Of a stretch of DNA of 33,275 nucleotides, positions 1 to 33,275 are shown in pieces; the stretch's first letter is position 1; each line of letters opens with the position of its first letter. The notes under the pieces are model-generated. The model saw nothing but the letters and a program-made list of their open reading frames with translations. It ran no database searches and was not told the origin of the DNA. The position numbers and the translations under genes were made by a program. Origin of the DNA: a virus; IMG/VR virus record IMGVR_UViG_3300010883_000207, positions 1 to 33,275 of that record; one strand, given 5' to 3'.

Positions 1-296
1 AATTGTCGTTTAGATATACCTCTATGTAGAGTTACTTTATCTTCCTTTTCCTTATTTTCAATTGATTTAATTGTCAATTGATTATCAGCATAAGTGACTT
101 CAATATCTTTTTTACTGAAACCAGCAAGCGCCATTTCAATTTGATATTTTAAATTATCAACTTTTGCAATGTTATAAGGGGGATATGACACACCTTGTTT
201 TAGAGTATGCTCTAAATGATTATTAAAGTGGTCAAAGATAGAATCAAAACCTACTGAAAATGGTCGTAGGTCGTTCCAAATAGATAGACTATTCAT
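1..296 (-). CDS. hsp20: Small heat-shock protein Hsp20 (3'-truncated by window edge)
   Basis: I translated this stretch by hand. It starts with an ATG (complement of 294-296) behind a clear AAGGAGA ribosome binding site and is open to the window edge, so only the N-terminal 98 or so residues are visible. The product begins MNSLSIWNDLRPFSVGFDSI, continues through a stretch like the start of the alpha-crystallin domain (YNIAKVDNLKYQIEMALAGF) and then SKKDIEVTYADNQLTIK, which is typical of IbpA-like Hsp20 holdases. These proteins bind unfolding proteins; Hsp20 genes are a known accessory/core gene of marine T4-like phages, where a role in virion assembly is suspected. A T4-type late promoter lies about 75 nt upstream, consistent with late expression. 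Family call is strong; C-terminus is outside the window. Confidence 0.88.
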   Translation of the reverse strand, partial: MNSLSIWNDLRPFSVGFDSIFDHFNNHLEHTLKQGVSYPPYNIAKVDNLKYQIEMALAGFSKKDIEVTYADNQLTIKSIENKEKEDKVTLHRGISKRQ

Positions 297-369
297 ATTA
301 TTTCTCCTTTTTAAGCGAGTTAATAATGATACCTCCTAATGAGCATATCACTATGTTGTATATAAGAAC

Positions 370-377
370 TATTTATA
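370..377 (-). promoter_or_regulatory. T4-type late promoter for hsp20
   Basis: The minus strand reads TATAAATA, an exact match to the T4 late promoter box recognised by gp55-type sigma. It lies 73 nt upstream of the hsp20 ATG and just past the last hairpin of the upstream structured region, so it could start a dedicated hsp20 message. Confidence 0.6.
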
Positions 378-396
378 AAAATTCAAGCTCTTAAAG

Positions 397-564
397 TGAG
401 GGTTTTGTGTATTTTTTAAACCCTCAAAATTTATTTCCGGGATTCTAGTAAACTAGAACCATAATCGCTTACACGGTGTGCCTTGTTTTAGGTACAAGAC
501 ACAAAACCAATGTGTTGTCACTTTACGAGAGGCAACACTCAAGCAGGACTTATGAACCGCCTGC
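397..564 (-). ncRNA. Candidate structured small RNA (five consecutive hairpins)
   Basis: No coding frame was found between the helix-turn-helix gene and hsp20 (297-578). The stretch instead folds into consecutive hairpins: 543-564 (GCAGG/CCTGC), 512-538 (GTGTTG/CAACAC), 477-503 (10 bp, 7-nt loop), 443-458 (TTCTAG/CTAGAA, 4-nt loop) and 397-426 (9 bp, TGAGGGTTT/AAACCCTCA, 12-nt loop). A late-promoter-like box (568-575) sits immediately upstream on the minus strand, so a transcript would begin right at the first hairpin. The 477-503 stem is complete with a G-U wobble only on the minus strand, supporting that strand; the 512-538 stem extends better on the plus strand, so strand is not certain. 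The last hairpin lacks a long U-tract. It does not fit a tRNA. Function unknown. Confidence 0.45.
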
Positions 565-567
565 ATG

Positions 568-575
568 ACTATTTA
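568..575 (-). promoter_or_regulatory. Late-promoter-like box (CATAAATA) before the structured RNA
   Basis: The minus strand reads CATAAATA, one base off the T4 late consensus and identical to the boxes found before gp13 and gp21 in this window. It is placed just after the stop of the helix-turn-helix gene and directly before the hairpin cluster. Confidence 0.4.
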
Positions 576-578
576 TGT

Positions 579-833
579 CTAGGCATATGCCTGACCATCT
601 AATGCCATAAGACCTGCGGCCACAATCGCTTTAGATGGAGTACCAATTCTATAACTAGTACCTTTAGATGTTTTATTGATGTAAACACAATGTCCATCTT
701 CTCTTAACTTATCAACAACCGCTCTTGGTCTTGCTAAGTTAAATTTGTTTTGTGCATCAGTCCATGACACACTAGCACCTCTTAACATTGAGTTAAGAAA
801 CTTTGTGCTGTTAGCTATTTTAGCTCTTCCCAT
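579..833 (-). CDS. Small helix-turn-helix (winged-helix-like) protein
   Basis: An 84-residue protein with ATG preceded by AAAGGAG. The central part (about residues 23-53, SWTDAQNKFNLARPRAVVDK followed by LREDGHCVYIN) has the helix-turn-helix plus beta-wing look of small marine phage HTH proteins (HTH_39-like), with a basic N-terminus (MGRAK). This suggests a DNA-binding regulator, but no target can be read from the protein. It lies between rpsU and the structured RNA. A perfect 18-bp palindrome sits 28 nt upstream of its start codon and could be an operator. The 3' end overlaps a 12-bp palindrome (581-592). Function is inferred from fold resemblance only. Confidence 0.7.
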   Translation of the reverse strand: MGRAKIANSTKFLNSMLRGASVSWTDAQNKFNLARPRAVVDKLREDGHCVYINKTSKGTSYRIGTPSKAIVAAGLMALDGQAYA

Positions 834-860
834 GATATACTCCTTTAGTTTATCAATTAT

Positions 861-878
861 TACTTCCAGCTGGAAGTA
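861..878. repeat. 18-bp perfect palindrome, possible operator
   Basis: TACTTCCAGCTGGAAGTA is its own reverse complement. It lies in the short gap between rpsU and the helix-turn-helix gene, upstream of the latter's ribosome binding site. A second small hairpin (CGTTG-TTAG-CAACG) is at 882-895. Operator, terminator or RNA-processing roles are all possible. Confidence 0.5.
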
Positions 879-903
879 TTTCCGTTGTTAGCAACGAAAC
901 TGG

Positions 904-1110
904 TTAAAAGAAATCCTTTTCACGCTGTTTTTTTAATTTAGAACAGCGCTTCAGGTTTTCCTTATGTTCTCTTTGTCTCTTTAAACTAGGCTTTTCATAA
1001 TATTGCCTTTGTTTTATTTCTTTTAAGAGACCTTCTTTTAAAACTTTTTTCTTAAGCGTTCTAATCGCTTTCTCTATATTATTATTTTTTACTATTACTG
1101 TTATTGTCAT
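904..1110 (-). CDS. rpsU: Ribosomal protein bS21 homolog
   Basis: A 68-residue, very basic protein that matches bS21 along its length: a short beta N-terminus (MTITVIVKNNNIEKAIRTLK), the KKKVLKEGLLKEIKQRQYYEKPS region with the bS21 hallmark YEKPS, and a Lys/Arg-rich C-terminus. Cellular bS21 is about 70 residues. bS21 sits near the anti-Shine-Dalgarno of the 30S subunit and aids initiation; phage copies are documented in pelagiphage HTVC008M and other marine phages and are thought to swap into host ribosomes. There is no convincing Shine-Dalgarno before its ATG, and the leader contains a strong hairpin (1151-1167). It follows the cobS terminator, so it is probably transcribed from its own promoter. 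Confidence 0.92.
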   Translation of the reverse strand: MTITVIVKNNNIEKAIRTLKKKVLKEGLLKEIKQRQYYEKPSLKRQREHKENLKRCSKLKKQREKDFF

Positions 1111-1150
1111 AATTTTATTGGAGCGGATTCATTGTACTGCCCAATGTTTT

Positions 1151-1167
1151 CCTGTTTGGTAAACAGG
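1151..1167 (-). promoter_or_regulatory. Hairpin in the rpsU leader
   Basis: CCTGTTT and AAACAGG form a perfect 7-bp stem with a 3-nt loop, about 40 nt upstream of the rpsU start. Together with the missing Shine-Dalgarno it may control translation of bS21. The role is inferred. Confidence 0.35.
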
Positions 1168-1204
1168 TGCATTACTTTTATGCTAAACCCGCCTGAATAA
1201 TCCT

Positions 1205-1212
1205 CATTTATA
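1205..1212 (-). promoter_or_regulatory. Late-promoter-like box (TATAAATG) before rpsU
   Basis: One base different from TATAAATA, located directly after the cobS terminator stem and about 95 nt upstream of rpsU. It overlaps the terminator's short T-run, so it may be coincidental. Confidence 0.35.
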
Positions 1213-1213
1213 A

Positions 1214-1239
1214 AGAGAGCGGTGTTAAATCCGCTCTCT
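1214..1239 (-). terminator. Terminator downstream of cobS
   Basis: A perfect 9-bp GC-rich stem (AGAGAGCGG/CCGCTCTCT, 8-nt loop) followed on the minus strand by TTTAT. A second stem, AGGTTGA/TCAACCT (1279-1300), overlaps the cobS stop codon just upstream. The two tandem hairpins mark the end of the cobS transcript. Confidence 0.6.
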
Positions 1240-1286
1240 ACGAGGTCTACATTATGAATAAATTTTATCATATTAAATAGGTTGAT

Positions 1287-2480
1287 TTATTGGTCAACCT
1301 CATCCTCCATGATTACCTCATCATCATTGGTATCTCCTGGATTCAAATCTTCAATGTTAACACCAGCGTCAACTTTTGAATATAAATCAAGGAAACTGTT
1401 TTTAGTGTCATCATCAAAACGATTAACACATACTTGAACTGCTTTAAGTTTATTTTTAAAGATAGCATAAGCATTAATGATATGTACAAGTCTTCTTGTA
1501 GCAATTATTTCATCAACACCTCCATCATAAAAAGTTTTTCTAATAACATCCGCCCATTTAACTAGGTTTTCACAAAATTTCTCATCTTTTAATGAGAACA
1601 TATCCATAACATTATTTAAAATTTTAGTTTCAATTTTAATTGATGGATATTCTTGTTCAAAAGTTACTGGAAATCTTTCCAAAAATGCTTCGTTTAAGAT
1701 GTTAGTCCCAATAAATCGTCCGTCATCACTACCTTTACCTTTAGTATTAGCAGTAGCAACAATATTAAAACCAACTGATGGTTCAACAAATTTACCAATT
1801 TTTTTAAGAAAAACACCATTACCTTCTAGTATTGGTTGTAAACACATAATTTTATTAGAAGCAAGGTCAATCTCATCTAGGAGAAGAACAGCGCCTCTTT
1901 TCATAGCGTCAATAACTGGTCCATCATGCCACACAGTAGCACCATCAACTAATCTGAATCCACCAAGTAAATCGTCTTCATCAGTTTCAACAGTAACATT
2001 AACCCTAACTAATTCTCTTTTCAACTCAGCACAACTTTGAATAATATTTAAAGTTTTACCATTACCAGATAAACCAGTAATAAAAGTTGGATAAAAGATT
2101 TTAGATTTAATTATATTTTTAATATCTTTGTAATTTCCAAAAGATACAAAAGTTGATTCCTTAACAGGAACTAAATTATCAGCGGTACTTGCCGTTGATT
2201 GTAAAGTCACATGCTCTTGAGCAACTTGATTTTTTGGAAGATTTTGTTTTACAACAGGAGCAGGAGTAGAATTAACTTCACCATCAACTGGTAATTTATA
2301 AAGTCCACGACCCACTTTGTAATCTGAATTATTTACTAACCAGCTATTTCCAGTTAGATTGTATTTAGTTTCAATTTCAACTACTTGTTTCCTAGAAATG
2401 GTATCAGTACCAAATTCCTTATAAGCAGTTTCAACAAACTTTTTTTGTTTATCATTTAACATAATATTAACCTCATTCAT
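1287..2480 (-). CDS. cobS: CobS/MoxR-type AAA+ ATPase
   Basis: A 397-residue AAA+ protein resembling the CobS subunit of aerobic cobaltochelatase and MoxR ATPases. Walker A is GLSGNGKT (about residues 136-143), Walker B is VLLLDEID (198-205), followed by a sensor region (VATANTKGKG). The N-terminal 110 residues are a separate, poorly conserved domain. CobS-like genes are common in marine T4-like phages; whether they metallate cobalamin precursors or act as a MoxR-type chaperone is unsettled. The next gene upstream encodes a VWA protein, the usual MoxR/CobT partner, so the two probably form one ATPase-VWA machine. Two starts are possible: ATG at 2480, or an in-frame ATG at 2462 that has GAGG 8 nt before it and better fits the sigma70 promoter at 2494-2522. 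Confidence 0.85.
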   Translation of the reverse strand: MNEVNIMLNDKQKKFVETAYKEFGTDTISRKQVVEIETKYNLTGNSWLVNNSDYKVGRGLYKLPVDGEVNSTPAPVVKQNLPKNQVAQEHVTLQSTASTADNLVPVKESTFVSFGNYKDIKNIIKSKIFYPTFITGLSGNGKTLNIIQSCAELKRELVRVNVTVETDEDDLLGGFRLVDGATVWHDGPVIDAMKRGAVLLLDEIDLASNKIMCLQPILEGNGVFLKKIGKFVEPSVGFNIVATANTKGKGSDDGRFIGTNILNEAFLERFPVTFEQEYPSIKIETKILNNVMDMFSLKDEKFCENLVKWADVIRKTFYDGGVDEIIATRRLVHIINAYAIFKNKLKAVQVCVNRFDDDTKNSFLDLYSKVDAGVNIEDLNPGDTNDDEVIMEDEVDQ

Positions 2481-2493
2481 TAATTATTGTTCC

Positions 2494-2522
2494 ATCCTAA
2501 CATAAAATGGATCAAATGTCAA
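2494..2522 (-). promoter_or_regulatory. Sigma70-type promoter for cobS
   Basis: On the minus strand: TTGACA (2517-2522), exactly 17 nt spacer, TAGGAT (2494-2499). The upstream half of the spacer (TTTGATCCATTT) is nearly the same as in the cobT promoter, suggesting shared control. Confidence 0.6.
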
Positions 2523-2532
2523 GAAAATAATG

Positions 2533-2556
2533 AAATTAATTTGTAACCCATTGAAA
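2533..2556 (+). repeat. 24-bp inverted repeat, copy 1
   Basis: Identical, base for base, to the reverse complement of 5021-5044; the core reads AATTTGTAACCC. It lies between the cobT stop and the cobS promoter (10 nt from its -35 box). The pair brackets cobT. Confidence 0.8.
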
Positions 2557-2579
2557 TATAAAGGTTTTAATTTTTTCAT

Positions 2580-4946
2580 TTATGCTACTTTCTCAACAAA
2601 TTTGTTCAATAAAACCCTGGAAGTCTTCTTTGTTTTCAAGGTTTTAAGAAATTCACGCTTCATTACTGCTGGTGTCATATTTTCATTAACATTTAATTCA
2701 CCATCAGTAATTTTTAAATTTTGTCTAGGTATGATATATAATTCATCATAACCAAAATTCTCTATTAAACCAACTTTATTCTTACTAATTTCTTTTTTAA
2801 TTTTATCAACGATATTATAACCACCATCTTCTGTAAACATAGCTATATCGTTATAACCAATTCTGTTTCTAGCAGTAATGTAAAATCCAATTAAAGTAGA
2901 ACCAGTTTTTGCTTTAAATAATTCAAACATAGGTTTATGATTTCCTTTAAATCCCCAAGATGTTCCATATTTTATTTGTTTTTTTGTATCTGTATCTACT
3001 ATTATTAATTCACAATTATTTCTAACATTAGCAACATACTCATCTTGTCTTCTATATTCTTCTGAATTTGGACTATAATCTTTATTAAGTTGTGTGAAAT
3101 TATTACTTGTATGACCACAACCATCTGTAAGGAAAATTGTATTCATTTTTTGAATTTTATATTTTTTCTGAAATTGACTTACTAATTGTGTTGCAATTGC
3201 AATACAAGGATCAAGTGGAGTACCACCTAATCTCATCATAGAAGGCATATTAATTCTATTATCTCTTTTTTCTTGCCAACTTCTAGTGTTATCATAAAAA
3301 TCATTAAAATTACAAGCAACTCTATAAAAATTAATCATAGCAGTTTGAAAATCAACTGCTTTCATTTCAGAAGAAACAAAATTTATCAAAGATACATTTT
3401 CTAACATCAATTGGTTTTCTTTATCAAATATAAATGGAGGATTACTATATCTACCTCTACCTTCTATACAATTATTTAAATCACCATCTTTATCATAAGT
3501 AGGATAAAAAGATTGTCTGTTAACATCTGTAAAGGCATAAACTTCAAAAGGAATTTGAATTGCTTTACAAAACCAAATAAGATTTAAAGTTTGAGCAATT
3601 GTATCATACATATTATTTGACATACTACCTGACCAATCAACAAAAATATTCATACCGTGATTTTTAGCGCTTGGATCAGTTTCAATTTTCTTAAATACAT
3701 CTTCATTAAATTTATATGAATGTAATTTACTCATATTTAAAGAACCTGATTTTGATGTTTGAGTTCTTTTATAATTATTTGCAGCTTTTTTCATTTCAAA
3801 TTCTTTAACCATATAGGAAACTGTTTTCATATTATCTTGTTTAAATTTTTTAAATTCTCTAGTAGAAAGAATTAATTTTTTTTGTAAATAAGTATCTTTT
3901 ATTAGTTGTCTATCATTTTTATCTTTAAATAATTTTAAAACTTGTTTCCAAGGAATTACAGCTTCTTTTTTTATTTTTGGTAAAGTAACATAATGATTAT
4001 CTCTAGTTTCTTTATCATTATCTGCCATCTTTTTTATTTCTTCTTTATAATTAGCATCAGTAAGTGCTTCATTATCACCTTGAGTAATACCAGCGTCAAC
4101 ATCTGGATCATGTCCTGCACCTTGAGTACCACCTGCTTTTTCTTCTTTTTCTTTTTTATCTTCTTCTTTATTTTCTTTATCTTCTTGTTCTTGTTGTTCT
4201 TGTGATCCTTTTGCTTCTTCTTCTTCTGTTTCTTCTTCTTCATCTGAATGGTTACCAGAACCTTCTTCTGCTTCTTCTCCATCCATTTGTTCATCATTAG
4301 TTGGCATTTCTTCTGTATCAGTAAAATCACCATCTGGATCTGGAACAAATTTATTATTTAAACCATCTTGTTCAGGATCATATTCTTCTTTTTCTTTTGA
4401 ATATTGGAAAATTTCTCTTGCAAGTTTAATCACATCATCAAAAGTATTTAAATTATTTGATTTGTCTATCAATATATTTTCTATATCATTAAATTCTATA
4501 TCTTCCATATTACCAGATTTTGTAAACATATTTAATCTGTCAATAAATCTCATTTTATTAATTTCATTTGATTTAGTACCAAAAAAGTCTTTTGCAACTA
4601 ATTCTCTATAACCATTAAAATATGATTTTCTCAAACCAGGATATTTTAATTTCATTTTTTTATCAATACGGATATCTTCTACAACATTAAAGTATGAATG
4701 AGGAATACCCTTCATTTTACTTTTCATCTCATCTTCATCTTGTGGAGTATATAAAGCGTGACCAACTTCGTGTCCACAAAGTAGGTCATATAAATCATTA
4801 GACATTTCTTTCCATATTGGAAGACATAATGTTCTAGTTTTAGGAATAAAATAAGCGGTCTTAACTTTTCTATGTTCTATGTTAAGATTTTCTGTAGCAA
4901 GAAGTTTTGCTAAATTTGATTTTTGTTCTTTTGTAATTTTTTTCAT
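2580..4946 (-). CDS. cobT: CobT-like VWA-domain protein with HEXXH motif
   Basis: A 788-residue protein in four parts. The N-terminus carries HEVGH (residues 59-63) and a downstream NVVEDIRID (87-95), a zincin-like pattern. A very acidic, Glu/Gln/Lys-rich linker spans about 200-300. A C-terminal von Willebrand A domain has an intact MIDAS: DWSGS (D437, S439, S441), the GGTPLD loop and IFLTDG. The partner is the CobS-like ATPase encoded next; VWA proteins of this kind act with MoxR/CobS ATPases in metal insertion or protein remodelling. The acidic linker is a feature shared with cobaltochelatase CobT. The metal-binding N-terminal motif is what I would not take for granted in CobT. A promoter lies just upstream and a perfect inverted repeat flanks the gene. 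Cobaltochelatase activity is not demonstrated, and the large ChlH/CobN-type subunit is not in the window. Confidence 0.82.
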   Translation of the reverse strand: MKKITKEQKSNLAKLLATENLNIEHRKVKTAYFIPKTRTLCLPIWKEMSNDLYDLLCGHEVGHALYTPQDEDEMKSKMKGIPHSYFNVVEDIRIDKKMKLKYPGLRKSYFNGYRELVAKDFFGTKSNEINKMRFIDRLNMFTKSGNMEDIEFNDIENILIDKSNNLNTFDDVIKLAREIFQYSKEKEEYDPEQDGLNNKFVPDPDGDFTDTEEMPTNDEQMDGEEAEEGSGNHSDEEEETEEEEAKGSQEQQEQEDKENKEEDKKEKEEKAGGTQGAGHDPDVDAGITQGDNEALTDANYKEEIKKMADNDKETRDNHYVTLPKIKKEAVIPWKQVLKLFKDKNDRQLIKDTYLQKKLILSTREFKKFKQDNMKTVSYMVKEFEMKKAANNYKRTQTSKSGSLNMSKLHSYKFNEDVFKKIETDPSAKNHGMNIFVDWSGSMSNNMYDTIAQTLNLIWFCKAIQIPFEVYAFTDVNRQSFYPTYDKDGDLNNCIEGRGRYSNPPFIFDKENQLMLENVSLINFVSSEMKAVDFQTAMINFYRVACNFNDFYDNTRSWQEKRDNRINMPSMMRLGGTPLDPCIAIATQLVSQFQKKYKIQKMNTIFLTDGCGHTSNNFTQLNKDYSPNSEEYRRQDEYVANVRNNCELIIVDTDTKKQIKYGTSWGFKGNHKPMFELFKAKTGSTLIGFYITARNRIGYNDIAMFTEDGGYNIVDKIKKEISKNKVGLIENFGYDELYIIPRQNLKITDGELNVNENMTPAVMKREFLKTLKTKKTSRVLLNKFVEKVA

Positions 4947-4964
4947 ATCTCTTATTATTCTTAT

Positions 4965-4992
4965 ATCCTATACTAATTGGACCAAAAGTCAA
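4965..4992 (-). promoter_or_regulatory. Sigma70-type promoter for cobT
   Basis: On the minus strand: TTGACT (4987-4992), 16 nt spacer, TAGGAT (4965-4970), ending 18 nt before the ATG. The spacer begins TTTGGTCCAATT, matching the cobS promoter spacer at 10 of 12 positions. Confidence 0.55.
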
Positions 4993-5020
4993 GTAAAATC
5001 GTACAATTAAAAGTCTTATT

Positions 5021-5044
5021 TTTCAATGGGTTACAAATTAATTT
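5021..5044 (-). repeat. 24-bp inverted repeat, copy 2
   Basis: Perfect reverse complement of 2533-2556, lying upstream of the cobT promoter (28 nt from its -35 box). A further small hairpin, GTTGTA-TTTT-TACAAC, abuts it at 5046-5061. No gene occupies 4947-5085. Confidence 0.8.
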
Positions 5045-5085
5045 TGTTGTATTTTTACAACACTTGTGGTGTTCGCTGGATGTTC

Positions 5086-6339
5086 TCATCTTCCTACTTG
5101 TTTTAAATACTTATTTTTAGTATCTTCCCATGACAAGTGTATCAAGTCATCATAATAAAGTGTTTCCATGTTCGTCCTAGACTGGTCCAGAAGCGAATTA
5201 ATACGCTTACCTGCATACTTACCTTTCCATACACTAACCAATGTTTCTATACTAGTATCAAAACTTTTCTTTAATTTGTCTTCTTGTATTTCTTCTCTTA
5301 AAAACTCACAAGTGTTATCATATAAGGTACTAAAATAAATACCTCTACTATGTGCTGATTTTGTAATCTCTTTAGGTATCTTTAATTTACCATAAGCAAA
5401 TGTATGACTTCTATTTCTGTGGTCTCTTTTATAAGGTTGTCCTGTAGGTTTTGATGCACTATACCATTCAAAAAATTTTCTTGTGTGATTTTCTTTCAAC
5501 CAATGTCTTAACATCTGTATTGTAGGTTTTGTTGCTTCATATGATACACTACCTGCACTATGACCTCTTTTTTTCCAATGCTTTAGATTTTGATATTGTG
5601 AGAAACTACTATATAAGCTTGTTGTTGTCATACCTACCATAGTATCGCCATACTCTCTTTTCCATATTTCTTGTACTTTATCAGATAGACATAATAATGC
5701 TAATAATTTGCCACCAGTATAATTAAATCCTAATGGTTGTAATGGTACAATCGTACTACCAATAGCAGTATGATTAATCATCTTTTTAGTTTTTCTTTCT
5801 CTATCCCAACCAATATAATTATCTCTAGGTGTTAAATCTAAAAAATCACTTGATACACAAATAACACCCAAATACTTTTTACTTACTTTATCTCTTACTA
5901 TAAAGTTTAAATTTCTACCTATGTTATTATTGTTTTTCATAGTGGAAGCAAATGTTCTTATTGCATTCCATAATTTTGGTAATTCTTTATCTTCTTTTGT
6001 ATGGATTAATTCAGGTTCTAATAACATGAAATCCATAGGGTCTTTAGGTGACCATATATTAGATTTTACATGTGCTAACAGTTTATCTTGTTCTAAATTC
6101 TGTAATTGAGATTCCTCGCCAAATAATGTATTAACAATTTGCGAAGGATATTTGTTTTTAACCTCACACCATTTTTGATATAGTGTATATTCTTCAACAG
6201 ACATTTTAGCAGCAAAAGATAGTTCTTCTATTAATTTAGATTTTAACTCTTCCGTATCTATATGTTTGTATGGCGTAGGATTTTCTTTTTGAAATGTCTC
6301 CCATTGTGCCTCTAATAAAGGGTCTGTATCTGTACTCAT
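5086..6339 (-). CDS. DUF4338 / DruA-like protein
   Basis: A 417-residue protein. The middle (about residues 145-265) carries the pattern I associate with DUF4338: LGVICVSSDF, then RDNYIGWDRERK, then IVPL, then YGDTMVGMTTTSLY, then WKKRGHSAG. DUF4338 includes DruA, a component of the Druantia anti-phage system, and homologs are also seen in phages; the biochemical activity is not known. The N-terminal 140 residues and the C-terminal 130 are not recognised. The C-terminal half is rich in His, Lys and Arg, which would fit nucleic-acid binding. It starts 19 nt after the glycosyltransferase gene with no good Shine-Dalgarno and is followed by the non-coding repeat region before cobT. The family assignment is from memory of the motif pattern. 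Confidence 0.6.
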   Translation of the reverse strand: MSTDTDPLLEAQWETFQKENPTPYKHIDTEELKSKLIEELSFAAKMSVEEYTLYQKWCEVKNKYPSQIVNTLFGEESQLQNLEQDKLLAHVKSNIWSPKDPMDFMLLEPELIHTKEDKELPKLWNAIRTFASTMKNNNNIGRNLNFIVRDKVSKKYLGVICVSSDFLDLTPRDNYIGWDRERKTKKMINHTAIGSTIVPLQPLGFNYTGGKLLALLCLSDKVQEIWKREYGDTMVGMTTTSLYSSFSQYQNLKHWKKRGHSAGSVSYEATKPTIQMLRHWLKENHTRKFFEWYSASKPTGQPYKRDHRNRSHTFAYGKLKIPKEITKSAHSRGIYFSTLYDNTCEFLREEIQEDKLKKSFDTSIETLVSVWKGKYAGKRINSLLDQSRTNMETLYYDDLIHLSWEDTKNKYLKQVGR

Positions 6340-6358
6340 AATATAAAGTGTTAGCTTA

Positions 6359-7378
6359 TCATAATTTTAACAATTTGTCAAGCTTTTCGCTAAATAACTC
6401 AAAATATTCATCTTTTGTCTTTAATACTGACTTATAATGTTCTTCAATATCCATCTTTTTTTGACCTAATAAATCTCCTTTAGCAATTTTAAGTTCCTCA
6501 TATTTTTCATATAATTCTTCTACGGAAGATACTCTTTGCCATTTATCAGCAACTAATGTATTGTTTCTATCATAATCTTGCCATACAAAAGGTATTAAAC
6601 CACAACCTAATGCTTCGTGATATCTACTTGTTGTAGCAGTTTGGTCCATCCAGTTAAAACACATTGTTGCCATACCTTTTTTAATATATGGAATAATATG
6701 TGCCATTCTGTTAATTTTCATATCTCTTTCTATATTCGCATACTTGCCTATAAAAAAAGATGTAAGTATTTTATCTTTTCGTATTCTTTTGAATACCAAG
6801 TGCCTTTGGTCACCACTATCAACATTTTCTACTGTTTTTCTTTTATCACAACCCCAATAAACAAAATCATATAAAGTTTTAGGAGCACTTGCAAATTCAT
6901 CTAATGTTTTTGGTATATCTTTTATAAAGTGATATTTCATACCATGGAGTCCACCAGGTATATCCATTTCATCTAATATAGAAAACTTACCTATAGGTTG
7001 GTCTTTAAAAGTCTTGTTACGATATAATTCTTCATTATCTGCCCTATCACTACGGAGAATAATAACATGTTTATCTGATAATACATTACCTATTTTACGA
7101 ACAAACTCATCACTTCTTTCCTTATGTCTAGGATCAATATATCCTTTTATGTGTTGTTGAAATTCATTCTCACTTGGTATAATAATAACATCACTATCCC
7201 AAACATCATCTAATATTTTTCTATTTCTTTTACCCCATCCAAAATTATAAACACCGTAAGTATGTTGTGGATTCTTTTCCATATATCGTTTATACAATTC
7301 ATAAAACGAATCCATAATATCGTGGAGTGGTTCTTTGTAATTTGTACCACTTCGCAATCTTGCTATTGTGATTTTCAT
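6359..7378 (-). CDS. Putative GT-B-fold glycosyltransferase
   Basis: A 339-residue protein. The C-terminal half has TTSRYHEALGCGLIPFVW (about residues 249-266), the donor-binding E-A-L-x-x-G-x-I-P pattern of GT-B glycosyltransferases, followed by a helix-rich VSSVEELYEKYEEL tail. The N-terminal half contains alternating strand and helix (DSDVIIIPSE, KHVIILRSDR) consistent with a Rossmann domain. Its acceptor cannot be told; T4-like phages use such enzymes on hydroxymethylated DNA bases or on structural proteins, but it is not the T4 alpha- or beta-glucosyltransferase by obvious similarity. The ATG overlaps the mazG stop (ATGA), so the two are translationally coupled. Confidence 0.55.
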   Translation of the reverse strand: MKITIARLRSGTNYKEPLHDIMDSFYELYKRYMEKNPQHTYGVYNFGWGKRNRKILDDVWDSDVIIIPSENEFQQHIKGYIDPRHKERSDEFVRKIGNVLSDKHVIILRSDRADNEELYRNKTFKDQPIGKFSILDEMDIPGGLHGMKYHFIKDIPKTLDEFASAPKTLYDFVYWGCDKRKTVENVDSGDQRHLVFKRIRKDKILTSFFIGKYANIERDMKINRMAHIIPYIKKGMATMCFNWMDQTATTSRYHEALGCGLIPFVWQDYDRNNTLVADKWQRVSSVEELYEKYEELKIAKGDLLGQKKMDIEEHYKSVLKTKDEYFELFSEKLDKLLKL

Positions 7379-7617
7379 AAAGGTATCTTACTCCAAGTTT
7401 TAAGTTTTTCTCTTTTTTGTTTGGATGCTTCTCTTATTTGTTGCATTGATACTATATTATTTTCAGATAATAATTCTATCATCATTAATACATCACCTAA
7501 TTCTTTTTCTAGTCTTTCTGTATTATCTATATTAAAACGGATCACCTTACTACACTCAATACTAGTTTCAGCACACTCTTCCATTAATATTGTTAATATT
7601 TCATCTCTAACTTTCAT
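7375..7617 (-). CDS. mazG: MazG-like nucleotide pyrophosphohydrolase
   Basis: An 80-residue single MazG domain. The metal-binding signature is intact: E13-E14-x-x-E17 in MEECAETSIE and E39-L-G-D42 in EKELGDVLMM, with 21 residues between, as in the EExxE...ExxD family pattern. All-alpha MazG enzymes hydrolyse NTPs or dNTPs (or ppGpp-like alarmones, as proposed for cyanophage MazG) to monophosphates. It starts at TAATG, sharing one base with the gp46 stop, with AAGGGT as ribosome binding site, and its own stop overlaps the glycosyltransferase start. This is a minimal MazG, shorter than bacterial two-domain forms. Confidence 0.82.
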   Translation of the reverse strand: MKVRDEILTILMEECAETSIECSKVIRFNIDNTERLEKELGDVLMMIELLSENNIVSMQQIREASKQKREKLKTWSKIPL

Positions 7618-9326
7618 TATATTACCCTTGTAAAATTTTTATATTTTTCAAATTTTATTATATTAGAAAACTTATCTGCCATTAAATCTGTTTTGTGTGA
7701 TATTATAATCACATTTTCTCCTTCTAATGTATTTAAGATTTTTAAAAAATCATCTGTACCTTGACCATCCAAACTACTATCAAATATTTCATCTAATAAT
7801 AAAAGATTTGTGGAAATACTATTTTTCATTTTAGCAATAGCTCGCCAAGTAAATAGTAATGCCAAATTTATTCTCATCTTCTCACCTTCACTAAATGAAG
7901 CATAAGAAAAATCGTCCCTAAACCTACTTCGTATAATTTCTTTAAATTCATTATCTAATTTAAAGTTAACAAAGAAATCCATACTTGCAAGATACTTGTT
8001 AATCAATTGATTCATAATAGGCAAATATTGTTTAATAACTTTTGTTTTGATACCTGTATCTGCTAACATTACTTTAGCTGCATTTAGATAATCTAATTCT
8101 TCTTTTTTCTTTAATTGGTCACCTTCATAAGACTTTATTTGGGTTTCTAATTCTTCTAATTTGCCTTTTGCTTTACCTGTGTCTTCACTTTGCTTCATAA
8201 GGTTATCAATTTGTGTTTGATATTTAATATTAATATTTCCTAATTCACCAGAAGATTGTTGAAATTTAGCAATATCAATTTCTATCACCTTCATATCTTC
8301 ATATATACCAGCAATTTTTTGTAATCGTCTTTGTTTACTGACAATTTCTTTAGCAACATCTTCTAATGCTTTATTAAATTTTTTATTCTGTTCATATATT
8401 TGATTTATCTTATCTTGTTTAAAATTTTTATCTATGGGTTGTGTACATGTAGGACAAGTATCATTTATATCAAAAAACTTTTTATGTTTTGTACACTCTT
8501 TTAACTTACCTTCAAATTGTGTTTCAAAACTGTTTAATTTTTTTACTTGGTCTCTTACCTTATTCTCATCAGTAATAGTTTCTTTTGTTTTATCTATTTC
8601 TAACATTAACATATGGGAATGGTCATTATAATTATCTATTGATTTACTATTTTCTAGTATCTTCTTATTAAAATCATCAATTGTTGATTGTGTTTGTTTA
8701 CCTGTTTCTGTAATATATTGTTTTTGTGTCTCTACCTTATTATTAGTAATATCAATATCTCTATTAATATCTCTTAATTGGTCTTGTATTTCTTTTATCT
8801 GCATTTTAACTAACATATTCATTACAGAAAATATCTTAATATCTAATATGTCCTCTACAACCTCACGCCTGTGTGGTGCCTTCAACTCCATAAATGGAAC
8901 AAATGCACTACTACCTAATATAACAACTTGGGTAAAACTTCTATAATTAAATTTAAGGACATTATTCTCTAAATGTTTTTGTTGGTCTGCAACTGTAGCG
9001 TCTTGGTCTACTAATTCACCATTTAAGTATATTTCAAATAAATTAGGTTTAATGCCTCTTTTAATTCTATACTTGTTATGTGATATAGTAAACTCTATTT
9101 CTATTTCTGTACCACCTAAATTAACACTATTAACCATTTGTTCTTTTTTAATATCTCTAAATGGTTTATTAAATAGACCAAAACATAAAGCGTCAAGTAT
9201 TGTTGATTTACCTGCACCATTTTGACCTACAATTAATGTATCTTGATGTTCGTTTAATTTAACTTCAATTCCTGTGTTACCAGTAGATAGGAAATTCTTC
9301 CATCTAATCTTTTCAAATACTATCAT
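7617..9326 (-). CDS. gp46: gp46 recombination endonuclease subunit (Rad50/SbcC-like)
   Basis: A 569-residue SMC/Rad50-type ATPase, close to the T4 gp46 length of 560. Walker A is GQNGAGKST (residues 34-42). Long coiled coils surround a zinc hook, CPTC (291-294). The C-terminal head has the ABC signature SFSEGEKMRINLA and Walker B LLLLDEIFDSSLD. With gp47 it forms the Mre11-Rad50-type complex that resects ends for recombination-dependent replication and degrades host DNA. In T4, genes 47 and 46 are nearly adjacent; here a 2OG oxygenase gene separates them. Confidence 0.95.
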   Translation of the reverse strand: MIVFEKIRWKNFLSTGNTGIEVKLNEHQDTLIVGQNGAGKSTILDALCFGLFNKPFRDIKKEQMVNSVNLGGTEIEIEFTISHNKYRIKRGIKPNLFEIYLNGELVDQDATVADQQKHLENNVLKFNYRSFTQVVILGSSAFVPFMELKAPHRREVVEDILDIKIFSVMNMLVKMQIKEIQDQLRDINRDIDITNNKVETQKQYITETGKQTQSTIDDFNKKILENSKSIDNYNDHSHMLMLEIDKTKETITDENKVRDQVKKLNSFETQFEGKLKECTKHKKFFDINDTCPTCTQPIDKNFKQDKINQIYEQNKKFNKALEDVAKEIVSKQRRLQKIAGIYEDMKVIEIDIAKFQQSSGELGNINIKYQTQIDNLMKQSEDTGKAKGKLEELETQIKSYEGDQLKKKEELDYLNAAKVMLADTGIKTKVIKQYLPIMNQLINKYLASMDFFVNFKLDNEFKEIIRSRFRDDFSYASFSEGEKMRINLALLFTWRAIAKMKNSISTNLLLLDEIFDSSLDGQGTDDFLKILNTLEGENVIIISHKTDLMADKFSNIIKFEKYKNFTRVI

Positions 9327-9329
9327 ATA

Positions 9330-10016
9330 TTATTGTCTAGCTTCACCAAAAACATAATTATTGTTCTCACCATCAGCTCTTTGAAAAGAACCATTACCAC
9401 TTACTGATATTCTACAACCTTCACCTTTAAATGGTGGCACAGAATGTCTTAACTGTGCTGGGAAAATAAAAAATTCATTAACAACTGGTGTAAAATTTTG
9501 ATGTTGTACTGCCCAAGCAAAACTACTTTCTAAAGGACCTCCTGCTTCACCATATGCAAATGTAACAGTTCCTGGAGGTGCACCTTTTGATAACCATTTC
9601 TCTCTTTCTTTTTTTATTGTTTCAGGTATCTGTATATAAATGACCCAACTAAAATCACCTGCATGAACATGGTCTGGTTGATAATCATTTTTATATTGAT
9701 AATTAATCCAAACATTCTCTATTATATAATCTGGTATTTTATCTTTAGGTAAGGCATGCCAATTCATACGGGATTGTACATAATGATTAAATGTTAAGCG
9801 CATATGTCTAGCAAACCACTTTTGTTGGTCTGGAGTAAACTTATATTCTTGTTTCAAATCACCAGCAAGATTATCTCTCATATCTTGGTCTTCTGTACAC
9901 TTCGCACCTTCTTGTAATAATGCCTGTGTAAACTTTGGATCTACAGAACCATGATATAAGTATGGTCCATAGAAATAGTTTATATTCTTAAATTGATGGT
10001 CGTATTCATTACTCAT
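9330..10016 (-). CDS. 2OG-Fe(II) oxygenase-like protein between gp47 and gp46
   Basis: About 228 residues. An in-frame TTG lies 6 nt upstream, but the ATG at 10016 has GGAGG 9 nt before it and is the likely start; it overlaps the gp47 stop by 8 nt. The C-terminal half shows PDHVHAGDFSWVIYIQIP (iron ligand region) followed by FFIFPAQLRHSVPPF with the distal His, and RISVSGN with the 2OG-binding Arg. This is the pattern of the phage-rich 2OG-FeII_Oxy_5 family. Substrate unknown. The insertion inside the gp47/gp46 pair, with coupling at the start, is unusual compared with T4. Confidence 0.75.
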   Translation of the reverse strand: MSNEYDHQFKNINYFYGPYLYHGSVDPKFTQALLQEGAKCTEDQDMRDNLAGDLKQEYKFTPDQQKWFARHMRLTFNHYVQSRMNWHALPKDKIPDYIIENVWINYQYKNDYQPDHVHAGDFSWVIYIQIPETIKKEREKWLSKGAPPGTVTFAYGEAGGPLESSFAWAVQHQNFTPVVNEFFIFPAQLRHSVPPFKGEGCRISVSGNGSFQRADGENNNYVFGEARQ

Positions 10017-11052
10017 AGTCAAATGCCTCCGTGTACAAACTTTTCATTAATGTTTTTAACCTATGTTTGTCTAATGTAGTATCTGTATGTTCTATATAGG
10101 TGTCAAGTAAAGTAGGTGTATCCTCGCTTTGTTCAACTATATCATCTGCTACAGTAGTAGCGTCTAAATCACTATAATCCTCTATTATCTTTAAGTCATA
10201 CGGTGTTGCTTTTTGATAAATGTTATCAACAAACTTATCAAACATAAAATAATCTGTTTTCTTTTCTACAATAAGTTTAATATATTTGTTATTACAAATA
10301 CTATAATCAAATTCAGTATAATCTGTAGTTTCATCATTGTAATATATTTTATGATGAATTGTTAAAGGGTTTCTTATTGGTGTTAGTTTTCTTGTTTCTG
10401 TATCTAATATATGAAAATGTTTAGGACAATTATAATCTGACCAAGTCATTTCATATTGAGAACCAAGGTAATAGATATGTCCATTGTCACTCTTTTTATG
10501 AAAGTGTCCTGATATTACTGTTTCATATCTATTAAACAATTCTTTTTCTAAACCTGATTCTGACACATAACCATTATTCATCTCAAAACCTTTTATTTCT
10601 AAATGACCTAAAATAATATCAGCACTTTCCTGTTCTAACATCATTTTAGTTTTATCATAATTTTCAGGTGTTACCCAAGGCAATATTAACATATTCATAC
10701 CATCTATTTCTATTTTACATGGATCAGAATATACATTGAATTGATTTAATAATTCTTGTGGTGCATTTACTTCGTTTGTATTCTTATAATAAGTGTCATG
10801 GTTACCTATAATTATATGTACATTACATTTATCAAACTTTTCTATAATTTTTTTATTAAAGTCTTGTAATGTTTTAAAATTAACATACTTACGCCTATCT
10901 AATACATCACCTAAATGTATAATGGTGTCTATATTATGTTCTTTTATATAAGGAAAAAACTGTTCTTCCCAAAAACGATATATGTATTCGTGATAATTAG
11001 GATTATCATTTCTACAACCAAAATGGGTATCATTAATTAGAGCTATTTTCAT
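10009..11052 (-). CDS. gp47: gp47 recombination endonuclease subunit (Mre11/SbcD-like)
   Basis: A 347-residue calcineurin-like nuclease (T4 gp47 is 339). Metallophosphoesterase motifs in order: NDTH (7-10), GDVLD (48-52), GNHD (83-86), GH at 149-150 and GHFH (182-185). It is the nuclease partner of gp46. It overlaps the halogenase gene by 20 nt and is read with an AAGGACAAC ribosome binding site. Confidence 0.95.
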   Translation of the reverse strand: MKIALINDTHFGCRNDNPNYHEYIYRFWEEQFFPYIKEHNIDTIIHLGDVLDRRKYVNFKTLQDFNKKIIEKFDKCNVHIIIGNHDTYYKNTNEVNAPQELLNQFNVYSDPCKIEIDGMNMLILPWVTPENYDKTKMMLEQESADIILGHLEIKGFEMNNGYVSESGLEKELFNRYETVISGHFHKKSDNGHIYYLGSQYEMTWSDYNCPKHFHILDTETRKLTPIRNPLTIHHKIYYNDETTDYTEFDYSICNNKYIKLIVEKKTDYFMFDKFVDNIYQKATPYDLKIIEDYSDLDATTVADDIVEQSEDTPTLLDTYIEHTDTTLDKHRLKTLMKSLYTEAFDYE

Positions 11053-12529
11053 GTATGTTGTCCTTCAAGTATTGATATTGTGTTGGCATTTTTTTTATCT
11101 TTTCTTGCCACTTTTTTTTATTAGTTTCTAAATGTTTTGTCCATTCTTCATCTATCTTTTCTGTTTCTGGATCATATGCCATTTGTTCTACATCTAATAA
11201 TGACACAGGTTGCCAATTTAAACCTGTTGCGATATAATGCATACCGCCATATGGATTTAAAAAATGGTCTCTCATTTTTGCTTCCATCATTGGTGGTACA
11301 TCTTTCAAATGTATTAAACTTCTTTCTCTTACATCACGCCAATATTGTGTATCGTCTCTTACTGATAATGAATAATGCATAGTAACAAAAGCAGTAAACT
11401 CATCAAATGTTTTATTACATTCTAAATTATGTGTATCTCTATCCCATTGTGTAAAGTCACCTCGTTCCAAATTTGATATAAGTTTCATTACAAAAGTGTG
11501 TGTTTGTAAAAGACCTGTACTTTCTAATGGTTCAATAAACCCAGCAGATAATCCAATAGCACATACATTTTTTATCCACATTTCTTTTTGTCTACCAACT
11601 TTCATGCGAATATTTTTATACTCAACATCTTTTGGATTGCCAAGATAATCTGCAAACTGTTTTAATGCTGTATCATCATCAACATATTTACTTGAATAAA
11701 CATAACCAGTACCAATTCTTTCCCAACTAGGTATATTCCACACCCAGCCATTATCTATTGCTGTGCAATTAGTATATGGTTCTAATTGTTTCTCTTTATC
11801 TGTATATGGTATTTTAGTTGCCCATGCACTATCATTTGGTAAGATATCATTATAATTTATAAATGTACCACCAACTTCATTTAGTATCATTGATTTAAAA
11901 CCTGTACAATCTACAACAAAATCACATTTATGTTTACTGTTAATGCCATAAACACCATTTTCGTTTGTGTGTATTTCTTTCACATCTTCTACTACATGTT
12001 TAACACCTCGTGGTATACAATAGTTATCTTTTAACCATAGACCTAATTTTGTAGCGTCAAAATGATAAGCAACATCTGTTTTAAAACTATAATTAGGTAA
12101 TATATTATCTACATCACTTATCTTATTTGCTTCTGCCATATTAACTTGTGGTGACATACATTTTGCATAGTCACTATTAGGCAAATTTAGTAATTGTTTT
12201 CTGAAATACCATTTGTTTCGTTCTTTAGAGTCCATATAAAATGGTCGACCAAATGGGTAATGAAAAGAACCTGCGCCTTTTTTATAAAAGTCTGTAAATT
12301 TAATTGATAACTTATAACTACCTTCACAATGAGGCATAAAGTCTTTGTCTTCTATTTCTAAAAAATTTAACCAACTATTGATATGACCTAATGTACTTTC
12401 ACCTACCCCTACTGTACCAATATTAGGACTTTCAATTAAAGTAATATTCTTTTCTGGAAATCTTTTTATTAAACTAGCAGCAGTCATCCAACCTGCACTA
12501 CCACCACCTACAATGATTATATTCTTCAT
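11033..12529 (-). CDS. prnA-like: Flavin-dependent (tryptophan-type) halogenase
   Basis: A 498-residue protein with the halogenase signatures: the FAD-binding GGGSAGW at residues 8-14, GVGEST at 41-46, GWVWNIP (261-267, the GWxWxIP family motif) and PLESTG (334-339, around the chloride-site Glu). The catalytic Lys equivalent to PrnA K79 appears to be K73 in EGSYKLSIKF. All key residues seem present, so it should be active given a reduced flavin. Family members halogenate free tryptophan or other aromatics; a cyanophage member (VirX1) has been reported to iodinate many substrates. The gene sits between gp55 and gp47, overlapping gp55 by 4 nt (ATGA), i.e. embedded in the core replication operon. 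Substrate and role in infection are unknown. Confidence 0.88.
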   Translation of the reverse strand: MKNIIIVGGGSAGWMTAASLIKRFPEKNITLIESPNIGTVGVGESTLGHINSWLNFLEIEDKDFMPHCEGSYKLSIKFTDFYKKGAGSFHYPFGRPFYMDSKERNKWYFRKQLLNLPNSDYAKCMSPQVNMAEANKISDVDNILPNYSFKTDVAYHFDATKLGLWLKDNYCIPRGVKHVVEDVKEIHTNENGVYGINSKHKCDFVVDCTGFKSMILNEVGGTFINYNDILPNDSAWATKIPYTDKEKQLEPYTNCTAIDNGWVWNIPSWERIGTGYVYSSKYVDDDTALKQFADYLGNPKDVEYKNIRMKVGRQKEMWIKNVCAIGLSAGFIEPLESTGLLQTHTFVMKLISNLERGDFTQWDRDTHNLECNKTFDEFTAFVTMHYSLSVRDDTQYWRDVRERSLIHLKDVPPMMEAKMRDHFLNPYGGMHYIATGLNWQPVSLLDVEQMAYDPETEKIDEEWTKHLETNKKKWQEKIKKMPTQYQYLKDNIHENSSN

Positions 12530-13086
12530 TGCATAAAGTATTCAAGTTTCCTAGGTTCTTTTTTTCTTATTTTCTTCTCTTTTGGTTTATCTGGTTCTGT
12601 ATCAATCATATTCTTTTTTAAAAAGTCAATATATTGATTTTGATAATCACCATCATCACCTTGTTGTAAAACAAATTCATCTAGGCCACTCTTTAATATT
12701 AGTTTTTGTTTGATTGTTGTTTGTTTCTTTTCTTTTTGTATTCTTCTTATAAATGCATAATAAATTATTTGTGTAAAGTAAGCAAAGGGATTGCTACTTT
12801 TTTCTGGATTAAAATTAGCTACATATTGGAGACAGTTCTCTATACCATCACTAATCATGTCCTCCTTGTATGTGTAGTTAATAAAATTAGGTCTGTAGGA
12901 TAGGTGATTAGCAATCTTTAAAAAACATTCACCTATGTAATCACTTATAGGTGGTTGCCTTTCTCCTTTTTTTTCAGCAGATAGACATTTGTTTTTAAAG
13001 TCTTTCATTGCCTCTAAAAATTCCTTGTTAGACACATAATGTTCTTTCTTCTTGGGAGTTTTTAGTTTTACTGTTGTTGTGGTCAT
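12526..13086 (-). CDS. gp55: gp55 late-transcription sigma factor
   Basis: A 186-residue protein, nearly identical in length to T4 gp55 (185), in the conserved position downstream of uvsW. The central part (IGECFLKIANHL, YTYKEDMISDGIENCLQYVANFNP then PFAYFTQIIYYAFIRRIQKEKKQ) is a sigma region 2-like module that recognises the TATAAATA late box. Such boxes are found at several places in this window. It has AAGGAAT as a ribosome binding site and its own sigma70-type promoter at 13118-13146, which would allow it to be made before the late genes. Confidence 0.9.
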   Translation of the reverse strand: MTTTTVKLKTPKKKEHYVSNKEFLEAMKDFKNKCLSAEKKGERQPPISDYIGECFLKIANHLSYRPNFINYTYKEDMISDGIENCLQYVANFNPEKSSNPFAYFTQIIYYAFIRRIQKEKKQTTIKQKLILKSGLDEFVLQQGDDGDYQNQYIDFLKKNMIDTEPDKPKEKKIRKKEPRKLEYFMQ

Positions 13087-13117
13087 AATAAAATTCCTTT
13101 ATTTTATAATAATTCCT

Positions 13118-13146
13118 ATTATATCACAAAACCAATAAAAAAGCAA
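13118..13146 (-). promoter_or_regulatory. Sigma70-type promoter for gp55
   Basis: Minus strand: TTGCTT (13141-13146), 17 nt spacer, perfect TATAAT (13118-13123) in the context TGTGATATAATA. The same extended -10 sequence occurs before uvsY. Confidence 0.6.
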
Positions 13147-13171
13147 GCGTTTAAAAAAATAATTTTAAAGC

Positions 13172-13200
13172 TTGACAATTGTGGTGAAATGGTATATAAT
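13172..13200 (+). promoter_or_regulatory. Perfect-consensus sigma70 promoter, antisense to the operon
   Basis: Plus strand: TTGACA (13172-13177), exactly 17 nt, TATAAT (13195-13200), preceded by an A/T tract (13151-13170) like an UP element. It lies back to back with the gp55 promoter and fires toward the minus-strand gene at 13237-13716. No plus-strand gene follows, so any transcript would be antisense RNA. Confidence 0.6.
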
Positions 13201-13236
13201 AGGCGGTGTCTCTCCTTCAAATAGAGCTTAAGGTAC

Positions 13237-13716
13237 CTAGTGTATTGTTTTCTTACCTTTAAGATGTTGTATCACATCAAAGTATTCGTCATCTTTCATA
13301 CTATCTAATAGGTTTTCAAAATCTATATCTATTGGATTAAGCATTGGTTTTAATGGTTCTAATTCCTTCTTTTGAGGAAACTTACCTGTTCTAATATTAT
13401 CATAATAAGTTTTTATAGGTTCATTTGGCATAGATATCGTTAAAATATTATTTTTATGTATAGAATACACTTTATCAGCTGATTGAAAAACCCAAGGCTT
13501 TAAAGACATTCTTTCTTCCATATAATATCCAGATGGATCTGTTTCAAAGTTGTGTAATTCTATTCTATAGGGGTCAGAAAGGCGTATAAAATCACTACCT
13601 TCCGTAACATACATAATAGAAATTACCTGTTCACCTGTTACTAACTTTAACATTCTAGGTGTAGGTGTAACTACTGTTGTTCCTTCTTTTTTAACTTCTT
13701 CTTTTTTTTCTGTCAT
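13237..13716 (-). CDS. Conserved-looking hypothetical protein, possible Sm-like fold
   Basis: A 159-residue protein between uvsW and gp55, its ATG overlapping the uvsW stop. The segment PRMLKLVTGEQVISIMYVTE followed by RLSDPYRIEL (about residues 20-55) has the strand pattern of Sm/LSm beta-barrels, where a K-L-x-T-G-E-x-V strand is followed by a D-P turn. The N-terminal 20 residues are charged and probably flexible; the C-terminal 40 include an acidic helix. Function is not known. If the fold is right, RNA binding is possible, but this is inference. A plus-strand consensus promoter points into its 3' end. Confidence 0.65.
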   Translation of the reverse strand: MTEKKEEVKKEGTTVVTPTPRMLKLVTGEQVISIMYVTEGSDFIRLSDPYRIELHNFETDPSGYYMEERMSLKPWVFQSADKVYSIHKNNILTISMPNEPIKTYYDNIRTGKFPQKKELEPLKPMLNPIDIDFENLLDSMKDDEYFDVIQHLKGKKTIH

Positions 13717-15182
13717 ATTAGGTCCACATTAAAAATTTCATAATCAAATTCTTGTTCACTATAGGTATTTATTCTTTCCATAAAGTGGCTCATAGTATAA
13801 TTCTTAAAAGTTTTATAAGAAAAATCATCTGATATATCATAAAGTGTAGCAACATACTTATTGTCACCTAGTCTTAACCCCCTACCAATTGATTGTAAAT
13901 TTCTAATGCGAGATTTACTTGGGGAAGCAAAAACAATATTATGAAGATTACGAATATTAATACCGGTACTAAAAGTACCAAATGATGCCACGATAATTGC
14001 GTTTTTTTCATTTTCAGTTATACTCCTTACTGTTTCTCTATCTTTCGTTTCTGTGCCACCATATACAAAAAATAGTTTTCTTGTTTTTTGGTTAATACTA
14101 TCACCAACCATTTGGTGTAATATTTTACCATGTTTTTCAACAAATTGAAATAACACTAAAGTATTACCAGTTTGTTTTTTTATTAGATTACAAATAAACT
14201 TGTTTCTTCTCTCATGTGAAACAATATAATCCATTTCTTCTTGATACTTTAAATTCTTTACTTGAATACATTCCTCTTTAGGATATTTAAGAACAATACA
14301 TTTAATTTTCAAATCTGCTAATTGTTTCTTATCAATTAAATCTCTTGTTGTTGTAACTTGATGTACTGTTCCAAACAAACCTTCTAAAACAAGTCTGTGA
14401 ACCTTAATATCATCCAAAGTACCAGTTGCACCTATTCTATATTTAGCGTTTGTTAAAGCACTTAAAATTTTCTGTAATTCTTTAGATTTGTACAAATGTG
14501 CTTCATCACCTATAACACAACCAAAATCTTTAAAATATTCTTTATCAAAAGTTGCAAGTGATTGCCATGTAGATATAACTACTGGTTTATCCGTTTCATT
14601 TTCATAACCATAATATTTTCTATGACAATATTTTTCAGCGTCCCAGCCATAGTCTTTAAAATCCTTATACATCTGCTCAACAAGTGAGGTAGTAGGCACT
14701 ATCAACAAACATCTATTATCTAAAACTTTCATCATTCTTATAATACAATAGATGATTAATGACTTACCTGAAGCAGTTGGAGATACTAATATACAGCGTT
14801 TATTGTTAATTGCATGTGCAACCGCTTCTGTTTGATAATCTCTTACTTTTATAGTAGGTATAGATAATTTGTCAATAAACTTGGAAAAATCATTGGTAGG
14901 AACACTCCCACCAATGGTAATGGACTCGTCTAGTATGATTGTATGTCTGTTCCTCCTGCAAAATTCTTGTATATATGGTAATACACCAGCATAGATTTTT
15001 CCTGTTGCTTTAGAGAATAATCTTATCTTACCATCCCATCTTTTCGCTCTCACACTTGGCATAAATGAAGCACCAGGTACTGGAAATGTAAAAAAATCTG
15101 ATAGAGACTGTAACAGTCCTAAATCGTCACTAGTACATTTAATATAAGCTTCGTTAAATTTTGTTACTGTTAATTCGTTCAT
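13713..15182 (-). CDS. uvsW: UvsW RNA-DNA/DNA helicase
   Basis: A 489-residue SF2 helicase (T4 UvsW is about 500). The N-terminal domain (to about residue 100) matches UvsW with KRWDGKIRLF. Helicase motifs: SPTASGKS (134-141), DEAH (226-229), GATGTL (251-256) and QSIGRGLRLG near the C-terminus. UvsW unwinds R-loops and branched DNA and drives the switch from origin- to recombination-dependent replication. Its start lies inside the upstream gene (29-nt overlap), implying coupled translation. Confidence 0.95.
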   Translation of the reverse strand: MNELTVTKFNEAYIKCTSDDLGLLQSLSDFFTFPVPGASFMPSVRAKRWDGKIRLFSKATGKIYAGVLPYIQEFCRRNRHTIILDESITIGGSVPTNDFSKFIDKLSIPTIKVRDYQTEAVAHAINNKRCILVSPTASGKSLIIYCIIRMMKVLDNRCLLIVPTTSLVEQMYKDFKDYGWDAEKYCHRKYYGYENETDKPVVISTWQSLATFDKEYFKDFGCVIGDEAHLYKSKELQKILSALTNAKYRIGATGTLDDIKVHRLVLEGLFGTVHQVTTTRDLIDKKQLADLKIKCIVLKYPKEECIQVKNLKYQEEMDYIVSHERRNKFICNLIKKQTGNTLVLFQFVEKHGKILHQMVGDSINQKTRKLFFVYGGTETKDRETVRSITENEKNAIIVASFGTFSTGINIRNLHNIVFASPSKSRIRNLQSIGRGLRLGDNKYVATLYDISDDFSYKTFKNYTMSHFMERINTYSEQEFDYEIFNVDLI

Positions 15183-15960
15183 TTAATTCTTTATATGAGA
15201 TATTTTCCATGGCAAGTTCTTCTATAGGATCACCTACATGTATAAAAGTATGCTTATCATATTTACCTATTAATTTCTTTGTGTGTTTTATCCAATTATC
15301 AGGTTTTATTGCAGCTGCAGTTTTACCCACATAACCTTTTGTACCTTTATAAATGTTATTAACTGTTTTAGTTTTAGAATAATAATCATATCCTATTAAA
15401 TAAATCTTTGTATCTATATCAGCAGCTATCATAGCAACTAACACACCAGCATTTGTTTTTTCTTCCGCATATTTACCTAAACCTATTACCTTATCTTTCT
15501 TTTTTGTCCAAGTAATAAGATAACCTTCTTGGTCTTCGCTAAGATAGAGTTTCATATCATCTTCATTCCACTCTTTTCTATCTTCTCTCATCTTTTTCAT
15601 TAAGTCTCTATTATTTGCCCAACAACAAAAAAATCTTTTCTTTTCACCTTTCCACGACCATTCATTTGTATATTTTTTTGGATCAATATCTTGGCCAATA
15701 AATTTTGCAACCGTTTCAGGATAAAATAGTTTTTCATACATTGTATGTGGATTTTTCTGCCATGTCTTTAACATACAAACATTATCAAAAGCATAACCAC
15801 TACGATATATCTCATGGCAAACATTATAGTCTATTGCAAGTAACAAATCAGGTGTAAAATCCCTATATAGTCCGTTACAACCATATACTTTACCAAATGG
15901 TTTTAATCTTTCTAAATCAAAATCTTTTCTACTCTCTCCATTACCAATACAAAATATCAC
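15154..15960 (-). CDS. Hypothetical Rossmann-like protein (DUF115/MptE-like pattern)
   Basis: About 268 residues. A longer frame opens with TTG at 15990, but the better start is GTG at 15960: AGAAGGAGG lies 6 nt upstream and the GTG shares one base with the uvsY stop. The N-terminus (IFCIGNGESRKDFDLERLK then GKVYGCNGLYRDFTPDLLLA then IDYN) follows the glycine-rich strand-loop-helix and CNxLYRDF-xPD-xxxAID pattern of DUF115-type proteins common in phages. YLIGYDYYS and TFIHVGDP suggest further Rossmann strands. It sits between uvsY and uvsW, genes that are close neighbours in T4. The reaction is not known; nucleotide or sugar-nucleotide binding is a guess. Confidence 0.65.
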   Translation of the reverse strand: MIFCIGNGESRKDFDLERLKPFGKVYGCNGLYRDFTPDLLLAIDYNVCHEIYRSGYAFDNVCMLKTWQKNPHTMYEKLFYPETVAKFIGQDIDPKKYTNEWSWKGEKKRFFCCWANNRDLMKKMREDRKEWNEDDMKLYLSEDQEGYLITWTKKKDKVIGLGKYAEEKTNAGVLVAMIAADIDTKIYLIGYDYYSKTKTVNNIYKGTKGYVGKTAAAIKPDNWIKHTKKLIGKYDKHTFIHVGDPIEELAMENISYKELNERINSNKI

Positions 15961-16388
15961 TACATACCTCCTTCTGTAAATCTTTTCCAATCTATTGCGT
16001 TTTTAATCTGAAAACCCCTATTGTTAATTTGTTTAAGTGTGTTTTCTAAATAACTGCATACAACTTTAAGATAAGATACCTTTTGTTTTTGTTTTATTAT
16101 TTCTACATCTGCCTCAATAAAGGTACTAACATCTTGTCTTAATACTTTTAATTCAAAATTAACCTTTTTATATTCTTCTGGATCCGCCTTACCTGTATAA
16201 AAAATCCATTTCTGTTTATAAAGTTGAGAATATTCGCTTTGTGCTTTAGTAAGCATTAAAGAATAAGTTGAGAAGTGTTTAAGGTATTTGGCGTGAATGA
16301 TTGGTGTATTTAAGGATTCAACATCAAGTTCAGTATCATCAATCTTCAAGTCTTTTTCGGCCTGCGCCTGTAGTTCATCTAAAGTCAT
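15960..16388 (-). CDS. uvsY: UvsY recombination mediator
   Basis: A 142-residue, helix-rich, charged protein (T4 UvsY 137) in the expected spot beside uvsW. Typical parts are YSQLYKQKWIFYTGKADPEE, KQKVSYLKVVCSYLENTLKQ and the C-terminal IKNAIDWKRFTEG. UvsY loads UvsX recombinase onto gp32-coated ssDNA. No Shine-Dalgarno precedes its ATG; instead a TATAAT box ends 6 nt from the ATG, so the message may be leaderless. Confidence 0.9.
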   Translation of the reverse strand: MTLDELQAQAEKDLKIDDTELDVESLNTPIIHAKYLKHFSTYSLMLTKAQSEYSQLYKQKWIFYTGKADPEEYKKVNFELKVLRQDVSTFIEADVEIIKQKQKVSYLKVVCSYLENTLKQINNRGFQIKNAIDWKRFTEGGM

Positions 16389-16394
16389 AACTAT

Positions 16395-16423
16395 ATTATA
16401 TCACATTCCTGCCAAAAAGGCAA
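16395..16423 (-). promoter_or_regulatory. Sigma70-type promoter for uvsY, abutting the start codon
   Basis: Minus strand: TTGCCT (16418-16423), 17 nt spacer, TATAAT (16395-16400) in context TGTGATATAATA, then 6 nt to the ATG. The expected start site coincides with the A of ATG. Confidence 0.6.
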
Positions 16424-16431
16424 GTTTTTAA

Positions 16432-17031
16432 TTAAAATGGTGTAGTGTACTCATGGTATTTATAACCTAAAGTTAATTGTGTTGAAAGGTATTCTGTATC
16501 TATTGCACCTTGATTATATTCTAACGCACCTAAAGATTTTGGATAACAATCTCTAAAACTTATTTCTACTTTAGGTACATTTCTACTTGATAGTATAATA
16601 AGTTTAGCGTCTGAATATATTGCACCATCTGGTGTTGCAGGATAAGTCTTCTTACCTGATTCCGTTTGAATACCCCTACTTTGTGATAAAGGCATTCTAT
16701 CTTTACCTGCACTTAATACATCCTGAAATGCGGTGTCACCATCCACTTGTCCTAAACCTGTCATCCAATCATGTACTTTTCTGTAATTTGTTAATTCTTC
16801 ATCTACAAGAAATGTAACTGTTAAATCATCAAAGGTTATATCATTACCTGCAATGGTTAATTGTTGTAATCTTGTAGGTTGTATAACTTCACTTAAAGTA
16901 ATACCAGGAACATTTACAGCTGTTGTATTAAATTCCACCGTGGGTAATTTGATTATCTGAAACTTAAACTTTGTAGGATCAGCATAATCTAAATTACTAG
17001 GTTGTTTTGAGAGTAGGGTACTATCTGTCAT
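16432..17031 (-). CDS. Second tail-tube-fold structural protein
   Basis: About 199 residues; a GTG lies 6 nt upstream in frame, but ATG at 17031 is preferred. The protein has the layout of the T4 gp19 tail-tube family: KFKFQIIKLPTVEFNT, NVPGITLSEV, a GNDITFDDLTVTFLVDEEL strand pair and a RKVHDWMTGL helix, then a C-terminal beta part ending TLGYKYHEYTTPF. This parallels the true gp19 in this window (INDTSFDIRNAVERW and so on). It could be a tail-tube cap, terminator-adjacent or baseplate tube protein; the exact T4 counterpart is uncertain. It has no Shine-Dalgarno and starts 6 nt after a perfect late promoter box. It follows the gp23 terminator, so it heads its own transcript. Confidence 0.7.
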   Translation of the reverse strand: MTDSTLLSKQPSNLDYADPTKFKFQIIKLPTVEFNTTAVNVPGITLSEVIQPTRLQQLTIAGNDITFDDLTVTFLVDEELTNYRKVHDWMTGLGQVDGDTAFQDVLSAGKDRMPLSQSRGIQTESGKKTYPATPDGAIYSDAKLIILSSRNVPKVEISFRDCYPKSLGALEYNQGAIDTEYLSTQLTLGYKYHEYTTPF

Positions 17032-17037
17032 ATACAC

Positions 17038-17045
17038 TATTTATA
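17038..17045 (-). promoter_or_regulatory. T4-type late promoter abutting the tail-tube-fold gene
   Basis: Minus strand TATAAATA, then GTGTAT, then ATG. A start site 6-7 nt after the box would fall on the ATG itself. Confidence 0.65.
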
Positions 17046-17058
17046 AGGAAGGGAAAGC

Positions 17059-17089
17059 AAAAAAAAAGGGCACCGTGAAGCGCCCTTCT
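17059..17089 (-). terminator. Rho-independent terminator after gp23
   Basis: On the minus strand an 8-bp stem (AAGGGCGC/GTGCCCTT with one G-U, 6-nt loop) is followed by nine T residues (17059-17067). It lies 24 nt after the gp23 stop. Confidence 0.88.
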
Positions 17090-17112
17090 TAATTTCATGG
17101 AGGAAATGAATC

Positions 17113-18375
17113 CTACATAAGGTTTGTAACCTTAACCATTCTGTAATATACATTCGCTTGGTCAGTACCAGTAGTAGTTACTTGAGCACCACTTTCAGCA
17201 AATGGGTTTCTAATTAGACCATATCTAGTTTTGAAACCAATTTTAGGTTGGAAGCTATTTTCACCAACTGCTCTCACCATTTGTAGTGGAACATATGGGC
17301 AATAGAACATACCAGCGTCATAAGGTGAAGTTCCTTTATAACCAACTGTGTAGTATTGAGCTGCAGTATTATTACTTGCATATGGATCAATATACACTTT
17401 AAATCTTCCGTTCATAGTACCAGCAAAAGTATTACCAGTATCATCAACATTTAGACTGTTGTTTAATGCAGGAGTGTAATCTAATACACCTGCCATTTGT
17501 AAAGCAGAAGCAACATCACTAGAGCAGATAACAATGTTACCTTTTCCTCTACGAGTTTCTTGTGCAATTACATTAGCGTCTCTTTCCAATTGGAACATTA
17601 GTCCTTTGAATTTCTCAACTGACCAACGACCGTTGGAATCTGTGTCTAAATCAAATGTTCCACTTGTAGTAGTATTGATATTAGCACCTTTTTTTGCTTT
17701 TTCATAAATTGTTCTAATTACTTCACGATTAATCTCAGCAAGGATCTCAGCAGACAAGATGTTAGCTAATTCTGTTTCAGCATCTAAGCCGTGAATTGCT
17801 TTTAAATCTTGTGCAAGTTCCATTGTGTACTCTGCTTTTAACTGTCTTGTTTTAGCAGTAACGGTTGATTTCTCGATTGAGAAAGCCATTTCTGCAAAAC
17901 TAGAAGAAGCTTCAGCAGTTGCTGTTGCAATACCAGTACCAGCAGTAACGGAAGTAGTAGTGTCGTTCATTAAACCAGGGTTTAATGTAGCACTATGTGT
18001 TCCTGTACCACCAAAGTCTGAATCAGCTTCGTTAAATAACGCTTCAGTTCCAGAGTTACTAGTATATCGTGATTTCATTGCAAAGATTAGTCCTGTTGGA
18101 CCAGTCATTGGTTGAACACCACAAACATCATATGCAATTAAATTAGGCATTGCTCTTCGTACAAGTGAAATTAGGATTGGGTCCCAGTTAGCTACCGCTG
18201 AACCAGTTACATTCGCAATCTCTCCCAAGAAGGCTTTGTCTTCTTTAGCCGCTTTTTCTTGATTTTCTAGGATGATAGCAGTTACCGCTCTTTTGTATGG
18301 GTTTTCTATTTTTGGTAGATCCGCATGCTCAAGAACCGGTTGCCACTTTTCCTGTAAGTTTTCTGAATTATACAT
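17113..18375 (-). CDS. gp23: gp23 major capsid protein
   Basis: A 420-residue T4-type major capsid protein (T4 gp23 is 521, so this is a short version as is common in marine relatives). Diagnostic segments include NWDPILISLVRRAMPNLIAY, DVCGVQPMTGPTGLIFAMKS, LKAEYTMELAQDLKAIHGLD and the C-terminal KIGFKTRYGLIRNPFAE. A likely gp21 processing site is LGE|I at residues 50-53, which would remove an N-terminal propeptide. It builds the hexamers of the head. Start: ATG with AAAGGAT. It directly follows the scaffold gene and ends in a strong terminator. Confidence 0.97.
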   Translation of the reverse strand: MYNSENLQEKWQPVLEHADLPKIENPYKRAVTAIILENQEKAAKEDKAFLGEIANVTGSAVANWDPILISLVRRAMPNLIAYDVCGVQPMTGPTGLIFAMKSRYTSNSGTEALFNEADSDFGGTGTHSATLNPGLMNDTTTSVTAGTGIATATAEASSSFAEMAFSIEKSTVTAKTRQLKAEYTMELAQDLKAIHGLDAETELANILSAEILAEINREVIRTIYEKAKKGANINTTTSGTFDLDTDSNGRWSVEKFKGLMFQLERDANVIAQETRRGKGNIVICSSDVASALQMAGVLDYTPALNNSLNVDDTGNTFAGTMNGRFKVYIDPYASNNTAAQYYTVGYKGTSPYDAGMFYCPYVPLQMVRAVGENSFQPKIGFKTRYGLIRNPFAESGAQVTTTGTDQANVYYRMVKVTNLM

Positions 18376-18398
18376 TTAATTCTATCCTTTTCTTGTTA

Positions 18399-19667
18399 TT
18401 AGTTATTGTAGATATCTCTACGCTTTACCCTACTAATTGCATCCGTATAGCGTGACATTGTATTTGACATATCTGCTACTGTGTTACCATTGTCGGTGTT
18501 TATTGTATCAACATTTTCAGTTGATCCACTAGGTGTTTTTGTACCATCACCAAAGTATGAGTCCTTAATAACTTCTACTTTAGATTTATAGTCTTCAGCA
18601 CTTTCGTAACTTATATTCTCTACTAAAGATTTTAGTTTCTCTACTTCTGTGTCGGCAAGACCAGATGTAATATCTTCTAAAATTTCGTCTTTAGTAAATT
18701 CGTTAATGACTTTTTTAGATTCAATTTCTTTTTTAGTCATTTCATTGACTTTAGATTTAAGTTCTTCAACCTCTTTTTCTTTAGCGTCCAAGATATCGTA
18801 CTTTTCATCTGGTACATCAATGTAATGGTCTTCAAATAATTGTTTTAAACCGCCAATAAAGTCTTCTGCGATTTCTCCCTTGATACCTTTTTCGATAGCA
18901 AGTTCGTTTTCTTTCATCCATTCTTCAACAACATAATTTAAATAGTTATCAACTTTATTAGTTAATTCTTTCTTTAAATCTTCTTTAGCTTCAGTTATTT
19001 CATTTGAGTATTCATCTTCCAATCTTTCAATTTCAGATTTTACTTTAGATTTAACTGCAGCTTCAAAAATAGTTGCTGCTTTGTTTTTAAAGTCTTCTGA
19101 TAAAGAATCATCGCCAGAAACTAGAGCTTTAACATCTTCTTTTACATCAATGTCCTTAACTCTTTTTGCAACAGCTTCTGATTTCTTTTCAGTAGCAGCA
19201 GCATGTTCAGCGTCTTTTTCATCTTCATCTTCTGGTTCTTCATCACCATTCATAGCAGCCATCAATTTAGAATACTTTGATTGAACATCAGATTTTCTCA
19301 TTTTGTTCATATTGTCATAAATTGCTTGAATCATTCCAGATTTTGTTTTTGGAGTTTCGTCAACTAACTTTTGAGCTTCGTCAACTTCCTTTTCTTTATT
19401 ATCGTCTTCTTCTTCTTTGTCAGCATCTTCTTTAACTTTTGCAAGTTTATCAGCAGCGCCGGCACCTTTCGTAGGAGCAGATGAATCCTTTTTCACTTTT
19501 TTAGTAGAGTCTGGATTTTTTTCTTTTCCAGTTACTACAGCTGGACCTAAATCCTCGTAGTCACCCTCTTTTTTCATTGGTTCTGCCTTAGCAGCACCAG
19601 CTTTAGGAGCATCAGTTCCCTTAGGAGCTTCAGAAACGATTTCTTCTTTTTTAATGTCTTCTGTCAT
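18399..19667 (-). CDS. gp22: gp22 prohead core scaffolding protein
   Basis: A 422-residue, highly charged, mostly helical protein between gp21 and gp23. The first 150 residues are Lys/Glu/Asp-rich and low-complexity; the rest (about 170-370) looks coiled-coil (SKVKSEIERLEDEYSNEITE, EVEELKSKVNEMTKKEIE). gp22 forms the internal core of the T4 prohead and is cut up by gp21 before DNA packaging. T4 gp22 is 269 residues, so this is considerably longer, mainly by its acidic N-terminal part. ATG with GGAGAGAT; an AATAAATA late-like box lies 42 nt upstream. Confidence 0.85.
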   Translation of the reverse strand: MTEDIKKEEIVSEAPKGTDAPKAGAAKAEPMKKEGDYEDLGPAVVTGKEKNPDSTKKVKKDSSAPTKGAGAADKLAKVKEDADKEEEDDNKEKEVDEAQKLVDETPKTKSGMIQAIYDNMNKMRKSDVQSKYSKLMAAMNGDEEPEDEDEKDAEHAAATEKKSEAVAKRVKDIDVKEDVKALVSGDDSLSEDFKNKAATIFEAAVKSKVKSEIERLEDEYSNEITEAKEDLKKELTNKVDNYLNYVVEEWMKENELAIEKGIKGEIAEDFIGGLKQLFEDHYIDVPDEKYDILDAKEKEVEELKSKVNEMTKKEIESKKVINEFTKDEILEDITSGLADTEVEKLKSLVENISYESAEDYKSKVEVIKDSYFGDGTKTPSGSTENVDTINTDNGNTVADMSNTMSRYTDAISRVKRRDIYNN

Positions 19668-19708
19668 TTGTTATCTCTCCAATATTTCAGAAATATTTTG
19701 CGTATTAC

Positions 19709-19716
19709 TATTTATT
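19709..19716 (-). promoter_or_regulatory. Late-promoter-like box (AATAAATA) before gp22
   Basis: One mismatch to TATAAATA, overlapping the gp21 stop and leaving a short leader that contains the gp22 ribosome binding site. Confidence 0.4.
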
Positions 19717-20371
19717 ATTTTGTGAGTTTTCGCATAAATTTATCAAAGGCACCAACTTGTACTTCTGTTAATTCATCACGCTTAGCACTCATAATTTCTT
19801 TTTGTATTTCAGAAACATCTTGTTCCTTGATAATACCATTATCCCAAACCCATTCTTTACCTTCCATAACACCTTGTACAAATGCTGATGGAGCAGATGG
19901 ATCTGCAACAATGTCGGCAGCTGTAGCTAAATAAAAATCACTTTTTACATAGTTAGTACCACCTTTATTCTCCAAAGAACCCATTCCTCTCGAAGAAACA
20001 CCTAACTGAGCACCCTCATTGATAAGTTCTTTAACAATCTTACCAAATGGCGTGTTAGTTATCTTTGCTTCACCATAATAATTACCTTTACCGTCATTTT
20101 CTAGGTGAGTTACCATATGTGATACTCTCTCTAAATTTACAGTTGGTCCTTCTGGATGTCCTAATTCACCAAAAGCTCTCTTACGGTCAATAAATTCTTT
20201 TCTATATCTATTTACTTCTTTTTCTAATACTTCCATAGGGTAAACACGACCATTTCTGTTCTTAATGTTCGCCTGCATAAAAGTACCTTTAATGGAATAT
20301 GTTTTATCACCATTTTTATCAGCTTCAGCAATTAACTGAACATCTGTTAATTCTTCTCTTATAAGTTTCAT
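19715..20371 (-). CDS. gp21: gp21 prohead core protein protease
   Basis: A 218-residue serine protease (T4 gp21 is 212; family S77). Catalytic candidates are the His in FGELGHPEGP (H72) and the Ser in LGVSSRGMGS (S126/S127). It matures the prohead by cleaving core and capsid proteins after Glu. NRNGRVYPMEVLEKEV is the typical N-terminal motif of these proteases. ATG with AAGGGGAT; a CATAAATA late-like box lies just upstream. Confidence 0.95.
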   Translation of the reverse strand: MKLIREELTDVQLIAEADKNGDKTYSIKGTFMQANIKNRNGRVYPMEVLEKEVNRYRKEFIDRKRAFGELGHPEGPTVNLERVSHMVTHLENDGKGNYYGEAKITNTPFGKIVKELINEGAQLGVSSRGMGSLENKGGTNYVKSDFYLATAADIVADPSAPSAFVQGVMEGKEWVWDNGIIKEQDVSEIQKEIMSAKRDELTEVQVGAFDKFMRKLTK

Positions 20372-20394
20372 GTGCGTATTATCCCCTTTTGTTA

Positions 20395-20402
20395 TATTTA
20401 TG
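20395..20402 (-). promoter_or_regulatory. Late-promoter-like box (CATAAATA) before gp21
   Basis: One base off consensus and the same variant as before gp13; it lies 24 nt upstream of the gp21 ATG and next to the stop of the preceding gene. Confidence 0.4.
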
Positions 20403-20789
20403 TTATCTTACTTCTAAAATGATGAAATAACTGTCTCCGTTCACAAAATTGTGAGTAGAGAACAAAACATCACCTGTTGCTGAGGTCGCATTATTTGTTA
20501 TCTGTATTGCTGGTGTCTGTAAATCTATTGTACCTTGACCTGAAAGGAACAAGGCTGTTGCATTTGTTGTGCCATCAAATAGTATCTCAACGGACCCTTT
20601 AGGATCCGTTGTATTGATACTATAAATTACTCTAGCAATCTTGGTAGTAGATGAAGCGTGATTTAATTCGCTAGCGTCTACCTTTGTTACCAAGCTCTCT
20701 CCTGTACCATCACTCTTATTGGTAAATTTTATTACCGTTTTAGTTCCAGATACATCCGTTATAGTTTGTGAGGTTACTGTATCAGCCAT
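20403..20789 (-). CDS. Small beta-rich virion-type protein, tandem paralog B
   Basis: A 128-residue protein with alternating strands and many Thr, Ser and Asn residues, and no helices or charged tails of note. It is clearly related to its upstream neighbour: both share DAS-x-L, a NTT turn, an x-I/L-L-F-D-x-T block, G-x-G, P-x-I/L-I-T-N and G-D-V/I-L in the same order. It starts at TAATG, sharing one base with the neighbour's stop. Position between portal/core and protease genes suggests a virion or head-decoration protein; this is inference from context, and I do not recognise the family. Confidence 0.6.
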   Translation of the reverse strand: MADTVTSQTITDVSGTKTVIKFTNKSDGTGESLVTKVDASELNHASSTTKIARVIYSINTTDPKGSVEILFDGTTNATALFLSGQGTIDLQTPAIQITNNATSATGDVLFSTHNFVNGDSYFIILEVR

Positions 20790-21193
20790 TATCTAGTTTG
20801 TCCTGAATAAGTATAACCTTTAGATTTAGTTACTTCTATTATTATTGTACCTGTAACGGCACTCGCATTAGTTATTAAAATATCTCCTGAAACACCAGAC
20901 GCCTCTGGATTTGTTATCAATGGTTGTTTACCATGAAATCCATACTCACCAGTACCATGTAATGATATAGCATGACTATCTGATGTAGCGTCAAACAATA
21001 ATGTTATATCACTTGTCGCAGCTGTTGTGTTCCATTTAATACTTCTTATGTGTAGTGTTGGGTTAGAGGAATGTCCTGTTAATGCAGAAGCATCCACGCA
21101 AACCACAGCATCATTTGTTGCATTGTTGATTTCAAACATTTTTACTGTTCTTGTTTGACTATCAACTAAATTTCTTTCGTTTACTATTGCCAT
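20789..21193 (-). CDS. Small beta-rich virion-type protein, tandem paralog A
   Basis: A 134-residue beta-rich protein with ATG behind AAAGGAGA, a strong ribosome binding site that fits abundant expression. Landmarks are VCVDASALTGHSS, SDITLLFDATSD, LHGTGEYGFHG, PLITNPEASG and GDILITNASA. The gene after it encodes a diverged copy, so the pair arose by tandem duplication. Like its partner it could decorate the capsid or fill another head role; no direct evidence. Confidence 0.62.
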   Translation of the reverse strand: MAIVNERNLVDSQTRTVKMFEINNATNDAVVCVDASALTGHSSNPTLHIRSIKWNTTAATSDITLLFDATSDSHAISLHGTGEYGFHGKQPLITNPEASGVSGDILITNASAVTGTIIIEVTKSKGYTYSGQTR

Positions 21194-21205
21194 TTTTACT
21201 CTCCT

Positions 21206-21454
21206 TTATATGGTTAGACCTGTTTCTTTTTCAAAATAGGTTTCAATTTCTTTTGGTTGTATACTATATTTCTTTGATATATCCTTAATTATCTTTGGAA
21301 ATGTAGATAAAACCTTTGTTGGTGTCTTTACCAACATAGTCATTACATCATCAACGGCTTTTTTAGCCTTTGGTGCTAATTTCTTATAGACTGGTGAGCG
21401 TTTATGCTCGTCTTTTTCAAGTGTCAATTTCCGTATTTGGTTCAGCGTTATCAT
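21206..21454 (-). CDS. Small basic protein, possible prohead core (gp68-like position)
   Basis: An 82-residue basic, helical protein (SPVYKKLAPKAKKAVDDVMT then PKIIKDISKKYSIQPKEIET). It overlaps the gp67-like gene by 38 nt and has no good Shine-Dalgarno, so the exact start is uncertain. In T4 the small prohead core genes 67 and 68 lie in this position between the portal and protease genes; similarity to gp68 cannot be shown here, and T4 gp68 is longer (141 residues). Confidence 0.5.
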   Translation of the reverse strand: MITLNQIRKLTLEKDEHKRSPVYKKLAPKAKKAVDDVMTMLVKTPTKVLSTFPKIIKDISKKYSIQPKEIETYFEKETGLTI

Positions 21455-21632
21455 TGTTTGTTGTCTCTGGTTCTTTTGCCATTATTGTACCTGCGATATC
21501 TTTTCTTTTATCGTCAAGCTCTGTACCAACCTTGGTACTTAATGCTGATTTAAAATGTTTTTCAGCTTCTACATTATTATCTTTATCTAAAGCGTCTATC
21601 ATGTCCCTTGTAGGGTTAGAATTGTCCGTCAT
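21417..21632 (-). CDS. gp67: gp67-like prohead core protein
   Basis: About 71 residues, acidic and low in hydrophobics (NVEAEKHFKSALSTKVGTEL then a TMAKEPETTNNDNAEPNTEI-like tail). A longer in-frame version reaches 21668, but the AAGGAG inside the portal gene's end serves the ATGATG at 21635-21630, of which the second ATG (21632) has the best spacing. Overlaps the portal gene by 17 nt. Small acidic core protein gp67 in T4 (80 residues) shapes the prohead and is degraded by gp21. Assignment rests on size, composition and position. Confidence 0.6.
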   Translation of the reverse strand: MTDNSNPTRDMIDALDKDNNVEAEKHFKSALSTKVGTELDDKRKDIAGTIMAKEPETTNNDNAEPNTEIDT

Positions 21633-23154
21633 CATTATCTCCTTCTCCATCAACTGATTGCTCAGCATCTTTCTTTTCTTGTTCTATTTTTTCTTGTTCT
21701 TCTATTATTTGAATATCCGTCATTTTAAGGATGTTTTTCATTACATAATCTTTTGAATAATATGAACCAACCATTTCGTTGCTTTTCATATCAGCCATAA
21801 CTAACATACGGTCCTTAAACATTTCACTCTCTTTAATTTCTGCATAGTAACCATCATTTACATAATCATATCTAATTGTTCTTGCTAAAGTATTGTCCCA
21901 ATCTTCTATAGTGATAATACCTTTAAGAATTAATTGTGTTTTAAGTAAATCATGGAATAAAGCATTAAATCTGTTTCTTAATCTTTGAACAAACTTACTA
22001 AATTTCAATTCGTCTCTATTAATTTCAGTTGCTCGACCCATATTAAAACTACCCTCAGCTTCCAAGCGTGATGAAGGAACATTCAATGATTGATATAATT
22101 TCTTTTGAAAATATTTTATATCATCAATTTCACCTAGGTTTGAACCACCTGGTAAAGTTGTTATTTCTGTTCCTCTTCCACCTTCACGCCTAGGTAGCCA
22201 AAAGTCCTCCAACATAGACATATATTGTCTATCGTCTCTAATCTCTCCTGTTGAAGCGTCATAAACAAGTTTATTTCTATACCTGTTCATTACATCCTTT
22301 AAATATGCTTCTGCTTTTAGTTTAGGTAAATTACCTACATCAATATAAAAAATTCTTCTTTCTGGTGCCCTACTAATACGATATATTACAACACTATCCT
22401 CAATCATTCGTAATTGATTGACAGGTTTAATTGCCTTATGTAAATGAGACAATATCATATTTTTTTGTTGGTCTATTTGACCACTTGGGCAAAATGCAAT
22501 AGCGTCTTTAGATATTTGCAATCCTTGAGTAGCAGCAATGCTACCACCTTGTGCAATACCTTTTTCATTGTAGATAAAAAATTCTTCAAACTCAACAACC
22601 TCAGGTTTATTAGCATCCCTTGGTGCAAAATTTTTAGATGGGTCTTCTTTAGGTTTTCTAACCTTTTTAATTTTTCTAGGATCAATATATCTTAATTCAG
22701 TAATACCTAGTTTAATATCTTTAGGGTCAATTACTTTATGATATACTATTCTTCCATCAACATACCATCTACGAAATATGTCATGTCCTTTTTGTTCAAA
22801 CTCTATAAGAGAAAGAATATTATTAAACTCGTCATCAATGGTTTTTTTAATTTTGTCAGAAAACGGTACTTTGTTCATATTAAGTCTTACCGTTTCTTTG
22901 TTATCATCAACTACAATTGCTTCGTTAATGATATCTTCTATCGCTTGGTCACATTCAGGTTGTATTGCAACCTCTCTATACCTGCGAATTAAATCTGCTT
23001 CGTTATTTACTTTACCTTCAATATCTAAATAGGTGCCAAAATGACCCCCACCCATAACAGTTTGTACACCATCATCAGCTGTAGGTGCTGTAAATTGCTG
23101 GGAACTTTGCCCAGTTGGTTTTCGTTTTATTTCAAATCCAAAAATTTCTGCCAC
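21616..23154 (-). CDS. gp20: gp20 portal vertex protein
   Basis: A 512-residue T4-type portal (T4 gp20 is 524). Recognisable stretches are CDQAIEDIINEAIVVDD, ELRYIDPRKIKKVRKPKE, YRISRAPERRIFYIDVGNLP, KAEAYLKDVMNRYRNKLVYD, and the metal/packaging-adjacent EDFWLPRREGGRGTEITTLP then GGSNLGEIDDI. It forms the dodecameric ring through which gp17 pumps DNA. Starts with GTG, 9 nt after AAGGAG. The acidic C-terminus overlaps the gp67-like gene. Confidence 0.97.
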   Translation of the reverse strand: MAEIFGFEIKRKPTGQSSQQFTAPTADDGVQTVMGGGHFGTYLDIEGKVNNEADLIRRYREVAIQPECDQAIEDIINEAIVVDDNKETVRLNMNKVPFSDKIKKTIDDEFNNILSLIEFEQKGHDIFRRWYVDGRIVYHKVIDPKDIKLGITELRYIDPRKIKKVRKPKEDPSKNFAPRDANKPEVVEFEEFFIYNEKGIAQGGSIAATQGLQISKDAIAFCPSGQIDQQKNMILSHLHKAIKPVNQLRMIEDSVVIYRISRAPERRIFYIDVGNLPKLKAEAYLKDVMNRYRNKLVYDASTGEIRDDRQYMSMLEDFWLPRREGGRGTEITTLPGGSNLGEIDDIKYFQKKLYQSLNVPSSRLEAEGSFNMGRATEINRDELKFSKFVQRLRNRFNALFHDLLKTQLILKGIITIEDWDNTLARTIRYDYVNDGYYAEIKESEMFKDRMLVMADMKSNEMVGSYYSKDYVMKNILKMTDIQIIEEQEKIEQEKKDAEQSVDGEGDNDDGQF

Positions 23155-23182
23155 TACTTGTTACTCCTTTTTTATATATTTA

Positions 23183-23202
23183 GGGCGTCCCGGAGGACGC
23201 CC
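23183..23202. other. Stable GC hairpin between gp19 and gp20
   Basis: GGGCGTCC-CGGA-GGACGCCC is a perfect 8-bp stem with a 4-nt loop, 13 nt after the gp19 stop. No T-run follows on the minus strand, so it looks more like an mRNA 3'-end stabiliser, processing site or partial attenuator than a full terminator. Confidence 0.65.
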
Positions 23203-23215
23203 CGTTTCACAACGA

Positions 23216-23743
23216 TTAAGTTGTAGTGTTACTTTCCCAATATTGGTATCTCCAAGTGACCTCGAAAGTTTCAAGTGCCGTTACTTGATCCATATTCATA
23301 TCAACAGTTCCTACAGTCATCGGCCAAAGACCTCTAAATGTATAAGATTTCAAAGCACTACCATTTCTATCTAAATGATCCACAAAAGCGTCCACTTGAT
23401 AATCAGTAGGGTTTGATAATCCTTCATTGTCTGAATGATTGTTAATACCATTTGACCATCTTTCAACAGCATTTCTGATATCAAAAGAGGTATCATTGAT
23501 GATAGTTGTAGTCCAAGTTTGGAATGTTCTATCACCTGCCATGTAGATTGGTCTACCACGGAAGTTTACTGTTAATTCACCTATCTCTGAGCTTGGTAGT
23601 TGAGTAGCAGAACATAAAAACGCCATGTTTTCTGTTTCACCACCTACAGCAGCATAACCAGGAAAAGGCATAGTTACCTTAAACTGATTTTGTCTTGCTC
23701 CGCCACCTTTTAGTTTAGAGATAAAGTCTGATACATTTGCCAT
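23216..23743 (-). CDS. gp19: gp19 tail tube protein
   Basis: A 175-residue protein (T4 gp19 is 163). It has the conserved tail-tube sequence pattern: RQNQFKVTMPFPGYA, MAFLCSATQLPSSEIGELTV, FRGRPIYMAGDRTFQTWTTT, INDTSFDIRNAVERWSNGIN and TFEVTWRYQYWES. Its hexameric rings stack to make the inner tube inside the gp18 sheath. ATG with AAAGGAGAT. A stable hairpin after its stop may raise the level of this abundant protein's mRNA relative to the portal gene. Confidence 0.96.
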   Translation of the reverse strand: MANVSDFISKLKGGGARQNQFKVTMPFPGYAAVGGETENMAFLCSATQLPSSEIGELTVNFRGRPIYMAGDRTFQTWTTTIINDTSFDIRNAVERWSNGINNHSDNEGLSNPTDYQVDAFVDHLDRNGSALKSYTFRGLWPMTVGTVDMNMDQVTALETFEVTWRYQYWESNTTT

Positions 23744-23757
23744 TTTCTATCTCCTTT

Positions 23758-25758
23758 CTATGCGCCAGCTACTTCAGAAAAGGCAACGCCTGTTCTGGTA
23801 GCGACAAAGTTAAGTGTTATAAAGTTAATTGAACGATTTGGTTTGATATAGATATCAGCCACAAATTCGTTTCTGTCAATTACCTCTCCAGTATTATTTG
23901 TCTCATCAACTACAACAGCAAAATCTGTTATACCTCTTCGACCTTGTACATCTCTTAAAAACGGTTCTACCATATTTCTAAAATTCGCTCTAGTAAATTC
24001 ATCATTGAACTCAAATAGTTGGAATTTAGAAGCAGTAGCAATCGCTTTTTCTAATACAATAAACAGTCTTCTAACATTAATTCTGTCAAAAGCACTAGGT
24101 TTAGCCTGAGCAGTTTTATCACCAAACAAGATTGTTCCTTGTCCTGGGAATGTAACTACTGGATTAACTCTAGCTTTATACAATTCATCTCTTTGCGCTT
24201 GTGTTGGGTCAAATCCAAGTTTAATAGCACCTCTAATTTGGCCTCTATTAAAACCTGCAGGTGAATACCATGCATCCGCCACATTGTCTGTTCTTGCACA
24301 CAATCCAGCAATATCTCCATTTAATGGTACATAACGATATAACGCATTGTATTTGTCATATTGATATTTATAACCACTATCAAAGACTGCATAACTAGAT
24401 GAAGATAAACCATCAGCAAAAGCTTTGACATTAGCAGTTTGGGCAATAGGATCACTTACACCTACAACATCTGCTCTCGCAGGTGAAATAAATGCTACGC
24501 AATCTTTTCTGCCTTCTGCAACATCAATTACTTTAGTTGCCATAGTATCTCCAGTAGCATCAGCTGCTGTATGAGAAGGTCCGCCAATTAGTAAATCTAC
24601 ATCTACTGTTTCAGAATCTCCCAACTTATCCCAAGCAAGACTTAACTGAGCAGCAGTTACTGGAGTACCAGTTGTACTAGTTTGTCCTGTATTTGTTCCA
24701 CCTGTTAGTGAAGATTTAAATACAGTAAAGTCATTTGTGCCTTGTTGGTCAAATGTTTGTCCAGTTTTTGCTGAACCTGCATTTGCTAAAGTTGTTTCGT
24801 GATCCATCCAGTAAATATATTTACTTTGTTGATAGAGAACATCAGCATAATAATTAGTATCGCCTTGAGCATTTTTAGCATCTGAAGCTTGTGAAAGTCC
24901 TTCAAATTTTTCTAAAATTGTTCCAGCTGTACCTGTGATACCGCCATCTTCGTCAATAATAGCAATATGCAATTCATCAAGTGAACCACCAGCATTGGAT
25001 ACATCATCCGTTGTTGTTGGTGCTTGTGAGAATTGCCAATAATGTTCCCAATATCTTTTTATTTTTGCATTATCTACTACAGCGTGTCTTAATCCACCAC
25101 TTGAAGTTTGTCCAGAAGCTGGGTCAAAACGAGCAATGGTTAATACATGTGTAGATATGCCGGTAATTTTATAATAATGTCCAGACGGTGCAGCTGTATA
25201 AACAGTAGCACTTCCAAACTCTAATACATCACCAACTTGCATTATAGAACCATCATCAACTGTGATAGTTGTATCACCAATAGCCGCTGAAGCGTCAGCG
25301 ACAAGGTTTCCGCCCATTTGACTTGCGCCAAAAGCAGTTGCGTTGGTACACATAGAGACTTGAAGGTTGTTGCCTGTTGTACCCGCTTCACGAGCAGCCC
25401 AAGAGCCAACACTTCCTTGTCCAGTGGCATAATTATTTAAATAGTCTGTAGTGTTTTTGATTAGCACAGGCGTACCTGATACACCAGCATTGACACAGCC
25501 GGTTGCCGCTCTTACCACTTTTAAGGCATTTCCGTATTGTAGAAAATTGGTTGCACTAAAAATGTACTCGAAATTATTAACATCTGGTTTCCCAAACACC
25601 CTAATAAATTCTTGCTCACTAGAGATTAAAGTAACCTCTTCCATTGGCCCTTTCTCACTAATTATTACTGCACCACCAATTGAAGTTGATACTGCAGGAA
25701 TTACATTAGTAAGATCCTTTTCCGTAACGAGAACACCAGGTGAAACTAAAAAAGCCAT
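23758..25758 (-). CDS. gp18: gp18 contractile tail sheath protein
   Basis: A 666-residue sheath protein (T4 gp18 is 659). N-terminus SPGVLVTEKDLTNVIPAVST and SIGGAVIISEKGPMEEVTLI are typical; the C-terminal domain has RINVRRLFIVLEKAIATASK, FLRDVQGRRGITDFAVVVDE and DIYIKPNRSINFITLNFVAT, the most conserved part of phage sheaths. The middle (about 120-330) is Thr/Gly-rich and variable, probably surface-exposed. ATG with AAGGAG; a TATAAATA late box lies 47 nt upstream. Confidence 0.97.
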   Translation of the reverse strand: MAFLVSPGVLVTEKDLTNVIPAVSTSIGGAVIISEKGPMEEVTLISSEQEFIRVFGKPDVNNFEYIFSATNFLQYGNALKVVRAATGCVNAGVSGTPVLIKNTTDYLNNYATGQGSVGSWAAREAGTTGNNLQVSMCTNATAFGASQMGGNLVADASAAIGDTTITVDDGSIMQVGDVLEFGSATVYTAAPSGHYYKITGISTHVLTIARFDPASGQTSSGGLRHAVVDNAKIKRYWEHYWQFSQAPTTTDDVSNAGGSLDELHIAIIDEDGGITGTAGTILEKFEGLSQASDAKNAQGDTNYYADVLYQQSKYIYWMDHETTLANAGSAKTGQTFDQQGTNDFTVFKSSLTGGTNTGQTSTTGTPVTAAQLSLAWDKLGDSETVDVDLLIGGPSHTAADATGDTMATKVIDVAEGRKDCVAFISPARADVVGVSDPIAQTANVKAFADGLSSSSYAVFDSGYKYQYDKYNALYRYVPLNGDIAGLCARTDNVADAWYSPAGFNRGQIRGAIKLGFDPTQAQRDELYKARVNPVVTFPGQGTILFGDKTAQAKPSAFDRINVRRLFIVLEKAIATASKFQLFEFNDEFTRANFRNMVEPFLRDVQGRRGITDFAVVVDETNNTGEVIDRNEFVADIYIKPNRSINFITLNFVATRTGVAFSEVAGA

Positions 25759-25804
25759 CTTGTTTTCTCCTTAAATTTAAGAATTGTTAATTTGTTCTTA
25801 CATC

Positions 25805-25812
25805 TATTTATA
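25805..25812 (-). promoter_or_regulatory. T4-type late promoter for gp18
   Basis: Minus strand TATAAATA, within a 14-bp palindrome (25804-25817, CTATTTATAAATAG), giving a leader of about 40 nt that carries the gp18 ribosome binding site. Because it is palindromic the box also reads on the plus strand. Confidence 0.7.
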
Positions 25813-25824
25813 AATAGCAAAGTT

Positions 25825-27465
25825 TTAGAGTCCTCTCTTGTATTTTACAGGCGACCACATTGTTCCATAAGGATCTTTAAAAGTTTCTGGTTCTGGTGGA
25901 TCAACACCATCATCTATAAAACCAAATGGCGCCATATCTTGGTCCATTGCGGATTGTTGTTCATCTACAAGTCTTGCTCTTATATCTTGGTCTGTTAATT
26001 CTTTAAAGTAAGTTTGATTTGATAGCCATGCAAATATAACTAAACAGGTTACTAAATCATCACTACTACCATCTTCTGCCTGAAATTTATCTTTACCTTT
26101 TAGTATATAGGTTGATAATTCTTGTATGATTTCAAAATCTTCTACTATTATTTTATCATGTTCTATCATTGCTTTTAAGTTAGAACATCCTATTTTCTTT
26201 GTTGCTTTAGTTGTTCGTAAACCTAATTGACTTTGTCTTCCACTAAATCCTGTACCTGCGACCTGACCTGAACGACCTCTTTGATTTACCATAATCAGAT
26301 TGTCATACTCTAGGTCAAACTGCATAGTATCTGCCACCTGTCCACCAATATCATTTACCTCAATCAATACCTCTGCTTGATTATATACTGTTGCAATTTT
26401 ATAAATTATTTGAGGAAACACTAATGGTTTAATTTCATTATTTCTATATTTTGCAACCACCTTATATGGTATACTTGTAGCGTCTATTACAACAAACGCT
26501 GAATAATCATTGACGGTACCACGAGCAACATCAACAGTAATTACATATCTTAAACCTTTTTTTGGATCTTCATGTATATCTAAACCTGCATTTGATTTAA
26601 TTGGTGTATTGTGTGATAATACTTTTAACTTACTAGGATTAATTAATGTATCAACACTACCTAAAAACTCACAATCAAACTCCGTTCTAAATTGTGCTTC
26701 ACTTGTATTCTTTATTGTTTCTTCTCTCCACTTTTCATCTCTACCTGGCACCTCTGACCAATGAACCTCAATAGGTTTATAACTATTTCTTCCACCTTGA
26801 GCATCATTCCATAACTTATAAAACATATTCATTCCATGTGGAGTGGATACAATAATTACTTTTGAATTTTTACCAGAAGAAATAGTAGGATAAACTGAAC
26901 TAAAAAATTGTTCAGCAATATTATTAGGTACATAAGCAAACTCATCCAAGAATATTATGTTATAAGTACCACCACGAACAGCAGAACTTGATGTTGCAGC
27001 CGCCAGTATTTTACTACCATTCTCTAATTCTAAACTACCTTTATTCCAGTTTATAACACCTTGTTGAATAAACTTTGGTAAATTTTCATATGCAAGTTGC
27101 AAACGACCTAACAAATCCCTAGCAACCTGTGCTTTGTTAGCAAGTATAGCAAGATTTGTACTAGGATTAAATATTGCATAATGTAAAAGATAAGCAATAA
27201 TTATTGTTGACTTACCTGTTTGTCTAGGTAACTTACAAATAGAGAAACGATTGTTATGAAACATATCTATCATTTCTTCTTGAAAAGTATATAATTTGAA
27301 TGGTTGTAATCCGTGGTCTAGTGTTACTATTTTCAAATAAGTGGTAATAAAATAAATAGGATTCTTTTCACACTTTAAAAATTCCTCTACTTGTTTTTTA
27401 GTAAAACGAACCTTTTGATTAGCCGCTTTTAAATTTGGATTACCTAAATAAGATTTTGTTTCCAT
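25825..27465 (-). CDS. gp17: gp17 terminase large subunit
   Basis: A 546-residue packaging motor (T4 gp17 is 610). ATPase domain: adenine-side FKLYTFQEEMID, Walker A LPRQTGKST (79-87), Walker B IIFLDEFAYV (170-179) and the coupling motif VSTPHG (206-211). Nuclease domain: ITVDVARG (D312), LIEVNDIGG (E369) and a C-terminal DGSSDDLVTC. It cuts concatemers and pumps DNA into proheads through gp20. ATG with GAGGAAG. Two oxygenase genes separate it from gp16. Confidence 0.97.
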   Translation of the reverse strand: METKSYLGNPNLKAANQKVRFTKKQVEEFLKCEKNPIYFITTYLKIVTLDHGLQPFKLYTFQEEMIDMFHNNRFSICKLPRQTGKSTIIIAYLLHYAIFNPSTNLAILANKAQVARDLLGRLQLAYENLPKFIQQGVINWNKGSLELENGSKILAAATSSSAVRGGTYNIIFLDEFAYVPNNIAEQFFSSVYPTISSGKNSKVIIVSTPHGMNMFYKLWNDAQGGRNSYKPIEVHWSEVPGRDEKWREETIKNTSEAQFRTEFDCEFLGSVDTLINPSKLKVLSHNTPIKSNAGLDIHEDPKKGLRYVITVDVARGTVNDYSAFVVIDATSIPYKVVAKYRNNEIKPLVFPQIIYKIATVYNQAEVLIEVNDIGGQVADTMQFDLEYDNLIMVNQRGRSGQVAGTGFSGRQSQLGLRTTKATKKIGCSNLKAMIEHDKIIVEDFEIIQELSTYILKGKDKFQAEDGSSDDLVTCLVIFAWLSNQTYFKELTDQDIRARLVDEQQSAMDQDMAPFGFIDDGVDPPEPETFKDPYGTMWSPVKYKRGL

Positions 27466-27492
27466 ATTCTTCCTCTGTCTTACTATTTAGTA

Positions 27493-28074
27493 TTACCCAT
27501 TGTATCCATTATGTCCGTACTTATAACCAGGTCCATCAAAACGCAAATCAAAACTAATCATAATTCTTTCTTCATCATTATTGTGTGGTGTTGTACCATG
27601 GTCTAAAAAAGACGGCCATAAAAACAAATCACCTTCTTCTGGTGTATAAAATCTCATATTACCCTTGTCTATAAATTTTTGTGACCACGAATTGCCTTGT
27701 GGTCGTGGGTCTCTAAAATATAATTGACTAGAATTTTCAGGCACTTGTAAATAATATGCACCACTCATTGTGTGTTCATTATGTGTATGCATTAAATGAT
27801 ACTCACCTCTCTTAATAATATTTGCCCACATATTCGTTAACATTATATTTGTTACATTCTTACCAAACAAATTATTACACATATTAAATATTGTTTCTTT
27901 TAAATCAGGATAATCCAAATCAGTTTTGGATGTCCAAGCACCATCAGGATTTTCATTTGGGTCTCTTAACTCATCACGGTTTGTTGATATGTGTTGTAAA
28001 ATATCTTGATATGGACCTATGTTTGTTTTAAACAAAGGTGTATGCCATAATTGTTCTGTTTGTATATTAGCCAT
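27493..28074 (-). CDS. 2OG-Fe(II) oxygenase-like protein (2OG-FeII_Oxy_5 type)
   Basis: A 193-residue protein. Iron-binding region MHTHNEHTMSGAYYLQVP (about 95-112), then YFRDPRP, and EEGDLFLWPSFLDHGTTPHN with the distal His, and ERIMISFDLRF with the Arg that would hold 2-oxoglutarate. N-terminus EQLWHTPLFKTNI is the usual W-x-T/H-P-L/I start of the family. Substrate unknown; related phage genes are thought to hydroxylate proteins, nucleobases or small molecules, none shown. It overlaps the previous gene by 8 nt and has no clear Shine-Dalgarno. Confidence 0.8.
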   Translation of the reverse strand: MANIQTEQLWHTPLFKTNIGPYQDILQHISTNRDELRDPNENPDGAWTSKTDLDYPDLKETIFNMCNNLFGKNVTNIMLTNMWANIIKRGEYHLMHTHNEHTMSGAYYLQVPENSSQLYFRDPRPQGNSWSQKFIDKGNMRFYTPEEGDLFLWPSFLDHGTTPHNNDEERIMISFDLRFDGPGYKYGHNGYNG

Positions 28075-28552
28075 AATAATTAAAATTAATTACAATCCTT
28101 TTTTCACTATCTGAACTTAAAACGCCACAATGTTCAATACTACTTGGAAAAATAACCATTCTATTTTCAACACAATCAACTTTTGTATTATCCTTAAAGG
28201 AAGTATAACCATTATTTGTATTCATATACAAAATAGAAGTGGTAGAATTTTTTGATGGTGTATCATAATGCCAACCAGACTGTTTTTGTTCAGGTGACTT
28301 TAAACATAAATTACATTGTACTCTCATTAAGGATTGTACATTTAATTTATCTAACACAGGTGGTATCAGTTTATCAAACATATCATTATCTGGTCTGTTA
28401 TCAATATAAAAACAATGACCAAACCAAGTAATATTATCACCACCATCAATTGTTGTATCTCTTACAAACCAAGGTGTGTTATTATCAAATAAATAATCTC
28501 TTAATAGTAAAAAGTCTTTTTGATTCAAAAAGTTATCAACAACTTTTATCAC
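28067..28552 (-). CDS. 2OG-Fe(II) oxygenase-like protein (HxD type)
   Basis: A 161-residue protein starting with GTG that overlaps the gp16 stop; AAGGAG touches the GTG, so the spacing is unusual and the start uncertain. Double-stranded beta-helix residues: WHYDTPS (HxD) at about 109-115, GYTSFKD, then FPSSIEHCG with the distal His and RIVINF with the 2OG Arg. N-terminus VVDNFLNQKDFLLLRDYLFD resembles prolyl-4-hydroxylase-like phage proteins. Second of two oxygenase genes between gp16 and gp17. Substrate unknown. Confidence 0.75.
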   Translation of the reverse strand: MIKVVDNFLNQKDFLLLRDYLFDNNTPWFVRDTTIDGGDNITWFGHCFYIDNRPDNDMFDKLIPPVLDKLNVQSLMRVQCNLCLKSPEQKQSGWHYDTPSKNSTTSILYMNTNNGYTSFKDNTKVDCVENRMVIFPSSIEHCGVLSSDSEKRIVINFNYYG

Positions 28553-28950
28553 TCCTTATCTTTCTTTAACATTTTTTGTAATTCAGTTGTTGAACCTACA
28601 AATAAAGCATTTGTTACTTTACCTGGTCTTTGTACCACCTCATCATTAAGTTTTTTCATCTTCTCTTGTAACTGTAAAAGTTTTTCTGTTACCTCACCCA
28701 CATTCTTAATTAGTTGTCCTGCAACTTCATATGTTCTTGGGTGATCCGTTTCTTTTGCAAGTGTAAGTATACCATCTATAGCATCCTGTCCTCGTTCTAC
28801 AAGACTATATAAATTTTCTCTACTATACTTGTAGTCTGCTGTAACATCTTCATTTTCTTCTGGTCGAGGTATTGCAGGTTTACTTTCAACAATTTCTTTT
28901 GTTTCAGTAATATCTAATATTTCGTTTAATTTATCTTCAACTTTTTTCAT
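28549..28950 (-). CDS. gp16: gp16 terminase small subunit
   Basis: About 133 residues, from ATG at 28950 (in-frame TTG and GTG lie just upstream). Helical with a coiled-coil centre: YSRENLYSLVERGQDAIDGI, LAKETDHPRTYEVAGQLIKN, VGEVTEKLLQLQEKMKKLND. This matches the gp16 pattern of T4-like phages (T4 gp16 is 164). It forms rings that recognise DNA and regulate gp17. It overlaps the oxygenase gene upstream by 14 nt. Confidence 0.88.
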   Translation of the reverse strand: MKKVEDKLNEILDITETKEIVESKPAIPRPEENEDVTADYKYSRENLYSLVERGQDAIDGILTLAKETDHPRTYEVAGQLIKNVGEVTEKLLQLQEKMKKLNDEVVQRPGKVTNALFVGSTTELQKMLKKDKE

Positions 28951-29491
28951 AACCACCAAACTTTATTGAAAACCTAGGTATATTAGGTTGATTAAATGAC
29001 ATTGCCTTATGCAACACATTACCATTAAACTCTATTACTCTACCTTGTTTAAATGGTACAATTTCGCCATCTTTAACTATAAACTCACCACCAGGATAAT
29101 CATTGTTCATATCAACACATGTTAGCATTAATATAAACACTTTATAATTATCGTCACCATCTTTATGAAATGTACCATCCATACCTTTAAATTGTAAGTT
29201 GGCAAATATTTCTTTTAATTTGATATTGGGGGCTAAGTGTTCAAAAGCTTCAGTTAACTCTAAAAACTTTTCTCTTTTATATAGAACTATATCTTTCCAA
29301 TTGTTGTACTTATAGAGCATACGACCCATAATTCTATGTTGTCCTATTTGTCCATATGGCCAAGATTGTCTACCGGCAATATTGTCCGCATACCATGAAA
29401 CATTTGTTGATAAGTAAAAAGCTAAATCGTCAACCCATTTCTTATCAAAAATGTTATCACGAATCTTTATCTGTTCCGGATTCTGGATCAT
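28937..29491 (-). CDS. 2OG-Fe(II) oxygenase-like protein (HxD type), between gp15 and gp16
   Basis: About 184 residues. The frame stays open to 29674, but that part lies inside gp15 and has low-complexity shadow composition, so I use ATG at 29491 (MIQNPEQIKIRDNIFDKKWV). Iron site TFHKDGDD (HxD), then PGGEFIVKDGEIVPFKQGRV, distal His in NVLHKAMS and the Arg in PRFSIKFGGY. Overlaps the gp15 end by 35 nt. The Shine-Dalgarno is weak (AGGA 12 nt upstream). Substrate unknown. Confidence 0.75.
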   Translation of the reverse strand: MIQNPEQIKIRDNIFDKKWVDDLAFYLSTNVSWYADNIAGRQSWPYGQIGQHRIMGRMLYKYNNWKDIVLYKREKFLELTEAFEHLAPNIKLKEIFANLQFKGMDGTFHKDGDDNYKVFILMLTCVDMNNDYPGGEFIVKDGEIVPFKQGRVIEFNGNVLHKAMSFNQPNIPRFSIKFGGYEKS

Positions 29492-30275
29492 AATTATCTG
29501 CGTCCTGGAAGAATGATGAAGTTTCACTAAATCCAAAATTATCGTCAGCATCTGCTGTAGTTGGATTAGGTGTAACAACATATCTCTGCTCACGCTTCGC
29601 TGTTGTTGTATTTGTATCTGTGTATTGGTCAACCTGAACTTGTTTAATAACACCTGTACTTGTAACAGGTCCATATAAATACATTTTTGCTGTAAAGTTT
29701 AAAGTGTACACTAATACTCGTCTATCTGTAAAAGCACCATCATAACTATCTTCATAAGATACATCATTTAATACAATAGGAACATCACGGACAATACCTA
29801 ATGTTGGCATAACATTTAATGCTACTGTATAGTCTGGTTGAAACATAGGTAATATTTGTTCTATAATTTGTAAGGCATCCTCACTATTTTTTGCCATTGC
29901 AAATAAAGTAAAACCTACATTGTAAGGGACAGGCATATAAGAATTTTGTAATGACTTACTATCTGCACCTTTTACTTTTTTAAATTTCTGAACACGATTT
30001 AGTTTTCTTGCTGGGTCATAAGTTAAACCAACTAATTCAAAACCAATTCGTGGTAAAGTTAATGCTGTTGAGACAGCAGTAGATGCTGTGCGAGCAGAAT
30101 CCTGGTCAATTCTTGTTAAAAATTTTTGTTTGGGTCCATACGCTAAAGGTACTTTCATCTTTTGAGTTACTTTACCTGTGCTTGATTTTCGATATATGTA
30201 CATATCGTTAAACAATGTGCCAAACGCCACAATTGTTTTTCTAATCAATTCATGGTATTGTGCGTCTTTAAACAT
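29457..30275 (-). CDS. gp15: gp15 proximal tail sheath stabilizer
   Basis: A 272-residue protein, the same length as T4 gp15. Parts that fit the family are LIRKTIVAFGTLFNDMYIYR, KVPLAYGPKQKFLTRID, LTLPRIGFELVGLTYDPARK and YMPVPYNVGFTLFAMAKNSE. It caps the sheath and joins tail to neck. The acidic last 40 residues look like an added tail and overlap the next gene. ATG with AAAGGAAT. Confidence 0.93.
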   Translation of the reverse strand: MFKDAQYHELIRKTIVAFGTLFNDMYIYRKSSTGKVTQKMKVPLAYGPKQKFLTRIDQDSARTASTAVSTALTLPRIGFELVGLTYDPARKLNRVQKFKKVKGADSKSLQNSYMPVPYNVGFTLFAMAKNSEDALQIIEQILPMFQPDYTVALNVMPTLGIVRDVPIVLNDVSYEDSYDGAFTDRRVLVYTLNFTAKMYLYGPVTSTGVIKQVQVDQYTDTNTTTAKREQRYVVTPNPTTADADDNFGFSETSSFFQDADNYDPESGTDKDS

Positions 30276-30286
30276 AATTTATTCCT

Positions 30287-31180
30287 TTAAATATCGCTTG
30301 GATCACCAAATGGATTCTTTTCGCTAAAATCAAATATATCGTTTGTTGTATCAGTATCATTTAAACCTGCTTCGTCATCAAAAGTTATATTTCTAGCACC
30401 AGTTGTTCCAGAAGGATCCTCACTTGTTAAATTACTAGTTAAATAATCTTCTTGTATTATATAGTCAACATAATTAGGGTCATCTTCCAAAATTAAGTTA
30501 TCACTATCTGTTTCATCAACAAGGAAGAAGTCGCCTGTTCCTGTTTCTGTTAGTAATGCTTCAACATTACCAGTTGTGTCCTCTGCTAACAATGAACCAG
30601 CAGATGTTGTACCACTCTCTAATGTAAATTGATTTAATAATAAATCTAATGATACTTTTGTTAATTTCTCATCAATTTCCGTAATACCAGTTGAAACTAA
30701 TTCACTACTATATTCCCATACAGAACATTTTAATTTGAAGATAGGCAAATCATTGATTTGATACATTGGATCCTCATCTTCAACAAAATCTACTTGCCAA
30801 AACTTTTTAAAAGTTGGCATGTATATAACATCACCTTCTACAGGTCGATTTATGGAAATTGTATTTGATGGTTGGTCAACAAGCATTTCAAAACTACGCC
30901 TACTGACAACAAGGGTCAATTCGTCCCTCATTTCCAATCCAAACTTGCCTATTAGGTCTTGTTGTCCTGCAAAGCCATTTACATCTTCTACATACATTTC
31001 TATTACATAGTTTTCTGTAAATGTGGAATCAGGTGTTTCACCTAATATTTTATCTTCTGTAACAGTTTTTCTTGGCAGATAATGAACTTCATGTCCGTAT
31101 ATCTTTAATTGCTCTATAATCAAATCTTCATATAGATTTTTTTCAGAGCGTGTGCCATGACTGAAATAAGTATTTCGCAT
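30287..31180 (-). CDS. gp14: gp14 neck protein
   Basis: A 297-residue protein (T4 gp14 is 256). N-terminus MRNTYFSHGTRSEKNLYEDL and LIIEQLKIYGHEVHYLPRKT, with FAGQQDLIGKFGLEMRDELT and the QVDFVEDEDPMYQINDLPIF segment, match T4-type gp14. The last 90 residues are acidic, Thr/Asp-rich and not seen in T4, which explains the extra length. It forms the neck with gp13. Starts 4 nt after gp13. Confidence 0.93.
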   Translation of the reverse strand: MRNTYFSHGTRSEKNLYEDLIIEQLKIYGHEVHYLPRKTVTEDKILGETPDSTFTENYVIEMYVEDVNGFAGQQDLIGKFGLEMRDELTLVVSRRSFEMLVDQPSNTISINRPVEGDVIYMPTFKKFWQVDFVEDEDPMYQINDLPIFKLKCSVWEYSSELVSTGITEIDEKLTKVSLDLLLNQFTLESGTTSAGSLLAEDTTGNVEALLTETGTGDFFLVDETDSDNLILEDDPNYVDYIIQEDYLTSNLTSEDPSGTTGARNITFDDEAGLNDTDTTNDIFDFSEKNPFGDPSDI

Positions 31181-31184
31181 GTTT

Positions 31185-32012
31185 TTATCCTACCATATAT
31201 TGCGGTGGTAATTCGTATGATAATTGTATTTGTTCTTCTAATTTGTTTATTTCTTCTTGCGCCTGTGTATATAATTGTTCACCATTCATAGTAACACCAC
31301 CTAACATAGCAACACCTTGAAACTTAATAAGATTTTGGCCCCATTGCCTTTTAATTAACTGTATAAGATATTTCTTTAAATAAAGGTCATTAAAGATATC
31401 TGTATATGTTGATGGGTCTAATTTTCTATGACATTCTATAATTATATAATCACCTGAAGATACATCATTTTCCCAATCCATATCAATATACAATCTGTTT
31501 TTATGCATATTATATCTTACAGGTCTTTCACCTACAAGTATATGGTCTAATAAATCTAAATGTCTTAATGTCATATCATAATGTATAATGCTTTGAGATG
31601 AAAAATCATACAAATCATTTAATCTCATTTGATATCTTACATCAAATAAATTAAGCGCCGCTTTATCAGTAAATGGAAATACACTAACTACAGACATTAC
31701 ACTTGATGGCATTGGTATATAATTCTTACCTTCTTTCCAAACAGAAGTTACCGTACTATCTGCCGTATCTGTAACTGTTGATAGTGTTTCATCTGACCTT
31801 GCTCGAGTAATATCAGCCGCTGTAATTTGATGTTTTAAATACATTCTTTCAATACCATCATAATGATACTGTGCAAAATACATTAACGCTTCGTCTATTC
31901 TATCTTCCACTTGGTCATCTTCTACATTAATCTCAATGACAGGTTTGCCTAAAGCTCTTAAGCAATACTGTTTCATAGTTTCTCTTGTGGTAATTGGATT
32001 GTTTTGTGCCAT
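31185..32012 (-). CDS. gp13: gp13 neck protein
   Basis: A 275-residue protein (T4 gp13 is 309). TTRETMKQYCLRALGKPVIE, NVEDDQVEDRIDEALMYFAQ and YHYDGIERMYLKHQIT are characteristic of gp13; the C-terminus has RQWGQNLIKFQGVAMLGGVT. No Shine-Dalgarno is present; a CATAAATA late box ends 7 nt before the ATG, suggesting a leaderless message that heads the long virion operon. Confidence 0.94.
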   Translation of the reverse strand: MAQNNPITTRETMKQYCLRALGKPVIEINVEDDQVEDRIDEALMYFAQYHYDGIERMYLKHQITAADITRARSDETLSTVTDTADSTVTSVWKEGKNYIPMPSSVMSVVSVFPFTDKAALNLFDVRYQMRLNDLYDFSSQSIIHYDMTLRHLDLLDHILVGERPVRYNMHKNRLYIDMDWENDVSSGDYIIIECHRKLDPSTYTDIFNDLYLKKYLIQLIKRQWGQNLIKFQGVAMLGGVTMNGEQLYTQAQEEINKLEEQIQLSYELPPQYMVG

Positions 32013-32019
32013 AATATAC

Positions 32020-32027
32020 TATTTATG
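32020..32027 (-). promoter_or_regulatory. Late-promoter-like box (CATAAATA) for gp13
   Basis: Minus strand CATAAATA followed by GTATATT and the gp13 ATG. It sits in a 31-nt divergent gap. Confidence 0.5.
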
Positions 32028-32030
32028 CAA

Positions 32031-32038
32031 TATATATA
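32031..32038 (+). promoter_or_regulatory. Late-promoter-like box (TATATATA) for the plus-strand oxygenases
   Basis: Plus strand TATATATA (one mismatch to TATAAATA), then 5 nt, then the ATG at 32044. It mirrors the gp13 box in the same gap. AT-rich context makes chance occurrence possible. Confidence 0.35.
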
Positions 32039-32043
32039 CCTAT

Positions 32044-32652
32044 ATGTTACTTGAAAACTATTATTTCTATTTCGCAGGGGCTCTCACTCCTTGGTTATGT
32101 GACCAAATCACAAGATTTGGCAAATCTCAACCAGAAGCATTAGGTTCAGTAGGTCATATAGACGCTGATGAAATGCAAAAAAATCAAGATTTACAACAAA
32201 GAGTAAAAAAATCAAGAGACAGTTACATTTCTTGGATGAGCGAACCATGGGTATATGGTGAAATACATCCATATATAAATCAGGCCAATGCGGACGCAGG
32301 TTGGAATTTTGATTGGGATTTTTCAGAACCAGCACAATTTACAAAATACAAACTTAATCAATATTATCATTGGCATGCTGACGCTGACGCTAAACCTATA
32401 GAAACTGATAATGTAAATCTGAAAGGTAAAATAAGAAAATTATCTTGTACAATACAGTTATCAGAACCAAGCGATTATGAAGGTGGTGATTTGGAATTTG
32501 AAACACCTAGTGGTAAATTTACTGTACATGAAATAAAACCAAAAGGATCTATTTGTGTATTTCCATCTTTCGTAAAACATAGAATAACACCAGTTACATC
32601 AGGTATTCGTCATTCGTTAGTAATGTGGAACCTAGGTTTTCCTTACAAATGA
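32044..32652 (+). CDS. 2OG-Fe(II) dioxygenase, prolyl-4-hydroxylase-like
   Basis: About 202 residues from ATG at 32044; the frame is open upstream to 31936 but that part is inside gp13 on the other strand. Iron site YHWHADAD (HxD), then LSCTIQLSEPSDYEGGDLEF (the strand pair with the GGDLEF turn typical of P4H/2OG-FeII_Oxy_3 proteins), distal His in FPSFVKHRITPV and Arg in GIRHSLVMW. N-terminus FAGALTPWLCDQITRFGKSQ is the usual family start. First of three overlapping oxygenase genes on the plus strand. No Shine-Dalgarno is seen. Confidence 0.85.
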   Translation: MLLENYYFYFAGALTPWLCDQITRFGKSQPEALGSVGHIDADEMQKNQDLQQRVKKSRDSYISWMSEPWVYGEIHPYINQANADAGWNFDWDFSEPAQFTKYKLNQYYHWHADADAKPIETDNVNLKGKIRKLSCTIQLSEPSDYEGGDLEFETPSGKFTVHEIKPKGSICVFPSFVKHRITPVTSGIRHSLVMWNLGFPYK

Positions 32653-33182
32653 TATTTTACAGTAAAATAAAAAAACATAAAGAAATACGAAATGATTTAT
32701 TAGAATTAATGAATACATCAGTAGCAAAACCTTTGGTACAACATACTGATTATTATAATGATGATATAACAAACACGGATTGGCAAAACGCAAATGATTA
32801 TGAACGACCATGGGTCAAAAAACTCATACCACATATTATGGAAGAACTACTAAATATGACACAAACGGCAGGTTACAATGATTGTGAATTATTTGAGATA
32901 TGGTTTCAACAATATGGTAAAAACTCAACACATGGTTGGCACATACATGGCCGAAATTATACAGGCGTTTATTATGTTCAATTTTCAGGTGAACCTAAAA
33001 CACAAATCTTTACAGACAAATTAACAGAAATAAATGCTGAAGAAGGTGATATCGTTATGTTTCCTAGTTTCTTTATTCATAGAGCACCACCTGTGTTAAC
33101 TGATAATAAAAAAGTCATTGTATCATTTAATATAGACTTTAAAGATATACTACCATCAAAATTAGAGAAAATCAATGCCTGA
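32649..33182 (+). CDS. 2OG-Fe(II) oxygenase-like protein (2OG-FeII_Oxy_5 type)
   Basis: About 177 residues, ATG overlapping the previous stop (ATGA); an upstream in-frame start at 32625 lies inside the previous gene and is not used. Iron site THGWHIHGRNYTGVYYVQF, then AEEGDIVMFPSFFIHRAPPV with the distal His, and KKVIVSFNIDF in the place of the Arg strand (Lys rather than Arg at the 2OG-binding position). Substrate unknown. Translationally coupled to both neighbours. Confidence 0.8.
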   Translation: MIFYSKIKKHKEIRNDLLELMNTSVAKPLVQHTDYYNDDITNTDWQNANDYERPWVKKLIPHIMEELLNMTQTAGYNDCELFEIWFQQYGKNSTHGWHIHGRNYTGVYYVQFSGEPKTQIFTDKLTEINAEEGDIVMFPSFFIHRAPPVLTDNKKVIVSFNIDFKDILPSKLEKINA

Positions 33183-33275
33183 ATTAATGATACAACCAAT
33201 ATTTGCAACACCTATTGCTTTTAAAACAATAGATATACCTGATAGTTTAGATGAATGTATTAAAGGATTAAAATT
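33175..33275 (+). CDS. 2OG-Fe(II) oxygenase-like protein, 5' fragment (runs off window)
   Basis: ATG at 33175 overlaps the previous stop by 8 nt. The 33 visible residues (MPELMIQPIFATPIAFKTID then IPDSLDECIKGLK) match the N-terminal pattern of the 2OG-FeII_Oxy_5 family, with F-x-T-P-I. The catalytic part is beyond the window, so the family call is tentative. Confidence 0.5.
   Translation, partial: MPELMIQPIFATPIAFKTIDIPDSLDECIKGLK

Follow-up and report, generated by a model that had tools for sequence, protein, structure and literature searches.

A promoter-linked, probably IHF-type element behind an inverted repeat around the cobT-like gene of a T4-like pelagiphage

Genes and repeat arms at the locus

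The window, the whole 33,275-nucleotide stretch of viral DNA analysed here, is by sequence comparison a genome fragment of a T4-like pelagiphage, a relative of HTVC008M, to which its nucleotide identity is ~73% over the aligned parts of the first 8 kb. The genes near the repeat are all encoded on the minus strand (Table 1). The DruA domain, found in the gene upstream of the cobT-like gene, is known from the Druantia defence system and from DUF4338-type proteins.

The two arms of the repeat sit in two spacers, one before the cobT-like gene and the other before cobS. The first-pass annotation had described a perfect 24-bp inverted repeat of a length beyond chance, and both points hold. All 24 of 24 bases of one arm are identical to the reverse complement of the other, the pair is the longest among the perfect inverted repeats of the window, and Markov simulations (120, of orders 1 and 3) gave none longer than 19. 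A looser similarity of 79% extends between the arms over 61 nt. Divergence was also said to begin immediately outside the arms, which is correct except on one side, where the similarity runs on through the rest of a ~40-nt element. With up to three mismatches allowed, the arm pattern occurs at two places in the window, both of them the arms themselves, and the scan of other IMG/VR contigs, which near-identical records may escape, returned no exact 24-mer. Furthermore, both copies lie just upstream of promoter-like sequences, those of cobS and the cobT-like gene, in opposite orientation relative to these promoters, as had been pointed out from the start.

Table 1. Positions of the genes, promoters, repeat arms and motifs at the locus
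Feature	Position	Strand	Basis or remark
S21 protein gene	904-1110	-	
cobS-like AAA ATPase gene	1287..2480	-	
Sigma70-like promoter of cobS, TTGACA-N17-TAGGAT	2494..2522	-	conserved in relatives
24-bp repeat arm, cobS side	2533..2556	-	sequence comparison
27-bp element, cobS side, inverted with respect to its own promoter	2544..2570	+	profile score 34.3
IHF-like 13-mer TTTCAATGGGTTA, cobS side	2544-2556	-	A-tract 2565-2568
cobT-like gene, 'peptidase'	2580..4946	-	PHROG 459
Sigma70-like promoter of cobT-like gene, TTGACT-N16-TAGGAT	4965..4992	-	sequence
27-bp element, cobT-like side, ancestral orientation	5007..5033	-	profile score 33.4
IHF-like 13-mer TTTCAATGGGTTA, cobT-like side	5021-5033	+	A-tract 5009-5012
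24-bp repeat arm, cobT-like side	5021..5044	+	sequence comparison
Palindrome GTTGTAAAAATACAAC, upstream of cobT-like-side element	5046..5061	-	sequence; relatives have counterparts at phased distances
GAACA-N6-GAACA direct pair, 11-bp period	5070..5085	-	sequence
DruA-domain gene, upstream of cobT-like gene	5086-6339	-	PF14236

Gene order in related phages

A perfect 24-bp inverted repeat around a single gene invites the reading that recombination sites delimit the 2.5-kb cobT-like segment, which would then be either a switch that can invert or what is left of a mobile cobT cassette. The corresponding loci of relatives (about 100 fetched, several from the same contigs) speak against it. All related contigs holding both genes have the cobT-like gene upstream of cobS, always in the same orientation; the two are directly adjacent in the HTVC008M-like group, and extra genes are situated between them in P-TIM68 and some other more distant phages. 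The cobT-like gene is never inverted in these relatives, and cobS is kept downstream of it. The two copies of the element to which the arms belong point the same way, along the genes, in 24/24 distinct relatives with both copies 2.2–2.5 kb apart, and opposed copies occur in the window only. Neither an integrase nor an invertase is present among the annotated features of HTVC008M. Since the order and orientation of the cobT-like gene and cobS are kept, the repeats mark neither a gain of cobT nor an inverted segment, and a switch or cassette bounded by recombination sites has a practically negligible probability. Despite its resemblance to a flip switch, nothing about the pair suggests that it works as one. 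Among the four options initially offered, an invertible segment, a mobile cassette and a site-specific recombination site find no support, and the shared binding site is the one supported.

A promoter-linked element of pelagiphages

Each arm makes up half of an element of ~27 bp that stands before a sigma70-like promoter, TTGACW-N17-TAGGAT. The consensus of the element in the spacers, upstream of this promoter, is TAA-NNNN-TTGAWWWATAA-NNN-TTTT(AATT); almost every copy is followed downstream by such a promoter, and nearly every close relative contains one copy per spacer. The element is found before the cobT-like and cobS promoters in HTVC008M and in dozens of IMG/VR contigs of pelagiphages, the phages of marine SAR11 bacteria, and also at a few loci other than these two genes.

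In the profile search, the copies mostly score 20–37 bits, with a few weak ones at 15–20, and simulated sequence reaches up to 16. The profile was trained on the same copies, whose scores are thus no independent test; the informative part is the gap below the real copies, the next-best site in HTVC008M scoring 8.7. By the profile, the window has two copies, the complete HTVC008M genome three and the relative G001 at least four. The HTVC008M copies precede the cobT-like gene, cobS and gp185, three copies set against 17 strong promoter-like sites in that genome. A DNA-level search of the phage collection gave HTVC008M alone as a convincing match. A wider bacterial family or an attachment-site motif was considered and rejected, as only nine scattered matches, one or more of them within a coding gene, turned up when 84,980 species genomes were scanned for the pattern.

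Helical phasing of the element to the promoter

The distance between the element and the -35 box is 31, 40/41, 51/52 or 62 bp in 60 of the 61 distinct instances, the one exception being the relative L084 at 46 bp; on the cobT-like side of the window, it is 41 bp from the start of the element. Where the automatic call was missing, in three instances, the distance was taken by visual inspection: 40 for L021, 51 for L153 and, if its forward orientation is assumed, 31 for L041. Across 24 clusters of similar spacers, the vector strength is 0.89 at a period of 10.25–10.5 bp, as high as in none of 20,000 jittered sets, with the instances related by descent and the effective number of independent spacings below 24. 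The phase steps are shown by both genes and by the other loci. Distances quantised by the helical turn point to a protein site that acts on the promoter and would have to face the polymerase.

Such phasing to the -35 box is unexpected for a terminator or a recombination site, and it bears on a comparison with the PeSLs of T4-like phages (cited in PMC4503421), cassettes in which a stem-loop or terminator together with an early promoter shuffles genes. The likeness to PeSLs (Arbiol 2010 and Comeau 2014, as cited) lies in repeated, promoter-linked intergenic modules of T4-like genomes, with signs of exchange between copies. In the present case, too, a hairpin-like sequence precedes a promoter of early type ('early' by sequence type), several copies exist per genome, and recombination between copies is suggested. 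However, co-variation of the arms is absent (280 of 344 pairs are formed, with 277 expected on reshuffling, p about 0.26), the terminator scan makes no terminator-like call at the sites, and gene order around them is conserved rather than shuffled. The element thus differs from PeSLs in having neither a co-varying stem nor a terminator signal, in its conserved gene order and in its number of about 3–5 copies per genome. The missing co-variation and the empty terminator scan also led to the rejection of a plain terminator or RNA stem-loop. A PeSL-like cassette is very improbable, and the element is not filed under that class. No paper describing the element was found in the literature covered by the search, which lay outside the key PeSL papers and most subscription literature.

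Resemblance to IHF sites

Read on the opposite strand, the element becomes AAAA-N8-WWTCAA-NNNN-TTR. The published IHF consensus is WATCAANNNNTTR (PMC8942017), with an AT-rich region on its 5' side (PMC7581858). Across 59 distinct copies of the element, every fixed WATCAANNNNTTR column is conserved except column 2 (T 81%, A 17%), most copies having WTTCAA instead of WATCAA, and the four N columns are variable. A full match is found in a minority of copies, and the two window copies match at 12/13 positions. In addition, AAAA is conserved at 97–100% per column in these 59 copies, 8 nt 5' of the 13-mer, which provides the AT-rich 5' feature at the same spacing as in a lambda attP site (read from its record). 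The combined pattern of A-tract and 13-mer occurs in the window at these two sites only. No co-variation is seen between inner positions of the arms, which is how the N positions of a protein site should behave. The element shares with known IHF sites, such as those in lambda attP, 12/13 consensus positions, the variable N positions and the A-tract 8 nt upstream. It differs from them in its second position, which is mostly T, in being a candidate site proposed from sequence, and in its location upstream of lytic-phage promoters rather than at an attachment site.

We infer that a DNA-bending site of IHF type, linked to promoters, is probably present in two copies and that each arm is half of one of them. 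A host protein of the IHF/HU family would bind the element and bend the DNA sharply, the site keeping to one fixed face of the helix as seen from RNA polymerase on the sigma70-type promoter downstream. The presumed effect on transcription would be a tuning of the expression of the cobT-like and cobS genes. A phage-encoded IHF/HU was rejected as the binding protein, since no homologue (PF00216) was matched in three phage records. Weighing against the IHF-type reading are this result, the predominance of T in column 2, the single distance of 46 bp, the relatedness of the spacings and the small number of copies in HTVC008M, three beside 17 strong promoter-like sites. The literature search found no paper on IHF in SAR11.

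It is rather unlikely that the element is instead the operator of a different sequence-specific activator or repressor, of phage or host origin, with a dyad-like AAATCGTT-N7-AACGATTT structure and a coincidental resemblance to IHF sites. Helical phasing would fit any protein acting on polymerase, some copies form perfect dyads, and HTVC008M has an annotated transcriptional regulator and a DNA-binding protein. However, the halves of the dyad vary independently, unlike those of a homodimer operator, and the conserved columns coincide exactly with those of the IHF consensus and with its A-tract spacing.

Flip of the cobS-side copy

The spacer between the cobT-like gene and cobS is nearly identical in the window and in its closest relative, L007, except for a central stretch. 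Re-inverting 27–41 bp of the window spacer raises its identity to L007 from 92 to 106 of 115 positions. By this comparison, a small element upstream of cobS is flipped in this phage only, between AAATTAA/TTAATTT ends; the exact ends are uncertain because they themselves form an inverted repeat. The element would have been turned around between these ends, and the inverted-repeat look of the pair is a consequence of this flip and hence secondary.

The flipped copy of the window resembles the cobT-side copy of L007 (37/40), the cobT-side copy of the window resembles the cobS-side copy of L007 (37/40), and the first half is identical between the two window copies. Such cross-resemblance suggests exchange between copies, by which the two window copies would have been partly homogenised, probably through recombination, and ectopic exchange between element copies may also be involved in the flip. 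Small inversions at hairpins, as reported for chloroplast spacers, likewise flip a short segment between short inverted repeats, but the flipped copy here also differs in sequence.

An assembly artefact, with both sites direct in the true sequence, would also explain a flip that is seen in one metagenomic contig only and whose closest relative, L007, has direct copies. Yet the flipped element differs internally from the cobS copy of L007 at seven positions between near-identical flanks. Moreover, usual assembly k-mers are longer than the 24-bp repeat, which counts further against this improbable explanation. It concerns the flip alone and leaves the IHF-type reading of the element untouched.

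On the cobT-like side, the centre of the pseudo-dyad is located 29 bp from the -35 box. On the cobS side, the flip places it at 34 bp, compared with 28 bp in L007, and the site is thus about half a helical turn out of phase. The activation of cobS is accordingly expected from the model of the site, if it holds, to be reduced or changed, and the flipped copy amounts to a natural experiment on whether the phase is required.

A 31-codon ORF directly follows the stop codon of the cobT-like gene (TAAATG), from 2579 down to about 2484 of the window on the minus strand; it is open in both the flipped (window) and the unflipped (L007) version and is probably due to chance. The cobS-side 24-mer was also considered as a short coding repeat inside this ORF, and this was rejected on inspection, the codon pattern being lost across relatives.

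Upstream motifs and promoter control

In many modules (e.g. L149, L168 and L170), a GAACA-N6-GAACA pair comes first and is followed by a palindrome of the GTGCG..TGTCGCAC or the GTTGCAAAAATGCAAC type. Judged from sequence, the pair and the palindrome together are a candidate operator of a putative regulator. The distances of the palindrome are mostly 12–13 versus 23, with some at 17–21, and those of the GAACA pair are 42–44 versus 52–53, differing as a rule by about one turn. Where these upstream motifs are present, the predicted bend would bring them near the polymerase.

It is quite possible, and is proposed here tentatively, that T4-like pelagiphages utilize a composite phased complex in controlling the cobT-like gene, cobS and a small number of others, with the window as a natural half-turn flip mutant. 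Such a complex is taken to consist of the GAACA pair, the palindromic operator, the IHF-type bend site and the sigma70-like promoter, spaced in whole DNA turns. In IHF-assisted promoters (e.g. NifA/sigma54, cited in PMC8942017), a bend site is likewise situated between upstream motifs and the promoter; the spacing in whole helical turns is a further likeness. The promoter of the pelagiphages differs in being sigma70-like, and the upstream regulator of the element is only putative.

A survey of pelagimyophages reports that approaches by which middle and late promoters are found in cyanophages failed there (PMC7029224). The phased element offers a starting point, in the form of a defined sequence, for studying how promoters are controlled in phages of the abundant SAR11 bacteria, and it predicts DNA bending at the cobT-like and cobS promoters.

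Two further occurrences of similar motifs were observed. In L033 (IMGVR_UViG_3300031830_000024), a phage contig that is apparently unrelated, a very similar element (TAACCTATTGAAAAATAAGGATTTTTT) is repeated at least five times in close succession at 7850-8670. Meanwhile, a TTTGTAAGTCATTGAWTTATAARGG motif is located in the hemE-like/priA-like gene spacer of L160 and L163 (an Oxalobacteraceae MAG and Glaciimonas soli), in both genera, and is possibly a conserved bacterial IHF-type site.
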